From Gimesia sp. (GTDB taxonomy: Bacteria; Planctomycetota; Planctomycetia; Planctomycetales; Planctomycetaceae), in assembly GCA_002706765.1 (NCBI GenBank), contig PAJV01000010.1, forward strand, positions 91,171-155,170: a stretch of 64,000 nt of DNA. The letters run 5' to 3'. Of this stretch, positions 1-64,000 are shown piece after piece. How positions within the stretch are numbered: position 1 is the first letter of the stretch; each line of letters opens with the position of its first letter. The translations under genes were made by a program, and so were the position numbers. The notes below the pieces were generated by a model that had not been told where the DNA came from, did no database searches, and was given only the letters and a program-made list of their open reading frames with translations.

Positions 1-58
1 CCTTTTTCGGGAACGGGGCACCTGTCATTGAATTAAATCAACCCGCTGTCAAAAACTG

Positions 59-1387
59 ATGAGTCGTTTAACCAAAGGATATTCCGTGTTTAAATTGTCG
101 TTGAAAAATCAAAGAGGAGTATCGCGTCAGCAGCGTGTCTGCTCTCTGGCGGCGATCATGCTGATGACTGTCAGCAGCGGGTGTTCCAGTTTATCTCCCG
201 TATCGGTTTCCATGCCCTGGGATAAACCAACTACAAAACCGATTGAAGAACCGGCACCATCAGTTCAACATGCCGACTTTGACAGCAGTGAAAGCAGAGA
301 AGGCGCTGTGACACTGTCAGCGCCTGCCCGGCAGGCGGCTCCAGTTTCAGCCGTCCAGCAGGTTGCTTATTATCAGCCTGCTCCGGTCTGTGAACGACCT
401 CCTTACTGTGAATTCTCTCCTGCTGTAGAGCGGGATTACACACTGCCTGCAGGCACCGATCCTGCCACGGTGGAAATGTATCCGGATGAATATCTGTTTG
501 ATGGTGGTGATCGGGAAAACCCGGTTCATTACGACGATTACAGTCGTCTGGGGCTGGATACGGAAGATACCATTGTTGAATATCAGACACACAAAGGGAA
601 TCACGAAGTGAAAAAGTCGAATCGAGTGGCAGTTTATGCTCCCCGGTTCGCAGCCATTCGTTCCGCCAGTTCGCCTCTGTCTGGTACTTCTGTCGATACT
701 CTGGCAACCACGGAAGATACCGTACAGGGAGTCGGTCTGGATGCACGGACTGTCATCACACAGCATAAACAGCGTGAGCAGCTGGAAGGAATTCGCATGC
801 GTTCCCGTGCCAGCGGCGTGGAAACGGAACAACTACAGGGAGCCGTCGGACAGACTGCTTATCTGGGAGCGCATACCAAACTCAACAATCTGTTCCAGGA
901 TACCGGGACCGAAACTACAGGTCAGTTTGAACAATCTGATGAAGCACGCATTGCCTATCAGATTCAGGCAGCCGCCATCTGGTCTCGTACCCAGTTTCCT
1001 GTGATTGCCATTCGCCAGCAGTCAGCACATTCTTCCAAGAGTGCCGTCAAACCTGAAGAATACGTAGGAATTGAAGATAAACGCAAAACCGAAGGTAACC
1101 TGAAGCTGGTGAAACTGGCTGATAAGAAAAACGCGGAACCAGGCGATATCATCACATTCACAATCAAATACGAAAACGTGGGTGACTTCGATGTCGAAGG
1201 CATCAAGATTGTCGACAACCTGACACCGCGGCTGGAATACATTCAGGACTCTGCCACATGTGATCGAAAAGGACGACTGGTCGTGGAAGACAACCAGGAA
1301 GGCAGCCTGATCCTGACCTTTGAAATCGATGAAACTGTTCCCGGTCATCAGGGCGGAGTTGTCACTTTCCAGGCACGAGTTCGCTGA
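59..1387 (+). CDS. DUF11-domain secreted lipoprotein
   Basis: A 442-residue protein whose C-terminal 90 residues, from about 350 (EGNLKLVKLADKK...), match the DUF11 conserved-repeat fold often found in planctomycete cell-surface proteins. After a basic N-terminus comes a hydrophobic stretch (LAAIMLMTV) ending in SSGC near residue 42, which reads as a lipobox, so the protein is probably exported and lipid-anchored. The segment between lipobox and DUF11 is Pro/Ala/Ser-rich with no recognised domain. The role is unknown; a structural envelope protein is an inference. The ATG lies only 58 bases into the window, so its promoter is not fully visible. A strong terminator follows. Confidence 0.7.
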   Translation: MSRLTKGYSVFKLSLKNQRGVSRQQRVCSLAAIMLMTVSSGCSSLSPVSVSMPWDKPTTKPIEEPAPSVQHADFDSSESREGAVTLSAPARQAAPVSAVQQVAYYQPAPVCERPPYCEFSPAVERDYTLPAGTDPATVEMYPDEYLFDGGDRENPVHYDDYSRLGLDTEDTIVEYQTHKGNHEVKKSNRVAVYAPRFAAIRSASSPLSGTSVDTLATTEDTVQGVGLDARTVITQHKQREQLEGIRMRSRASGVETEQLQGAVGQTAYLGAHTKLNNLFQDTGTETTGQFEQSDEARIAYQIQAAAIWSRTQFPVIAIRQQSAHSSKSAVKPEEYVGIEDKRKTEGNLKLVKLADKKNAEPGDIITFTIKYENVGDFDVEGIKIVDNLTPRLEYIQDSATCDRKGRLVVEDNQEGSLILTFEIDETVPGHQGGVVTFQARVR

Positions 1388-1447
1388 TTTTCGACCCAGG
1401 ATGACTTTGACGCCATCAAATAAATTTTGTGGATTCCCGCGAATCCT

Positions 1448-1486
1448 GAGCCCGTTGTGCAACATGCATGACGGGCTCTTTTTTTT
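1448..1486 (+). terminator. Rho-independent terminator after the DUF11 lipoprotein gene
   Basis: An 8-bp perfect stem (GAGCCCGT at 1448-1455 with ACGGGCTC at 1471-1478) is followed directly by eight T residues. It lies about 60 nt after the stop codon at 1387. Confidence 0.85.
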
Positions 1487-1855
1487 CGTGCGTCGACAAC
1501 TGAAATGGTGCCTTGAGAAACAGCAGCCTTGCCTGCGTGAAGTGTTTTAAATTGCCACACACTGAGGTGTTTTACTGCAGCGTTCCAGCTGTGTTTCAAA
1601 AGAAGCGTGGGCGAGCTTGGTTAAGATTCGGTTATAAAACGAGATTTTTCATGTACTTAACTCCCAAAACGCAAGAGCCAATTACTCTACGGGGCAATTT
1701 TATGTATAGGCATTCTCACTGGCACGTGAATTGCGAATATCGGATTTGGAATTTGTCAATGTGATGCGAAGTCTCACGCGGAACGCAGTTGTTCTTTTTA
1801 TATTTTTTATGCCTGGCTTCGTGTCCTGTATTCTTTTTGAAAAGGATAAAATTCG
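1487..1855. other. Intergenic region without recognised gene
   Basis: About 370 bases between the terminator and the STAS gene. Short open frames here have no protein-like composition. The last 15 bases hold an AAGGA ribosome-binding site for the next gene. Nothing else is recognised. Confidence 0.5.
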
Positions 1856-2194
1856 ATGACGGTACAACAACAGGGAGGAATTCTCCAGGTGTATCATTCA
1901 GGACCTATGTGTGTTGCCGGTTTCGGCGGCAGGGATGTTCTGGATACCTTCAGTGTAAAAGATGTCCGGGATGAATTACTGGAGCTGGTTCAAGTTCAGC
2001 AGTGTGAAACACTGGCTCTTGATCTGACGGGAGTGAAGCTGATTCCCAGTGGAATGCTGGGTCTGCTGTCCTCAATACGTGACCGCGGCGTTGAAATTCA
2101 TCTCTACAACCCTTCAGAAGATATTCGGGAAGTTCTCGAAATCACCAGGCTGGACCAGTTCATGCAACTGCATGATATGGAAATCCCTTATTAA
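1856..2194 (+). CDS. STAS-domain protein (anti-anti-sigma factor-like)
   Basis: A 112-residue single-domain protein. The stretch LALDLTGVKLIPSGMLGLL, around residues 52-70, is the core STAS strand-helix element, where anti-anti-sigma factors carry a phosphorylatable Ser; here the slot reads IPSGML with Ser at about 65. STAS proteins of this size usually bind anti-sigma kinases or join other signalling complexes. No kinase or sigma factor gene is adjacent, so the partner is unknown. AAGGA sits 9 nt before the ATG. The gene stands alone between two terminators, which implies a monocistronic transcript. Confidence 0.7.
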   Translation: MTVQQQGGILQVYHSGPMCVAGFGGRDVLDTFSVKDVRDELLELVQVQQCETLALDLTGVKLIPSGMLGLLSSIRDRGVEIHLYNPSEDIREVLEITRLDQFMQLHDMEIPY

Positions 2195-2218
2195 GGATGT
2201 CCTTCGAGTTATCATTGA

Positions 2219-2256
2219 AAAAGCGAAAGTTGATCTTGATCGGCTTTCGCTTTTTT
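2219..2256 (+). terminator. Rho-independent terminator after the STAS gene
   Basis: A stem of GCGAAAG (2223-2229) with CTTTCGC (2244-2250), extended by A:T pairs, is followed by six T residues. It lies 25 nt after the stop codon. Confidence 0.8.
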
Positions 2257-2359
2257 CAGGCAGACTCTTCACGGCTCCTTTTCAAAAACACGACCAGTGA
2301 TTACTCTGGATTCCCGGCTCGCACTGTTTCTGCCCTGGATTCTCTCTGGTTGAAAAAAG

Positions 2360-3478
2360 ATGTCTCTCATTATTTCTGAACGCTGGCACCATGTCGAAAA
2401 ACTGATTGACAGGTTCTGCCAAACTGATCAGGTTCCGGCAATTGCATTGCAGGTCACGGTGGGGGAGGAGTCGCGCCATTATTTCAGGGGACGACAGCGA
2501 ATCGCAGATCAGTCTGAAACGCTGTCCTTGGATGCCATTTTTCTGGTCGCTTCCATTACCAAGCCAATCGTGGTCTCGGGTATATTGAAGTTGCTGGAAG
2601 AGGGAGAACTCTTACTGGGAGACCGGGTCAAGAGATTTATTCCGGAATTCGGTTGTGCTGGCAAGCATGGAATCACTCTTCGGCATCTGATGACGCATAC
2701 TTCCGGATTGCCAGATATGCTTCCCGATAACCAGGAACTGCGGGCCGCCAATGCCCCGCTTTCTGAATTTGTGCAACAGATCTGTGAACTTACTCCGGAT
2801 GAACCGCCCGGTAGAATCGTACAATATCAAAGTACGGGAATCGCGATTCTGGGCGAAGTGATCTCGCGAATTTCAGGCTTGTCCTGTGCCGACTATTTGC
2901 GACAGTCTCTGTTTGAACCTCTGCAGATGCATGATACCGCACTGGGGCTGCCTGAGAATTGGACTCGGGGAGACAATCCCCGCGTCGATCGAATCGCAGA
3001 AATCCGAATTCCAGCAGAACTGGATGTGGAGTCTCACTGGGACTGGAACAGTTCTTACTGGAGGCAGTTCGGGGCACCATGGGGAGGGCTGCTGACGACC
3101 GCTGCCGATCTGGGGAATTTTGCCGGAATGTTGCGACAGGGAGGTCGTTTTCAGGATCAGCAGATTCTCTCGCGCCAGACAATCCGTGAAGCCACCCGTG
3201 ACCAGTTACCGTCAATCGCCAGCTTATCTGATGCTGCCAGGCAAGGGAAAGGCTGGGGGCTGGGCTGGCAGATCGTTTCTGCCTGCAACAGTGATTATTA
3301 CGGGGATTTGCTTTCCCGTTCCGCTTATGGCCATGCCGGTGCAACGGGAACTGTTTTCTGGATCGATCCCGACCTGGATGCTTCCGCGGTGATTCTGTCG
3401 ACTGAGCCTCAGGAACCGCATGGACGATATCTTTCGCGGATCACAAATGGAATCGTCTCTTCCATAGATCCTGAATAA
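2360..3478 (+). CDS. Serine hydrolase of the beta-lactamase / class C family
   Basis: A 372-residue protein with the three catalytic elements of the beta-lactamase-related (EstB / D-Ala-D-Ala carboxypeptidase-like) family: SITK at 65-68 with nucleophile Ser65 and Lys68; YQS at 156-158 as the YxN/YxS motif; and HAG at 325-327 in the KTG position. The TSGLP signature occurs near 114-118. The N-terminus is not a signal peptide, so a cytoplasmic esterase or peptidase is more likely than a periplasmic beta-lactamase. The substrate cannot be read from sequence. The gene starts about 100 nt after the STAS terminator. Confidence 0.8.
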   Translation: MSLIISERWHHVEKLIDRFCQTDQVPAIALQVTVGEESRHYFRGRQRIADQSETLSLDAIFLVASITKPIVVSGILKLLEEGELLLGDRVKRFIPEFGCAGKHGITLRHLMTHTSGLPDMLPDNQELRAANAPLSEFVQQICELTPDEPPGRIVQYQSTGIAILGEVISRISGLSCADYLRQSLFEPLQMHDTALGLPENWTRGDNPRVDRIAEIRIPAELDVESHWDWNSSYWRQFGAPWGGLLTTAADLGNFAGMLRQGGRFQDQQILSRQTIREATRDQLPSIASLSDAARQGKGWGLGWQIVSACNSDYYGDLLSRSAYGHAGATGTVFWIDPDLDASAVILSTEPQEPHGRYLSRITNGIVSSIDPE

Positions 3479-3506
3479 TGTATTTGCTGGTACAACAGTG
3501 ATAAGC

Positions 3507-3536
3507 TTGCCTTGATTTTTTTATTCGGATTATAAT
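3507..3536 (+). promoter_or_regulatory. Predicted sigma-70-type promoter for the acyltransferase gene
   Basis: A perfect -10 box TATAAT at 3531-3536 is preceded, after an 18-nt spacer, by TTGCCT at 3507-3512. Transcription would start near 3543, about 80 nt before the ATG at 3622. Confidence 0.45.
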
Positions 3537-3621
3537 ACACGCTGTCTACGGATGAGGTGTTAACTGTATTATTCGTATCTGACGTCACTGTTCAAAGCTG
3601 CCATCCTGTTTTGTATGAATC

Positions 3622-4434
3622 ATGATGAACCCTGAAGCCGCCGCCATTCTGTTACTTCTGTTCTATCTGCTGCTGACTTCAGCTCTGCTGATTTATCAGG
3701 CGCTGCATCTTCCTGATGGCTGGCGTGCCTGGATTTTATTTGCCATTACGCGGGTTTATGCCCCTGGCTTGTGGCATGTGCGGCGGAATCGTCGTTGTCC
3801 ATTTCCGGGAGACACCGCAGGTATCGTGGTCGCCAATCACCGCAGTCCGGCGGATCCGATCATCCTCTGGCACAATTCTCATTTGGGAAATCCACAGAAA
3901 AAGATGCGCTGTATCAGTTTTTTAATGGCCCGGGAATATTATGAACTGCCGGGGCTGATAGGCTGGATTTCACGTGCCATGCATTCCATTCCAGTCGACC
4001 GTAATGGGCAGGATGTCGTACCCGTACGGGAAGCATTGCGACGTCTGAAAGAAGGGGGATTGATCGGCGTTTTTCCGGAAGGGGGGATTCAGGAAAGTCG
4101 TCCCATCGCCCATGCCAATTCCGGGATTGCGTTTCTGGCCCTGCGTTCCAGGGCACCCGTATATCCCGTCTATATCAACAATACCCCTCGAGGCAAGAAT
4201 ATGATCGAACCGTTTTATTCACGGGCCGATACCTCGCTGGTATATGGAGAACCGATTGATCTCTCCGCTTACTATGGTAAGCGTCTGTCTCGTGAAGTCC
4301 TGGAAGAAGCCACGACACTGATGATGTGGAAACTGGCTGAACTGGGAGATACCGAATATCTCGGTGGACCCCGGCCTGATACCCAGTCAGAGGTAATCCC
4401 GATTTCTGCCGATCGATATCATTCAGGAAGCTGA
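3622..4434 (+). CDS. plsC: 1-acyl-sn-glycerol-3-phosphate acyltransferase (PlsC family)
   Basis: A 270-residue membrane-associated acyltransferase. It has an N-terminal transmembrane helix (about residues 7-30), the catalytic HX4D motif NHRSPAD (His73, Asp78), and the glycerol-phosphate-binding motif FPEGG at 151-155. The family transfers an acyl chain to lysophosphatidic acid to make phosphatidic acid. Some planctomycete paralogues may act on other acceptors, so the exact substrate is inferred. The C-terminal 30 residues are hydrophilic. It has its own predicted promoter and no close neighbour on the same transcript. Confidence 0.82.
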   Translation: MMNPEAAAILLLLFYLLLTSALLIYQALHLPDGWRAWILFAITRVYAPGLWHVRRNRRCPFPGDTAGIVVANHRSPADPIILWHNSHLGNPQKKMRCISFLMAREYYELPGLIGWISRAMHSIPVDRNGQDVVPVREALRRLKEGGLIGVFPEGGIQESRPIAHANSGIAFLALRSRAPVYPVYINNTPRGKNMIEPFYSRADTSLVYGEPIDLSAYYGKRLSREVLEEATTLMMWKLAELGDTEYLGGPRPDTQSEVIPISADRYHSGS

Positions 4435-5006
4435 TCTGTTTTCACGCCGGATCAGTCAGAGGGCTCTGTTTCGCTTCTTCCGTTGTATGAGCCAACCTGG
4501 GGAAAGTGTATTGCACGGGCTTACCAGTGATGCAGCACAGCCCCGCAGGATTCTGATCGATGAACGATCGCGTTCAGGCAATTGCTGCACCGACCAGAAT
4601 GACCCCCGGGGTTGCCTGCTTCTGAAGACTGTTCCAGCTGTTGAAATTCCAGATTTGAACTAAATATGACCTGAAGTGTCAGAACTGAGAGGTATTCGAC
4701 GGCCTGATTAAAAATGCGACAAAATGGTTGAGTTTTTGAAGTGAAAAAATCGCATTGTCACAGATTACCGGATTCCGATTCTGGATAATCTGAGAAAAAT
4801 CAATAAGATGCAGTTGTTAATCACGCGATTGCTGTGAACCAGTTTCAGTTGAATCTGTCAGCAGAGTGCTTGGTCAAGCTGGAAATTGAGGGTTGTTTAT
4901 GTTGATTACGTGCTCCGTTGTCGAACTTTCGTGATATTGATCAACCCAAAATTTAAAATGACATTCCAATAGTATTTCAGAAGATCCCATAGAAAGAATG
5001 TGAATC
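4435..5006. other. Intergenic region without recognised gene
   Basis: About 570 bases between the acyltransferase gene and pdxJ. No convincing open frame, terminator or RNA structure was seen on either strand. The second half is AT-rich and may hold the pdxJ promoter. Confidence 0.4.
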
Positions 5007-5723
5007 ATGCCGGCTCTGGGTGTAAATATTGATCATGTCGCGACTGTGCGTCAGGCCCGTTTAACTTTTGAACCGGATCCGGTCTGGGCAGCCGTCCTGG
5101 CGGAACTGGGGGGGGCCGACGGAATCACATTACACTTGCGAGAGGATCGGCGTCATATTCAGGATCACGACCTTTATACGATGAAGAAAACCGTTCAGGT
5201 TAAACTGAATCTGGAGATGGCGGCCGAAGAAGAAATGACCCAGATTGCTCTGGATGTCCACCCGGATCAGGTTTCTCTGGTTCCTGAGAAAAGAGAAGAG
5301 CTGACGACAGAAGGGGGACTGGATGTGATCGCGAATGCAGAGCGGGTAAGTCAGTGTGTTCAGCGGCTGCAGCAGGCCGGGATTGAAGTCAGTTTGTTTA
5401 TCAATCCTGATCCGGCACAGATTGCGGCTTCCAAGAAAGCGGGAGTGCACGCTGTCGAACTGCATACCGGGCGGTATGCGGATGCTTCTTCTGCGGGAGA
5501 GCAGGAACAGGAGTTGAATATCCTGAAGAAAGCTTCGGCGTTCACGATTGAGCAGGGAATGAAACTGCACATGGGGCACGGTCTCACGTATCGCAATGTA
5601 ACTCCCGTTGCCGCCATTCCCCATGTGAGCGAACTGAATATTGGCCACAGTATTATCTCCCGGGCCGTGCTGGTGGGAATGGAACAGGCGGTACGCGAAA
5701 TGAAAGCCCTTGTGAATCTTTGA
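5007..5723 (+). CDS. pdxJ: Pyridoxine 5'-phosphate synthase PdxJ
   Basis: A 238-residue protein matching PdxJ along its length: N-terminal [15 protein letters not shown], then [18 protein letters not shown], the [17 protein letters not shown] segment, and the C-terminal [15 protein letters not shown] phosphate-binding region. PdxJ condenses 1-deoxy-D-xylulose 5-phosphate with 3-amino-2-oxopropyl phosphate to give pyridoxine 5'-phosphate, the last ring-forming step of the DXP-dependent vitamin B6 pathway, in the cytoplasm. Its length is normal for the family. No pdxA is nearby, so the pathway genes are scattered. Confidence 0.95.
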
Positions 5724-6384
5724 AAAGTGGGCTGCGTCATCAGGGACTCCTGTTCACAATTAACGCGGAGACCTTGTTAATTAACGTCGTTTAGTTATCA
5801 ATCGCGACTGATTGTAGTAAGCGCTGCGGCTTCGCTGGTTTTGCTGATCCTCAGAAACCGCAAACCTGTGTTATGAAGCCTGTCCTGTTACCGTTTTGTC
5901 AGATCCTGATTTGGCAGAGAACTTGGTTTTGACAGTAGATTTCTACCGCTTGATACGTTATGGTGATTTTCAAACTAGCAGAGCACATCGCCCGATAGAT
6001 TCCGTCAGCTTCGAGAGTGGGTGTGTTCTGTGCCTGAGGGTTTCGGTATGGTTGCGAATTCCTGCAATCGCTGTCTTACCAGCCGATCTACTTCTAGTCA
6101 TGATGAATACAAGTAACCCGGAAAATGTGAGTGTTTCTCCTGCAGCCTGTAACAGGGTGTCTGGCAGGATGCTCATGGCAAAAACGAGTAAAGAGAAAAG
6201 CGTTCCAATATCTGAATCGTTTTGGTTTTAAAATGAAATGCTTACACGGAGCCTGGTAAAATTCTTTACTGGCTGCGGTCTTTGCTTGAACTTATTTTGG
6301 AAATGATCGGTTCTTCGCAGGACAGGGTAGGGCGGACCTCTTCACCTGCTGGTTTATTCAGAATTTATAGAGGAGCAAATTGAG
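5724..6384. other. Long intergenic region upstream of glnA
   Basis: About 660 bases. A 111-codon open frame at 5896-6231 has no recognisable domain and an odd composition, and is judged spurious. The region probably holds glnA control sequences. A sigma-54-like TGGC...TTGCT lies near 6270, but the GG-to-GC spacing is 11 rather than 10, so it is not called. The last 20 bases hold GAGGAG before the glnA ATG. Confidence 0.4.
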
Positions 6385-7797
6385 ATGACTCCCAAAGATT
6401 TTTTTGCTTTTGCAGAAAAAAATGGCGCAAAGATGGTCGACTTGAAGTTCACCGACATCTTTGGAACCTGGCAGCACTGTTCTTACCCCCTCAGTACCTG
6501 GAATGAAGGTACTTTCGAAGATGGCGTCGGTTTCGATGGATCTTCCATTCGAGGGTGGCAGACGATCGACAGCTCAGACATGCTGGCGGTACCAGACCCG
6601 GCTTCGGTCAAGCTTGATCCTTTTTTCAAGCAGCCTACCGTGAGTGTGCTGGCTGATATTGTCGATCCCATCACCAAAGAGGATTACAATAAAGACCCCC
6701 GCAATGTCGCTAAAAAAGGTCTGGCTTACCTGCAGCAGACGGGGATTGCCGATTCCTGTTTCATTGGACCGGAACCGGAATTCTTTATTTTTGATGATGT
6801 GCGCTATCTCTCCAATCAGAGAGGCGCCATGTACGAAATCGATTCTTCGGAAGCCGCCTGGAATACAGGTCGTTCTGAAGAGGGGAACCTCGGGCATAAA
6901 ATTGGTTACAAGGGGGGCTACTTCCCCGTTGCTCCCACTGACACCTATGGTGACCTGCGTGCAGAAATGGTGGAAGAACTTCAGAAAGTGGGCATCGTAG
7001 TCGAAGCCCATCATCATGAAGTTGCTACTGCGGGACAGTGTGAAATCGATATGGAATTTTCACCTCTGCTCCAGATGGCTGACCAGTTCATGTGGTACAA
7101 GTACATCATCAAGAATGTTGCGAAACGAAACGGGAAAACCGTTACTTTCATGCCCAAACCAGTGTTTGACGACAATGGTTCCGGCATGCATACCCATATT
7201 TCGCTCTGGAAAGATGGCAATACCCTGATGGCGGGCGACGGCTATGCCGGTCTCAGTGAACTGGCGCTGCATGCGATAGGTGGAATTCTGAAGCACGGTC
7301 GTGCCCTGATTGCTCTCTCCAATCCGACTGCCAACAGCTTCCATCGTCTGGTGCCTGGTTTCGAAGCACCTGTTACGCTGGCAATGAGTCAGCGTAACCG
7401 TTCTGCTTCCTGCCGTATTCCGATGTACTCAGGAAGTCCGAAAGCGAAACGCGTTGAGTTTCGGTGTCCGGATCCGACTGCCAATGGCTATCTGAGCTTT
7501 ACCGCTTTGATGATGGCGATGATTGATGGTGTGCAGAATAAGATCGATCCTGGTGAACCGCTGGACCGCGATATTTATGATATGACACCTGAGGAACTGG
7601 CTGAAACCAATGTGGCTCCCAAGTCACTTGATGAAGCATTGATCGCTCTGGAACAAGACAGCGCCTTCCTGACCGCGGGTGATGTCTTTAGTGAAGACCT
7701 GATTAAGGCGTTCATTAAGTTCAAACGGACTGAAGAGTTGGATCCCATCCGTTTACGCCCTCATCCTTATGAGTTCGACCTCTATTACAATGCATAA
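6385..7797 (+). CDS. glnA: Type I glutamine synthetase
   Basis: A 470-residue GlnA. It shows the beta-grasp N-terminal domain with [11 protein letters not shown] (48-58), the metal and substrate motifs GPEPEF (128-133), the ammonium/glutamate loop HTHISLW (269-275), [17 protein letters not shown] (313-329), and [10 protein letters not shown] (338-346). [11 protein letters not shown] at 395-404 places Tyr398 where enterobacterial GlnA is adenylylated on Tyr397, so control by a GlnE-type enzyme is possible. It makes glutamine from glutamate, ammonia and ATP and is normally a dodecamer in the cytoplasm. A strong GAGGAG site and its own terminator imply a single-gene transcript. Confidence 0.97.
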
Positions 7798-7832
7798 TTT
7801 GTATGATGTAATAGTGGTATAAAGAGTAATTT

Positions 7833-7871
7833 AACTCGCAGTAGATCTCCCGATTTACTGCGAGTTTTTTT
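7833..7871 (+). terminator. Rho-independent terminator of glnA
   Basis: A perfect 11-bp stem (AACTCGCAGTA at 7833-7843 with TACTGCGAGTT at 7856-7866) is followed by T7. It lies 36 nt after the stop codon. Confidence 0.9.
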
Positions 7872-8152
7872 AGTTTTGCGGGACGTGGTGCCATAATGGC
7901 GTGTCTTGCCGTGTGGTGAAATGTGCCAAATCGGCATCTTCTTCAGGTTCTGGATCATCTTCTTAATTCTCTTTAATGTTGATTATGAGCCATAAGTCCT
8001 TTTGATTTAATTGGATATGATTATTTTGTTTTTTGGGTGTCTAAAATGGCATGGGTTGTGCAGTTAGTTGTTTCCGTCAAAATGGAAGAAAAACCCTCAA
8101 GGGGTTCAAATAACTTCATCAATCTTGTTTCTGGATTTAAGGAGCAAAAACC

Positions 8153-8596
8153 ATGTTAAGCACACGCACACACAAATTGGGATTTCCTTTTTCTGCGAAC
8201 CTTCGAAATGAATTAGACGATGCTTTCAGCCAGATGTTTGGAAAATCGTTGAATGGCCTCGAAGGTGCCTATTCTCCCTTGTCTGTCTGGGAAGAAAACA
8301 GTCAGTATCACATCGCACTTGATGTTCCGGGGATGAAAAAGGAAGAGCTGTCACTGGATATCCAGGATGGTTACCTGATTCTGACAGGAGAACGTAAAAC
8401 AGTGGAAGAACGCGAATTTCTGCATAATGAGCGTCGTTATGGAAAGTTCAAACGAGTGGTGCAGCTGCCAGACTGGGCTGATCCAACCTCTGTTAAAGCA
8501 ACTCTGGACTCGGGAGTTTTGACTGTGATCCTGGATAAAAAGCTCGAAATGCAGCCGAAAAAAATTGAGATTCAGGATGTACCAAAATCTGAATAA
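8153..8596 (+). CDS. Small heat-shock protein, Hsp20/alpha-crystallin family
   Basis: A 147-residue protein with an alpha-crystallin domain from about residue 40: YHIALDVPGMKKEELSLDI, then GYLILTGERK, and the C-terminal GVLTVILDKK (the conserved GVL motif). The short tail contains KIEI. The family forms oligomers that hold unfolding proteins in a refoldable state in the cytoplasm. GGAGC lies 9 nt before the ATG. No CIRCE (HrcA) inverted repeat was seen in the 280 bases upstream, so its heat control, if any, uses another route. Confidence 0.92.
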   Translation: MLSTRTHKLGFPFSANLRNELDDAFSQMFGKSLNGLEGAYSPLSVWEENSQYHIALDVPGMKKEELSLDIQDGYLILTGERKTVEEREFLHNERRYGKFKRVVQLPDWADPTSVKATLDSGVLTVILDKKLEMQPKKIEIQDVPKSE

Positions 8597-8640
8597 TCAC
8601 TGATACCATTTCGGACAGAGGAAAATATTGTTGGTTGCGC

Positions 8641-8679
8641 TGCCCCGGTCCGCTTGTCAAAGTGGGCCGGGGTATTTCT
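8641..8679 (+). terminator. Probable terminator after hsp20
   Basis: CCCCGGTCC (8643-8651) pairs with GGGCCGGGG (8664-8672), one pair being G:U. The T-run is short and broken (TATTTCT), so the call is moderate. Confidence 0.5.
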
Positions 8680-9167
8680 ATGTAGTCCGGATACGAATCT
8701 TCCTGAAATCAGTTCAGTCAGTTCTCCTGGATCTGTCTAATTCCTGAGCAGCATCGCCTAAATGCTAAGTCTTCCTCAATCGCTCAGTATGAGTTCCGGA
8801 TAAAGATTTCGTGGTTTTCAGATCAATCCTGCAAAAGGATGCGGGTTAAATGTTGTTTTACAGTAACAGCTTACGGCGATCAATGTTTACCGGTCATCAT
8901 TCCGGTCTCCCGAATCCGGCACGGCAATTGCGAAGTCCTTTAAGTATGTTTCTTTGAAATGCGCCAAAAATTCTTCAGCAGATGCGATCTAAAATGAATT
9001 GTTCTGATGGTCAATTTGGAGTGGAAAACTAATAAGTGAATTCGCCTGTGAACGGCAGGTATTCTTCCAAGACCCGATTCAAACACTGATTTCTCAGTGA
9101 GCGCGCTCCAGCATCTGAAGATCTCCTACATGAGTCTCGACTCATTTTATTAATTCAAGGACTGAAC
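8680..9167. other. Intergenic region without recognised gene
   Basis: About 490 bases upstream of the HAD gene. No coding frame or stable RNA was recognised. An AAGGA ribosome-binding site precedes the next gene. Confidence 0.4.
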
Positions 9168-9170
9168 GTG

Positions 9171-9986
9171 ATGTTACCAGGATTTTTGATTGACATGGAT
9201 GGTGTGATCTACCGTGGAACTGACCTGATTGAGGGGGCAGTTGGATTTATCAACGAGTTGAAAAAACGTGATCTACCTTTCATGTTTTTAACCAATAACA
9301 GCCAGAGGACCCGTCGTGATGTTGTAACAAAACTGTCGCGAATGGGGATTACTGTGGGCGAAGAGCATATTTTTACCTGTGCGATGGCGACAGCCCGCTT
9401 TCTGGCACAAAGCAAGCCGAATGGGACTGCCTACGTAATTGGAGAAGGGGGGCTGCTGCATGCCTTGCACAGAAATGGATATTCGATCGTGGACCATGAT
9501 CCCGATTATGTGGTCGTCGGCGAAGGTCGTTCGATGAACTTTGAAATGATCGAAGCGGCAGTTCGCATGATTGAAAATGGGGCAAAACTGATTGCCACAA
9601 ATATGGATCCGAACTGCCCGACTCAGAATGGGCCCCGGCCCGGCTGTGGAGCCATCGTCGCCATGCTGGAAGCAGCCACAAAAAAACAGGCTTTCAGTGT
9701 CGGTAAGCCCAGTCCGGTGATGATGCGGAGTGCCCGGCAGGAACTCGGTATATCCTCTGCCCAGACGACAATGATCGGTGATACGATGGAAACAGATATC
9801 CTGGGAGGGGTTGAAATGGGCTACCGATCGGTACTGGTTCTGTCCGGGGGAACTGCGTTGTCCGACCTGGCTAATTTCGCGTATCAGCCAGACCTGGTGG
9901 TGGATAGCATTGCCGATCTGAACAACGAAGAGTTCTTTCAGTATGAACGGACTCGATTTCTTAAGCCCGAGCGTTTACTGGCCTGA
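9171..9986 (+). CDS. HAD-superfamily phosphatase, NagD-like (subclass IIA)
   Basis: A 271-residue HAD hydrolase. Motif I is FLIDMDGVIYRG (nucleophile Asp8, acid/base Asp10), motif II is FLTNNSQR, the lysine motif lies in SVGKPSP, and motif IV is MIGDTMETDILGG. The cap between motifs II and III is of the type IIA found in NagD and p-nitrophenyl phosphatases. Such enzymes dephosphorylate small metabolites, often nucleotides or 2-phosphoglycolate; the substrate is not determined here. GTG at 9168 is directly followed by ATG at 9171; AAGGA lies 9 nt before the ATG, which I chose. Confidence 0.85.
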   Translation: MLPGFLIDMDGVIYRGTDLIEGAVGFINELKKRDLPFMFLTNNSQRTRRDVVTKLSRMGITVGEEHIFTCAMATARFLAQSKPNGTAYVIGEGGLLHALHRNGYSIVDHDPDYVVVGEGRSMNFEMIEAAVRMIENGAKLIATNMDPNCPTQNGPRPGCGAIVAMLEAATKKQAFSVGKPSPVMMRSARQELGISSAQTTMIGDTMETDILGGVEMGYRSVLVLSGGTALSDLANFAYQPDLVVDSIADLNNEEFFQYERTRFLKPERLLA

Positions 9987-10210
9987 AAATCCAACTGTCG
10001 AGAGACTTTTTACCCGGTTTCGGCAGGAAATTCGCTTTGATTGATGCAGAACCCGTTGATGCGCGCATTGAGGTATTTCTGATGGTTCGCTACAATTCCT
10101 GAAAATATCACGATAATGTGATTCGATACCAGATTTACAGGATTTTGCAGGAACTTCGATGATCTGCTGTTTTCGATCCATCGAGAAAAAACAGCAGCAG
10201 GAATACTTGA

Positions 10211-11002
10211 ATGGCACGTCTGACGCAGGCCGATTTATCAGATTTGAATGAGTCGTTTGAAGAACGGACTCCGCTGGAACTGATTCACTGGGCACAGGAA
10301 ATGTTTGGCACACGGCTCGCGGCATTATCGTCGATGCAGCGTGCGGGGTGTGTTGTCGCCCATATGCTGAGTGAGATTAAAGCCGACATTCCGATACTAT
10401 TCGTCGATACCGGAGTTCTGTTTCAGGAAACCCTGGAGACCCGGGATCGCCTGGTTCAAGAGTATGGCGTCAACATCGTCACACTTGAGCCTGCCAAAAC
10501 CATGCAGGAACAGACTGAGGAACTGGGGGTTCTCTATCTCTCTGTTGAGGGGCAGGAGCAGTGCTGTGATTTACGGAAAACCCAGCCCTTAATCCAGGTT
10601 GCCGAGCAGTACGATGCTCTGATTGGGAGCCTGCGTCGTGCGGATGGCGGTCAGCGTGCCAATGTACCGATTCTGGCGATTGACCCGGCCATGAACTGTC
10701 TCCGCGTGAATATTCTGGCCAGTCTCTCCAAAGAGGAGTTTCAGAATTACCTTGAGGAAAACCAGGTCATTACCAATCCATTGCATCGGCAGGGATACCC
10801 GACGATCGGATGTAACCGGTGCACCACGCCGGTGATGGAAAGTGAGCCAGGTCGAGCGGGCCGCTGGCGACATCTGGGGCCCTGGTCGCAATATTGCGGA
10901 ATCAATCCGACCGATGTTGCCGGTAAGCACGCACCTTCGATAGAACTGCCACAGGATCTGGTGGATCGAGTACTGGGGCGTGAAACTGATTTCATGATCT
11001 GA
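10211..11002 (+). CDS. cysH: Assimilatory APS/PAPS reductase with a 4Fe-4S cluster motif
   Basis: A 263-residue CysH-family reductase. It carries the cluster ligands of the Fe-S class, CC at 118-119 followed by RKTQPL, and CNRC at 201-204. This class usually reduces adenosine 5'-phosphosulfate, less often PAPS, to sulfite with thioredoxin. [15 protein letters not shown] (139-153) matches the conserved substrate-binding segment. The tail YCGIN puts Cys229 at the catalytic ECGLH position, though the flanking residues differ. The nucleotide-binding loop reads LSSMQRAG rather than the usual SSFGxxx. The gene is convergent with the GH114-like gene 6 nt away. Sulfite reductase is encoded at 27233-28954. 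Confidence 0.88.
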
Positions 11003-11008
11003 TGGATA

Positions 11009-11965
11009 TCATTGCGACTCTGTCGGTTCCAAGTGTAAACGGGTAGTAGAACTCCCCCAGGCGGGAATGAACCCCGCAGCGCGGCTTTTCTGAAAGAACT
11101 GTTTCCGATCAGCTTTCGTGTCTGTATAGCCGAGCGTGAAGACTGTTGTATGCCCCTGCTGCTGGATTTGCCGCAGCTCGCGTTCTTTTGCTTCGATCCA
11201 TTCACCGGAATGCATGTAAGCAGATTCCCAGAGTAAACCATCCGGATTGTGAGGATGTTGCTGTTGCAGGTCTAATCCCGGCACAAAAACTCCGGCGGCA
11301 TCTCCCACAAACACAGTCTTACCGATCAGATTCAATCCTCGGTTCTGCAGAATGAATTTTTCAGGTGAAACCGCTTTGATCTCCCTGATCAGGGAAATCA
11401 TTGATTTCACGCTTTGTGCTCTGCGTGGGACAGGCCAGTCTTTCTTTGTGATATATAAATCAACCGAATCGATGGTGTCCAGGAACAGGCCATCGACTGG
11501 CAGTTGATAAATCTGCCTGACTCGCTGCATGACAAAATCGCGCCAGGCTGGTTGTCTGACATCCATATGCCAGGACTGGAACGTTTCGTTTTTGCTGAGA
11601 CTCATCTCTGCCAGAGAAGACTGGGGCGCATGTTGCTTTAAATACTGTTGGAAATTCTGTTGTTCAATCTGACCCAGTTCTCCCACACTGAGGTATGCGA
11701 TCATTTTTGCTTTAACCTGCTGCGCGCGATCAGCCAGCTTTTGAATCTGTTCTTTACTCAGCCCGCGGAGTTCGATTACCACTACCTGTCCTGGTTGCAT
11801 GCGCTGCTGTAACAGGTTCAGTACTTGAGGGTCGCTGCCATAATAGAGTTGAAAGCCGACAGGTTTGGATTTATCTGTTTCCTCACCCATTATCGCTGGA
11901 GGTGAAATCACGAAGAGCATCAGATACATTACTGCTGGATTGATACGGGGCAAAATGTAATTCAT
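11009..11965 (-). CDS. Secreted GH114 / TM1410-like glycoside hydrolase-related protein
   Basis: A 318-residue protein with a hydrophobic leader over the first 26 residues, pointing to export. The body resembles the endo-alpha-1,4-polygalactosaminidase (GH114) / TM1410 TIM-barrel family: QLYYGSD, MIAYLSVGELG, DGLFLDTIDSVD (the acidic end of a barrel strand, likely catalytic), ILQNRGL, WESAY and FTLGYTDT. GH114 enzymes cut galactosamine-containing polymers, but many relatives have no known substrate. It lies next to a sulfatase, divergently transcribed, which fits a polysaccharide-degrading role by inference only. Confidence 0.7.
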   Translation of the reverse strand: MNYILPRINPAVMYLMLFVISPPAIMGEETDKSKPVGFQLYYGSDPQVLNLLQQRMQPGQVVVIELRGLSKEQIQKLADRAQQVKAKMIAYLSVGELGQIEQQNFQQYLKQHAPQSSLAEMSLSKNETFQSWHMDVRQPAWRDFVMQRVRQIYQLPVDGLFLDTIDSVDLYITKKDWPVPRRAQSVKSMISLIREIKAVSPEKFILQNRGLNLIGKTVFVGDAAGVFVPGLDLQQQHPHNPDGLLWESAYMHSGEWIEAKERELRQIQQQGHTTVFTLGYTDTKADRKQFFQKSRAAGFIPAWGSSTTRLHLEPTESQ

Positions 11966-12077
11966 GAATCGGGATCCCGAAATGTTGTTTGTATTTTCTC
12001 GAAAGCATCTGTTATTCTAAAGTAGATTACCAGCTTATCGAAAGTATCCTTTGTTGAAATCATCTGAAAGTACATCC

Positions 12078-13583
12078 ATGAGTCTGAATCAGATCCAGCG
12101 TCACCGTCGCAGCCTATGCAAAATCATCAGTCTGACTTTACTGGTTTGTCTGTTTTCGATCCTCAGGGTAAATGCTGCTGACACGCCGCCCAATATCATA
12201 TTGATTGTCAGCGACGATCAGGGATATCGGGATCTGGGCAGCTTCGGCAGTGAGGAGATTATTACACCCCATCTGGATCGTCTGGCAAAAGAAGGGGCTA
12301 AGCTGACCAGTTTCTATGTCACCTGGCCGGCCTGTACTCCCAGTCGAGGCAGCCTGCTGACGGGGCGTTATCCTCAGCGAAACGGGATCTACGATATGAT
12401 TCGCAATGAAGCACCGGACTATGGTCACAAATACAAACCTGAGGAATATGAAGTGACGTTCGAGCGGATTGGCGGTATGGATGTCCGTGAAAAATTACTG
12501 CCAGCACTGTTAAAACCGGCAGGATATGTCAGCGCCATTTATGGGAAATGGGATCTGGGGATACACAAACGGTTTCTGCCCCTTGCCCGGGGGTTCGATG
12601 AATTTTATGGTTTTACGAACACCGGCATCGATTACTTCACTCATGAGCGATACGGAGTGCCTTCCATGTATCGCAATAATCAGCCGACTGAGGAAGACAA
12701 AGGCACGTATTGCACGTACCTGTTTCAACGGGAAGCGGTGCGTTTTATCAAAGAAAATCATCAGCGACCATTTTTTCTTTATTTGCCTTTCAATGCACCC
12801 CATGGAGCCTCCAGCCTGGATCCCCGAATCCGTGGCGGTGCCCAGGCCCCGGAAAAATACAAAAAAATGTATCCGCATTTGCAGGATACGCTGGTGACGA
12901 AGAAGAAAACGGGACGCTATGAATTTCGTGAAAGTCCAGGGGGGCCTGTCATTAATCAGGGGGTCTCTGCCAGCAAGCGACGACTGGAGTATGTGGCTTC
13001 CATTACCTGTATGGACGATGCGATTGGCGAAATGCTGGGATTGCTGGACGAATATCAAATCGCCGACAATACCATCGTGGTTTTCTTCTCTGACAACGGG
13101 GGCAGTGGCGGTGCAGACAACAGTCCTCTCAAAGGAAAAAAGGGGATGATGTTTGAAGGGGGAATCCGCGTGCCCTGCCTGGTACGATACCCCGCCAAAA
13201 TAAAACCGGGAACGGTAAACGATGATCTGCTGACGTCACTGGAACTGGTTCCGACGTTCCTCAAAGAAGCCGGGATTCCAATGCCAGCTGATACCGTCAT
13301 TGATGGTTACGATATGCTGCCTGTCCTGACGGGGAAGACGGCCTCTCCCCGGGACGAAATGTTCTGGCAACGTCGCGCCGATAAAGCAGCGCGGGTCGGG
13401 AGCTGGAAGTGGGTGGAGTCGGCGAAAGGAAATGGTCTATTTGACCTGTCGCAGGATATCGGCGAAAAACATGATCTCTCCAAAGCACATCCTGAAAAGC
13501 TTAAAGAAATGAAGGCCCGTTTTGCAGACTGGAAAAAAGCGATGGCCGATGCAGAACCGAGGGGGCCGTTCCGTGATTATTAA
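12078..13583 (+). CDS. Secreted sulfatase with an altered GKWHLG motif
   Basis: A 501-residue family S1 sulfatase counted from ATG 12078; an in-frame TTG at 12051 would add nine residues, but the signal peptide (ISLTLLVCLFSILRVNA) fits the ATG. CTPSRGSLLTGR at 86-97 holds Cys86, the residue converted to formylglycine. DDQG at 46-49 and SDNGGSGG (near residue 335) supply calcium ligands. The usual GKWHLG reads GKWDLG at 156-161, replacing a histidine that normally contacts the sulfate site. Catalysis may be altered or the substrate unusual. Likely periplasmic. It is divergent from the GH114-like gene. Confidence 0.88.
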   Translation: MSLNQIQRHRRSLCKIISLTLLVCLFSILRVNAADTPPNIILIVSDDQGYRDLGSFGSEEIITPHLDRLAKEGAKLTSFYVTWPACTPSRGSLLTGRYPQRNGIYDMIRNEAPDYGHKYKPEEYEVTFERIGGMDVREKLLPALLKPAGYVSAIYGKWDLGIHKRFLPLARGFDEFYGFTNTGIDYFTHERYGVPSMYRNNQPTEEDKGTYCTYLFQREAVRFIKENHQRPFFLYLPFNAPHGASSLDPRIRGGAQAPEKYKKMYPHLQDTLVTKKKTGRYEFRESPGGPVINQGVSASKRRLEYVASITCMDDAIGEMLGLLDEYQIADNTIVVFFSDNGGSGGADNSPLKGKKGMMFEGGIRVPCLVRYPAKIKPGTVNDDLLTSLELVPTFLKEAGIPMPADTVIDGYDMLPVLTGKTASPRDEMFWQRRADKAARVGSWKWVESAKGNGLFDLSQDIGEKHDLSKAHPEKLKEMKARFADWKKAMADAEPRGPFRDY

Positions 13584-13600
13584 TCCGCAGGGAGTTCGAA

Positions 13601-16501
13601 TCAGGGTTTTGTGAGCAGTTCCAGTTCTTGTGCAGGCAGTTCTACGAGTGAATCGACAGGCAGACTCTGTTCAATCAGTTCCAGACCGCAGATCAGCGGT
13701 TCTCCTGTAAGCGCAGTGAATGTCAGGTTCAGTTTCTGATCCAGGTGGATTTGTGAAAACTCGCGCACCAGAATCTTCTGGCTGGATTTTGTCTCCTGAA
13801 AAATATCGAACTGGCTGATCAGGGGCTTTCCATTGAGCGAAATATCAAAGACCCGTTGCCCGGTGCTGGAAAACTGCGGCTCTCTGAAATAGAGCCGGAC
13901 TGTGTAATCTCCGGCTTTTATTTGATTCAATCGGATTTCACGAACGCCCGTGATACCTGACGCGCCCACCCACGGCCAGCCTCGTCCTCCTTCTATCCAG
14001 AGAGAATGCTCATAGAAAGGTTTTACTGATATCGGGCTGACCTGCAGATCAAGTTCTGGAGAAGGACCACCCACGCTGGGAATATCCAGCCAGAGGGTGC
14101 CTTTGTCGGTCATTCGATCGCCGGGCGCACCAAAGTTTAAACCGACGCGATGAACCTGTTGCACATCGCTTTTTCCCCAGACCATCCATTGCTCGTGTGT
14201 CTCGGGCATCGCGATCAGGGAAAGTCCCACTGGCAGGGGATAGCTGCAGGTGCATCCCTGAAAATAGTAGGGGACGTTGAGCAATCCATTGGCGGGGACG
14301 ATGCTGTTGGTACAGCCGGAACGGGGGCCGCTGATATGAATTGTGCCGCTTTCGATTCGTTTATCGTAAAACGCCGCCGTTCCTGATCGCATGGTATAAA
14401 GGTAGCTGTAGTCGACGCCTCCATCGCAGCCATAACTTTTAGGGAACGCGCGCGGCTCGGTTTTACCCGTGAGTGGGTTGGTGCGTTCTCCAATGACGGG
14501 AGGAGCCGGGCTCCAGTCGTTTTTCTGATAAGGGGGCCGATATTGACTGGGTTGTTTTTGTGCCTGGTCCAGTGTTGGTAATTCTGTAGTCAGCATTTCT
14601 GCCTGCGATGCAGTCAGTTTTCTTCCGGTATACACGTCCGCAAACTGTGGTGCGAGTAATTGATACGGTGGGCGAATGCCAGCCGGATAGCCTTGCCAGT
14701 ACTTCGAATGCGAGATCATGACTCCATCTACAAACAGTGGTTGCGGTGCCCGTTTAAAATTTCCCACGCTGTCGTCATACCAGAGAACTCCGACGGGAGC
14801 TTTCACAAGTTCGTCAGGACTGGACCAGCCCCCTGTATAATTTGTTGATCCGGGGATTGCACCTGATTTTTCAAATACCGTATACCCGTCAATACGTGAA
14901 ATTTTGGCTTGAGAGAGCGTTTCAAACTCTGCAGCCAGCTTTTGATGGTCGGCTTCTGAACATTTCAAAAGTAATCTGCCACCATAGGGTCTGAGTGCCG
15001 GGTAAAGAAGGGAAATCAGGTCTGAATACGATTTCACTCCCGAGGCAATGTGTTCTGCGGCGATAATCGTTTGAGCAAAGTAGGGGGGAAGTTGAATCTC
15101 CTCCAGCGTGCCGGATAGAAATGACAGTTGGGAACTGGAATGTCCCCGTTCGTGATATAGCTGACGCAGGGATTTGATCTGTCCTGCATGCTTCACTGGA
15201 TAAATCAATTGCAACTGCGGTTGAGTCAGTAATGAATCGAGCAGCCTGGCATCGGGAATGCCTGCCAGAAGGACGTAACCTCCTGCCTGAAGCGGTCCTG
15301 AAAATATTTCTGGTATGGGGTTGGATTGAGGCGTGTCGGGTTGCTTTGTCGGCTGCTTCAGTAAAGGTGATTCGTAGGTGACTGGTGTGGTGGGTTCTGA
15401 ACCCAGGCAATAAATGCTGCCTTCGAGAGTCACTGCGATCAGATAATCCGAGGCAACGAGCAGAGAATGGATGGTCCCGTCTACACCCGGGATGGGGGTC
15501 TGATATTTGAGGCTTTGATTGCCGACCTGAATCTGCTGCCTGAGCCCGCGCTTGCCATCGGGACCATAGTTCTGGCCATTTTCATGACGGGCTGAATTCA
15601 CGTCGCGATCGAATTGCAGACTGGGAGTGGCGACTTCAGTTTCGCCTCGTCGTGCTGCTTTATCTGCTGCGGTAAACCAGCCTCCAGGGGTACGCCCCGG
15701 TTTGGGGAGTTCAAATGCAACCAGTTTTCCTGTCTGTTTATTCAGACGGGCGGGGAATGCAGTACCACAGGGAACAATCAGTTCGTTGTCAGAGATAACC
15801 AGATAACCCTGCGGTGTCACGCCTCCCAGGGCTTCTGCGGCATGGGGGTGTTGTCCATACAGGAATCCCAGGCGATCATTCATCCATTTGACTTTACCGG
15901 TCGTTGTATCGAGGGCATAAATAAAAACGCCTTCAAACGGCCAGACCCCTGCTGCGAAATAGACTGTGTCATTTTCAATGACGGGGCCTCCCCTTACAGG
16001 CCAGACTGAGATCAAGCGGCGATTGCCGAGAATCAGACGCCTGGATGGGACTGCACGGAATTTCCAGAGCAGTTTGCCGGTCTGAGCAGAGACAGCATAG
16101 AGACAGCCATCATCGGAACCAAAATACACAGCATCTTTCCAGGACACCGGTGCAAAGCGTATCGGACCCTCCGTTGTATACTTCCAGAGTTGTTTCCCCG
16201 TTTTCAGGTCAAGGGCTGTCACACTGTCATTCTGAGAGGAACCGAAAAACAGAATTTCATCTTTGACCACCGGTTCGTAGCCCGCGTCAAACTGCAGGCG
16301 TTCATTTTTATATGCCGGTTCCAGCTGGGGGAGTCGATGTACCCACTGCAGATGAAGCGACTCGGGAAGTAGCTGTTCCGTTTGTGCCGAACGAGCCGGG
16401 TCCTTGCGCCACATCGCCCAGTCACTGGCCTGAACTGCTCTCTCCTGTAGTGAACCCAGGAGAAGCAGCAGCAGGGATACTCTCAAAGCAGAATAGCGCA
16501 T
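13601..16501 (-). CDS. Secreted PQQ-type beta-propeller protein with a Rossmann-like insert and malectin-like C-terminus
   Basis: A 966-residue protein with a signal peptide (residues 1-25). Residues about 50-370 hold PQQ-like propeller blades: TALDLKTGKQLWKY, YAVSAQTGKLLWKF, YALDTTTGKVKW. Residues about 405-545 (GYVLLAGIPDARLLDSLL ... LLYPALRPYGGRLLL) look like a methyltransferase-type Rossmann fold; the region after it returns to propeller-like sequence with a Cys-rich GCTNS...CTC patch. Residues about 800-950 resemble a malectin carbohydrate-binding domain. The architecture suggests a periplasmic, sugar-binding or redox role; the activity is unknown. The gene is convergent with the sulfatase, 17 nt away. 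Confidence 0.75.
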   Translation of the reverse strand: MRYSALRVSLLLLLLGSLQERAVQASDWAMWRKDPARSAQTEQLLPESLHLQWVHRLPQLEPAYKNERLQFDAGYEPVVKDEILFFGSSQNDSVTALDLKTGKQLWKYTTEGPIRFAPVSWKDAVYFGSDDGCLYAVSAQTGKLLWKFRAVPSRRLILGNRRLISVWPVRGGPVIENDTVYFAAGVWPFEGVFIYALDTTTGKVKWMNDRLGFLYGQHPHAAEALGGVTPQGYLVISDNELIVPCGTAFPARLNKQTGKLVAFELPKPGRTPGGWFTAADKAARRGETEVATPSLQFDRDVNSARHENGQNYGPDGKRGLRQQIQVGNQSLKYQTPIPGVDGTIHSLLVASDYLIAVTLEGSIYCLGSEPTTPVTYESPLLKQPTKQPDTPQSNPIPEIFSGPLQAGGYVLLAGIPDARLLDSLLTQPQLQLIYPVKHAGQIKSLRQLYHERGHSSSQLSFLSGTLEEIQLPPYFAQTIIAAEHIASGVKSYSDLISLLYPALRPYGGRLLLKCSEADHQKLAAEFETLSQAKISRIDGYTVFEKSGAIPGSTNYTGGWSSPDELVKAPVGVLWYDDSVGNFKRAPQPLFVDGVMISHSKYWQGYPAGIRPPYQLLAPQFADVYTGRKLTASQAEMLTTELPTLDQAQKQPSQYRPPYQKNDWSPAPPVIGERTNPLTGKTEPRAFPKSYGCDGGVDYSYLYTMRSGTAAFYDKRIESGTIHISGPRSGCTNSIVPANGLLNVPYYFQGCTCSYPLPVGLSLIAMPETHEQWMVWGKSDVQQVHRVGLNFGAPGDRMTDKGTLWLDIPSVGGPSPELDLQVSPISVKPFYEHSLWIEGGRGWPWVGASGITGVREIRLNQIKAGDYTVRLYFREPQFSSTGQRVFDISLNGKPLISQFDIFQETKSSQKILVREFSQIHLDQKLNLTFTALTGEPLICGLELIEQSLPVDSLVELPAQELELLTKP

Positions 16502-16590
16502 TCAGCCAGCCCTTTATCAGGAATGCAGGAAAGCAAAACTTGAGAAAGCGTTCTCTCAGACTTTAAAACTATCAGCTGTATCCGTTCGAT

Positions 16591-17247
16591 TCAACTCTCT
16601 TCCTGAGTGGATTCTTCTGGATGTGGAATGGAAGAGTCCGGGTGTGATACCTGTAAACTGGCCCAGATTGCTGCCAGACAACTGAATACCAGCTCTATAG
16701 TCCAGAACAGTTGAGGCCAGGGTGCTTCGACACGCGCCACGGAGGATATCCGATGTTGCAGGTAGGACGAGACAGCCAGTAACTGTTGTTCTTTGTCTTG
16801 CCGTTCCTGTTTGGCAGCTTCGAACTGCTTCAGTACCTGATCGTATTGCTTGCGGGACTCCGGATCGGTGGGAGGTTCCCCTTGCATCATCCGGTTCAGC
16901 ATCAACGAAGTTTTGTCTAATTTGAATTGCTGCAGAGTTGCTTCTTTATAACGCTGATGCGACAGATACAGGACCAGTGACTGGCCGAATACAGTCAGGC
17001 AGAGGATGGATACAAGCAGAGATCGCTTGACAGGTACATCCAGTTTGACAGCCAGGCTCGTCAGTAATCCACCTGCAATCAGACCATAGACGACAGCAAA
17101 AACGAGCAATAATTTCAGTCGTTCCGGCAGATGGACTGCCAGAATTGAAAGTGCCGTAATCAAAACCAGCCCGATACAGAACCATTGAAAAAAGCTGGAC
17201 TTCGAACTGATCGTCGCCGCGGGGGATACTAAAGACGGATCCGTCAT
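16591..17247 (-). CDS. Membrane protein with a central coiled region, unknown function
   Basis: A 218-residue protein not recognised as any family. Three hydrophobic helices (about 20-40, 44-66, 75-95) are followed by a charged, Gln/Glu-rich segment (100-165, probably coiled coil) and a fourth helix near 180-200, with a short acidic tail. It starts 10 nt after the trpS stop codon on the same strand, so it is probably co-transcribed with trpS, and it precedes the PQQ protein gene by 90 nt. Confidence 0.6.
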   Translation of the reverse strand: MTDPSLVSPAATISSKSSFFQWFCIGLVLITALSILAVHLPERLKLLLVFAVVYGLIAGGLLTSLAVKLDVPVKRSLLVSILCLTVFGQSLVLYLSHQRYKEATLQQFKLDKTSLMLNRMMQGEPPTDPESRKQYDQVLKQFEAAKQERQDKEQQLLAVSSYLQHRISSVARVEAPWPQLFWTIELVFSCLAAIWASLQVSHPDSSIPHPEESTQEES

Positions 17248-17257
17248 ATTCTCAGTT

Positions 17258-18238
17258 TCATTTTGCTAAATGTTTTGATCCCAGGCCACAGGCGGCCTGA
17301 ACCCGGTCCAGTACCTGCTTCCCTTTTTCTCTGGCTTTGCGGGCACCTTCAGCCAGAATATCATTCAGGGTATCGGTATCTGCAGCGAGTTGCTCTCTTC
17401 GTTCCCTGGCCGGGCCGAAGTATGCGAGGGCAGCATCGTGAACAGCCTGTTTCGCTTCACCATAACCCATGCCCCCGGCGCGGTAACGCTGCGCCAGTTC
17501 TGCCTGCTGTGTTTCATCTGCGAAGAGTCTGTAAAGTGCATAAACGGCACACGTGTCGGGGTCTTTAGGGTCTTCCAGTGCAGCCGAGTCTGTTTTGATG
17601 GACATGACTTTTTTGCGCTGCTTTTTGGGATCCTCAAATATTTCGATCACATTTTTATAACTTTTGGACATCTTTTCGCCATCAATGCCAGGTACCTTCG
17701 CTGAAGTATCCAGGACGCGTGATTCGGGTAGAATCAGTGTTTCACCAAACAGAGAATTAAAGCGTTGTGCCAGGTCACGAGTGACTTCGACATGCTGAAT
17801 CTGATCCTGGCCGACGGGGACCAGATCACTGTCATAAAGTAAAATATCAGCAGCCATCAAAACCGGGTATGTAAACAATCCCGCGTCGGCGGCGATCCCT
17901 TTATCTTTCTTATCTTTGTAAGCATGACATTTTTCCAGAAGGCTCATCTGAGTGATTGTCATCAGTATCCATGTGAGATCGGTAATCTCGGGAACGTCTG
18001 ACTGTCGGAACAGTGTGGCTTTCTGAGGGTCCAGTCCGAGTGCGAGGAGATCGATGGCCGCTTCCTGTGTATTCTGACGCAGGCGCTTGGCGTCCCGGAT
18101 TGTGGTCAGGGCGTGTAAGTCGGCAATGAAATAGAAAGCCTGCTGATTCTCCTGCAGGTCGATGTATTGCTTGATCGCGCCAAAGTAATTTCCCCAGTGG
18201 AAGCGGCCCGTCGGTTGGATTCCAGATAACACTCGCAT
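17258..18238 (-). CDS. trpS: Tryptophanyl-tRNA synthetase
   Basis: A 326-residue class Ic synthetase of the bacterial type. The HIGH-type motif is [10 protein letters not shown] (9-18) and the KMSKS loop is at 189-193. The conserved segments [19 protein letters not shown] and FADETQ are present. It charges tRNA-Trp in the cytoplasm. Length is normal. It follows pyrD by about 80 nt on the same strand and is followed closely by a membrane-protein gene, so a pyrD-trpS-membrane protein transcript is plausible. No leader peptide or T-box was seen in the short gap. Confidence 0.96.
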
Positions 18239-18318
18239 GAATGGATTTTCTATATAGTCTTTGAAACAGAGAGTAATTGATCAAATGGTTCTGCCACAAC
18301 GGGTATTGGAAAGGGGGT

Positions 18319-19257
18319 CTACCGTTCCGGATACTTCAGGGAGCCCACAAGTTCACTGATATGTGAGCATTTTTCGGAGACGAGTATCTCTTCCAACTCA
18401 TTGACCAGTTGTGCCGCAAGACCTGGATTGTAGAAGTTGGCAGTACCAATTTGAACAGCAGAAGCACCAGCGACGATGAATTCCATGACATCATCGATAT
18501 TGGCAATACCACCTACCCCAATAATCGGGATGTCAACAGCGCGGGCCACCTGGCAGACAACCCGTAAAGCGACCGGTTTGATAGCGGGGCCGCTGAGGCC
18601 TCCAAAAATGCCACCCAGTATCGGCTTTCGACGGCGCCAGTCGATGGCTGTTCCCTGGACAGTGTTGATCAGGGAGACGGCATCTGCTCCCCCGGCAGTG
18701 GCCGCCTGGGCGATCTCAACAACGCTGGTCACATTTGGCGTCAACTTTGCGATGATGGGTAACTGGCAGCTCTCTGTGACCTGTTTGAGCATCTTTTCGG
18801 TCATCTCGGGCTGTGTACCGTAATCAACACCACCACTGACGTTCGGGCAGGAGATATTCAGTTCCAGTGCTGCAATCTGATCGGGGTATTGATCAAGTCG
18901 GGAAGCCATGACGGCCATTTCATCAATGCTGCGTCCGGCGATATTCACAATCAGCGCTGTTTCGAGGGAAGAGAGGTAGTTCAGATGCTTTTCCAGAAAG
19001 AGATCAATGCCGTCATTATCCAGGCCAATGGAATTGAGCAGGCCAGCACTGGTTTCCACCGTACGGGGAGGGGGGTTGCCGATACGTGGTTCTGTGGTAA
19101 TCGTTTTGGGAATAATTCCCCCCAGGCGGGAAAAATCCAGGAATGCTGCCATTTCTTTTGCGTAACCAAAAGTCCCCGATGCCACAAGGACGGGATTTTT
19201 AAGATGCAGGCGGTTCAGGGAAACCGCTAAGGGATCCGTTTGGGTGGGAGCATTCAT
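18319..19257 (-). CDS. pyrD: Dihydroorotate dehydrogenase, class 1B catalytic subunit
   Basis: A 312-residue flavoprotein of pyrimidine synthesis. Catalytic Cys137 lies in [13 protein letters not shown] (class 1 enzymes use Cys, class 2 use Ser). FMN and orotate motifs include [12 protein letters not shown] (21-32), [23 protein letters not shown] and [12 protein letters not shown]. The sequence pattern fits PyrDB, which normally pairs with the Fe-S/FAD subunit PyrK to pass electrons to NAD; no pyrK is in this window. It oxidises dihydroorotate to orotate in the cytoplasm. Probably the first gene of a transcript that includes trpS. Confidence 0.93.
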
Positions 19258-19445
19258 CTAATCAGGTCCATGTAGCCAGTGGCTACTTGCTCATTCTATT
19301 TATAAAAAATATCAGGTTGGCAGGCCAGCCATCTGGCTCTGAGGTCTATTTTCTAATCTGGAAATCCACTGAACCACATCTTAGCGTTCCTTGATGATGA
19401 GAACCAGTTAGGGCGGTATGGAAAACAGTGACCACAATAGCAAGA

Positions 19446-19477
19446 AAAGCTGCCGGGAATGAATTCCCGGCAGCTTT
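19446..19477 (-). terminator. Rho-independent terminator of the small lipoprotein gene
   Basis: A perfect 13-bp inverted repeat (19446-19458 with 19465-19477, loop ATGAAT). On the minus strand the stem ends in TTT and is followed by TCTT. It lies about 80 nt past the stop of the lipoprotein gene at 19559. Confidence 0.7.
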
Positions 19478-19558
19478 AAATATATTCGAGGCAACAGCCG
19501 GTTCAAATGGAGTTGATCCAGTCAAACGACTTGCGCGTGAGTCCCTGAGCTATAAAAA

Positions 19559-19777
19559 CTAAATGACACCACCATGGGTGCGGTAGGGGGTGGCCACATC
19601 CGGCATATCCAGGCCCCAGATTCGCTCCCAGATTTTGGGAATGTGCCGCATACTTTCTGATTGGAAAATTAATTGACGAGCACGGTCATCTCGTGAAGAT
19701 GAGTAGATAGGAACCACACATCCGACCTGAGTGAGGGACATTGCAATTAACATGCTGGCCAAAAGGAACTTACGCAT
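19559..19777 (-). CDS. Small lipoprotein, unknown function
   Basis: A 72-residue protein. The start at 19777 is chosen because GGAG lies six A residues before this ATG; the open frame runs further upstream but without a comparable site. The leader MRKFLLASMLIAMSLTQVGC is a textbook signal with a lipobox ending at Cys20. The mature part (about 52 residues) contains RQLIFQSE and WERIWGLD and matches small planctomycete lipoproteins of unknown role by general appearance only. A stem-loop terminator follows. Confidence 0.65.
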   Translation of the reverse strand: MRKFLLASMLIAMSLTQVGCVVPIYSSSRDDRARQLIFQSESMRHIPKIWERIWGLDMPDVATPYRTHGGVI

Positions 19778-20224
19778 TTTTTTCTCCATGATATGGTCGT
19801 GCCATATTTGCTGGTCTTGATCCCAGGCAACGATCCCTTTATTCAAACCATTGAATGGAAGGCATCAAACCGATATCGAAGGGGTTAAAGTGCTGAATTG
19901 TGAAGCGAGGAGAATGGAGAAGCAGGATTATAAATACCGCTTTTAATTTCCTCTAGGTCGTTTTATCGACATTCAGATCAGGTGACTTTGGTAAAAAATG
20001 CGGATTATTCCAATTATTTTGGTATTCTGGTTGAAGAGGATGATTTCGATTATGAAATGGCGAGAGGGCATCACATGAAACCATAGTATTGTTCCACCTG
20101 GTATTCCCGGTGCAAATGGATTGGGTGACGTCAAGGTAAGCATATCACAGTAACACGAGACACCGTCTATCTTACAACGCGATAGTGGTTGTCAATGTTC
20201 ACTTACTTTGGGCAGGTGAGTCCG
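19778..20224. other. Intergenic region without recognised gene
   Basis: About 450 bases between the HU terminator and the small lipoprotein gene. Only very short open frames occur. It presumably holds the lipoprotein promoter on the minus strand; no clear box was identified. Confidence 0.4.
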
Positions 20225-20266
20225 TAAAAAAGCCGGCCTGTTTGTGTACACTAAAACAGACCGGCT
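20225..20266 (-). terminator. Rho-independent terminator of the HU gene
   Basis: Arms at 20231-20243 and 20254-20266 (AGCCGGCCTGTTT with AAACAGACCGGCT) form a 13-bp stem with one G:U pair. On the minus strand it is followed by six T residues. It lies about 50 nt after the HU stop. Confidence 0.88.
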
Positions 20267-20318
20267 ATGAGAAAGTTCATACCAGCTCTTTCAACAATAA
20301 AGTCTTTGGAGATCAGGT

Positions 20319-20783
20319 CTAAGGTGTATGCTGAGATCCTGAACTGTAGGAACCGTTATTGTAGGTTCCCATCGAAGGTGCTCCTGGCGTGGCACCAGGG
20401 CTCGGAGGAGCCTGTGGTGTCTGGTGCGGCGGTGGTGCCGAACCTGCAGGAGGAGGACTGGCTGGGGGCTGGGAAGCGGCCGCGTTTAAACGGGCTGCTT
20501 CTTCCTCCAGATTGCGTACACGCTTTTCCATCTCCTTGCCAGGCTTGAACGTGACGACGTATTTTTCTTCTACGTCTACACGATCACCTGTGCGAGGATT
20601 TCTGGCTTTACGCGCAGCTCGCTTTTTGACTTCAAAGACGCCAAAATTGCGGAGTTCGATTCGCTTGTCTGTAACAAGTGTATCAACAATCGCATCGAAC
20701 GTTTTTTGCACAATCTCTTTTGTCTTGAGTTGTGTCAGACCAATCTCTTCCGAAATTACTTTGACAATCTCTTTTTTCGTCAC
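20319..20783 (-). CDS. HU/IHF-family DNA-binding protein with a Pro/Ala-rich C-terminal tail
   Basis: A 154-residue protein. Residues 1-92 are a complete HU/IHF fold: [41 protein letters not shown] (the DNA-bending arm with the NPRTG tip) and [14 protein letters not shown]. Residues 93-154 form an unusual low-complexity extension rich in Pro, Ala, Gly and Ser. HU proteins bend and compact DNA in the nucleoid. The start is GTG at 20783, with GGGAG 9 nt upstream. A small hairpin (GCCCTT/AAGGGC, 20825-20839) sits in the 5' untranslated region and might affect expression. The gene has its own terminator. Confidence 0.9.
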
Positions 20784-20839
20784 GACTGGGTTCTCCCAAT
20801 TTTGAGAAGCCGTCGGACAGCTACGCCCTTGGTAAGGGC

Positions 20840-21387
20840 ACTCGAGAGCCGTCTCAACTGTAATGGGTTACACGACTTAGTGTCACAATAGATTATTTCC
20901 CACAATTGAACAGTAAGTCAAGACCGATCTTAGCTTACCGCTTTGAAACGGTGTATTATTAGACATGAATTCACTATGCCGGTGTGAATTCACAACATCG
21001 ACAAAAAATGAACTATTTCGAAGAAGTATGATTGCGTATGCGTTGTAAGTATAATGATATAAATATCTTATGGTTTCTCGATGGGCCGCATACAATGAGG
21101 GCACAGAAAACTCGCAGACTTATTATTGTTCCCAAATAATAACACGAAATTATTTTTACAATCTTGAGATGAAATTGCAAAAAATGTATCTGAAACATCG
21201 AAACTGCGATCTTTCAGTGTTCCAAACTCTTTAAAAATACATACTTAATCAACAGCATTCGAGAACAAGCTTGAGCGTTAATCAAACGTCTGATTTTTGA
21301 TATTCAGACGAGACTCCGTTTGGTTATGAGGAGTTCTTGGGATCAGTTTGAAAGATCGTTCGCGGTAACAATCATTTGTGAAGGAGG
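20840..21387. other. AT-rich intergenic region without recognised gene
   Basis: About 550 bases between two minus-strand genes. AT-rich, with a TATAAT hexamer at 21050 but no matching -35 box. Part of it should hold the HU promoter. No coding frame or RNA gene was recognised. Confidence 0.4.
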
Positions 21388-21819
21388 TTACAAGTCAGTT
21401 TTCTCAGCCTGGATCCGGATGTCTTCGAAACTGACAAAATTTCCTTTACCTGCGCCCGGGCAATCCGGAGAAAGTGACTCCCAGCTCGCACGGCTTTCCA
21501 GATTTGAATTCCAGAAGGGCCACGTTTTGCACTGAGTCGGACGAGCTTCATAGATAGTACAGCAACGTTTTTCGGGATCGAAAAATGTGCAATCTCCATT
21601 GGCATATTCAGTTAAGGAACGTCTTCCGCCATACAGGCGGGTATGCATTAACAGAATTTCTCCTGTCGATTTTCCCGTTACTTCTGCAATTGCCTTGATT
21701 TCTGATTCATCCACCCAGACGACACCAGGCGCGCCGGTACAACAATTACCACACTGCGTACAGGAAAATTGTAGCCCGTCACGATACCATGGTTCCTGTT
21801 CAGAATTTTGATCACTCAT
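21388..21819 (-). CDS. YkgJ-family cysteine-cluster protein
   Basis: A 143-residue protein with the CxxCxxCC signature of the YkgJ zinc/iron-chelating cluster family: CTQCGNCC near residues 20-27, then further cysteines in GDCTFFDPEKRCCTIYEARPTQCKTWPF and DCPGAGKG. Members bind a metal, probably zinc or iron-sulfur, and have no firmly established biochemical role. The N-terminal half has the usual V(x)VDESEI helix. It is divergent from the MobA-like gene, with 74 nt between the start codons. Confidence 0.82.
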   Translation of the reverse strand: MSDQNSEQEPWYRDGLQFSCTQCGNCCTGAPGVVWVDESEIKAIAEVTGKSTGEILLMHTRLYGGRRSLTEYANGDCTFFDPEKRCCTIYEARPTQCKTWPFWNSNLESRASWESLSPDCPGAGKGNFVSFEDIRIQAEKTDL

Positions 21820-21893
21820 TTTTCAGATCACATCACTATAAAATTAGATAAACTGAAACTTAGAAGTTCTTTTTGTAAGTAACCCGGACGAGT

Positions 21894-22544
21894 ATGTCAA
21901 ACACAAACGGTCAGATCAAAGTCGGTGGAATGATTCTCTGCGGGGGCGAAAGCATGAGAATGAATTATCCCAAAGCGTTATTACCATTGGGCTCAGAGCT
22001 GATGTTACAGCGCATCATTCGCATTGTGTCTGAAGTGGTATCTCCTGTGATCGTCGTCGCCTCCCCCGGGCAGACTTTGCCGGAAATCCCTTATTCGGTT
22101 CGCGTTGTGTATGATGTCAAACCAGGTGCCGGGCCTCTTCCAGCAATTGCACAAGGTCTTCGTGAACTGGAATTCGATTGTCAGGCGGCCTTTGTGTCAG
22201 CCTGCGATACACCACTGATACAAAGAGAGATGATACGTGCGATTCTCTCAAGGCTGCCAGATCACGATCTGGCGATCGTCAGGGAAGGCAAAAGGTACCA
22301 TCCTATGGCAGCTGTGTACCGGACATCACTGCTGGAATTGATAGAGGAAATGCTGGCCGAAAATGTTCAAAGGCCCATTGATCTGGTAGAGCGGGTTCAT
22401 AGTGCGTTTCTCGAAGCGGAAGAGCTGAAAAATGTCGATCCCGAATTACTTGGATTACGTAATATCAATACTCGTGAACAGTATTTCGAACTACTGCGTG
22501 AGACCGGGTTGGCAGCAACTACCACTGTTCCCTTTGTCCGATGA
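21894..22544 (+). CDS. MobA-like nucleotidyltransferase (molybdenum cofactor guanylyltransferase family)
   Basis: A 216-residue NTP-transferase. The N-terminal nucleotide loop GGMILCGGESMRMNYPKALLPL follows the LxGGxSxRMGxxKA pattern with Asn in place of the last Gly. VSACDTPLI matches the metal-binding CDxPL segment and GAGPLPAIAQGL the GPLxGI segment. MobA attaches GMP to molybdopterin, but related enzymes (MobA/MocA/IspD group) use other substrates. No molybdenum cofactor genes are nearby, so the name is by family only. It is convergent with the membrane glycosyltransferase gene. Confidence 0.75.
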   Translation: MSNTNGQIKVGGMILCGGESMRMNYPKALLPLGSELMLQRIIRIVSEVVSPVIVVASPGQTLPEIPYSVRVVYDVKPGAGPLPAIAQGLRELEFDCQAAFVSACDTPLIQREMIRAILSRLPDHDLAIVREGKRYHPMAAVYRTSLLELIEEMLAENVQRPIDLVERVHSAFLEAEELKNVDPELLGLRNINTREQYFELLRETGLAATTTVPFVR

Positions 22545-22577
22545 CCTGACTGGCTTTCTGATCCCACAATGATCTCA

Positions 22578-24329
22578 TTACGGGGACTGCAAACTTCTAT
22601 TCGCCTGCATCACAGCAGTCCGCCAGCGCGCGATGTCTTCGGGGGTTAAGTCATAGTAGTTGATCGAATATCCCAGTTGCGCTTCGGGTTCAAAAAATCG
22701 GAAAAATCCCAATGCGTCATGCTGCAGGTTATAACGGCTGCCATCCTGTCTGCGCAAGGTATAAGGCCGCCCCTGAAGAATGCTGGCGCTGATGGCATAT
22801 TTCCCGGGAACGGGGCGGAATTCAGCAGGGAATTCATATTTGATCCCCAGTTTTCCGGGGGGAATTGTGCCAAAATAGGCGAGTCTCAGATCTTCAACCG
22901 GGTGTTCCTCCAGGTATTCCTGAAGTCGATAGAGATCCTGCCCCCAGTCGATATTGGAATCGACCAGATGGGTATCCCCCAGTTCCGGCCCTCCTGCCAG
23001 TTCATTAAAGTAGGCCAGGTGATCCGGAGCATACCGGAGTGAGAGCGGGAGTGAAAGAATGGCAATGGTCACCAGATAGGAGAGGATTTTACGTCGTTCA
23101 AAATCCAATTGCTCTACCAAAGGAGCGCACAACAGAATCAGGAAGGGAAAGATCGGCAGCACATAGCGCAGGCCCAGCTGGTTATTCGCCAGACTGGCGA
23201 TGGTTAACAGCAATACAACTGGTGTCAGCAGGACGGCCAGGGTTCGTCTCGGGAGCAGGCGAGGGTTTTTAAGCCAGCTGTAAAGAGCGATGACAATCAG
23301 AAATTGAAAACCGTGTGGCAATTTATAAAGCAAGGTATAGAGGTAGTACGAGCGAAACCCATGTTGTTCCCACTGATTATCCAGAAAGGTGGGGTGGGAT
23401 TGCTGCATGATAAAACGTTGCAGGTCAAAGCCCATGATGTAGTCACGGGGAACAGGCAGGGGGAAACTCTGCAGAACTTCAGGAAGTGCTGTCAAAAATT
23501 TGAGCTCGGAGCTTTGGAACTGATAGCTGCTTACAGGCTGGAAGGTCGATTGGAACAGATAACCGGCATTCAGGATGAAAAGGCAGGAGAAAACAAGTAT
23601 TCCCCAATACATGGCGAGTGTTTTTTTAGCCTGTCGCTCCCGGATTTCTGGATTCTTATATCTCACGAGAATCCACTGAATCACAAGTAGGGGAGCTAAC
23701 AGAATCGCCGTATATTTTGTCAGTTGAGCCAGGCCTAAAACAACCCCTGTCACTATGGCCCACTTCCAGGAGGGGAGGCAGGCAAACTTCCAGCCACAGT
23801 AGAGGGCGGCCAGAAAGAAGCCCGTGATCGCCAGGTCCTGGGTACCCAGGGCCGCGCTGGCCAGAATATTCGGGCTCATTGCCCACAGGAAAACTGCAAA
23901 ACAGGCTGCCTGAGAACTAAACAGCTCACGTGTCCAGAGTGCCAGCAACAGTCCCGATGCGACAGCCAGTAACAGGATCATGCAGCGACCAAGGAAATAG
24001 AAGTGTTGATAATCTACCGGATTGGCATCCAGGAAGGCATCTCCATAATCAGCAGGATCAGAGGAGAGATCTGGAGATCCACTCTGAGCAGACGTCATCA
24101 GTAAAGGCAGAGCCGACCAGCTGCGAATTAGCGGAGGATTGAGCCGATCATAGTCAAAGCGACTGGTTTCCAGACTCAGGAATCCGACCGGCAGATGCCA
24201 GTACTCATCATGGGTGACACTCAGTTGTCTGGCAGAATACACGCCCAGGCAGAATTGGATCAGCAGAAGAAAACCGACGACAGACCAGAAGACCGGAGGG
24301 CGTTGTATTACTTTCTGTAGAGAAGCCAT
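22578..24329 (-). CDS. Polytopic membrane protein, GT39/ArnT-like glycosyltransferase
   Basis: A 583-residue protein from ATG 24329; the frame continues to a GTG at 24443, but that extension lacks membrane character. A first helix (about 15-32) leads into THDEYWHLPVG, where the DE pair (41-42) in the first external loop matches the catalytic acidic motif of GT-C transferases such as protein mannosyltransferases and ArnT. About ten further hydrophobic helices follow, then a soluble C-terminal domain with NIDWGQDLYRLQEYL. It probably moves a sugar from a polyprenyl-phosphate donor on the outer face of the inner membrane. Donor and acceptor are unknown. Confidence 0.75.
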   Translation of the reverse strand: MASLQKVIQRPPVFWSVVGFLLLIQFCLGVYSARQLSVTHDEYWHLPVGFLSLETSRFDYDRLNPPLIRSWSALPLLMTSAQSGSPDLSSDPADYGDAFLDANPVDYQHFYFLGRCMILLLAVASGLLLALWTRELFSSQAACFAVFLWAMSPNILASAALGTQDLAITGFFLAALYCGWKFACLPSWKWAIVTGVVLGLAQLTKYTAILLAPLLVIQWILVRYKNPEIRERQAKKTLAMYWGILVFSCLFILNAGYLFQSTFQPVSSYQFQSSELKFLTALPEVLQSFPLPVPRDYIMGFDLQRFIMQQSHPTFLDNQWEQHGFRSYYLYTLLYKLPHGFQFLIVIALYSWLKNPRLLPRRTLAVLLTPVVLLLTIASLANNQLGLRYVLPIFPFLILLCAPLVEQLDFERRKILSYLVTIAILSLPLSLRYAPDHLAYFNELAGGPELGDTHLVDSNIDWGQDLYRLQEYLEEHPVEDLRLAYFGTIPPGKLGIKYEFPAEFRPVPGKYAISASILQGRPYTLRRQDGSRYNLQHDALGFFRFFEPEAQLGYSINYYDLTPEDIARWRTAVMQANRSLQSP

Positions 24330-24851
24330 GACTGTCCGAAGTTTGAGGTAATAGACTGTGTCCCGTTTTACTGTAGCGTTTCCGAGGCCATTTGGGCCGA
24401 GTGTAATAGATAGCGAGACGCCATGGTTAAATGTGACGCGCACTAGATATCTGAAGCTTCGATGATATCCTGACCAGTATCGCTACGAAAGGGTTTTCAG
24501 GACAGGAGAAGAGGACGAGTTGAAGATTTTGAATCTACAACAGGCTGAGAAATGTTGAAGGCAGGTGGCTCCCCCTCCAGCCAGTTAAAGACGGGCGTCA
24601 TCACTCTGGCTGGAGGGAAGCCTCAGTTTCTGTTGAAGCTCAGTAAATAATTAATGAGGCTTCAATTCGACAGGCAGCTCAACATAATGCAATGTCTGTG
24701 CCACTACCGAGAATTCTCTCCAGTCCCTAAACATACCGTTTTCCAGTTAAGAAACAGGGGCTACTCAGTGGACTGGTAAAGCGTAAAGAAGACCGAGTCG
24801 GAATAAGCGACAGGTCTGTCTGTTTCTGCAACAGGAGAGGAGTGAGCGAAT
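24330..24851. other. Intergenic region with one inverted repeat
   Basis: About 520 bases between two minus-strand genes. Apart from the inverted repeat at 24567-24622 no gene or signal is recognised. Confidence 0.4.
24567..24622. repeat. Long inverted repeat, no T-run
   Basis: A perfect 12-bp core (CCCTCCAGCCAG at 24573-24584 with CTGGCTGGAGGG at 24606-24617), extended on the outside by GGCT/AGCC, around a 21-nt loop. There is no T-tract on either strand. It lies between the leuA-linked membrane-protein gene and the glycosyltransferase gene. It could be a weak terminator, an RNA processing element or a protein-binding site. Confidence 0.5.
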
Positions 24852-25292
24852 TCAGTTCCGATTGATCCAGGTTTTGATGTCGCGAGTCACATCGCGCATG
24901 ATGATTTCCTGTTCTGGAATTGCCTGGTAGAAGTGCAGTTCGGCCTGTTCGTAGTCTTCCAACTGCAGGTTTTTCGAAGCAATTTCAAGGATCCGATCGC
25001 CCATCTGCTGGATTTCCTCATCCTTTTCATGCGGATTGAAGGGGACCGCCATCGTCACGCGAAAGGTAAGAGGATTCTGCTGTTTGCCTTTGAGTCGTCC
25101 CCCTTCTACGCGGGGACGTGATTTGGGAAATTCCTTCGCCAGGGCGTTCTGAGTATCAGCAAAGTGATACGTATTGATTGCCTGAAAAACATACAACGAT
25201 CCTGACATCACCAGCCCGAAGAGTAACAGGCCGAGAACAATGGTTCTGCCTTTGACTATCCGGGGTGCTGATTCAGGATCGTATGTAGTCAT
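24852..25292 (-). CDS. Small single-pass membrane protein downstream of leuA, unknown function
   Basis: A 146-residue protein not recognised as a family. One transmembrane helix (about 15-38) follows a short cytoplasmic N-terminus, and the remaining 105 residues are hydrophilic, with PLTFRVTMAVPFNP and YEQAELHFYQAIPEQEIIMRDVTRDI. It starts 30 nt after the leuA stop codon on the same strand, so it is likely to be transcribed with leuA and to share its attenuation, but nothing in the sequence links it to leucine synthesis. Confidence 0.6.
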   Translation of the reverse strand: MTTYDPESAPRIVKGRTIVLGLLLFGLVMSGSLYVFQAINTYHFADTQNALAKEFPKSRPRVEGGRLKGKQQNPLTFRVTMAVPFNPHEKDEEIQQMGDRILEIASKNLQLEDYEQAELHFYQAIPEQEIIMRDVTRDIKTWINRN

Positions 25293-25322
25293 TGATCACC
25301 AGGTCCAGTAGAGAAAGTGTAC

Positions 25323-26846
25323 TCAGTTTTCCAGTTTTGCAGCTGCTTTGTTGATGGCCTGCAGATAGGCTTTGGCACTGGATTCGATGATGTCTGTACT
25401 GACGCTGCGGCCAGTGAATAATTCACCATTGATGCGAACTTCGACGCGTACCTCTCCCTGGGCATCCTTACCGCTGGAAACACTGCCGACGTGGTACTGG
25501 TCCAGTACAGCAGTAATGCCTGAGATGCGTTCCAGTGCCCTGAAGACGGCATCAACAGGGCCATCTCCGGTAGCTGCATCACAGTGGATTTTGCCTGTTT
25601 CATCTGACAGTTCAATCGTCGCGGTCGCGATGGTGCCGGTTCCGGCGGAAGTGTGGAAGCGGGCAATTTTCCATTTCTCCGGTGCATCGGTGACCTGGTT
25701 CTCGATTAAGGCGACAATGTCGGAATCGTAGATTTCCTTTTTCTTGTCAGCCAGCGTGATAAACTCATTGAAGATCCGCTCAAATGTTTCATCATCCAGG
25801 GTATGGCCCAGGGTCTGAATTCGATCGCGGAATGCATGACGGCCACTGTGTTTGCCGAGGACCAGGTTAGTGCCTACATAACCAACATCTGCAGGAGACA
25901 TGATTTCATAGGTTGTGCGTTCCTGCAACATGCCGTGCTGATGAATGCCTGCTTCGTGTGCAAAAGCGTTTCTCCCCACGATCGCTTTGTTGCGTTGTAC
26001 CGACATCCCGGTGACTGTCGAGACCAGATGGCTGATCGGATACAGGCGTTTTGTATTGATATTAGTGTGTACGCCGTAATAGTCCGCGCGGGTTTTCAAC
26101 GCCATTACGACTTCTTCCAGTGCGCAGTTTCCAGCACGTTCCCCCAGGCCATTGATCGTACATTCCACCTGGCGGGCGCCCGCTTCCACAGCGGCGAGGC
26201 TGTTTGCGACGGCGAGTCCCAGGTCATTGTGACAATGCGTGCTGATGATGGCCTGCTCTATGTTTGAAACATTTTTTTTCAACGTGGTGATGACATCATG
26301 GAAATGGGCGGGAGTCGCATAACCGACGGTGTCGGGAATATTGACGGTGCTGGCTCCGGCTTCGATGGCGCGTTCCACCACTTCACAGAGGAAATCTTTC
26401 TCGGTTCGGGCAGCGTCCTCTGGTGAGAATTCGATATCCGGGCAGTAGTCTCGGGCTCGCTTGACCATTTCGACCGCCGTCTCCACGATCTGTTCTTTCG
26501 TCATTTTGAGTTTATGCTCCATGTGGATGGAACTGGTTGCGAGGAAGACGTGAATCCGCGACTGCTTTGCCTCTTTTAATGCTACCCAGGCCCGGTCGAT
26601 ATCGTCTTTTCGGCAGCGGGCCAGAGCGCAGATGGTCGTCTGATCGCCAAATTCATTTGCAATTTTGCGAACGGATTCAAAATCGCCGGGAGAGGCAATC
26701 GGGAAGCCTGCCTCAATGATATCGACCCCCAGTTTGACAAGTTCCCGGGCGACTTTCATCTTTTCCGAAGTGGTCATACTGCAGCCAGGTGACTGCTCAC
26801 CGTCTCTCAACGTGGTGTCGAATATCTTTACTGTATCATTGGACAT
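25323..26846 (-). CDS. leuA: 2-isopropylmalate synthase
   Basis: A 507-residue enzyme that condenses 2-ketoisovalerate with acetyl-CoA, the committed step of leucine synthesis, in the cytoplasm. DTTLRDGEQSPG (10-21) opens the HMGL-like TIM barrel, and HCHND at 204-208 supplies two metal ligands. GLGERAGNCALEEVV and the QHGMLQ / GKHSGRHAFRD segments are typical of LeuA. The C-terminal 130 residues form the LeuA dimer domain that binds leucine for feedback inhibition. GGAG lies 8 nt before the ATG. A leucine-codon leader peptide and a terminator hairpin precede it, so transcription is probably attenuated by charged tRNA-Leu. Confidence 0.97.
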   Translation of the reverse strand: MSNDTVKIFDTTLRDGEQSPGCSMTTSEKMKVARELVKLGVDIIEAGFPIASPGDFESVRKIANEFGDQTTICALARCRKDDIDRAWVALKEAKQSRIHVFLATSSIHMEHKLKMTKEQIVETAVEMVKRARDYCPDIEFSPEDAARTEKDFLCEVVERAIEAGASTVNIPDTVGYATPAHFHDVITTLKKNVSNIEQAIISTHCHNDLGLAVANSLAAVEAGARQVECTINGLGERAGNCALEEVVMALKTRADYYGVHTNINTKRLYPISHLVSTVTGMSVQRNKAIVGRNAFAHEAGIHQHGMLQERTTYEIMSPADVGYVGTNLVLGKHSGRHAFRDRIQTLGHTLDDETFERIFNEFITLADKKKEIYDSDIVALIENQVTDAPEKWKIARFHTSAGTGTIATATIELSDETGKIHCDAATGDGPVDAVFRALERISGITAVLDQYHVGSVSSGKDAQGEVRVEVRINGELFTGRSVSTDIIESSAKAYLQAINKAAAKLEN

Positions 26847-26920
26847 TGGGTTTCTCCGCGAGTCAATTTCCGCTCCCGATCAGGGAGCTAATGAGAGACC
26901 AGAATAGTACCAGCAGGCAA

Positions 26921-26957
26921 AATAAAAAACCCTGAGGCCGATCTGGTCTCAGGGTTT
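26921..26957 (-). terminator. Attenuator terminator in the leuA leader
   Basis: On the minus strand AAACCCTGAGACC (26957-26945) pairs with GGCCTCAGGGTTT (26939-26927): 13 bp with one G:U, loop of 5 nt, followed by TTT, A, TTTT. It lies 75 nt upstream of the leuA start codon, so it must stop or pass RNA polymerase before leuA. Confidence 0.88.
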
Positions 26958-27035
26958 CGCTGTTTTTTGATTAACAATCGTACAAAGAACCTAAGACCTG
27001 GCTTAAAGAAGCAGGTTTCGTAGCAGGCTCAGGTT
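26945..27035 (-). promoter_or_regulatory. Competing RNA pairings of the leuA attenuator
   Basis: Segment 1 (27035-27024, AACCTGAGCCTG, inside leader codons 8-11) can pair with segment 2 (27000-26988, CAGGTCTTAGGTT) over 12 bp with one bulge and one G:U. Segment 2 can instead pair with segment 3 (26957-26945, the 5' arm of the terminator) through GGTCTTAGG/CCTGAGACC. Pairing 1:2 leaves the terminator free to form; pairing 2:3 is an antiterminator. A ribosome stalled on the Leu codons would cover segment 1 and favour 2:3. Confidence 0.8.
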
Positions 27036-27056
27036 TAGTAGATTGTGAATGTGCAT
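27003..27056 (-). CDS. leuL: Leucine-rich leader peptide of leuA
   Basis: A 17-codon open frame on the minus strand, too short for usual gene calling: MHIHNLLNLSLLRNLLL, then TAA. Eight of 17 codons are leucine (CTA, CTA, CTG, CTG, CTA, CTG, CTT, CTT). It ends 45 nt before the attenuator terminator and 156 nt before leuA. Its role would be to sense charged tRNA-Leu through ribosome stalling, as in enterobacterial leu operons. No strong Shine-Dalgarno is visible before its ATG; the upstream sequence is A-rich. The symbol leuL is by functional analogy. Confidence 0.82.
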   Translation of the reverse strand: MHIHNLLNLSLLRNLLL

Positions 27057-27117
27057 TTTATTTTGTTTTTTCAACTGGTTTAAACTGGACAGTCTTAGAC
27101 TGCCTTACCGCTCTGAC

Positions 27118-27146
27118 AATTTACCTGCTCAATCGACCATGGTCAA
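27118..27146 (-). promoter_or_regulatory. Candidate promoter for the leuA leader
   Basis: On the minus strand TTGACC (27146-27141) and TAAATT (27123-27118) are separated by 17 nt, 5/6 and 4/6 matches to the sigma-70 consensus. Transcription would begin about 55 nt before the leader-peptide ATG, inside the gap between the sulfite reductase gene and leuL. Confidence 0.4.
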
Positions 27147-27232
27147 CCCGTCGTTGATTGAATTTGTCAAAATCAAAGACCGCCTCAGTAATGAGAGGTT
27201 CAGTAAAATTTCACTTCTGGCGGGATTACAGA

Positions 27233-28954
27233 TTATTTCGCAGCGAGTCCTGCTTTCTCCTGTAATGCTTCTTTCCCCATTCTGTGACAGAAATCACCAA
27301 AGGATTCTCCTGCCTGACGCTCTTCCTTGAAGCATTCCAGAAGTGGAGAAATTCGACCGGTGATTTCGGCTAAGGGAACCATATCGTCATACACAAAGGC
27401 CAACCTGTTGCCGAGCGAGTTTCCACCCAGGTAAAGTGTGTATTTTCCGACGGCCCTTCCTACGAGTCCAATATCGGGAACATAGGGGCGGGCACAACCG
27501 TTTGGACAACCGGTGGTGTTGACGGAGATTTTTTCGTTTTCCAGCCCCAGACGTGCCAGTTCCTCCTCGAATTCGGTAATTAAAGCAGGCATGACCCGTT
27601 CCGATTCAGTGATGGATAATCCACACATGGGGAGTGCGGGGCAGGACATGGAAAATCGACGAATCAAAGTGAGTTCATCCGCTTTTTTCATCCCGTGATC
27701 GGTCAGGATCTGATCAATTTCGGAACGCAGTGAGGGGTCAATGTCACAGAAGATGACACTTTGTTTTGCGGTGATGCGGGCATTGAATCTGTAGGTTTCC
27801 AGGATCTTTCGGAGACCGGCTTTGATCCGAAGCTCTCCTTCATCCTTGATGCGGCCATTTTCGATGTTCACCCCGAGAAAGAGCTTGCCATCTCCCTGTT
27901 CATGCCAGCCCATATGGTCTTCCATACCCGTGACTTCAATATCACGTGGGGCTGCTATGCTTGAACCATAATGTGCTTCCACTTTCTCACGGAACGTTTC
28001 GATGCCCAGGTTATCGACCAGATACTTCATACGCGCCAGTTTACGGTCTTCACGGTTTCCGAGGTCACGTTGTACTTTGACAACCGCTTCTGCAACGGCG
28101 AGTACGTGCTCGTTTTCGACGAATCCCAGTGGTTTCCCCAGGGCGGGATAGGTTTTTTTATTACTGGGAGTGACTCCCATACCGCCACCGACGTAAAAGT
28201 TATAACCGACGATAGCGTCATTTTCGACAATGCCCAGCAAGCCGATATCCTGTGTGTAGATATCGACACAGTTGTCTTCGGGCAGGGCGATCCCGATTTT
28301 AAACTTGCGCGGTAGATAGGTTTTGCCGTAGATAGGCTCCTCGACGGGCTGGTATGCGGCTTCATTGGTTTGATTGCCTTCTTCGTCGGTAATCCACAGG
28401 TCGAAGTAGGCGGTGGTTTTGGGGCGCAGGTGTTCTGCCAGCGCGTAAGCCATATCCTGCATGGAGTCGAAGATGGCATTGTTTTTATAAGGGGCAGGGC
28501 AGGCCATCACGTTTCGGTTGACATCGCCACAGGCTGCCAGCGTGGTCAGTTTAGTATCGTTGATCCCTTTGATGGCTGCTTTGAGATTGCCTTTGATCAC
28601 GCCATGTAACTGAAAGCCCTGTCGCGTGGTGAGTCTGACCGTTCCATCTCCATACTTGTCACACAGGTTGAGTTCAGCCAGGAATTGATCTGCAGTCACT
28701 TTACCGCCGGGCACACGAGTACGGATCATGCAACTGAATGCTTTTCCTTTGGGTGTACCATCCGGATTTTTGGCTTTTCTGAGGTCACGATCATCCTGCT
28801 GATAGGTACCGTGATGTTTCAACAGTTGTGTCGAATCGCCGGAGAATTCATCACTGTCGTTGAGCAACTCTTCCGCGATGGTACCACGCAGCTGATGACT
28901 GCCTTCTTTGAGAAACTCCATTTTGGAAAGCTTGGGGCCTTCTTGGGATGTCAT
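27233..28954 (-). CDS. cysI: Assimilatory sulfite reductase hemoprotein (CysI/NirA family)
   Basis: A 573-residue siroheme/4Fe-4S protein, counted from ATG 28954, which has AGGA 8 nt upstream; an in-frame TTG at 28981 is less likely. TTRQGFQLHG (109-118) is the siroheme-side signature. The cluster ligands are Cys438 and Cys444 (CPALPMC) and Cys483 and Cys487 (TGCPNGCARPY). The family reduces sulfite to sulfide with six electrons; the related NirA branch reduces nitrite, but the length and the GTYQQDDRDLR start fit sulfite reductase. With the cysH product it completes reduction of activated sulfate. No flavoprotein subunit (cysJ) is in the window, so ferredoxin may be the donor. Confidence 0.88.
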   Translation of the reverse strand: MTSQEGPKLSKMEFLKEGSHQLRGTIAEELLNDSDEFSGDSTQLLKHHGTYQQDDRDLRKAKNPDGTPKGKAFSCMIRTRVPGGKVTADQFLAELNLCDKYGDGTVRLTTRQGFQLHGVIKGNLKAAIKGINDTKLTTLAACGDVNRNVMACPAPYKNNAIFDSMQDMAYALAEHLRPKTTAYFDLWITDEEGNQTNEAAYQPVEEPIYGKTYLPRKFKIGIALPEDNCVDIYTQDIGLLGIVENDAIVGYNFYVGGGMGVTPSNKKTYPALGKPLGFVENEHVLAVAEAVVKVQRDLGNREDRKLARMKYLVDNLGIETFREKVEAHYGSSIAAPRDIEVTGMEDHMGWHEQGDGKLFLGVNIENGRIKDEGELRIKAGLRKILETYRFNARITAKQSVIFCDIDPSLRSEIDQILTDHGMKKADELTLIRRFSMSCPALPMCGLSITESERVMPALITEFEEELARLGLENEKISVNTTGCPNGCARPYVPDIGLVGRAVGKYTLYLGGNSLGNRLAFVYDDMVPLAEITGRISPLLECFKEERQAGESFGDFCHRMGKEALQEKAGLAAK

Positions 28955-29279
28955 AAGATCAATCCTGGTTGATTTTGTCAAAACGACATTCAGATCCGCA
29001 CTTCACCGGAAGCTTTTCTGAATGACTGGGTAGGTTTTATTGGAATCCAATTGGAAAATATGAGCACTAACAAGTACGATTTAGAAAATCAAAACACTCA
29101 ATCACGTCGATTAAGGCCGATCTTTCTGGATAGCTGCAAAGACAGGGGTGTGTTCCCATGTTCATTTTTCGCAGGGTGGGTCGCACATACAGGAAGTATA
29201 AACGACTTCCATAATCTTGAATAGTGACTTTTCCGTGTCCTTCACAGCAGAGAATTTGCTGACCAGATATTTACCACAA
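28955..29279. other. Divergent intergenic region between the sulfite reductase gene and pgpA
   Basis: About 325 bases that must hold promoters for both directions. A small inverted repeat (GGAAGT...ACTTCC, near 29192-29210) is present. No coding frame was recognised. Confidence 0.4.
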
Positions 29280-29771
29280 ATGAGAAACATCAAGCAGCAA
29301 ACGATTTTACTGTGTGCCACAGGCCTGGGAATTGGTTGGATTCCGCGTGCTCCGGGAACATTTGGCAGCCTGCTGGGGCCCCCCCTGGTTGCTGGTCTGT
29401 TATGGTTTGATCCAGCCTGGCCTGTGTATTTGTTTCTTTCGGTGATCATCTTCCTGCTGGGAGTTTATTTCTGTGATCGGGGGGCTAAAATTCTGGGATT
29501 AGATGATCCGGGATGTATCGTCTTCGATGAAATCGGTGCTTTCACAGTCGTATTATTACCTGCTTTCCACCATGAACTCAATTTACGGTTCTGGTGGATC
29601 TCTTTGATCGGCTTTCTCTGGTTCCGTCTGTTTGACATCTGGAAGCCGTGGCCGGTTCGATATTTTGACCGAATCCATGGAGGCTGGGGCATCATGTCTG
29701 ACGACTATGTAGCCGCGATTTATGCCGCGATTTGTCTTTACGTGACATTAATTCTTTTGGGGTGGTTTTAG
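29280..29771 (+). CDS. pgpA: Phosphatidylglycerophosphatase A
   Basis: A 163-residue membrane phosphatase from ATG 29280; the frame extends to a TTG at 29217 but without family similarity. The PgpA signatures are present: GIGWIPRAPGTFGSLLG near the N-terminus, VFDEIGAF in the middle, and the C-terminal FDIWKPWPVRYFD...GGWGIMSDDYVA. Three to four helices alternate with these loops. It removes the phosphate from phosphatidylglycerophosphate to make phosphatidylglycerol in the inner membrane. folD follows 70 nt later on the same strand. Confidence 0.92.
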   Translation: MRNIKQQTILLCATGLGIGWIPRAPGTFGSLLGPPLVAGLLWFDPAWPVYLFLSVIIFLLGVYFCDRGAKILGLDDPGCIVFDEIGAFTVVLLPAFHHELNLRFWWISLIGFLWFRLFDIWKPWPVRYFDRIHGGWGIMSDDYVAAIYAAICLYVTLILLGWF

Positions 29772-29841
29772 ATTTCCTGCTGATAAGTTATCTTGGGGGC
29801 CGATTGAGAGTTTCCCCCTTATTTTACAAGGAAATATCAGC

Positions 29842-30711
29842 GTGTCAGCAGAGATCATCGATGGTAAAGCGCTTGCCGCCACTTTTCGCGGGCAGATCGC
29901 TGAGCAGGTCAGTCAGCTCAAGCAAGAAAAGAACGTTGTCCCTCATCTGACGGCTGTTCTTGTCGGTGATGATCCGGCAAGTGCCGTGTATGTCCGTAAT
30001 AAACAGCGGGCCTGTGAAAAAGCGGGTATACAGAGCACTCTGAAGCGCTTGTCGGCTGACACAACCGAGGCTGAATTAATTTCAATCGTGGAATCACTGA
30101 ATGCAGATTCCGGGGTGCACGGCATTCTCGTCCAACTTCCTCTCCCGAAACATATTAACGAGACTGCGATTCTGGACGTGGTCAATCCTCTAAAGGATGT
30201 GGATGCGTTTCATCCGGAAAATGTGGGACTGATCGTGCAGGGACGTCCCCGCTATCTGCCCTGTACTCCCTATGGAATCCAACAAATGATCCTCTCCACC
30301 AAAATGGAGACCGCTGGAAAACACGCAGTGGTTCTGGGACGCAGTGAGATCGTAGGTAAGCCAATGGCCATGCTGCTGGTTCAGCGTGGACCGGGAGCAG
30401 ATGCGACCGTAACCATCTGTCACAGCAGGACCCGGCACCTCAACGAAATCGTAAAAACCGCGGACATTATTATCGCCGCTATTGGCAAACCTGAGTTTGT
30501 GACCGCCGATATGGTCAAGCCGGGAGCTGTCGTGATTGATGTCGGCATCAATCGGGTCGACGACAGGCTGGTAGGTGATGTCGATTTTGAGGGCGTCAAA
30601 GAAGTGGCTTCTGCGATTACCCCGGTTCCCGGTGGTGTAGGCCCGATGACGATTGCCATGCTGTTAAAGAATACTTTGATGGCGGCCCGGATTCAGTCCG
30701 GAGGCGAGTAA
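29842..30711 (+). CDS. folD: Bifunctional methylenetetrahydrofolate dehydrogenase / cyclohydrolase
   Basis: A 289-residue FolD starting at GTG 29842 (AAGGAAAT lies upstream, and the protein start SAEIIDGKA aligns with FolD N-termini). YVRNKQRACEKAGI carries the conserved Tyr and Lys of the active site, ILVQLPLPKHI the QLPLP motif, and GRSEIVGKPMAMLL and the final TPVPGGVGPMTIAMLL the NADP-binding Rossmann domain. It interconverts 5,10-methylene- and 10-formyl-tetrahydrofolate in the cytoplasm. It is likely co-transcribed with pgpA. A bidirectional terminator follows. Confidence 0.96.
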   Translation: MSAEIIDGKALAATFRGQIAEQVSQLKQEKNVVPHLTAVLVGDDPASAVYVRNKQRACEKAGIQSTLKRLSADTTEAELISIVESLNADSGVHGILVQLPLPKHINETAILDVVNPLKDVDAFHPENVGLIVQGRPRYLPCTPYGIQQMILSTKMETAGKHAVVLGRSEIVGKPMAMLLVQRGPGADATVTICHSRTRHLNEIVKTADIIIAAIGKPEFVTADMVKPGAVVIDVGINRVDDRLVGDVDFEGVKEVASAITPVPGGVGPMTIAMLLKNTLMAARIQSGGE

Positions 30712-30764
30712 ACTTTCCCGCTGTCCCATTTCTCCAGGTATAAAATTATACCGACTCGATCAAT

Positions 30765-30797
30765 AAAAAAAGCCCTCCCGGAAGGGGGAGAGCTTTT
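30765..30797 (+). terminator. Bidirectional terminator between folD and the small lipoprotein gene
   Basis: AGCCCTCCC (30771-30779) pairs with GGGAGAGCT (30786-30794), one mismatch, flanked by an A-run before and a T-run after. It can end transcripts of folD (plus) and of the convergent lipoprotein gene (minus). Confidence 0.8.
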
Positions 30798-30839
30798 TTC
30801 GTTTTTCTTCAGCTGTTGCTGAGGATCTGTTCGACTCAA

Positions 30840-31091
30840 TCAGGGAGTCTTAGGATCTGCTGTTTTAGGGTCAGCTGGAGTCTCTGGTTTGGGCTCTTCA
30901 GCTTTAGGGTCAGCTGGTTTTTCTTCAGCTGGTGTAGCAGGATCTGCTGCTGGCTCATCAGCTGGCATTGCTGGATCTTCTACAGGTGTTTCAACTGGTG
31001 CAGGTTCAGGAGTTGTCGCAGCTTTATCGCCACAACCTACTGCGAACAATGTCAAACCCAGCAACGTAAAGAGTGTCGAAAGTAATTTCAT
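30840..31091 (-). CDS. Small Pro/Glu/Ala-rich lipoprotein
   Basis: An 83-residue protein. The leader MKLLSTLFTLLGLTLFAVGC ends in a clean lipobox with Cys20. The mature part consists almost only of Pro, Ala, Glu, Asp, Thr and Lys, with loose repeats of the form (E/D)PAxPA and ADPKx. It is probably an extended surface tether or spacer on the membrane; no enzymatic domain is present. GGAG lies 8 nt before the ATG. It is convergent with folD. Confidence 0.7.
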   Translation of the reverse strand: MKLLSTLFTLLGLTLFAVGCGDKAATTPEPAPVETPVEDPAMPADEPAADPATPAEEKPADPKAEEPKPETPADPKTADPKTP

Positions 31092-31961
31092 CTCTGTTCT
31101 CCATTTCTCGATTAGATATCTGATCTGTCAGACTGAGAATCTCACAAATCGGGTTTAATTCAGGAATATATTGAAGGAAACCCTGTAATCAGGCTGTTTT
31201 TACTGTTCAAACAAGCCCCCCTGTTAAAGATAAGAGTCCGGCTGTCGCAGGTTTATTCCCTGGATTTATGAAATTTCCAAAAAGATTTCAAATTGCTCAG
31301 CCAGTGAGGAAGCTGCTTCTTCAGGTGGACAGAACCAACCCGGGAGAACCTGATAATCCAATTTGCATGTTGCAGAGACAAAATGACATATATTGACTTC
31401 CCGATCGGTCAAACCTATCGTGAATACCAGAGCGAACAAGTATTGTTCCTGGGAATTCAGTAAGCTGTTCCTGTCCGCATATGTTCCACATTTTATGAAA
31501 CTGTTGAACCTGGGATTGATTCAGTCTGAGTTTTCGAAACTGCTGGTCTCTTTATTCACCTGCCCCAAAGCTCTCTCATGAATAACAGACTCAGTCGAAT
31601 GGCAATATCAGTTCGATCCACATTATCTGATAGATAAAGTTGTGATTGACCGGGCCTCAATCTTTAGCGCTGTTTTTCTGTCCCCTGATACGTCTCCTTC
31701 CGTTCTTTAGCGAAGGTTCTGTTGTTTGTGACTGCCGGTACGTGAGTCCGGATGTTACAGCAAATGAAATTGATGTGATCGATGAGACTGTTCAGGGATT
31801 ACAGAGTGGAATTCTCAGCTGGCAATTCTACAACTGAAGTCGAGTTGTTTTAATTTAACCAAAATGAGATTGATCAGGAAAAGACGGCTTACTGTCACCC
31901 TGCAATCCCATACATGAGGTCGATCGGAAGGCTCACTGGTTTCCTGATCGAACAGGTGTAA
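31092..31961. other. Intergenic region containing the possible decayed gene
   Basis: About 870 bases without an intact gene. The first 290 bases carry the lipoprotein promoter region on the minus strand; 31383-31837 may be a gene remnant; the last 120 bases lead into the secreted protein at 31965. Confidence 0.4.
31383..31837 (+). pseudogene. Possible decayed gene with stops and frameshifts
   Basis: Protein-like stretches occur in more than one frame. Frame 0 from ATG 31383 reads TYIDFPIGQTYREYQSEQ, then TAA at 31461, then FYETVEPGIDSV, then TGA. A second frame near 31588 reads DSVEWQYQFDPHYLIDKV. A third near 31720 reads DCRYVSPDVTANEIDVID and ends at 31837. The family is not recognised. 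Together they look like one former gene of about 150 codons broken by nonsense and frameshift changes; chance open frames cannot be excluded. Confidence 0.3.
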
Positions 31962-31964
31962 GTG

Positions 31965-33872
31965 ATGAGGCAATACCTAAAGCGAACAGGTGTGATATTT
32001 GCATTTCTGGCAATGCTGGCTTTCAGTCAGGCTGACAGTTTTGCTCAACGAGGCGGCCAGGGCGGCGGACGCGGGCCCGGAGGTGGTGGCGGACACAGAG
32101 GCGGTGGACATGGGGGCGGAATGTCTCGTGGCAGCGGCAGTCACCAAGGGGGAATGTCGCGGGGGAGTTTCTCACGAGGCAGCAGTTCACGAGGCAGCAG
32201 TTCAAGAGGGAACAGTTCAAGAGGTAATTCCCATTTTGGCAATTCTTCACGCTCCGCTGCTCCCTCAAGAAATCATTCTTTCTCCAATCGCAGTTCTTCT
32301 GTACCTCGACAGAGTGCCCCTTCGCGATCGCTCAATTCCTCTTCGAACCGAACTTCCAGGTCGACTATGAAACCTGGACAAGGAGTTGATTTCTCCAGAG
32401 GAAGTCGGTCTGGTTCAGCGCGGCAATCGGGGGACATTACTTCTCGCCGGAGGAGTGGGGTTAGTAACCCCGGCTTAAGTTCCGGGAGTAGAGCAAGAGG
32501 CAGTTCAGGATTTTCTCACTTCAACAGTGGTTCACATAACCGAGGCAGCATTGGTTCAAATCAGCGGGGAAATAATCCGGGATTACGACCAGGCAGCAGC
32601 CGATTCAGTAACGGCAGCAGAAACAGTTTTGGCAGTCATCGCTTCCATGGCGGCTCTGGCTTGAGTTCCAGTAGGAATCATCACGGAGCTGGAAGCCATC
32701 ACTCTGGTAACCCTGGTCTGAGACCGGGGGGGAACCGACATGGGAATCATCATGCTTCTCACGGTACGGGACGACGACACGATGGTGCGAATCGACATGG
32801 TGGGAACTACTCGCGATATGGAAACAACAGATACCATTACCGGCCTGGTTACTGGTCCGGATATCGATCACGGTATGCCCTGGGGTATGGGTTTGGGAGA
32901 GGCTATGGTTATGGATATGGCTACTATCCTTATTACCATTATCGTCGCTATGGCTATCGTCCGTGGGTCTGGACCACGTTTGGGGGACTGTCGACCTGGA
33001 TTGGCTATAACAACCTGAATCCAGTGATCTATGATTACTCACTCAATGATGGTTACATTTACAATGATGGTGTGCAGATGGCACCGGTCACCGCATATGA
33101 ATCTCAGGCTGAAGAAATTGCAGATAGTGTACCTCCGCCAGACGATGCGACCGAATGGATGCCGGTAGGAATTTTTGCCATTGTTCCCCAGGGGACAACT
33201 GAAGTGAATGTGACCGTACAACTTGCTGTTGGCAAAAATGGTGCGGTCGCTGGTACCTATTTCAATAAAGACGGGAATATTACATTACCCCTTCAAGGAG
33301 CCATCGATCAGTCAAAACAGCGTGTTGCCTGGAAAGTGGGTGAGGAGGACACGATCACCATGGAAACCGGACTGGATAGTCTGACCAAAGATAAATCGAA
33401 AGTGATTATCTATTTTACAGGAGGGACATCTGAAGTCTGGGAGATGCTGCGCATTGATGAGGAGACTGCGAAGCTTGCTCAGCAGGAACTTCAGGTAGAC
33501 GATTTGAAATACGAACTGCTGGGGTCGTTTCAGGAACTGGAACAGACTCTGGACGATGCCTGGAAAGATTATCTGGCTCTTCCGGAAAATTTCTCGACAA
33601 CGGGCACAATTCCTTCCGTAGAAGAACTGGAAGCGATTGTGAAAAATTATCAGCAGATACAGCTTGATTCCTCGTATCAGGTTATTACCAATCGCCAGGA
33701 GTTTCAGAACACGTATCAGTTACTCACTGATTATCTGAAAAGTCTGAAAGAACAGCAGGAAATTACCGTGCAGAAAAAACTGCCGACACCTCCCCAGGGA
33801 GCACCGACAGTCATTGCACCTTCTGTACTGGAAGCGCCCAAACCCCTGGAGCCGGCTGGACCCGATCAGTAA
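31965..33872 (+). CDS. Secreted Ser/Gly/Arg/His-rich protein with a C-terminal globular domain
   Basis: A 635-residue protein from ATG 31965 (a GTG lies directly before it). A signal peptide (about 1-28) is followed by some 250 residues of low complexity with GRGG, RGSSSRG and HHGGNRHG runs, then a Tyr/Gly/Arg-rich segment (YGYGYGYYPYYHYRR). Residues from about 340 form an ordinary domain (WTTFGGLSTWIGYNN ... VNVTVQLAVGKNGAVAGTYFNKDG ... VAWKVGEEDTITMETGLD), ending in a charged helical and Pro-rich tail. Function unknown. The Arg/His-rich part might bind anionic polymers or metals; this is inference. A terminator follows. Confidence 0.72.
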   Translation: MRQYLKRTGVIFAFLAMLAFSQADSFAQRGGQGGGRGPGGGGGHRGGGHGGGMSRGSGSHQGGMSRGSFSRGSSSRGSSSRGNSSRGNSHFGNSSRSAAPSRNHSFSNRSSSVPRQSAPSRSLNSSSNRTSRSTMKPGQGVDFSRGSRSGSARQSGDITSRRRSGVSNPGLSSGSRARGSSGFSHFNSGSHNRGSIGSNQRGNNPGLRPGSSRFSNGSRNSFGSHRFHGGSGLSSSRNHHGAGSHHSGNPGLRPGGNRHGNHHASHGTGRRHDGANRHGGNYSRYGNNRYHYRPGYWSGYRSRYALGYGFGRGYGYGYGYYPYYHYRRYGYRPWVWTTFGGLSTWIGYNNLNPVIYDYSLNDGYIYNDGVQMAPVTAYESQAEEIADSVPPPDDATEWMPVGIFAIVPQGTTEVNVTVQLAVGKNGAVAGTYFNKDGNITLPLQGAIDQSKQRVAWKVGEEDTITMETGLDSLTKDKSKVIIYFTGGTSEVWEMLRIDEETAKLAQQELQVDDLKYELLGSFQELEQTLDDAWKDYLALPENFSTTGTIPSVEELEAIVKNYQQIQLDSSYQVITNRQEFQNTYQLLTDYLKSLKEQQEITVQKKLPTPPQGAPTVIAPSVLEAPKPLEPAGPDQ

Positions 33873-33896
33873 TTCAGCGTCTGGCTGTTAATCAAT

Positions 33897-33928
33897 AAAA
33901 AAACGTCCTGGAAACGGGACGTTTTTTT
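33897..33928 (+). terminator. Rho-independent terminator, probably bidirectional
   Basis: AAACGTCC (33901-33908) pairs perfectly with GGACGTTT (33917-33924), followed by T-run on the plus strand and preceded by A-run, so it also suits the convergent dipeptidase gene. Confidence 0.85.
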
Positions 33929-33984
33929 ATTGAGAGTCTCGGGTACTCTGTTGCTGCAAAAGCGGATAGCGAGACCAGAAAGTG

Positions 33985-35247
33985 TCAATGGGGGTTCTGT
34001 TGCAGTTGTTTTGAAACTTGTTCGGCTTCGCGCAGTACCCGCATCAGATTCTGGCCCATGATCAGTTTGATCTGCTGGTCTGAATAACCCCGATCCAGGA
34101 GAGCCTGCGTGATGAGAGGATAAGTGGAGACATCTTCAAGTTGAGCGGGCAGGGTGGAAACACCATCAAAGTCAGAGCCGATGCCGACGTGCTCCACGCC
34201 GGCGACTTTGACGATATGGTCGATATGATCCACTACATCATGGATTGTCCCCGGTTTCATTTTATGGTTGCTTCGCCAGCGATTGTATTCCCGGTTGTAA
34301 TCCGTTTCATCTGGATATTTCTGTTTCAGTTCCCGTCTGATATGAAACATTTCCGTCATCTGTCGGGCTGATTCAGGAACCACGAATCCGGAGAAGTAGT
34401 TGACCATGATCACGCCGCCATTCTGTTTCATTTTGACGAGGATTTCATCGGGAACATTCCGCGCATGATCAGCGATGGCACGTGCGGAAGAGTGCGAGGC
34501 GATGACAGGAGCTGTACTCACCCGCAGAACATCCTCCATCGTCGCTGGAGAGACGTGTGAAATATCTACCAGCATTCCCAGTTGATTCATGGTTCGGACC
34601 ACTTCCTCTCCAAAGGGAGACAGCCCGTCACTGATGGCGGTGTCGGTGGCAGAATCGGCCCAGTCGAGTGAGTCAGAATGGGTCAAAGTCATATATCGAA
34701 CGCCCAGGCCGTAGAAAATACGCAGCAGAGATAAAGAATTTTCAATCGAATGTCCTCCTTCAACACCAATCATGGACGCGATTTTTCCCGACTTGTGCAT
34801 ACGTTCGATGTCGTCTGCCGTAGACGCCATCTCAAATGTTTCAGGATATCGCTTGATCATGCGGTGGATCAGGTCGATCTGTTCCAGAGTGTAGTGTGCG
34901 GATCTTCGTTCTTTTTGTGTTTCTGAGGGGACATAGGCCGACCAGAATTGTGCGCCCACATTCCCCTGTTTGAGACGTGGAATATCTGTATGAAACTGAG
35001 GTTGAGGCAGAGCAATGTCAGCCTGTTTAAAAGATGACGCCGCCTTTTCCCGCATTGTCCAGGGAAGGTCGTTATGCCCGTCAATCACCAGGCATTGCTG
35101 ATGCAACTGTCGCGCCCGGTCTGTCAAAATGACCGGTTTGCGCGCTGGTGGATCGGCTGCCTGCCCTGATTGAATCAGGTTGATAAAGACCAGTGGCAGC
35201 AATAGACCTCGAATAATCTGAATCCACTCTTGAAAGGCGATTTTCAT
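33985..35247 (-). CDS. Secreted M19 (renal dipeptidase-like) zinc dipeptidase
   Basis: A 420-residue protein with an N-terminal signal peptide (about 1-30). The M19 metal ligands are visible: HND at 58-60, Glu163 in GVEGGHSIENSLS, His231 in DISHVS, His252 in ASHSSAR, and Asp359 in GIGSDFDG. The family hydrolyses dipeptides, including ones with D-residues in some members, through a two-zinc centre. The signal peptide suggests periplasmic action, such as peptide scavenging or cell-wall peptide turnover. It stands alone between a terminator and a divergent DUF2007-like gene. Confidence 0.9.
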   Translation of the reverse strand: MKIAFQEWIQIIRGLLLPLVFINLIQSGQAADPPARKPVILTDRARQLHQQCLVIDGHNDLPWTMREKAASSFKQADIALPQPQFHTDIPRLKQGNVGAQFWSAYVPSETQKERRSAHYTLEQIDLIHRMIKRYPETFEMASTADDIERMHKSGKIASMIGVEGGHSIENSLSLLRIFYGLGVRYMTLTHSDSLDWADSATDTAISDGLSPFGEEVVRTMNQLGMLVDISHVSPATMEDVLRVSTAPVIASHSSARAIADHARNVPDEILVKMKQNGGVIMVNYFSGFVVPESARQMTEMFHIRRELKQKYPDETDYNREYNRWRSNHKMKPGTIHDVVDHIDHIVKVAGVEHVGIGSDFDGVSTLPAQLEDVSTYPLITQALLDRGYSDQQIKLIMGQNLMRVLREAEQVSKQLQQNPH

Positions 35248-35502
35248 TGAATCAGTTCCCGAATCTGAATGACGAATCTCAGTAGTTGCTCAGAAGCACA
35301 TCTCAGTATGAGATACAGCAGTCTTGGAATCCACGATTCCCTGAATGACGTTTTCTGCTTCTCTCGTGAAAGTCAGAATTGATATTGATGTCTAAACCGT
35401 TTCCGGTTAGCTTGAATCAGTGCAAGATTCGCTTGTGACTGACTGTTAAGCGCTTCCTGCGGGATTACAACCGCTGGGATGGTTTGTCTGAGGATTATAA
35501 AG

Positions 35503-35745
35503 ATGAGTGATAGCCTGGAAACAGTGTATTCGACTACGAATGCAATGGAAGCGGAATTTATTAAAATGACACTGGAAGGCGAAGGGATTCGCTGCCTGCT
35601 CGAAAATGAACTGCAGGCTGGCCTCACAGGTATTTTCGAAATCAAAGTTGATGTCATGAGTTCGAACGTGGATCGTGCCCGGCAAATCATCGATGAAATT
35701 CGTGAGTCATCTGAGTCGCATGAGGATACATCAGAAGAAGAGTGA
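35503..35745 (+). CDS. Small DUF2007-like protein
   Basis: An 80-residue protein counted from ATG 35503. The opening TVYSTTNAMEAEFIKMTLEGEGIRCLLEN and the later IKVDVMSSNVDRARQIIDEIRES follow the pattern of the DUF2007 putative signal-transducing domain, a small ferredoxin-like fold. The C-terminus is acidic (SHEDTSEEE). Its molecular role is unknown. GAGGA is found about 10 nt upstream of the ATG. Confidence 0.65.
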   Translation: MSDSLETVYSTTNAMEAEFIKMTLEGEGIRCLLENELQAGLTGIFEIKVDVMSSNVDRARQIIDEIRESSESHEDTSEEE

Positions 35746-35809
35746 TTCTCATTACCTTGTTTAACGGACTTAAATGCACTCAGACAAGGGAACTTCAGAT
35801 CGTCAGGGA

Positions 35810-36415
35810 TCATAGTATGCTTGACTCCGCGCTTGCTGGCTTAAGCCTGGTGACGACGAACAGGCGCGGGGCCTCCGTCGATTGAGTATTGGGAAGAATC
35901 AGTTGCGTTTTGAACTGTGAATGCTCCAGTTGGCTCAAGAGAGTGGCGACGGCGCTGGTCTCTGCAGCGCCCCCCGGATGACCGGGGTAAGCCAGAATCG
36001 TGATGATGCCTCCCGGCCTGATCAGCGTGAGTGCAGCTTCGATTGCAGGTAGAGTTGATAATTCGTCTGTGATTTGCGCGTGATCTCCTCCAGGCAGGTA
36101 GCCCAGGTTAAACATGATGGCACCGATATGCCCGCGATGTTCAGAGGGGATTAATTCTGCGAGCAGACAATGGTTACCGCAGATCAGTTCAAAGTTATGG
36201 AATTCTGAATCCTGGAGCATCACAGCAGCCTGGTCCAGAGCCTGCTGTTGGATGTCGATCGCAAAGACCTTACCGGACTGGCCCGCCAACTGACAGAGAA
36301 AACGTGTGTCGTGCCCATTACCAGCAGTGGCGTCGATCGCCGTTTCGCCAGCCTGGAACACTTTGGCAATCAGAGCATGAGCCTGGTCTGTGAGACGCAT
36401 CATGAGAAGCTTCAT
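35810..36415 (-). CDS. YtqB-like SAM-dependent methyltransferase
   Basis: A 201-residue methyltransferase counted from ATG 36415, which sits one base after the stop codon of the upstream FAD oxidoreductase gene; upstream in-frame codons belong to that gene's sequence. AIDATAGNGHDTRFL is motif I for SAM binding, VFAIDIQQQAL motif II, and MFNLGYLPGGDH the signature of the YtqB / putative rRNA methylase family (Pfam PF06962). Some YtqB-like proteins methylate tRNA; the substrate here is unknown. Translational coupling with the oxidoreductase is likely. Confidence 0.8.
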   Translation of the reverse strand: MKLLMMRLTDQAHALIAKVFQAGETAIDATAGNGHDTRFLCQLAGQSGKVFAIDIQQQALDQAAVMLQDSEFHNFELICGNHCLLAELIPSEHRGHIGAIMFNLGYLPGGDHAQITDELSTLPAIEAALTLIRPGGIITILAYPGHPGGAAETSAVATLLSQLEHSQFKTQLILPNTQSTEAPRLFVVTRLKPASAESSIL

Positions 36416-36416
36416 T

Positions 36417-37478
36417 TTAAAGTTTGTGGACGAGATCGAGTGATTTATCAGGTGTGGCTTTGCCTTCCAGAATATCTGCAAAATGATTTGCCATCCAGGG
36501 AGTCTGCAAACTTCCTTTTGAGGCAAAGCCGTTGAAGAATCCAATTTGAGGCTGCTGAGGATGCAGACCCATAATGGGTAAACGCCCCCGGATGACAGGG
36601 CGGACAGCAGCACGATGGTCTATAACCTCCACAGGAAGTTTTAGAAATTCGGACAGGCGCGAGCAGATTTCTTCTCTGCCTGCGAGAGTCGGTTCACAGT
36701 TAAGGTGTTCTCGATCATAGGTTGAACCGGCCCGGTAGAGATCCTCTTTCCAGTGAGCCAGCCAGATACCCCGGTGGACCACGCGTCGTTCCTGCAGTCC
36801 TGGAATTTTCAGAGTGAGTATTTCCCCTTTGGCTCCCTCAAATGGAATGGTTTTGAACCAGGGGTTTTGCTGACTGTGGATTCCTTCACAGAAAATGATT
36901 CTGTCAGCAGAAACGTTCCAACACGGCAGAATCACACGGTTGGATTCAAATTCAAGATCGTTAGCTGTGTCGAGGTTTGCTTCCAGAAAACAATCCTGTT
37001 TTATGAAATGCGCGCGGGAGAGACGAAGATACGTCGGCACATCCAGTTGTCCGCCGCCGGTCATCTCAAAGCCGCCTTGACTCATCTCAAACGCACTCTT
37101 GTCGGCGAGTGGCTGCGGTACCGAAATCAGTTTTGGGAAGTGTGTTTGCGAACGTTGTCGATATTGTTCCTGCTCCTGTTCTGAAGAAAACAGTCGCAGC
37201 ATCGGTTTCAGTTCAAAGAATCGTGCGTCTGTTTCTTGTTCTATGCGACGATAGAAGTCAGTCGCGAACGGCAGAAATTCGTCAAGTCGCCAGGAAACAA
37301 CCAGCCGCAATCCAGTGATCGGTGTAATCAGTCCCGCCGCGATCTGGGAAGAAGTCGTCGGCTCACAGCGATCAATCAACAGCACACCATACCCACGCTG
37401 TTGTAACGTCCAGCCCAACGCAGTGCCTGCCAGGCCTTGTCCCACAAGGATCAAATCAAATTCTGTTCGCTGGGGCAT
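36417..37478 (-). CDS. FAD-dependent oxidoreductase of the DAO (glycine oxidase-like) family
   Basis: A 353-residue flavoprotein. LILVGQGLAGTALGWTLQQRGYGVLLID (10-37) is the Rossmann FAD-binding motif. Later segments IIFCEGIHSQQNPWF, AGSTYDRE, and the C-terminal RPVIRGRLPIMGLHP and GFFNGFASKGSLQTPW match the D-amino-acid oxidase fold, close to glycine oxidase and the FAD domain of MnmC. The substrate is unknown. The downstream gene encodes a methyltransferase one base away. In MnmC an oxidase and a methyltransferase act together on tRNA; whether this pair is analogous is speculation. Confidence 0.78.
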   Translation of the reverse strand: MPQRTEFDLILVGQGLAGTALGWTLQQRGYGVLLIDRCEPTTSSQIAAGLITPITGLRLVVSWRLDEFLPFATDFYRRIEQETDARFFELKPMLRLFSSEQEQEQYRQRSQTHFPKLISVPQPLADKSAFEMSQGGFEMTGGGQLDVPTYLRLSRAHFIKQDCFLEANLDTANDLEFESNRVILPCWNVSADRIIFCEGIHSQQNPWFKTIPFEGAKGEILTLKIPGLQERRVVHRGIWLAHWKEDLYRAGSTYDREHLNCEPTLAGREEICSRLSEFLKLPVEVIDHRAAVRPVIRGRLPIMGLHPQQPQIGFFNGFASKGSLQTPWMANHFADILEGKATPDKSLDLVHKL

Positions 37479-37544
37479 GTGGCACGTTTAAATGATTCAA
37501 GAAATGGGATAGAGCATGACTAAGGTAGTGAGAAAAATCGAGTT

Positions 37545-37757
37545 TCATTCATCCTCGCCGGGTAAGACAGTAACAATAATGATGGGTAAAGCAACAGCAC
37601 CAAGAAAACAAACGATAAGCTTAGTGCCCCGGTAGGGGGATTTTCCTGGGCCGAATACATTGAAAGTCTCATAAAGTGCAGTACCGAGCATCAATAAGGA
37701 AACGAGTATTGTGATACAAAGAACACAGGTTCGGAACAGCCGTGTGCTTGTTTTCAT
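37545..37757 (-). CDS. Small two-helix membrane protein
   Basis: A 70-residue protein starting at ATG 37757, preceded by GGGGA at good spacing. The longer open frame upstream overlaps the PQQ protein gene and is not real coding sequence. Two hydrophobic helices (about 9-28 and 46-64) are joined by ETFNVFGPGKSPYRGTK. Function unknown. It lies 64 nt downstream of the PQQ protein gene on the same strand, so co-transcription is possible. Confidence 0.55.
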   Translation of the reverse strand: MKTSTRLFRTCVLCITILVSLLMLGTALYETFNVFGPGKSPYRGTKLIVCFLGAVALPIIIVTVLPGEDE

Positions 37758-37821
37758 TAATGCATCCCCGTTGAGCCTTTCGCGATCAACCTGACAGTAA
37801 ATCTCACAAGTACAACACGGC

Positions 37822-39078
37822 TCAGTTTCCGATACAGTACAAAAACTCCTGTCGTTTGCCTGATTCACTGCTGGCGGCCCGGTGGAAAATCTGATTGCCG
37901 CAGATTGCCGGCGTTGCGAAGCCTTCATCGCCGAGCTGGTTTTCTGCCAGCAGTTCGAATTTTTCAGGGCTCGCCCGGAAGACGAATGTTTTGCCTTGTT
38001 CATTCGTCAGATAGATCTGATCGTTGGCCAGAACCGGAGAAGAAGATACTTTCCCACCCAGGCGGCTTTTCCACTGTTCCTCCCCCGTTTGTGCGTTCCA
38101 GCAGAAAGCGATGCCATTATCATCGATCGCATAGAGATATCCCTGATAAGCCAGCATCGATTGTTCATAACATTTCACGCGATTTGTCCAGACAATTTTT
38201 CCAGAACCGTCGGCTTTGACGGCCATTGTTCCTTTTAAAGGGAAACCGCCACTGGTAAAGACGAGATCACCGTCCCAGACCATCGTGCCGCAACTGACGA
38301 TCCACATCGCCGGGGCGGACCAGAGATCGCGTCCGGTCTGGGGATCAAAGCTGGCAACTTTTGCGTTGCCGCTGAGCAGCATCTGGTCGCGACCCGCGAT
38401 CCGTGCCACAATCGGCGTGGAAAAATTCATCTTCTCCGGCCGGTTGATGCGCCAGACTTCGCGGCCCGTTTGTTGATCAAAGGCGGCGATGAAACCATTC
38501 TTTTCGTATTCGGATGTGACGATCACGGTCCCCTGATACAACAGGGGAGAAGGGGCATAACCAAACTGGTATGCGAGTGGCAGATAGCCGCCGGCTTTGA
38601 TCTGCCATTTTTGCTTCCCATCCAGATCGAGAGCCGTCAATTGAACCTGGTCGAACTGCGGAAAGACCGCAAAAACCGTTTCCCCATTCGAAGCCAGGGT
38701 GGGCGAAGCATGGGTGTTTTTCTGATGAATTTTCGGGGCAAAATCCCCCTGGCTGACGTCCGTTTTCCAGAGCTGCCGTCCGGTGGAACGATCGAAGCAG
38801 ACCACTGATTGAACTTGTTTTGCTTCGTCTGCAGTGGAAATCAGAACGCGGTCATTCACCACAATCGGCGAGCTATGCCCCCGACCGGGAATAGCTGCCT
38901 TCCAGCGGATGTTTTGTGATTCACTCCATTTGAATGGAGGTGTTTCACCCTCGGCTGCGATATTATTCGCATTCGGACCCCGCCAGGTACGCCAGTCATC
39001 TTCTGCGGCGGCAAAGGGAGTGGTCAGGCAGAGCATCAGAATGCAGAGTACGAAGTACTTGAGGGTCGGTAGAGACAT
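37822..39078 (-). CDS. Secreted PQQ-like beta-propeller protein
   Basis: A 418-residue protein from ATG 39078; the frame continues upstream without a signal-like sequence. A signal peptide ending in AAA (about 1-25) precedes DDWRTWRGPNANNIAAEG, the usual start of planctomycete PQQ propellers. Blade motifs follow: VVCFDRSTGRQLWKTD, TALDLDGKQKWQIK, IAAFDQQTGREVWRI, FCWNAQTGEEQWKS. The family resembles BamB and quinoprotein dehydrogenases, but without evidence of cofactor binding the enzymatic role is open. Probably periplasmic. Confidence 0.82.
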   Translation of the reverse strand: MSLPTLKYFVLCILMLCLTTPFAAAEDDWRTWRGPNANNIAAEGETPPFKWSESQNIRWKAAIPGRGHSSPIVVNDRVLISTADEAKQVQSVVCFDRSTGRQLWKTDVSQGDFAPKIHQKNTHASPTLASNGETVFAVFPQFDQVQLTALDLDGKQKWQIKAGGYLPLAYQFGYAPSPLLYQGTVIVTSEYEKNGFIAAFDQQTGREVWRINRPEKMNFSTPIVARIAGRDQMLLSGNAKVASFDPQTGRDLWSAPAMWIVSCGTMVWDGDLVFTSGGFPLKGTMAVKADGSGKIVWTNRVKCYEQSMLAYQGYLYAIDDNGIAFCWNAQTGEEQWKSRLGGKVSSSPVLANDQIYLTNEQGKTFVFRASPEKFELLAENQLGDEGFATPAICGNQIFHRAASSESGKRQEFLYCIGN

Positions 39079-39503
39079 CGCAGGGCCTTTATTTTCCAGA
39101 ATCGTGGCAGAGCTTAGGGGATTTAAGAATCCAGCCTGTTTATTGTGGTCGCGGTGACGACCTGGTGCAAGGCGATTCAACGGTCTTCCTGGAGTCCTGA
39201 AAAAATGAAAGCGTGGTAGCGAAATGTACAATCGATGTCGGAGCCATCATTTATTGTTTCCCGGTGACATTATTATTTAGTACGTGACAGATTGACTTTG
39301 AGTTTGTTAGAATGAATCAGTTCGAAGATGCGTTGAGTATGCGCCAGCATTTCAAATCACATTCCTGTGATACCAGCGCTTTTTAAGCAAGGCAATCCAT
39401 TCAAAGCTGAATACGTTGTGACGAGACCTGATTTTTCTGATGAAAATTCAGGGTGGGCTTTTTGCGCCCGCAGTGTCTACAGGATGCGGAAGTGAGGGCC
39501 GGG
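39079..39503. other. Divergent intergenic region
   Basis: About 425 bases between the PQQ protein gene (minus) and the ABC transporter genes (plus). It holds a weak candidate promoter on the plus strand and no recognised gene. Confidence 0.4.
39284..39313 (+). promoter_or_regulatory. Candidate promoter for the ABC transporter genes
   Basis: GTGACA (39284-39289) and TAGAAT (39308-39313) are 18 nt apart. The -10 box matches the consensus at five of six positions. The ATPase gene starts 190 nt downstream. Confidence 0.3.
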
Positions 39504-40280
39504 ATGATTTATGTCAGAGATCTTACGCGGGTTTTCGAGTCCGGCAATCAGGATGTGCTTGCCGTCGATCAGGTTTCATTTCATGTCAAACCAGGTGAAG
39601 TCTATGGATTGCTGGGCCCGAATGGAGCCGGCAAAACGACGACTCTGCGGATGATCCTGGGGCTTTTGAAGCCAACCAGTGGGGATGCGGAGGTGGAAGG
39701 ATTCCTGGTATCCACTCATCCCGATGAAATCAAACGTCGTGTGGGACTGGTGTCAACCAGTGCCGGTCTGTATCAATGGCTGACTCCCCGTGAGATTCTG
39801 ACATTTTTTGCAGACGTGTATGGTGTCCCGGCGCTGCAGGCAGCGGATCAGGTGGAAAAGCTCTCGCGTCTGTTTGGGCTCTCCGCCTTTATGGACCGCC
39901 GCTCGGCCACTTTAAGTACGGGACAGAAACAACGGGTCAATCTGGCTCGTTCGCTGATTCATGATCCCCCGGTGATGCTAATGGATGAACCGACGCGAGG
40001 CCTGGATGTTGTGGGGAGTAAGGTGATTTTCGATTATATCGACCTGCTCCGTGACGAGGGAAAAGCTGTGATTGTCAGCACGCATCGACTGGATGAAGCC
40101 GAACAGCTCTGTGACAGATTTGGTCTGTTGCATAATGGAAAGAAAGATTACGAAGGCACACTGGCAGAACTGCAGCAGTGCACTTCCTGTCAAACATTGA
40201 CTCAAATATTTCTGCAATTACTCGATGCGCCCGTTGAGAATGCAAATCAGGTACCCGCTGCGCAAAGGGAGTTGATTTGA
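39504..40280 (+). CDS. ABC transporter ATP-binding protein (NatA-like)
   Basis: A 258-residue ATPase from ATG 39504, with GAGGGCC just upstream. Walker A is GPNGAGKT (38-45), the signature is LSTGQ (137-141), Walker B is VMLMDEP (157-163), and the switch His is His194 in [10 protein letters not shown]. The sequence most resembles NatA of Na+ or drug exporters of the ABC-2 class. It energises the permease encoded next; the two genes overlap at TGATG, so translation is probably coupled. The transported substrate is not known. Confidence 0.88.
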
Positions 40281-42517
40281 TGGCTTCACCTTACGACCAG
40301 GATTCTGATGACCGCATCTACACGCCCACGAGATCTTTCCGGTTTTCGGGACTGCTGCGAAAAGAACTTCGCGAAATTCTTCGGGATCGACGGACCGTCA
40401 TCACACTGATTCTGATGCCATTGCTGGTCTATCCTTTACTGGGTTTGATGCTGCAGAAATTTTTTCTGAGTCAGGCCTCTCAACTCCATGAAATTGAATA
40501 TCGGATTGTTCTACCTAATGAACCGGAAGCGCAGATGTTTCGTGCGCTGTTTGAAGACGGGGATAAAATCTTTGAGGAGCGGAATCAGTCCATTACGAAA
40601 GTGGTGCCTGTAAAAGAAAATCAGACTGACAATGCGCTGGCTGCCTTTCAGGAAGTCAAACCCGTAGTGAAATTCATGATTGCCGAATCAACGGGCGAGA
40701 ATCACAGCATTCTTAAATTGATTCGAGAAGGTGTGGTCGATGTTGGCGTTCGTTATTTCCCGATCGAAGTCAAAGATAATCAGGCACAACAGAAAGAACA
40801 CAGTGGGCGGTTTCAGATTATTTATGGCGCTCAGTCCAACCATAGTCGTCGCGCAGCAGAATATGTAGAAGAACGGCTGCAGGCTGTTCGCTGGAATTAC
40901 CGGGACCAGATGTTGACGAATCTGGGTGAGAGTCAGACCGTCCCTTTTATTACGTCGGTCTCTTCCGTGAAATCAGAAATGGGACAGGGAAAGTCGCTGG
41001 TTACCATTGTTCCCCTGATTTTGATTCTGATGACAATGACGGGAGCTGTTTATCCGGCCATCGATTTGACTGCAGGCGAACGGGAACGGGGGACTCTGGA
41101 AACTCTCATCTCGGCACCCCTTCCCCGGATGTGGATTTTGGGTGCCAAGTTCATTACGGTACTGGTGGTTGCCGTGATGACGGCGCTGGTCAATATGACG
41201 GCGATGCTGGCGACTGCCTATGCGAACGGACTGGAAACCGTTCTGTTCGGCGAAGGTATGACCCTGTTGGTATTGATGGAGATCTTGCTGCTACTGGTGA
41301 TTTTCGCAGCTTTCTTTTCCGCTGTTCTGTTATGTATCACGAGTTTTGCCCGCAGTTTTAAAGAGGCCCAGGCCTATCTGATCCCCTTGATGCTGATTTC
41401 GATGGCTCCCGGAATTCTGGGAATGGTACCCGATCTGAAAATGACGCCGATGTGGGCGGTGATTCCACTGGCAAATATTGTGTTGTTAAGTCGTGATTTT
41501 TTACTTCATGAAGCAGAACCGCTTTTATTTTTTATATCGGTGTTTTCAACTTTGTTTTATGGCATCGTCGCACTCAGTCTGGCTGCACGGATTTTTGGTA
41601 CGGATACCATTCTTTATCAGAGTGAAACTTCCTGGGCCGATTTTTTTAAACGATCCCGCAAAACTCATCAGTATCCTGCATTGAACAACGCCATGCTTTG
41701 TCTGGCTGTGATGTTTCCCATATTTATTCTGTCAGCAGCGTTTGTGGGACGTCTCAGAGAGCTGACAATTTCCCAACGACTTCTGGTTTCGGGGACACTG
41801 ACATTTTGTCTGTTTCTATTGATTCCTCTGCTGTTCGCCTGGCTGGGCGGGGTGAATCTCAAAACCGGCTTTCGCTGGTTTAAACCGCGTCTGGTTTCCT
41901 GCCTGGGGGCGGCACTTCTGGGATTCACTTTATGGCCATTTGCTTATGAAATTGAAATCTTTGCGTTAACCGATGCCCGAATTGAAACGCTTTCACGTCT
42001 GTTTGAATCGATGAAAATTGAACTGGACGCCGTTCCGTTGTGGGTCAAGTTGATATCACTGGCAGTGATGCCGGCGGTTTGTGAAGAGCTGTTTTTCCGC
42101 GGGTATCTGTTAAGTTCACTCTTACATCGCTTTTCAAAATGGTGGGCGATTCTGGCGTCTTCCATCCTGTTTGCTTTATTCCACGTCATCGTTCGTGATT
42201 CCCTGTTTATCGAACGCTTTTTCCCCAGCTTTTTTATGGGGCTTTGCCTGGCATACGTAAATGTGCGTTCGCGGAGCGTCATTCCCGGCATCCTGCTGCA
42301 TATGATTCACAATGGTTTATTAATCACCATCGCCAGTTATCAGAATTATTTCGCTGACTGGGAAATCAATATTGAGAATCAGAAACACCTGCCTGTCAGC
42401 TGGTTAATCGGTTCTTTGCTGGCCGTGGTGATCGGGTTCTCGCTGGTGCGTCTCAGTAATCGAAGGCCGACACTTTCTGCCTCTGAAACGGCTGCTGCAG
42501 AGATGGCTACCAGTTGA
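40280..42517 (+). CDS. ABC-2 permease (NatB-like) fused to a CPBP-family protease domain
   Basis: A 745-residue membrane protein. Residues 1-450 are a NatB-type permease: a first helix near 38-58, a large external loop, then five or six helices with GERERGTLETLISAP (266-280). Residues 590-690 are a CPBP (CAAX protease/bacteriocin-processing) domain with EELFFR (602-607), His635 in ALFHV and HMIHN (674-678), the expected metal-site residues of this intramembrane protease family. The fusion suggests that the protease acts on or with what is exported. Its ATG overlaps the ATPase stop by one base. Confidence 0.85.
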   Translation: MASPYDQDSDDRIYTPTRSFRFSGLLRKELREILRDRRTVITLILMPLLVYPLLGLMLQKFFLSQASQLHEIEYRIVLPNEPEAQMFRALFEDGDKIFEERNQSITKVVPVKENQTDNALAAFQEVKPVVKFMIAESTGENHSILKLIREGVVDVGVRYFPIEVKDNQAQQKEHSGRFQIIYGAQSNHSRRAAEYVEERLQAVRWNYRDQMLTNLGESQTVPFITSVSSVKSEMGQGKSLVTIVPLILILMTMTGAVYPAIDLTAGERERGTLETLISAPLPRMWILGAKFITVLVVAVMTALVNMTAMLATAYANGLETVLFGEGMTLLVLMEILLLLVIFAAFFSAVLLCITSFARSFKEAQAYLIPLMLISMAPGILGMVPDLKMTPMWAVIPLANIVLLSRDFLLHEAEPLLFFISVFSTLFYGIVALSLAARIFGTDTILYQSETSWADFFKRSRKTHQYPALNNAMLCLAVMFPIFILSAAFVGRLRELTISQRLLVSGTLTFCLFLLIPLLFAWLGGVNLKTGFRWFKPRLVSCLGAALLGFTLWPFAYEIEIFALTDARIETLSRLFESMKIELDAVPLWVKLISLAVMPAVCEELFFRGYLLSSLLHRFSKWWAILASSILFALFHVIVRDSLFIERFFPSFFMGLCLAYVNVRSRSVIPGILLHMIHNGLLITIASYQNYFADWEINIENQKHLPVSWLIGSLLAVVIGFSLVRLSNRRPTLSASETAAAEMATS

Positions 42518-42625
42518 CTACGATCCGGCTTGTCGTATAAAACTCCTAAGTGGTCAGTTTCTTGCCAGTCTGAATCTGTTTAGGATTTTAATGAATAATT
42601 CTTTCATTCCAAAACGGGAGATTCC

Positions 42626-44182
42626 ATGACCTTGAGATCAGTCTTTTTCTGCCTGTTGATTTTCACCCCCGGATTTCTGTTCGCCGCGCAGCAGCCTCAG
42701 CCAAATATTGTGGTGATACTGGCTGATGATTTCGGTGTGGGTGATATTCAGGCTCACTATCCCGACAATAAAATTCGGACCCCCTGTCTGGATCAACTGG
42801 TTAAAGAGGGAATGAGTTTTACAGACGCGCATAGCGGGTCGGCAGTCTGTTCACCGACCCGTTACGGGCTATTGACCGGTCGGTATAGCTGGCGAACCCG
42901 ATTGCAGGAATGGGTGATCGCAGCTTATGAACCTCCTCTTATTTTTGATGATCGACCAACCCTGCCGGCGCTGCTTAAGCCGAGGGGATACCAGACAGCA
43001 TGTATCGGGAAGTGGCATCTGGGCTGGAACTGGCCGGGGCCGCAGACAAGTCAGATGCGGGAGCAGAAAAACAGTCAATGGAAATACGAATGGGATTTTA
43101 CAAAACCGATCAAGGGAGGACCCGTTGATCGGGGATTCGATTATTATTTTGGAGTTGATCTTCCCAACCTGCCTCCGTTTACCTTTATTGAAAATGACCG
43201 CGTGTTCGTACAACCGACGGCCGAATATCAACTGGATCACAGTGAAGGGATCGTACTGCCGCGGGGATTTATTGGGGCCCCGACTGCGCCTGACTGGCGT
43301 ATGCAGAACATTTTACCGGAAATTACCAGGCGGGCGGTAAGCTATATCGATCAGCAATCTCAGAAAAAATCACCTTTCTTTCTCTATTTTTCCATGACAT
43401 CTCCACATGAACCAGTGGTTCCTTCAAAAAAATTCCAAGGCAAAAGTGGGATCGCTCCCATTGCCGACTTCGTCATGGAAACGGACTGGTCCGCAGGGCA
43501 GATCGTCCAGGCAATAGATCGGGCTGGCATTAAAGAAAATACGGTTGTCATATTCACAGCAGATAACGGCCATTCCCATTACACCGGCTGGAATGATCTG
43601 GTGGAATCCGGTCATCAACCGAGCGGTCCCTATCGCGGACATAAGGGGGATATCTGGGAAGGAGGACATCGTGTTCCTCTGGTGGTACGCTGGCCAAACC
43701 ATATTCAGGCGGGCAGCAGTAGTCAGCAGATGGTTTGCCTGACCGACATAATGGCGACCTGCGCCGAGATTCTGGGAACAGATCTTCCTCAGAAGGGAGC
43801 TGAAGACAGTATCAGTTTTCTCGCTGCTCTACTGGGGGAAGCGAATCCGGAATCGCGCCAAACTCTGGTAAGCCATTCCAATCATGGAGAATTTGCTTAT
43901 CGTGATGGTCCCTGGAAGCTGGTCTTTAAATTGAGCGGTCGCAACCTGGAACTGTCGCGGGGTAAGCCGACGATCGTTGAACTATACAATCTGGAGTCCG
44001 ATATTGGTGAGGAACAGGATCTGGCAGAGAAGCATCCCGAAATTGTGAGTCGGATGACCACTGATTTTAAGCAATTAATAGAGCGGGGCAGCAGTCGATC
44101 AGGACAGAAAGCCGCTAATGATACACAGGTTCGGTTCGATATCACCCAGAAACAACGCTGGGCACCAGTATTGAAAGACTGA
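42626..44182 (+). CDS. Secreted sulfatase
   Basis: A 518-residue family S1 sulfatase with a signal peptide (1-21). The formylglycine motif is CSPTR at 75-79 within GSAVCSPTRYGLLTGRYSWR. Metal ligands are DD at 34-35 and the DNG in FTADNGH; GKWHLG at 128-133 is intact. The family cuts sulfate esters, probably from sulfated algal polysaccharides in the periplasm, though the substrate is not readable from sequence. It follows the transporter genes by about 110 nt and is convergent with dinB. Confidence 0.9.
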   Translation: MTLRSVFFCLLIFTPGFLFAAQQPQPNIVVILADDFGVGDIQAHYPDNKIRTPCLDQLVKEGMSFTDAHSGSAVCSPTRYGLLTGRYSWRTRLQEWVIAAYEPPLIFDDRPTLPALLKPRGYQTACIGKWHLGWNWPGPQTSQMREQKNSQWKYEWDFTKPIKGGPVDRGFDYYFGVDLPNLPPFTFIENDRVFVQPTAEYQLDHSEGIVLPRGFIGAPTAPDWRMQNILPEITRRAVSYIDQQSQKKSPFFLYFSMTSPHEPVVPSKKFQGKSGIAPIADFVMETDWSAGQIVQAIDRAGIKENTVVIFTADNGHSHYTGWNDLVESGHQPSGPYRGHKGDIWEGGHRVPLVVRWPNHIQAGSSSQQMVCLTDIMATCAEILGTDLPQKGAEDSISFLAALLGEANPESRQTLVSHSNHGEFAYRDGPWKLVFKLSGRNLELSRGKPTIVELYNLESDIGEEQDLAEKHPEIVSRMTTDFKQLIERGSSRSGQKAANDTQVRFDITQKQRWAPVLKD

Positions 44183-44195
44183 TGATATTGCGTTG

Positions 44196-45386
44196 TTAAG
44201 ACGACGTTTCTTCTTGAGAGTCTTCGCTGGAAATTCGATTGCCTCGGGTAATGGAATCGCTTCCAAAACGACTGGCGATCTGATCTCTGACCTGGTCCAG
44301 GCGAGAGAATTTCTGTAATTCCTCTTCATCAAACAGCGATTTCTGTTGTAACGCACCGCTTTGAAAGCCCGTCACTCCTATGCCAATCAACCTGATCGAC
44401 AGGGGACGATCTGGTAACTTCTGATCCAGCAATTGTAAGGCGGACTGTTCAATATCCCTGGTAAGGTCTGTCGGTTGAGATACGGTGATGGACCTTGTGA
44501 ATGTCGAGAAGTCATCGTAACGGATTTTCAACTGAATGGTTTTGCCCCGCAGTTTATTTTTGCGTAACCGCCGTGCTACATCTTCCACCAGACCGATCAA
44601 GACGGTTTTCAATATTTCCAGGTCATTGATGTCACTGGAAAATGTCGTTTCGTGCGAAATGGATTTGGCCTGTCTTTCCGGAACGACTGCCCGATCATCC
44701 AGTCCCTGGGCGAGGTGCCATAAGTGAGATCCCTGTTCGCCGAACAGTTCGGACAAAACTTTTTGTTCCATGACTCTCAATTGCGCGATGGTTTTGATAC
44801 CCAGGCGATCAAAACGCTGTGTGGCCACTTTTCCAATCCCCCAGACCCGGGAAACAGGCAGCGGATCGAGAAACTCCTGGATTTTATCCGGTTCGACAAC
44901 AACCAGCCCGTCGGGTTTCTCCGCATCGCTGGCAATTTTGGCGAGAAACTTATTGGGAGCGACACCGACCGAGGCAATGAGCTGTAAACTCTGGTTGATT
45001 TCCTGTTTGATCGCGGTTGCAATTTCTCTTCCGTTTCCAAAGAGCAACTGGCTGCCACTTACATCCAGAAATGCTTCATCCAGCGACAGTGGTTCCACCA
45101 GGGGAGTATATTTACGAAAAATTTTCTGTATTGAATGGGAGATCTCAGCATACGCGCTCATTCGAACCGGGAAAAAATGTGCCTGGGGGCACAGTTGCCT
45201 GGCTGTTTTCATTGGCATGGCACTATGCACTCCGAATTTGCGGGCCGGATAATTGGCTGCCGAGACCACGCCCCGGTGATCAGCGCGCCCTCCAACGATG
45301 ATGGGCTGCCCTCGCAGCTTCGGGTGGTCCCGTTCCTCAATGGACGCGTAAAACGCGTCCATATCGACGTGAAGTATTGTTCGCAT
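44196..45386 (-). CDS. dinB: DNA polymerase IV (Y family)
   Basis: A 396-residue translesion polymerase. Catalytic acids are Asp8 in HVDMDAFYAS and Asp103-Glu104 in SLDEAFLDV. The palm, finger and little-finger regions are complete, with GVAPNKFLAKIASDAEKPDG and the helix-hairpin-helix VWGIGKV. QKSLF at 348-352 is a beta-clamp-binding motif. It bypasses damaged bases in the cytoplasm at low fidelity and is often SOS-induced; no LexA-type operator was recognised. The frame extends to a GTG at 45422, but ATG 45386 matches family N-termini. Confidence 0.95.
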   Translation of the reverse strand: MRTILHVDMDAFYASIEERDHPKLRGQPIIVGGRADHRGVVSAANYPARKFGVHSAMPMKTARQLCPQAHFFPVRMSAYAEISHSIQKIFRKYTPLVEPLSLDEAFLDVSGSQLLFGNGREIATAIKQEINQSLQLIASVGVAPNKFLAKIASDAEKPDGLVVVEPDKIQEFLDPLPVSRVWGIGKVATQRFDRLGIKTIAQLRVMEQKVLSELFGEQGSHLWHLAQGLDDRAVVPERQAKSISHETTFSSDINDLEILKTVLIGLVEDVARRLRKNKLRGKTIQLKIRYDDFSTFTRSITVSQPTDLTRDIEQSALQLLDQKLPDRPLSIRLIGIGVTGFQSGALQQKSLFDEEELQKFSRLDQVRDQIASRFGSDSITRGNRISSEDSQEETSS

Positions 45387-45707
45387 GTTGAGGACCGGTT
45401 TTGTTCCATTACTTAAGATCACTTAAAAACAGATCGCCTCCTGTCCGATTCTGCTTTACCATGCTCAGTCTTGTTTACGGTTGACTTACAGTTTAAGTCA
45501 ACTTGATTTTCCAAGTTTCATTTTAGCATGGAATTCCTGGAAGACGTATAGAAAAGAATAAAGTCGAATCAGATATAAACGCGGCTTGATCTTTGCAAAG
45601 CACTTTCCCAGTGCTTTATAATAATTGATTATCAGTCCTGTTCCTGCCTGAACGCAATTCGCTGATGTGGATTGTTGTTTCAATTCTTAGTCGATAAGGA
45701 GACTTCA
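45387..45707. other. Divergent intergenic region with a plus-strand promoter
   Basis: About 320 bases between dinB and an oxidoreductase gene. Apart from the promoter at 45593-45622 no feature was recognised. Confidence 0.4.
45593..45622 (+). promoter_or_regulatory. Predicted promoter for the Tat-exported oxidoreductase gene
   Basis: A perfect TATAAT (45617-45622) lies 18 nt after TTGCAA (45593-45598). Transcription would start near 45629, about 80 nt before the GTG start codon. Confidence 0.5.
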
Positions 45708-47090
<1,383 letters not shown>

Positions 47091-47121
47091 TTTACTGTTG
47101 AAACACAGCAGACCAGGAGTC

Positions 47122-47165
47122 GGCCTGGAGGGTGATTCGTTGCCCTTCAGGCCATCTTCATTTCT
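47122..47165 (+). terminator. Probable terminator after the Tat-exported oxidoreductase gene
   Basis: GGCCTGGAGGG (47122-47132) pairs with CCCTTCAGGCC (47143-47153) with one G:U pair. The T-rich tract after it is interrupted (ATCTTCATTTCT). Confidence 0.55.
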
Positions 47166-47343
47166 GAGTTGCTGTCGCGAAGGAGTACTCTGCAGGGAAA
47201 TTTCATCTGTGTCCCGTTTTGCTGCAGCGTCTGCAGAGCCCGATTAGATCTGCAATCAGAAATCTCTCAATTCAAACTTGAATTCTGTATCGAGCGTCAC
47301 AGCATCAGGCAGGGGCGACTAAAGAAGAATGCCAGATCTGCAT

Positions 47344-48183
47344 TTACATCCAGAGGTGAAGGCGGGATTGCAGATCTTCAGGCAACCGTTTTTTAACCGC
47401 ATTCATAACCTGGTTGTCGTGATAGCGCGTGCTGAAGTGAGCGAGGATGATCAATTCGTTCTGGAATCGTTCTGCACGTTCGACGATATCATCCAGATGC
47501 ATGTGTCCGAACTTATGAATTTTTTCCCGACGGTGTTCGGGACGGTAGAAAGTCATTTCTGTAATCAGGACTCTCGATTCATAAGCCGTTTCAAACTGAT
47601 CCAGTCCGGCAGGGGCTGTGTCACCCGTGTAACAGACCAGGGGCACGCGAATTTCTTCACTGACCTCGATACCAGAGATGCGCGCATCACGAATTTCGGT
47701 TTCCGCTTTTCCTTGAAATTCCTGTTTCAACTTTTTCCGGCAGTCCCAGACCTGGAAACCCAGTGAAGGCACGGTGTGTTTGGTCTGAAATGCAGTGACA
47801 GCATGTTCCCTCGAAAGCTGCACTTCTTCCCCATCCTTTAAACCAATCAGTTCGCATTCCATTCGGCCCCGGTCCAGCTTTTGCCAGCTTTTCAGCATGT
47901 TCCAGACAGGGTCAACCACTTCTTCAGGCAGGTAGATCAGTGGAGGGCTCATTTTCATCATCCGTCGACGTGCAACAAATGCAGGGAGAGCCGCCATGTG
48001 GTCGAGGTGGGCATGGCTGATGAAAAAAATACCAGTCCCCATAAAAGACCAGGGACTTCCTCCGAGGTCAAATCCCAGTTTGAGCTCCGGAATTCTCCAG
48101 TAACTTTGAACGGCTGCCCGTGAGTAGCCCTCAATGGTGAGGCCTTTGTATTTCACAGATTGCAGAGGAAGATTTTCTAACAT
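47344..48183 (-). CDS. RNase Z-like metallo-beta-lactamase-fold hydrolase
   Basis: A 279-residue protein of the metallo-beta-lactamase fold. HAHLDH at 57-62 is the HxHxDH zinc motif. CYTGDTAP supplies the bridging Asp, and HFSTRY near residue 260 the last His; this pattern is that of the ribonuclease Z / elaC branch. RNase Z trims tRNA 3' ends, but the protein lacks an obvious long flexible arm of that enzyme and diverges at its start, so another nuclease or hydrolase function is possible. Confidence 0.72.
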
Positions 48184-48359
48184 AGTCGTACTGGTGAATT
48201 CACCGATTTTTTATTGGTCTGAATACTCGATCGACCTTGATGTGGTTGTTCGGTTGTTGTTCAGAGAATTGATAAGACTGGTATTAAACAGGCAAACATG
48301 ATTTTCAACTGGCGGAAGACTGTCAGATTAACTCAAATCATACCGTATACCAATAAATA

Positions 48360-48398
48360 CACCGCCGGAATTCGTGAAGCGTTCGAGATTCGGCGGTG
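48360..48398 (-). terminator. Possible terminator of the Gfo/Idh/MocA gene
   Basis: CACCGCCG (48360-48367) pairs with CGGCGGTG (48391-48398), and inner A:T pairs extend the stem with one bulge. On the minus strand the following bases (TATTTATT) are T-rich but not a pure T-run. It lies 40 nt after the stop at 48438. Confidence 0.45.
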
Positions 48399-48437
48399 AG
48401 TTCTCGGTTATCTTGATCTGACAGGCAGTGATGACAC

Positions 48438-49499
48438 TTATTTGACTGGAATGGATCGGCCTGTCTGGATACTTTTTGCCTCAGCATAACAAATTTTCAG
48501 CGCGTCTCTTGCCAGGGAACCTGATAATGCCTCTGGTTCCTCGCCGCTTTGGAGCGCATCGACGGCAGCCTGTAACTCCAGGGTGAACGCCGCACACCAG
48601 GCATCGCCTCCCTTGAGTTTCGGATGTTTGAGTTGACCGTTTTTAGTAATCAGTGTCAGGGGTTGACTGACGATCCACTCTTTGTTTTTGCCAACTCCCA
48701 TCGTGCCGGCACCAAACAGAATGGTTGCATCTTCAAAATAGAGTTCATATCCGTGCGCAAATTCCAGGCCTCTGGTCGCAATTCCCCCACTGACACAACT
48801 GACCGCCAGATTCGGATCCTCGTAATCATAAACCGTGTGGACGTGGTTGATAAAACCTTTGCTTTCAATTCCTCTTGAAGTGACTTTTTTCGGCACACCG
48901 CACATTAAACTGATCAAGTGGTTATCATGGATGTGCAGATCGATTCCCCAGCCACCAAGTTTCTGGAAGTCTTCGATGTTCTCCGACCACTTCGGAGGAG
49001 CCATCACCCGGCGGAAATGGGCTGCCAGCAGTTTTCCGAATTGATTACTTCTGACGCATTCCACGGCATATTGAAATTCGGGGAAAAAGGGCAGGACCTG
49101 GGCAACCATGAACTGGACGCCGGCTTTCTCCGCAGCTTTCACCATTTTATTGGCCGCTTTCAGGTCGATGGCAATCGGTTTTTCGACAAGGGTGTGTTTC
49201 CCGGCCCGGATCGAATCCAGTGCGACCTGTTCATGCATTTGGGTGGGCAGGCAGATATCTACCAGGTCGATATCGGGGTCATCCAGCAGCTCGTGATAGT
49301 CGCTGTATTGTTTTACTTTCGAAAGGTCGACCTGAGTTCCTCGGGGACCAAAATTTCCTTCAATGCTGCTCCAGTCGCCAGCCAGTTTCTTGGAATCGCG
49401 AGTTGAGATCGCCGTGACCTTCGCTCCTTTGAGTTTTCTGGCTCCTTCGAAGTGAGCCATTCCCATAAAACCGATGCCAATAATTCCAATACGAACCAT
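48438..49499 (-). CDS. Gfo/Idh/MocA-family oxidoreductase (cytoplasmic)
   Basis: A 353-residue oxidoreductase without a signal peptide. VRIGIIGIGFMGMAHFEGARKLKGAKV (2-28) is the NAD(P)-binding fold, and VEKPIAIDLKAANKMV the EKP motif. GGWGIDLHIHDNHLISLMCG in the C-terminal domain holds the His/Asp residues expected near the substrate. Related enzymes act on inositols, glucose-type sugars or sugar amines; nothing in the neighbourhood identifies the substrate. It is transcribed alone, toward the RNase Z-like gene, with a possible terminator between them. Confidence 0.87.
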   Translation of the reverse strand: MVRIGIIGIGFMGMAHFEGARKLKGAKVTAISTRDSKKLAGDWSSIEGNFGPRGTQVDLSKVKQYSDYHELLDDPDIDLVDICLPTQMHEQVALDSIRAGKHTLVEKPIAIDLKAANKMVKAAEKAGVQFMVAQVLPFFPEFQYAVECVRSNQFGKLLAAHFRRVMAPPKWSENIEDFQKLGGWGIDLHIHDNHLISLMCGVPKKVTSRGIESKGFINHVHTVYDYEDPNLAVSCVSGGIATRGLEFAHGYELYFEDATILFGAGTMGVGKNKEWIVSQPLTLITKNGQLKHPKLKGGDAWCAAFTLELQAAVDALQSGEEPEALSGSLARDALKICYAEAKSIQTGRSIPVK

Positions 49500-50105
49500 G
49501 ATGTTCCCCTGGTCATGTGGTCGAAAATCTGAGTTAGTTAATCCTGTTGCTAAAGACTGACGACCGTTGCCGCAATCGTCAAGCTTTTCACAATTGGTTT
49601 TTCAGCATCTTGTTCTAACTGTCAGATCGCTGAAAGAAGAATTCCGATCGATAAGAATAAATGATTGGAATCAAGGGAGAATGTGAGTCCGAATTAGTAT
49701 CTCCAAATCCCTAATGAGGCTGACTGTCCATTATACTGGATGGCAGGTGAATGCAGCTAAATGCATGCAGTTTCCAATACGCAGTGCCGGTTTTTTGTGC
49801 AGATTCGCGATTGCGTAATAAATAGGCATTAATCTGGGCTGGGTGAGTGGTTTGGCGGCGGTTTTTTGCTGTTGCAGGGCTTGTCTCGTAATTTTTCAGT
49901 CTGGGCTAGACATCAGAAAATGAAAAGTGTTATCATACTGATGTCGACATCGTAGTGATGGCAGTTTGCTGAGGTTAAAGGCTGTTTTCAGCAAATTGTC
50001 CAGATGAGTACTCTTTAACTACCCTCATCCTGCAAGTTGCTTCAACCTTATTCGTAAGGTAACAGGGAAGTATGAGGGGCCAGACAACGAAGGATTCGAA
50101 AAGAA
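49500..50105. other. Divergent intergenic region upstream of csrA
   Basis: About 600 bases between an oxidoreductase gene (minus) and csrA (plus). No gene recognised. The final 60 bases, the csrA leader, contain GGGA, GGGG and GGA triplets that could bind CsrA itself. Confidence 0.4.
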
Positions 50106-50309
50106 ATGCTTGTATTATCACGAAAACCCGGTGAACGAATTCGAATTGGCGATGACGTAACCTTGACGATCGTTCGAATCGGTCCGAATTCCGTCAGATT
50201 AGGCATTGATGCTCCACGCAGCATGAGTATTGTGCGCGAAGAACTGTGTATTGAATTTTCGGATCTGCCAGAAGCAGGCCAGTTCACGGAAGAACCTTCT
50301 TCACCTTAG
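50106..50309 (+). CDS. csrA: Carbon storage regulator CsrA
   Basis: A 67-residue CsrA. MLVLSRKPGERIRIGDD is the family N-terminus with the RNA-contacting Leu4/Arg6 region, and VRLGIDAPRSMSIVREEL the strand with the second RNA-binding patch (VxREE). CsrA dimers bind GGA motifs in mRNA leaders and change translation or stability. AAGGA occurs 12 nt before its own ATG, which would suit autoregulation. No flagellar genes or fliW are near. The C-terminal 15 residues (EAGQFTEEPSSP) are a short hydrophilic tail. Confidence 0.95.
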   Translation: MLVLSRKPGERIRIGDDVTLTIVRIGPNSVRLGIDAPRSMSIVREELCIEFSDLPEAGQFTEEPSSP

Positions 50310-50430
50310 TTCTGCCGCCTGTCCGTTGTCATACCCAGAGGCGGTCCGTCTCACTTGATCGCACACTCGTTGCAGATCTGAACCATCGCGTTCATTAATT
50401 ACTTCCATTTCGCTTATTAAAGCAGTTGGC

Positions 50431-50739
50431 ATGTTTGCTGAATCAGAGCAAGTCGATTCACCGGCCCGCGTCACATTACGCGCCATTTACCAGGGGCGCG
50501 TGCAGGGAGTGGGGTTTCGCTACCGCACCACGCGGCTTGTGCAGCAGTATCCGATATATGGGTATGTGAAAAATCTGTCAGATGGCACGGTGGAAGTGGT
50601 GGTTCAGGCGGAGGATAAAACTGTTCTAGAGCAGTTTTTTGATGATATGATGCTTACGTTCGCAGCGAATGTGACAGATGTATCAGTTGAGGAAATCGAT
50701 TGTGAAATTCATTTTCAGCAGTTTCAGATCCAGCGATAA
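50431..50739 (+). CDS. acyP: Acylphosphatase
   Basis: A 102-residue enzyme. IYQGRVQGVGFRYRTTRLVQQY contains the catalytic loop GRVQGVGFR, whose Arg binds the phosphoryl group, and VKNLSDGTVEVVVQ holds the conserved Asn of the NLxDG motif. It hydrolyses acyl phosphates such as acetyl or carbamoyl phosphate in the cytoplasm. The first 15 residues before the fold are an ordinary extension. It follows csrA by 120 nt on the same strand. Confidence 0.92.
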   Translation: MFAESEQVDSPARVTLRAIYQGRVQGVGFRYRTTRLVQQYPIYGYVKNLSDGTVEVVVQAEDKTVLEQFFDDMMLTFAANVTDVSVEEIDCEIHFQQFQIQR

Positions 50740-51065
50740 AGCCTTCTGATTACGCATTTTCGAGTTGGAATAGCGCCAGTTTGGCAAATTATAGCGAACG
50801 TACCTTCCAGATTGGGGAAATCAGGGCACGATTAACCCTGTATTCTTTACTTTCCCCACCCCTTCTCGGTAAAGTAATCGGTGTCCGATGGACTGGTGGC
50901 AGTAATAGCAGGACAAAATCCCTGTGATTACCCAAGTTTAAAAATAAAACCAACATCCGGGTCAATTTAATCGTAAACAGCGGGGAGAATCTGTGCCTGG
51001 CTTCAGGTATGGACAAGTTCTTTTTTGTGGCCTCAATACATTCTTAACTGATTGGTGAATGAACG
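50740..51065. other. Intergenic region without recognised gene
   Basis: About 325 bases between the acylphosphatase and ABC permease genes. A short imperfect hairpin (TACTTTCC...GGTAAAGTA, near 50850-50878) is visible; nothing else. Confidence 0.4.
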
Positions 51066-51992
51066 ATGGAAAGCCTCCTGGTTTTTTCAGCAGAAACAGC
51101 TGACCTGACGGTTCAATGGTGGTTAACCGGAGCAGGAGTTCTGCTCTATTTTGTACTGTTGTTTGGTGTGGTTTCATTTACCCAGGCAGGTGTCATTGCC
51201 AGGGCGACCACAAAAGAAGCGATTCGTCAGCCGGTCTTCCTGTTACTGATGGCGATGGGCCTGCTGTTGCTGTTGCTGAATACATTCCTGCCATTCTTCT
51301 CCATGGGCGATGATGTCAAGATGTTAATGGACTGTGGTCTGGCAACAATTTTGATTTGCAGCCTCCTGCTGGCCGTCTGGTCTGCCAGTACCAGTGTGGC
51401 AGATGAAATTGAAGGCAAGACGGCAATGACCCTGCTTTCAAAACCGATCAATCGTCGGCAGTTTATCATCGGTAAATATCTGGGGATTCTCAAAGCGGTC
51501 GTCTGGCTGATGTTGCCAATGGTGATCACTTTCCTGCTGCTGGTTTACTTCAAGGTGGGTTACGATGCCCGTGAAGCTTCGCGGGACGCACCGACCCATG
51601 CAGAGAAGATGGCTGCTGTCTGGCTGATTCTGCCTGGAATTCTGTTGATTTATATGGAAGTTGCAATCCTGGCCGCCATCAGCGTCGCTATTTCTACCCG
51701 TCTGCCGATGATGGTGAATATGATTATCTGTTTTGGAATCTACATCATTGGCCACCTGACGCCCAATCTTGTTCAGGCCAAGTCAGAGGGACTGGAGTTT
51801 GTGAAATTTACAGGGCAGCTGATCGCCACAATTCTGCCAAATCTGGATAACTTTAATATGTCACCAGCGGTGGCAACAGGAACGGTAGTACCGCCAGTCT
51901 ATATTGGTCATTCGGCATTAAGCTGTCTGCTCTACTCCGGAATTGCGATTCTGGTTGCCTTTATTCTTTTTGAAGACCGTGACCTTGCCTGA
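51066..51992 (+). CDS. ABC-2-type transporter permease
   Basis: A 308-residue membrane protein with six or seven hydrophobic helices. After a first helix, [21 protein letters not shown] and later [30 protein letters not shown] match the conserved coupling region of ABC-2 permeases related to gliding or multidrug exporters. No partner ATPase with intact motifs is next to it: the following gene encodes an exporter-like protein whose ATPase domain has lost its motifs. The ATPase could be encoded elsewhere. Substrate unknown. Confidence 0.8.
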
Positions 51993-52040
51993 GTAGCAGG
52001 GGGCGGGCTTCTTCACACTTAATAAATTAAAACAGATTCG

Positions 52041-54143
52041 GTGGGTCCTGTGTCAAATCGTCAGCCCAACGCATTTCATCGTGCTTTCCCCGCTCGGGAA
52101 TTCTTTCGTGGGTCTGCCAGATCTGTTCTGTTCTGGTCGCTCTTCAATGGCCTGCTGCTTATTTTGTTGCTGGTCGATCTGTTTCTGATCATAGATCTAC
52201 TTGATCACCGGGGGCGAATCACACTCCATGGCGAGCAGAACGTTCAGTTGCTGCAGGAACTGAGGACTGCACCCGTACCTCCGAGTCTGCCTGAAGACAA
52301 CGAATCGGAAGAATCAGATCCCCTGGCGGAAAAGGGGCAGGCTGATGCAAAGCCTCCCGTGGCTGATGAAGAGCCCGAATCGAAAGCACCGCCTTCAGCA
52401 GAAATGCCCCGGTTACAGATGGTGAGTCTCAGTGACTCAGGGATTTTGCCATCGATCTGGTGGACAAATTCAAAATATCAGCTTGGTTTATTGCCACGAT
52501 TGTATCAGAGTGTTCCTCTGTTGCAGGAAAATCAGTCGGCATTGTTTACGTTGATCTGTTTTGCTCTGGTGGTCGCCAGTATTCGGGTTTTGATCCGCTG
52601 GAGATCTCGACAGAAGAGTCTGAAAATCTCGCATCAGGTTTCCATGACTCTGCGAAATATGATTCATCGGCAGGCCCTGCGACTGGGGCCGGGTGACCTG
52701 TCGGGTAAGGAGACCGAACAGGCTTTTCAACTGTTTATCCGGGATGTGGGTGCGGTCCAGCAGGGAGTGTTTCAATGGGTTTATGGTCTGTCGCGCCATC
52801 CGGTTACTCTGCTGATTCTGCTGCTGTTTACGGTATCGATTGACTGGAGGCTGACTCTGCAATGTATGATTCCTTTGGCTGCTGCCTGGTACTTTTTATT
52901 ACAGCATCGTAAGAACTACGAACAGCAGCAGGCAAAAACACTGGTTGCGATTGAATCAGAGTTATCGCTCCTGGCAGAAAATCTGCGGAGTACCCGCCTG
53001 GTACGTGGTTTCGGAATGGAAACAGCAGAACACGACCAGTTTCAAAAACACCTGAAAAAGTATACGGATAATATCTCAACCCTCAAACGTGTAGAGGGCT
53101 GGGGGCATCGTGTGGCGCGAGGACTGGCAGTGTTCTGTTCGTGCATGGTACTGTTTCTGGTGGGTTATAAGGTGCTCGTGAGTCCGGACAGTCTGCCTCT
53201 TTCTGCTGCTGTTTTGATGACGGGTGTCTTTGCCTTTTTCTATCTGCCGGTAAATGGTTTGTATCAACTGATTCAGACTCGGGATGAAGCGAACATCGCG
53301 GCCAGTTCAATCTATCGTTACCTCAATCAAATACCCACTGTAGGTCAGGCTGTAGGAGCCAAATTTCTGGAACCCCTGTCGCAGGCACTCCAGTTTGAAA
53401 ATGTCAGCTTTCAATTAAATTCCAACAGCCCCCCGTTACTCAAAGGTTTTGATCTGAAAATACCTGCAGGGACCAGCACGGCGCTGGTCTCCCTGGAGAA
53501 ACTGGCTCCACGTGCAGTGAGTTATCTGATACCCCGCTTTATTGAACCTCAGTCGGGGCGGGTTCTGATGGATGGTGAAGATACAGCCTGGGTGACACTG
53601 GAATCATTGCGCGCTGAAGCGATCTACGTGAGCGGTAATGATCCCTGCCTGACGGGGACCGTCAAAGAGAATATCCAATGTGGTGATGAAAGGTATTCTC
53701 TGCAGGAGGTGATTGCGGCTTCTAAAGAAGCACACGCGCATCAGTTCATTCAGAATCTGTCCCAGGGGTATGAGACCGCACTGGGGCAGCATGGTGAAGA
53801 ATTGACTGTGGGCGAAAGTTTTCGGCTGGGGCTGGCACGGGCGTTATTACGCAAGCCGGCCCTGCTTATTATTGAAGAGCCGGAAGGTGTGCTGGATGAA
53901 GATACCAAAACTCTGCTCGAGGATGCCTATTCACGAATCTTTCAGAATCGTACGGTTCTGGTGATCCCCTCGCGAATTACGACCCTGCGGCGTGTCAATC
54001 AGGTTGTATTAATCCATGAAGGCAAGGTGGAAGCGGTCGACAGTCAATCGAATCTGTTGAAAAAATCAGCCTTGTATCGCCACTGGGAGTACACGCGTTT
54101 CAATCAGTTCAGGCATATTCAGGAAACTTCGAACGAACGTTGA
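52041..54143 (+). CDS. ABC exporter-like protein with a degenerate ATPase domain
   Basis: A 700-residue protein from GTG 52041 (GTG 52050 is an alternative). A helix (30-52), an acidic/Pro-rich loop (75-125) and five more helices form an ABC exporter-type membrane domain, followed by a nucleotide-binding fold (450-690). The fold is recognisable (LQFENVSFQL, LLKGFDLKIPAG, LGLARALLRKPALLIIEEPEGVLDEDT), but the motifs are gone: Walker A is LVSLEKLAPR (482-491), the signature LTVGES (588-593), and the switch His is lost in IPSRIT (642-647). ATP hydrolysis is unlikely; a regulatory or structural role is inferred. Confidence 0.8.
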   Translation: MGPVSNRQPNAFHRAFPAREFFRGSARSVLFWSLFNGLLLILLLVDLFLIIDLLDHRGRITLHGEQNVQLLQELRTAPVPPSLPEDNESEESDPLAEKGQADAKPPVADEEPESKAPPSAEMPRLQMVSLSDSGILPSIWWTNSKYQLGLLPRLYQSVPLLQENQSALFTLICFALVVASIRVLIRWRSRQKSLKISHQVSMTLRNMIHRQALRLGPGDLSGKETEQAFQLFIRDVGAVQQGVFQWVYGLSRHPVTLLILLLFTVSIDWRLTLQCMIPLAAAWYFLLQHRKNYEQQQAKTLVAIESELSLLAENLRSTRLVRGFGMETAEHDQFQKHLKKYTDNISTLKRVEGWGHRVARGLAVFCSCMVLFLVGYKVLVSPDSLPLSAAVLMTGVFAFFYLPVNGLYQLIQTRDEANIAASSIYRYLNQIPTVGQAVGAKFLEPLSQALQFENVSFQLNSNSPPLLKGFDLKIPAGTSTALVSLEKLAPRAVSYLIPRFIEPQSGRVLMDGEDTAWVTLESLRAEAIYVSGNDPCLTGTVKENIQCGDERYSLQEVIAASKEAHAHQFIQNLSQGYETALGQHGEELTVGESFRLGLARALLRKPALLIIEEPEGVLDEDTKTLLEDAYSRIFQNRTVLVIPSRITTLRRVNQVVLIHEGKVEAVDSQSNLLKKSALYRHWEYTRFNQFRHIQETSNER

Positions 54144-54158
54144 GCCAAAGATACCGAT

Positions 54159-54752
54159 ATGGATACGCTTCATTCACCTGTGGTCGAACATGCGATTCGG
54201 CTGGCTGCGGTGGCACATAAGTCTCAAAATCGCAAATCTTCCGGCATTCCTTATATTGCGCATCCCATGAGTGTCTGCCTGATCCTGATGAAAGCCGGGT
54301 TTGATGATGAATCGATTCTGGCAGCAGCAGTACTACATGACGTGGTAGAAGATACGGAATTGTCCATCGAAGACCTGCAAGAACATTTTTCTGCAGACGT
54401 AGTACGTTATGTGGAGGAAATGACAGAAGAAAAAGAGACGGAAGAAGGAGCGAAACGGAGCTGGCCGGATCGAAAACGGACTCACATTGAAGTGATGCAG
54501 CAGGCGACCCTGGGGGCACGCGCGATCGAACTGGCGGATAAGCTGCATAATCTGGAAGCAATGCTGTTTGATCTGCAGACCGAAGACAGGCAGAAGTTCT
54601 GGGGGCATTTTGGAGCCAGCCCCGATGAAATCATTCAGTATTATCGTTCGATGATCGAAGCTGCCGGCCAGTCAGATTCAGAATTAAAATCACTGGTCGA
54701 GAACTGCAACTCCCGGCTTGAAGAATTGAAAAAATACCTGCCTTCTGAATGA
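54159..54752 (+). CDS. HD-domain phosphohydrolase, RelA/SpoT hydrolase-like (MESH1-like)
   Basis: A 197-residue stand-alone HD protein. His35 (IAHP), His60-Asp61 (LHDVVED) and Asp127 (LADKLHNL) are the metal ligands of the (p)ppGpp hydrolase / MESH1 group. There is no synthetase or TGS/ACT domain. By family it could remove pyrophosphate from ppGpp or act on other nucleotides such as NADPH. It begins 15 nt after the ABC-like gene stop, so both are probably on one transcript. Confidence 0.82.
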   Translation: MDTLHSPVVEHAIRLAAVAHKSQNRKSSGIPYIAHPMSVCLILMKAGFDDESILAAAVLHDVVEDTELSIEDLQEHFSADVVRYVEEMTEEKETEEGAKRSWPDRKRTHIEVMQQATLGARAIELADKLHNLEAMLFDLQTEDRQKFWGHFGASPDEIIQYYRSMIEAAGQSDSELKSLVENCNSRLEELKKYLPSE

Positions 54753-54878
54753 GTCGGCTTGCTGGAACTATCGGGGTTGCTGTTGCTTTAGTTTAATACA
54801 GAGGTGTTAACTGCGCTTCCCTCTGATGACCTCAATGATCGGGCTGTGACAGCTGTATTAATAGAAAGCGAGTACGCC

Positions 54879-55496
54879 ATGCAAGGCAAACAGGAATATC
54901 CTGACTGGTTTCTGTGGTTGTGGGAGAAGTGGTTTGTTCTCTTTCTGTTGCTGGGGGCTCTGACTCTGGTTTTTATCGGGGCCGCTGTTTATCTGGACAA
55001 TCGATTTACGCAGGTCCAGAACCAGCTCGAGTATGTTCCCCCCCGCAGTTATCAGCCACCAGATCTGAAGAATTATCAGGCCGAGAAAACTGACCTGGAA
55101 AAACTGACTCGCAGCCGATCTCTGTATGTTCCCTGCTATTCCCACATCTATTATCACGGCGGATCTCCGTTTCTGCTGGAATCCACTTTAAGTATTCGAA
55201 ACATTAACCGTCATCAATCTGTGTTCATCACTACCATCGATTATTTCGATACGGATGGCAAACTGGTAAAATCATACCTGGACCAGCCCATCAGGCTCAC
55301 TCCATTTCAGACGATCGAATTTCTGGTGGAAGAGAAAGACAGCAGTGAAGGTTCCGGTGCTAATTTTCTGGTAACCTGGACTGCGGGTGAAGGTGTGAAT
55401 CAACCACTGGTAGAAACGGTGATGATTGGTACTTCCGGACCCCGTGCAATTGCTTTCAGCAGAACAGCAATCGAAATTTCACCAGACGAACGTTGA
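54879..55496 (+). CDS. DUF3124-family membrane-anchored protein
   Basis: A 205-residue protein counted from ATG 54879 (a GTG at 54804 is in frame but adds no conserved sequence). An N-terminal transmembrane helix (about 17-40) anchors a soluble domain with LYVPCYSHIYYHGGSPFLLESTLSIRNIN and YFDTDGKLVKSYLDQPIRLTPFQTIEFLVEE, matching DUF3124. The family's function is unknown; the form suggests a periplasmic or surface domain. It follows the HD hydrolase gene on the same strand. Confidence 0.78.
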   Translation: MQGKQEYPDWFLWLWEKWFVLFLLLGALTLVFIGAAVYLDNRFTQVQNQLEYVPPRSYQPPDLKNYQAEKTDLEKLTRSRSLYVPCYSHIYYHGGSPFLLESTLSIRNINRHQSVFITTIDYFDTDGKLVKSYLDQPIRLTPFQTIEFLVEEKDSSEGSGANFLVTWTAGEGVNQPLVETVMIGTSGPRAIAFSRTAIEISPDER

Positions 55497-55526
55497 TTTA
55501 TTCTCAGGTCCTTCTGCTATTTTGAT

Positions 55527-57209
55527 TCAATGGATTGCGTTTGCAGAGTCAAGGTTTGGGAGGGGAGTTAACTTCAGGTCTTTGGGCGTCACTGAAAGCT
55601 GCCAGACTCTACGCTCAGGGAAGTAATCGATCAGTTTCTGGTTTTCTGCATCGCTCAAGGGCAGAGCCCAGACCACTTCTGCGTTATCGATATCTGCGCG
55701 GTTATAGACCCAGTCAAAATACAAATCATGATCAGAGGAGTAATTCACAAAGATCAGGTCTTTTTGAGGATTCTGTTCGAGCTGTTGAATCAGTTTTATA
55801 CGACTGGAGCCTAATTTATACCGAGAGGGTAAGTTTGGATCTGATAAATAGTGAAATATCTGGGTCTTTAGTAAAGCAAAATAGAAAATACCCAGTACGA
55901 ATAAAAACACGCGTCCCTGGTTATGATTATTCCAGTTTGCAGCGTTCCAATGTCGTGCCCCTTGGATCAGGACATAAAAGACAAGAGGTATTACAGGCGC
56001 AAGGTAATAAACTTGAAAAAAGGTCATGCAGAGTAAGTGAATCAAAAGCACCACTAATAGAATTGAGAGGGCGATCTGTATCCAAGGGTTTTTAAGTACC
56101 CAGGGTAAAGTTAATAGCAGGGCGCTTAATGGAAAAAATAGCATCTGAACAATAAACTTCTGACTTTTTCCAGACACAGAAAGCAAGTATCCTCCAGAAT
56201 CCTGATGTTTCTGATATTCATCGAAAGACCATCCAGAGTGAAATCTTTCAAAATGAGGTAAGTCATTTTTTACCTCACGGGGAGTGCCCCAGATGAACAG
56301 AGGTGTTTGAGAGTAAGTTTCTTCATGGACCTGGTAAGGAAATCGAAAGAAGTTTTCTGTAACGCTCCAGTTATAATAAGCAAGGGATCCTACGATAAAA
56401 GTTGATATAACACTCAGAGGGAGAATAACCACTTGAAAAATAGTTCGTATTGCATACTTTCGTTGTGTGGCTAGCCACACGATAAAGATCATCATTGAAA
56501 AGACAGCAGTTATAAAACCTTCAAATGGCCGACTGATAGCCAGTATGAACAACCCGGCTCCCAAGATAAATGTGGTGTGAATTTCGGGAGAAATCATCAA
56601 TCTACGCAATGCTCCAAATAAGAGAGCCGCTCCCAGAATGGCGACTCCCCCCCCAAAGTAGTTTTGTCCCCAAAGAATCAGTAAGGGGTGGAATGTCGAC
56701 ATCAACCCACCCGCAAGTGCCCATTTTGGCGGGACCCAGGCCTGCAACATCCAGCAGGTCGCGGCATTAGCCAGGCTGACACTGAGCCAGACTCCCACGA
56801 GCGGGTTTCCTGTCATCACCTGACCCACGGCCAGAAACAGACCCTGACCTGGTGGGTATTTGGAGGCATAGGTCGGTTTCTGAATAATGTGGAAGGATTG
56901 AAAATGTTTCCAGAAGGGGTGAGTCGGGTTGGTCAACCTGCCCTGTGCGAATGTATCAGCTGCTAACAGATAGCTGAATTCATCGTGAATACGGGGGACT
57001 GGTTTTTTATATGTCGATAATGTAGCCGCCAGTGTAAATGAAAGAATAAATACAGTAATGATCGATACTCGGGGTCGGCTGAAAAACTGAATGGTTCTGC
57101 GAAACCGATTCAATAACTGGGTATGAATCCATCGACATGGCAATAATTTGACTATCAGAATCAATCCGGCAAGAATGAGACCGTTTTTCAGAAGTAGAGC
57201 AAAAATCAT
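55527..57209 (-). CDS. Polytopic membrane protein, GT39-like glycosyltransferase
   Basis: About 560 residues from ATG 57209; an ATG at 57377 would add 56 residues with no membrane or family character. PRIHDEFSYLLAADTFAQGRLTNP is the first external loop with the conserved DE pair of GT-C transferases, followed by TYASKYPPGQGLFLA and about ten hydrophobic helices. The C-terminal 100 residues are soluble. It likely transfers a sugar from a polyprenyl donor outside the inner membrane. It is divergent from the GT2 gene, whose product could make that donor. Base composition is slightly AT-rich compared with its neighbours. Confidence 0.75.
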   Translation of the reverse strand: MIFALLLKNGLILAGLILIVKLLPCRWIHTQLLNRFRRTIQFFSRPRVSIITVFILSFTLAATLSTYKKPVPRIHDEFSYLLAADTFAQGRLTNPTHPFWKHFQSFHIIQKPTYASKYPPGQGLFLAVGQVMTGNPLVGVWLSVSLANAATCWMLQAWVPPKWALAGGLMSTFHPLLILWGQNYFGGGVAILGAALLFGALRRLMISPEIHTTFILGAGLFILAISRPFEGFITAVFSMMIFIVWLATQRKYAIRTIFQVVILPLSVISTFIVGSLAYYNWSVTENFFRFPYQVHEETYSQTPLFIWGTPREVKNDLPHFERFHSGWSFDEYQKHQDSGGYLLSVSGKSQKFIVQMLFFPLSALLLTLPWVLKNPWIQIALSILLVVLLIHLLCMTFFQVYYLAPVIPLVFYVLIQGARHWNAANWNNHNQGRVFLFVLGIFYFALLKTQIFHYLSDPNLPSRYKLGSSRIKLIQQLEQNPQKDLIFVNYSSDHDLYFDWVYNRADIDNAEVVWALPLSDAENQKLIDYFPERRVWQLSVTPKDLKLTPLPNLDSANAIH

Positions 57210-57470
57210 TGAAAGCAGCCCAGAGTGAATTGAATGCAGAATTAATTTCAGGGGGGGAGTTAAATTGCCATTCAGGCTTTCCGGGGAGTGATGGATGTGA
57301 ATGATAAAGCTTAATTGGCACCTGAGCGGCAGGTCGAATTTTGTTGACCAGGCTACCCAGGTTTCCTTATTATGCATAGGTTACCAAACAGGAATCAAGT
57401 ATATTCTCATGTTTCGGGTCTCTTCAATCAGTGACTCACGTCTGCAAATTATATTCGGAGATAGCTTTAA
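57210..57470. other. Divergent promoter region between two glycosyltransferase genes
   Basis: About 260 bases. It may include extra N-terminal codons of the minus-strand gene if ATG 57377 is used. GGAG at 57457-57460 is the ribosome-binding site of the GT2 gene. Confidence 0.35.
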
Positions 57471-58760
57471 GTGTCTGAAACTAATTGGCTTACGATTGTC
57501 ATACCAGCTTTAAATGAAGAGGATGCCATCGGCGGGACAATTGCGCGTTGTCTCGAAGCCCGCGAAGAAATTTCGCATCAGTCGGGTCTGGATGGTGTGG
57601 AAATCATTGTTGTAAGCGATGGGTCGACAGACCGGACTGCTGAAATCGCACAAAGTTTTGAAGAGATCTCTGTCATCATCTTTGAACAAAACCGAGGTTA
57701 TGGGGCGGCGATTAAAGAAGGTTGGAGACGCGGTCGTGGCGATTATGTCGGTTTTCTGGATGCAGATGGCACTTGCGACCCGCGTTTTTTTGCTGCACTC
57801 TGCCAGACAGCGATTACTGAAAATGCGGATGTTACTCTCGGTTCCCGTCTGGGGGCAGACTCACAAATGCCGGCAATTCGCAGAGCCGGGAATCGTGGTT
57901 TTGCGTTTTTAATGGGGTTGCTCTGTGGTCGAAATGTGACCGATACTGCCAGCGGAATGCGAGTTGTACGCCGCGATTCACTTAAGTATCTGTATCCTCT
58001 GCCGGACGGGCTGCATTTTACTCCCGCCATGAGTGCCCGGGCATTGATGAACCATCTGCGAATTATTGAAATTCCCATGAAGTATGAAGAACGGATTGGT
58101 GAAAGTAAGCTGAACGCACTATGGGATGGGTTTCGATTTCTTAAAGCCATTGGGGAAGGGGTCCTCTGTTACCGACCTGAGAAAATATTTCTGACAGGTT
58201 TCAGTATTTGCATGCTGGTTATTCTGATTCTGGCAGCTTACCCCACCGAGTTTTACTTTCAGAATCATCGGCTGGAGGAGTGGATGATCTATCGATTTGT
58301 TGTCTGTCAGTTTGCAGGATCCTTTGGAATCACCCTGCTGTTGGCTTCGGCGCTGTCAAATCGAATGGCTCGAATGAGCTCAAGACGCGAAGATTCAGTC
58401 GGCTTCTGGTCCTCTGTCGTAGCCAGTCTCTTTACAGGAACACCCCTGGTTGTGATTACGGGGCTTCTGACTCTGCTGGGAGTCGGCTTTCTGTGGCCGG
58501 GAATCGTGGAATTTATTTTATCCGGTAAAATTACATTACACTGGTCCCGATTAATTGCAGGTGCTTTCACATTATTTACTGTATTACAGATATCGATCTT
58601 TTTCGTACTAATGAAAGTTGTGGAAATCTGGAGCGTGGAGCAGAGATCTGTCGAGAAAAACTATCTTGAACACTGTCGAAAAGAATCGGTTCTGCCTCGA
58701 AATGTGTCTGGTCCTGATACTACTCCGACCTTTAAGACCACGCAGCCGGTAATCAAATGA
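57471..58760 (+). CDS. GT2 glycosyltransferase, dolichol-phosphate mannosyltransferase-like, with membrane C-terminus
   Basis: A 429-residue protein starting at GTG 57471. TIVIPALNEEDAIGGTI is the GT2 N-terminus, VVSDGSTDRTAEIA the nucleotide-binding DGSxD segment, and GFLDADGTCDP the DxD-like metal site. The C-terminal half has four transmembrane helices. Relatives load a sugar onto polyprenyl phosphate in the inner membrane. Its ATGA overlap with the next methyltransferase gene indicates tight coupling. Confidence 0.86.
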   Translation: MSETNWLTIVIPALNEEDAIGGTIARCLEAREEISHQSGLDGVEIIVVSDGSTDRTAEIAQSFEEISVIIFEQNRGYGAAIKEGWRRGRGDYVGFLDADGTCDPRFFAALCQTAITENADVTLGSRLGADSQMPAIRRAGNRGFAFLMGLLCGRNVTDTASGMRVVRRDSLKYLYPLPDGLHFTPAMSARALMNHLRIIEIPMKYEERIGESKLNALWDGFRFLKAIGEGVLCYRPEKIFLTGFSICMLVILILAAYPTEFYFQNHRLEEWMIYRFVVCQFAGSFGITLLLASALSNRMARMSSRREDSVGFWSSVVASLFTGTPLVVITGLLTLLGVGFLWPGIVEFILSGKITLHWSRLIAGAFTLFTVLQISIFFVLMKVVEIWSVEQRSVEKNYLEHCRKESVLPRNVSGPDTTPTFKTTQPVIK

Positions 58761-59359
58761 AAATCCTTCAGCAAATACATTCGAATACGGTTCACAGCAG
58801 ACGGGTTGAATCACTTTTAAATCACATTCTTCCTTTACTGCCGAAGGAAGGGCTGGTTCTGGATGTCGGGTGTGGTGATGGTTTACTGGGAAGTCTACTT
58901 CAGTCAAAGGCGCAGGGAGTTGAAGTAAAAGGGCTTGATGTTCTGATCAGAGAAAATATCAAGATCCCGGTAATCTCTTTCGATGGTAAAACCATTCCAT
59001 TTCAGGATAAGAGTGTCGATACGGTTCTACTCATCGATGTTCTCCACCATACAAGCGATCCTGCTGTGATTCTTAGAGAGGCCAGACGAGTGGCCCGGCA
59101 GGCAATCATTATTAAGGATCATACAAGAGATGGTTTTTTGGCCAGATCAACACTACGTTTTATGGACTGGGTTGGTAATGCTAGCTATGGCGTAGCATTG
59201 CCTTATAATTATCTCTCCAGTCAGGAGTGGGACAGTTTGTTTGCTGAACTGGATCTCAAACCATCTGACTGGAACGGAAAATTACAAATTTATCCCAAAC
59301 CAGCGGATTATCTTTTTGGTCGCTCCCTCCATTTTGTAGCCAGGATTAAACTCAGTTAG
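58757..59359 (+). CDS. Class I SAM-dependent methyltransferase
   Basis: A 200-residue methyltransferase overlapping the GT2 stop by ATGA. Motif I is VLDVGCGDGLLG (34-45), followed by GLDVL (motif II), LLIDVLHHTSDPAVILREARRV (motif IV) and IIIKDHTRDGFL. The fold is that of the Methyltransf_11 group. The target is unknown; position suggests the lipid or sugar product of the neighbouring glycosyltransferases. A second, broken methyltransferase gene follows. Confidence 0.83.
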   Translation: MKILQQIHSNTVHSRRVESLLNHILPLLPKEGLVLDVGCGDGLLGSLLQSKAQGVEVKGLDVLIRENIKIPVISFDGKTIPFQDKSVDTVLLIDVLHHTSDPAVILREARRVARQAIIIKDHTRDGFLARSTLRFMDWVGNASYGVALPYNYLSSQEWDSLFAELDLKPSDWNGKLQIYPKPADYLFGRSLHFVARIKLS

Positions 59360-59404
59360 TTTTTTATCAGACGAAGCAACACACAGCAGCCTCAGGAAAT
59401 TCAT

Positions 59405-60097
59405 TTGAATTCTGTACCATCTAAAATTATATACTGGCATGACGGAAGCGAATGTTGTGACAAGATCTGGGAGGCTGCCTACCGACGATTTGAGACGCCT
59501 CTGCAGGAATTGAAAAAGTTTCAGAAGCGTTTAACACAATTAGGCCTCTCTGCGTGGGATAAAGACCTGGATGTAGTAGAACTGTTCTGCGGACAGGGAA
59601 CAGGTCTGATAGCACTGGAAAAAATGGGATTTAAATCCATTTCTGGAGTCGATCTTTCTCCCCATTTGCTTGAGCAGTATCAAGGAGCGGCAAAATTATA
59701 CGTAGGTGATTGTCGTGATCTGAAGTTTGATAACAGCCGTGATGTCCTGATTGTGCAAGGTGGATTGCATCATTTACCTGTTCTGCTGCCCACTGATCTT
59801 GAGCAAACTTTACAATAGATGCATCGAGTGTTGCGGCAGAATGGACGTATTGAGATTGTCGAGCCGTGGATAACACCATTCCTTCAAGCCGTCCATTTCC
59901 TCTGCAAGAATCATTTTATCAGGAAGATCTGGCCGAAGTTGGATGCACTTAGTGTTATGATAGAACAGGAACGATCAACTTATGAGCAATGGTTATATCA
60001 GCCCGAAGTAATACTGACATTATTAAAACGTGATTTCCAGCCAGAGCAGCAACTGATCGGGTATGGCAAGCTCATGTATGTAGGACGTAAGCAGTGA
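59405..60097 (+). pseudogene. Class I methyltransferase gene interrupted by an in-frame TAG
   Basis: One reading frame encodes a complete methyltransferase of about 230 residues except for TAG at 59816-59818. The upstream part (137 residues from TTG 59405, AGGAA upstream) has motif I VVELFCGQGTG (57-67), GVDLS and LIVQGGLHH; the downstream part resumes at ATG 59819 with MHRVLRQNGRIEIVEPW, exactly the sequence expected after LEQTLQ in this fold. A single nonsense change from a sense codon, a sequencing error, or translation restarting at the adjacent ATG are all possible. I list it as a pseudogene pending checking. Confidence 0.7.
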
Positions 60098-60197
60098 GTC
60101 TGACAGCTTTACGTCCCCGATCTCTCTTGATATACCGGGTGTTCGATATAGATCATGAAAACGCAACTTTCGAAAAGACGTGTCTGAGAAAATAATC

Positions 60198-61763
60198 ATG
60201 CAGCAGTTTACTTTGCTCCTGTTAGTGACTGTATTGATATGCTTGTTTCACAGCGAGGCGACTGCGGAACAGCCCAACATCATCGTGATCATGGCGGATG
60301 ATCTGGGGTATGGTGATGTTTCCTGTTACGGTGCCACAGAACTGAAGACTCCGCACATTGACCAACTGGCAGCAGCAGGTTTGCGATTTACCAGCGGCTA
60401 TTGTTCTGCTTCGACCTGTACTCCCACTCGTTATTCCTTTTTGACCGGTACTTACGCTTTTCGAGGGGGACGGACCGGCATCGCGCCTCCCAATGCCCCT
60501 GCGATCATTCAACCGGGAACAGAAACGGTTGCCTCTATTCTGAGCCGAGACGGTTATGCTACCGCGGTGATCGGGAAATGGCATCTGGGACTCGGGGGGG
60601 AAGCCGGGCCGAACTGGAATGGACAACTGAAACCGGGACCTCTGGAAATCGGTTTCGATACCTGCTTTCTGCTGCCGACGACCAATGATCGGGTACCTCA
60701 GGTCTATGTCAAAGATCATCGCGTACTCAATCTTGATCCTGCTGATCACCTATGGGTCGGGAATAAAAAACCGAGTTCCAATCACCCTACCGGTCTGACC
60801 CATCGAGAGACGCTTAAAATGGACTGGTCGCACGGGCATAACTCGACTATTCATAATGGCATCAGCCGCATCGGTTTTTATACTGGCGGTCATGCTGCCC
60901 GCTTTCGCGACGAAGATCTGGCTGACAAGTGGGTCGAGAAATCAGTCGAGTTTATTGAGCAACATCAAAACCAACCTTTCTTCCTGTTTTTTGCCTCACA
61001 TGACATTCACGTTCCACGGATGCCTCATGAACGGTTTCAGGGAAAGACCAGCCTGGGCTTCCGTGGCGATTCGATCATTCAGCTTGACTGGTGTGTGGGG
61101 GAATTGATGAAAACATTAGATCGCTTGAAACTGGCTGAAAATACGCTGGTAGTATTCTGTTCCGACAATGGTCCGGTTCTCGATGACGGATACAAAGACG
61201 GAGCGATCAAAAAGATCGGAACCCATAGAGCCGCAGGACCTTATTCGGGAGGAAAGTACAGCGTCTATGAAGGGGGAACCCGGACGCCATTCATTACTCG
61301 CTGGAAAGGCCGCATCAAACCGGGCGTGAGTCAGGAACTGGTTTGTACGATTGACTTACCCGCGAGTCTGGCTTCTTTGACGGAGCAGAAACTGTCACCA
61401 GGGAGTTGTCGGGACAGTTTCAATCTTCTGGGGGCTCTGTTGGGAGAAGTGAACTCCAGGGGGCGCGCAGAACTCGTGCAGCAGAATAACGGTAATAACG
61501 GAACCTATGCGTTACGAGCCGGAAATTGGAAACTGCATCGCTATGACAAACAGACTGCGCGAAATGTGGTGGTGGAACAACAACTGGAAAATACGGTTGT
61601 TCCCCGATTTCAACTTTTCAATCTGGAAGAGGATCCCGCAGAGAAGAACGACGTTTCAGCAGAGCATCCGGAAGTGGTCGAGCGCCTGAAGCGTCGCCTG
61701 ACAGAAATCATACAGCAGGATCAAAGTCGTCCTGAAGCTCAGTCTGCAGACAGGAAAAACTGA
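60198..61763 (+). CDS. Secreted sulfatase, arylsulfatase A-like
   Basis: A 521-residue sulfatase from ATG 60198 (a GTG at 60180 is in frame). The signal peptide (1-23) ends near ATAEQPN. CTPTR at 74-78 is the formylglycine motif, DD at 34-35 and SDNG (near 322-325) hold calcium ligands, and GKWHLG at 126-131 is intact. GLTHRETLKMDWSHGHNS and AGPYSGGKYSVYEGGTRTPF are typical of S1 family members. Periplasmic hydrolysis of sulfate esters is expected. Fragments of a hydrolase and of another sulfatase lie immediately downstream. Confidence 0.9.
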   Translation: MQQFTLLLLVTVLICLFHSEATAEQPNIIVIMADDLGYGDVSCYGATELKTPHIDQLAAAGLRFTSGYCSASTCTPTRYSFLTGTYAFRGGRTGIAPPNAPAIIQPGTETVASILSRDGYATAVIGKWHLGLGGEAGPNWNGQLKPGPLEIGFDTCFLLPTTNDRVPQVYVKDHRVLNLDPADHLWVGNKKPSSNHPTGLTHRETLKMDWSHGHNSTIHNGISRIGFYTGGHAARFRDEDLADKWVEKSVEFIEQHQNQPFFLFFASHDIHVPRMPHERFQGKTSLGFRGDSIIQLDWCVGELMKTLDRLKLAENTLVVFCSDNGPVLDDGYKDGAIKKIGTHRAAGPYSGGKYSVYEGGTRTPFITRWKGRIKPGVSQELVCTIDLPASLASLTEQKLSPGSCRDSFNLLGALLGEVNSRGRAELVQQNNGNNGTYALRAGNWKLHRYDKQTARNVVVEQQLENTVVPRFQLFNLEEDPAEKNDVSAEHPEVVERLKRRLTEIIQQDQSRPEAQSADRKN

Positions 61764-61766
61764 GAT

Positions 61767-62303
61767 GTGAAAGCTTTTTCGATCCGATTCTATATAGAAC
61801 TCTGCATGGCTCTGCTGGATGCCAAACGTGCCGTTCGTCTGGTGAGGCATCATACAAACGAATGGGGGCTGGATTCGTATCAAATCGGGATCGCCGGTTA
61901 TTCCGCGGGAGGAAATCTGGCAATGAATCTGGCTGCCAATTTTGACAGCGGAGATCCACAGGCAACTGACCCGGTTGAAGGTGAAAGCAGTCGTCCCGAC
62001 TTTGCGATTGGTCTGGCGACCTGGCATTGGAGACAGAAGACATCACCATTTACATTTCGAAAAGACAGTCCTCCTGTATTTCTGGTGCATGCGACAAATG
62101 ATGGAATCAAGGGCGGAGCGCCGATCGAAATGCCGAAAGAAATCGAGGCAGATCTTCTCAAACTGAGTGTGCCGGTTAAGCTGGCCCTCTTTGATGTAGG
62201 CGCACACGGCGTGGGAAATCTGATCCCTCAACGTGTGAAAAGAGGATTTCCTCCAGCGAAATGGCCTGAGCTGTTTTTAAGCTGGTATCAGAGTTTGAAC
62301 TGA
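61767..62303 (+). pseudogene. N-terminally truncated alpha/beta hydrolase
   Basis: A 178-codon frame from GTG 61767. From LDAKRAVRLVRHH on, it matches the second half of BD-FAE/esterase-type alpha/beta hydrolases: nucleophile motif GYSAGG, Asp in HATNDGIKGG and His in AHGVG. The N-terminal third, with the HGGG oxyanion-hole motif, is absent, and the first 15 residues look unrelated. Intact relatives are about 280-320 residues. It starts 3 nt after the sulfatase stop, so it may still be translated but is probably inactive. Confidence 0.7.
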
Positions 62304-62362
62304 AACCCGATTGTCGCGGGAAGGCTTCAGGTATATCCTTTTGACCGAATTCATGAAGACTC

Positions 62363-63034
62363 TTAGAAAAGAGCTGGCATCATCTGGGAATTCAGTTCGT
62401 TCCAGCGTGTTTGTAATTCGATTCGCTTCTTAGTATTTTCCGTCGCGAGATCAATTGTTTCGCTCTGATCACTGGCGAGGTTGTAAAGCTCCCAGACTGG
62501 TTTCTCGAGTGTTCCCCGCATCTGGACGATCTTCCATGCACCGCTGCGGAGTGCAGCTCTGCGTCCCTGTCGCCAGAAGAATTCCGAGTTTGATAACTCT
62601 GTTTCCTGTTTCAACAGGAAGGGAAATAAATTGCGGCCATCGAGATTTTGAGGGAGCGCCGCTCCAGCAAGTGCCGCCGCAGTCGGAAACAGATCCAGGC
62701 TACTGACAGGTACATTGACAGTCTGTTTTGGTGCGAGTGTACCAGTCCAGCGCATCAGAAACGGGACACGCAAACCACCTTCATACATGCTCCCCTTCTC
62801 GCCGCGCAACGGAAGGTTACTGGAAGTCAGTTCGCGGGTGGGGCCTCCATTGTCACTCAGAAAAATTATCAGTGTTTTTTTATTCAATCCTGACAGCTTA
62901 ACCTGCTTGAGAATTTTACCAACGCTTTGATCCATTGAAGAAAGCATCGCTGCAAAGATCCGCCGGTGGATATCTTCGATCTGTGTGAATCGCTGCATAT
63001 CTTCCTTTTTTCCCTGCAACGGGCTATGTACAGC
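62363..63034 (-). pseudogene. C-terminal fragment of a sulfatase
   Basis: A frame of about 220 codons that matches the second half of S1 sulfatases: FLSDNGGPTRE, LPLRGEKGSMYEGGLRVPFLMRW, RSGAWKIVQ and ELYNLASDQSE. The first half, with the CxPxR formylglycine site, is missing. Similarity runs upstream past the first possible start codon (TTG 63019) through AVHSPLQGKK, which matches the conserved HxP region, and stops at a TAA at 63035-63037. The break therefore lies close to 63035, where the AT-rich segment begins. Confidence 0.8.
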
Positions 63035-63101
63035 TTATTGATAAACCACAAGTCTCATTTATCATCAATTTCCGCAAAAAAGCAGCCTGAAAAGGGGAAA
63101 A

Positions 63102-63386
63102 ATGATGAAAGAGATACTTATTGTGGTGTTACTGATTGTGGTTTGTTTGGTTGGATTGATGATGTTTAAACATGAGGTAAATACTGATGTATTAGGAGAC
63201 CCTCTAACTATGGATCAGACTGCTGATCCTCCATCAGCTCTTGTCCATGAGATAATATCGATCACGAGTGAGTATGGATGGAAAGATGATCCAACAAAAT
63301 TAAAACGAGTCCTTGAACTTGAAAAGATGATTAAGAATAAGTCTGATATTAACATTGATAATTGCGATTTTGTCAAAATGAAATAA
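63102..63386 (+). CDS. Small single-pass membrane protein, unknown
   Basis: A 94-residue protein starting at ATG 63102 after AAAGGGGAAAA. A strong N-terminal helix (ILIVVLLIVVCLVGLMM, about 5-21) is followed by a hydrophilic domain with no recognised family (SALVHEIISITSEYGWKDD, LKRVLELEKMIKNK). It heads a two-gene unit with the gene at 63401, 14 nt downstream, ending in a shared terminator. The AT-rich codon use is unlike the rest of the window, which suggests horizontal transfer. Confidence 0.55.
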   Translation: MMKEILIVVLLIVVCLVGLMMFKHEVNTDVLGDPLTMDQTADPPSALVHEIISITSEYGWKDDPTKLKRVLELEKMIKNKSDINIDNCDFVKMK

Positions 63387-63400
63387 TCCTTGGAGAACAA

Positions 63401-63631
63401 ATGAACGAATTAAAAAAGAAAATGGCTCAGATCAAACGCAAACTTAAATATCATGGATTTAATGTTGATACCATGTGGGCGGATGATGTTGTTAATCATC
63501 ACATTCATTTTGCAGTTTATTCGGGCAATAATAAAGAGGTTGCATATTGTACGGTCTATCGAGATAAAAAAGACAAGTGGAAAATCAAAATGGACCCAAG
63601 CCCATTTCTAAAAGATCTGATAGAATCTTAA
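63401..63631 (+). CDS. Small unknown protein, second gene of a two-gene unit
   Basis: A 76-residue protein from ATG 63401, with GGAG seven nt upstream. The N-terminus is lysine-rich (ELKKKMAQIKRKLKY); the rest (HIHFAVYSGNNKEVAYCTVYRDKKDKWKIKMDP) looks like a small beta-sheet domain with no family recognised. Gene order suggests that it works with the membrane protein before it, but no toxin or immunity motif was identified. Confidence 0.55.
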   Translation: MNELKKKMAQIKRKLKYHGFNVDTMWADDVVNHHIHFAVYSGNNKEVAYCTVYRDKKDKWKIKMDPSPFLKDLIES

Positions 63632-63640
63632 AGCAACTTT

Positions 63641-63667
63641 AAGCCCCTCTTAATGAGGGGCTTTTTT
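63641..63667 (+). terminator. Rho-independent terminator of the small two-gene unit
   Basis: AAGCCCCTC (63641-63649) and GAGGGGCTT (63655-63663) form a perfect 9-bp stem with a 5-nt loop, followed by T-run. It lies 10 nt after the stop codon of the second gene. Confidence 0.88.
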
Positions 63668-63679
63668 GTTGATGGCTGC

Positions 63680-63775
63680 GAGAAATTAGCAGCAACTATA
63701 ACAACTGCTAATTTGTGTGATCGGCGTGAGAAATTAGCAGCAACTATAGATTAAACTAATTTGTGAGCATAAATA
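63680..63775. repeat. Two tandem 48-bp repeats, each with an inverted repeat
   Basis: Two copies (63680-63727 and 63728-63775) share an identical 21-nt block at their start and the 10-nt block CTAATTTGTG 28 nt after each copy begins; the rest differs. In copy 1 AAATTAGCAG (63683-63692) and CTGCTAATTT (63705-63714) form a perfect 10-bp inverted repeat; in copy 2 the arms are AAATTAG (63731-63737) and CTAATTT (63756-63762). They lie between a terminator and the next small gene, so they may be operators, RNA hairpins or a recombination site. Confidence 0.75.
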
Positions 63776-63779
63776 CCAT

Positions 63780-63980
63780 ATGCCATCAGATCAACAATAC
63801 TTACAGATCCTAGCTCAACATTGTAAAGACGATCCTAATACAGTCTTCAAAAATGCGGAAAATAAACAACAAGCCATTGCGTATGGTAAATGGATTCACG
63901 AGTACAATAAGGTTAAGCAGCAACAACAACCAATTTTAAAAGCTGCGATAGCCCAAGACTGGCGGACTCCCGAAAAGTGA
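63780..63980 (+). CDS. Small Gln/Lys-rich protein, unknown
   Basis: A 66-residue protein starting at ATG 63780, four bases after the tandem repeats. It is rich in Gln, Lys and Asp, with QQYLQILAQHCKDD and YNKVKQQQQPILKAA, and no domain is recognised. No Shine-Dalgarno sequence is visible before the ATG. It belongs to the AT-rich end segment. It may be a real small gene or an artefact of a low-complexity stretch. Confidence 0.4.
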   Translation: MPSDQQYLQILAQHCKDDPNTVFKNAENKQQAIAYGKWIHEYNKVKQQQQPILKAAIAQDWRTPEK

Positions 63981-64000
63981 ATTATGCGGCCAGTTGTTGA

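Follow-up and report, generated by a model that had tools for sequence, protein, structure and literature searches.

The window, i.e. the whole 64,000-nt stretch of Gimesia sp. DNA analysed here, carries on its minus strand the 2-isopropylmalate synthase gene leuA, whose product scores 780.7 bits against NCBIfam NF002086 (cut-off 532). The same-strand gene upstream of it encodes a sulfite reductase hemoprotein subunit (NF010029, 740 bits, cut-off 457) and ends at position 27233. Between the two, the original prediction had placed a 17-codon minus-strand frame with eight leucine codons (27056-27003), three segments able to pair in mutually exclusive ways and a 13-bp terminator with a U-tract, all before leuA. 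The frame is found at exactly this position, and the segments and the terminator are present as described when the region is folded (Table 1). Segment 1 (27035-27024) reads AACCTGAGCCTG and segment 2 (27000-26988) reads CAGGTCTTAGGTT; AAACCCTGAGACCAGATCGGCCTCAGGGTTT forms the core of the terminator (26957-26927), ahead of TTTATTTT, and its 13 pairs are arranged as 11+2 in the fold. The start codon of leuA at 26846 lies 80 nt past the terminator end. The 139-nt leader as a whole folds with -42.9 kcal/mol (z -5.2), and none of 200 shuffled sequences folds equally well.

Table 1. Features of the leuA leader region in the window and of the cimA leader in the same genome.
Feature	Position	Strand	Basis and remarks
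Leader peptide ORF MHIHNLLNLSLLRNLLL	27003..27056	minus	ATG..TAA; 8/17 codons Leu (CTA 3, CTG 3, CTT 2); kept in relatives
Segment 1, within leader ORF, pairs with segment 2	27024..27035	minus	Fold; duplex -16.9 kcal/mol, z -3.1 in the window
Segment 2, partner of segment 1 or segment 3	26986..27000	minus	Duplex energies, swap test, ribosome-placed fold
Segment 3, partner of segment 2 (antiterminator) or segment 4 (terminator)	26945..26959	minus	Co-varies with both partners
Intrinsic terminator and U-tract TTTTTTATTTT; 3' arm is segment 4	26919..26957	minus	Fold, 13 pairs; detector dG -17.4 kcal/mol
leuA, 2-isopropylmalate synthase, putatively regulated gene	25323..26846	minus	NCBIfam NF002086 and TIGR00973, both over cut-off
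Candidate sigma-70-type promoter TTGACC-17-TAAATT	27118..27146	minus	Pattern scan, 9/12 matches
Ile-rich leader MLSVSNIVCISGIIIIGEITDSP and terminator before cimA (L083)	contig C76:86415-90935	minus	Window's genome

In a generic pattern scan the terminator hairpin is absent from the minus-strand listing and appears on the plus strand only, where an A-C mismatch becomes G-T. Such scans perform at chance level here, with two terminator-like sites found on the plus strand versus 1.2 expected and two promoter-like sites versus 1.0 expected. The case for an attenuator therefore rests on folding and comparison, and its significance derives from the combination of elements and their conservation rather than from any single terminator or promoter site. 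The candidate promoter, which is presumably the one in use, lies in a region where a block GGGTTGACC...GGTAAATT/GGTAGATT is visible by eye in the four nearest relatives (L001-L004). No clear Shine-Dalgarno site was seen by eye ahead of the leader ATG in the window.

Two neighbouring observations concern the surroundings of the leader. In the gap between terminator and leuA (26915-26872, minus strand) a further block, TGCTGGTACTATTCTGGTCTCTCATTAGCTCCC-TGAT-CGGGAGC, is kept in the same four relatives, and a small hairpin at this place shows apparently compensatory changes across them (both by eye). A second, shorter gene resembling 2-isopropylmalate synthase, with 41% identity over residues 6-383, lies on contig C35 of the window's genome (L082); it stays under the cut-offs of the NCBIfam models shown, and no attenuator was found in the stretch read there.

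Conservation was assessed with a detector that searches for frames 8-45 codons long, with a terminator hairpin and T-run no more than 110 nt beyond the end of the frame, and that rates each frame by its leucine content, a call being defined by a score P ≤0.02 together with a hairpin of ≤-13 kcal/mol. As this P is the best value over all frames and terminators, it is a score and not a calibrated probability, and shuffled sequences and other stretches were therefore used as controls. From 527 confirmed LeuA loci the best 80, all with organism titles, were taken; L036 is without upstream sequence, and the other 79 together with the window make up the 80 upstream regions tested. A leucine-rich frame plus terminator was called in 62 of them. 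Dinucleotide shuffling of these regions gave two calls in 800 sequences, and 279 other 700-nt stretches from these loci gave none, so that the conserved frame expected in relatives does exist; 18 of these near loci are without a call. The arrangement is retained down to about 60% LeuA identity, and eight out of eight further genomes of the same genus carry it as well. The leader peptides themselves differ in sequence, as exemplified by MRSLLLNLSLLLLPT, MPNLLLSLLLLLPPSSRP and MLALNLNSLLLLLLAGGKA, which indicates that a design is conserved rather than one DNA stretch.

Within the genus, 15 rows were compared (one, L325, duplicates L002). Leucine is found at positions 7, 9, 11, 12 and 16 in all 15, with synonymous changes at four of the five. 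Of the 15, only the window has a TAA stop in the leader at this place (27005-27003); ten rows have CAA and four have CCA at this codon, which extends their frame by four codons to a TAG inside segment 2. Either position of the stop should leave segment 2 covered by the terminating ribosome. The rare codon CTA makes up 20-22% of the leucine codons in leaders versus 0-2% in leuA itself. In the Salmonella leu leader CUA is a control codon, and its replacement by CUG lowered the sensitivity (PMC1183508); the CTA usage of the leaders described here may also have a structural cause.

The helices were examined in 68 regions with P ≤0.07, the window included. Shuffling segment 2 weakens its duplex with segment 3 (median z of the native duplex -2.4; z < -2 in 42/68). 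Furthermore, in a swap test the mean antiterminator energy with the own partner is -15.57, versus -12.62 (sd 0.32) with permuted partners, a value reached in none of 5,000 permutations; the same holds, with 0/5,000 each, for the Planctomycetales-like group (37 regions) and the others (31) taken separately. Variants of segment 3 are matched by changes in both segment 2 and segment 4. The pair table from which this was read is built on energy folding and leans toward pairing, a bias of which the swap test is free. The co-varying stems that the original prediction expected in relatives are thereby borne out. The pause helix of segments 1 and 2 is prominent in the window (z -3.1) and less so across the set, where the mean z is -1.18 and z < -2 is reached in 15/68 rows including the window.

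Alternative structures were also folded with a ribosome placed codon by codon, assuming a footprint of 12 nt downstream and ending the RNA before segment 4. With the A site at codons 5-15, the helix of segments 2 and 3 amounts to -18.2 to -16.6 kcal/mol; with the A site at codon 16, at codon 17 and at the stop it drops to -10.9, -5.8 and -4.1 kcal/mol, respectively. When segment 4 is included, the terminator is the minimum-energy fold for every ribosome position tried. Since the terminator is lower in energy in each of these cases once segment 4 has been made, antitermination must be kinetic, and a kinetic choice between terminator and antiterminator also holds for known attenuators. The proposed alternative folding is thus reproduced with respect to the antiterminator/terminator switch as a function of ribosome position, but the helix of segments 1 and 2 stands out only in the minority of rows given above.

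From these data it is very probable that the region constitutes a ribosome-mediated transcription attenuator which senses charged leucyl-tRNA and controls leuA. The transcript would start near 27111. If leucyl-tRNA is scarce, a ribosome translating the leader would stall at the leucine codons within codons 6-15 (codons 6, 7, 9, 11, 12 and 15), leaving segment 2 free to pair with segment 3 ahead of the synthesis of segment 4; this pairing would pre-empt the terminator and leuA would be transcribed. If leucine is plentiful, the ribosome would reach codons 16-18 and cover segment 2, segments 3 and 4 would form the terminator, and transcription would end before leuA. In an untranslated leader segments 1 and 2 would pair and the terminator would form as well, giving basal termination. 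The enterobacterial leu/his/trp type of design suggested originally is thus well supported by the conservation, the co-variation and the modelled folding geometry.

Beyond the nearest relatives, an even sample of the phylum was drawn (147 genomes), from which 49 LeuA upstream regions were read, namely 29 best new loci and 20 fetched. Twelve of 48 regions were called (one of the 49 is without gene motif), distributed as 7/7 in the same family, 2/2 in the same class and 3/39 outside the class. Order-like names used in the following were assigned from the nearest named loci. In Pirellulales(-like) genomes a leader is called in 70 of the 92 read and uncalled in 22. Among loci nearest a Gemmata LeuA 10/30 are called, and among Isosphaerales-like regions 2/12; since the detector demands a TTTT run, it misses hairpins with broken U-tracts in both groups. 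By eye, the Gemmata group (L294-L302, L310) displays a leucine-rich frame ..RLLxPPRG.. or similar, followed by a GC-rich hairpin with an interrupted U-tract, located about 50 nt before leuA in Gemmata-like regions and predicted to be a terminator of uncertain efficiency. Several other Isosphaerales-like regions likewise show, by eye, a frame, a segment 2 of the type GTCTTAGG and a hairpin with a broken U-tract.

A second conserved element is observed between the terminator and leuA, 50-160 nt before the gene, in 15 Pirellulales loci (L042, L044, L047, L048, L050, L052, L054, L058, L059, L061, L062, L069, L075, L076 and L078). With its GCCGACC/GGTCGGC-like hairpin, it can be read as encoding a short peptide of the form ..(S/T)RAxLVLPxPTxGR.. 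or similar, and it may act as a further leader peptide or in the control of translation.

The genome of the window contains a further attenuator-like arrangement in front of the citramalate synthase gene cimA (TIGR00977, 680.5 bits, cut-off 450), in this case with an isoleucine-rich leader (Table 1). Similar isoleucine-rich leaders precede cimA in eight of nine relatives read (L140-L148), the exception being L143. Leucine and isoleucine were then scored upstream of both genes in ten genomes (the window's own, seven of the same family and two of the same class), in all of which cimA passes TIGR00977. Upstream of leuA, leucine scores in 10/10 genomes (P ≤0.014) and isoleucine in 0/10 (P ≥0.09). 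Upstream of cimA, isoleucine scores in 9/10 (P < 0.05; exception G077 with 0.12) and leucine in 1/10 (G022, 0.012). In shuffled sequences the isoleucine score reaches P ≤0.05 in 7/300 and P ≤0.005 in 2/300 cases. The codon identity of the leader hence follows the pathway, with leucine before leuA and isoleucine before cimA, and the pair of switches provides an internal control for specificity. No isoleucine-rich leader was found in ten further LeuA-like regions elsewhere in the phylum (11 read, one without gene motif), which were taken without a family test. Within 800 nt before the profile matches of ilvB, leuC, trpE and hisG in the window's genome no attenuator was found; as the profile matches serve as gene starts here, a leader further upstream could be missed.

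In the order Pirellulales the leaders display an additional peculiarity. Downstream of leuA and on the same strand, a tRNA-Leu(UAA) gene is present in 22 of the 80 named loci, all of Pirellulales type (e.g. L040, L043, L050 and L060), at a distance of 6 nt to about 1.8 kb from leuA when all sets are counted. Among called leaders of the named set, a TTA codon occurs in 19/19 linked versus 3/43 unlinked loci, two of the unlinked ones (L014 and L021) having less than 700 nt of downstream sequence. The 92 Pirellulales genomes mentioned above (30 best loci, 60 picked from the list and two others, out of 139 with a match) furnish an order-wide set of 66: from the 70 called leaders three with less than 700 nt downstream were removed, as was L193, left out as uncertain with 757 nt downstream and TTA present. 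In this set TTA is found in 21/22 linked versus 6/44 unlinked leaders (Fisher 6e-11, kinship ignored).

A first table, restricted to about 1.45 kb, had given 18/18 linked versus 10/49 unlinked leaders with TTA. On re-checking 20 genomes over 9 kb (nine with TTA, 11 without), three TTA leaders and one non-TTA leader became linked, and one non-TTA genome with its tRNA-Leu(UAA) gene 8.5 kb off was kept as unlinked. To offset the bias of this re-check towards TTA leaders, the remaining 28 unlinked non-TTA leaders were also read downstream, to 3.5 kb or, for four whose contigs end earlier, to 2.0-3.1 kb; none proved to be linked in that range, and the table and the tree test remained unchanged. On the LeuA tree the tRNA linkage changes ten times. 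Of eight independent tree pairs, an average of 5.5 have TTA differing in the same direction as the linkage, none in the opposite direction, and 2.5 show no difference in TTA (median p 0.031, range 0.031-0.125, from few events); tree pairs of the named set go the same way in 3/3, too few for significance. In two complete genomes the linked gene is the sole tRNA-Leu(UAA) among 20 DNA-similar places in both.

That TTA leaders track a downstream tRNA-Leu(UAA) gene suggests that the operon senses a tRNA which it supplies itself. The simplest reading would be a leader that senses how well a tRNA supplied in step with leuA is charged, with putative co-transcription of the two genes. Against this reading, a terminator-like hairpin lies in 7/22 of the spacers between leuA and the tRNA gene. 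Directly before the tRNA gene, six Rhodopirellula-type loci show TTGGAG-17-TAAGAT or a motif near it (by eye); owing to these promoter-like hexamers tRNA-Leu(UAA) may have its own promoter there. The spacers of L059, L060, L062, L068, L070 and L072 share a block like CTATTCTTGGAGG..GGTAAGATAGCG, which could be a hairpin or such a promoter (TTGGAG-17-TAAGAT) of the tRNA gene (by eye).

Three other explanations of the leuA leader were weighed. The hairpin might merely terminate the upstream sulfite reductase gene and the leucine-rich frame might have arisen by chance; that gene does end on the same strand ahead of the leader, and terminator-like sites are frequent by chance. However, among loci with a called leader the nearest upstream ORF is on the opposite strand in 26/56 and on the same strand in 30 (five more loci with short upstream sequence were left out), so that the terminator cannot be explained by an upstream gene alone: frame, antiterminator and terminator remain with leuA when the neighbour changes. 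The rarity of the arrangement in shuffles and other stretches speaks against chance, and a gene-end terminator has no need of a co-varying segment 2. As the sole explanation this is ruled out by the conservation with differing neighbours and in our estimate very improbable, even though read-through transcription from upstream could contribute.

Control at the level of translation, with the leuA ribosome-binding site occluded and no termination step, is comparably improbable. It has a precedent in Actinobacteria, where a run of leucine codons before leuA has been proposed to pair with the Shine-Dalgarno box of leuA (PMC1262725), and a second small hairpin is seen by eye between terminator and leuA in the nearest relatives of the window. 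Against it stand the T-run terminator that separates leader and gene in the called regions, the window among them, and the co-variation of segment 2 with the terminator arm. Least probable is a leucine- or tRNA-binding riboswitch or a T-box in place of ribosome sensing. Terminator/antiterminator switches are common to T-boxes and riboswitches, but a riboswitch needs no reading frame rich in the cognate codon, which is kept here besides the helices; moreover, the codon identity shifts to isoleucine before cimA, and UUA goes with the linked tRNA-Leu(UAA). The candidate was dropped for want of an Rfam match: at the gathering threshold, Rfam release 15 yields nothing in the window and only tRNAs in 20 loci, the best match to an amino-acid leader family being Phe_leader with 16 bits versus 55 needed.

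We conclude that the arrangement before leuA is real and conserved and very probably a classical leucine attenuator with an ordinary mechanism. A more far-reaching reading extends it to the whole class: Planctomycetia would have inherited ribosome-read attenuators with pathway codons (Leu for leuA, Ile for cimA); in Pirellulales the leuA attenuator would act as a tRNA homeostat, its UUA leader being read by the tRNA-Leu(UAA) encoded behind leuA, so that a shortage of the charged tRNA raises both biosynthesis and tRNA; and the presence in much of the class, including Gemmata, would imply ribosomes close behind RNA polymerase. Given the promoter-like hexamers of the six Rhodopirellula-type loci, which lower its probability, we put this combined reading forward tentatively, at somewhat below an even chance. 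The association of UUA with tRNA-Leu(UAA) would be an apparently new type of link, in which the control codon tracks a tRNA gene behind the regulated gene.

If this is true, Planctomycetia have long made wide use of classical ribosome-mediated attenuation to control the synthesis of amino acids. As attenuation needs a ribosome translating the nascent RNA near RNA polymerase, each leader amounts to an in vivo test of transcription-translation coupling, here in bacteria with condensed nucleoids and complex membranes, including Gemmata; the presence of the attenuator in many relatives suggests that planctomycetes translate RNA during its transcription. For Gemmata obscuriglobus, transcription and translation have been reported to be spatially separated (Gottshall 2014, as cited in PMC5287468 and PMC5394234).

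The original prediction knew of no described leucine attenuator in Planctomycetes. Among the matches listed from the open full-text literature none was found, nor was an isoleucine or UUA/tRNA-Leu(UAA) attenuator of planctomycetes recognised there, although the comparative survey of Lopatovskaya 2010, which PMC4833913 cites, could hold a prediction for the phylum. The available passages of PMC4833913, which mentions planctomycetes and attenuation, concern leader-to-gene distances and contain neither 'leucine' nor 'leuA'. Naville and Gautheret 2010 wrote that they were aware of no demonstrated leader-peptide attenuator beyond Proteobacteria and Actinobacteria, and contributed one from Firmicutes; counts of 'planctomycet' and 'Pirellula' in that paper gave none (PMC2965389).

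Among known systems, leuL of enterobacteria controls leuA by mutually exclusive antiterminator and terminator structures. The planctomycete leader resembles leuL of E. coli and Salmonella in having a short frame with leucine control codons including the rare CUA (PMC1183508). In contrast to this likeness, no sequence relation was detected, a leucine-leader family being absent among Rfam matches up to E 10; segment 2 of the planctomycete leaders begins before the end of the leader frame in 51/68 rows; and leuC of the window's genome sits on a different contig from leuA. The ilv-leu attenuator of S. aureus likewise features a leucine-rich peptide, a terminator and a proposed stalling of the ribosome, but there the peptide precedes ilvD of the branched-chain amino-acid operon, whereas the planctomycete leader precedes leuA (PMC5794164). 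The LEU element of actinobacterial leuA shares the run of leucine codons before leuA and differs in employing a pseudoknot and Shine-Dalgarno pairing instead of an intrinsic terminator; leader mutations of Streptomyces leuA were reported as inconsistent with classical attenuation, as cited in the same source (PMC1262725). The design principle is the same as in the leader-peptide attenuators of Proteobacteria, Actinobacteria and, for his, Firmicutes: the mechanism is known, and it is the phylum, the Ile/cimA twin and the link to a tRNA gene that appear to be new.
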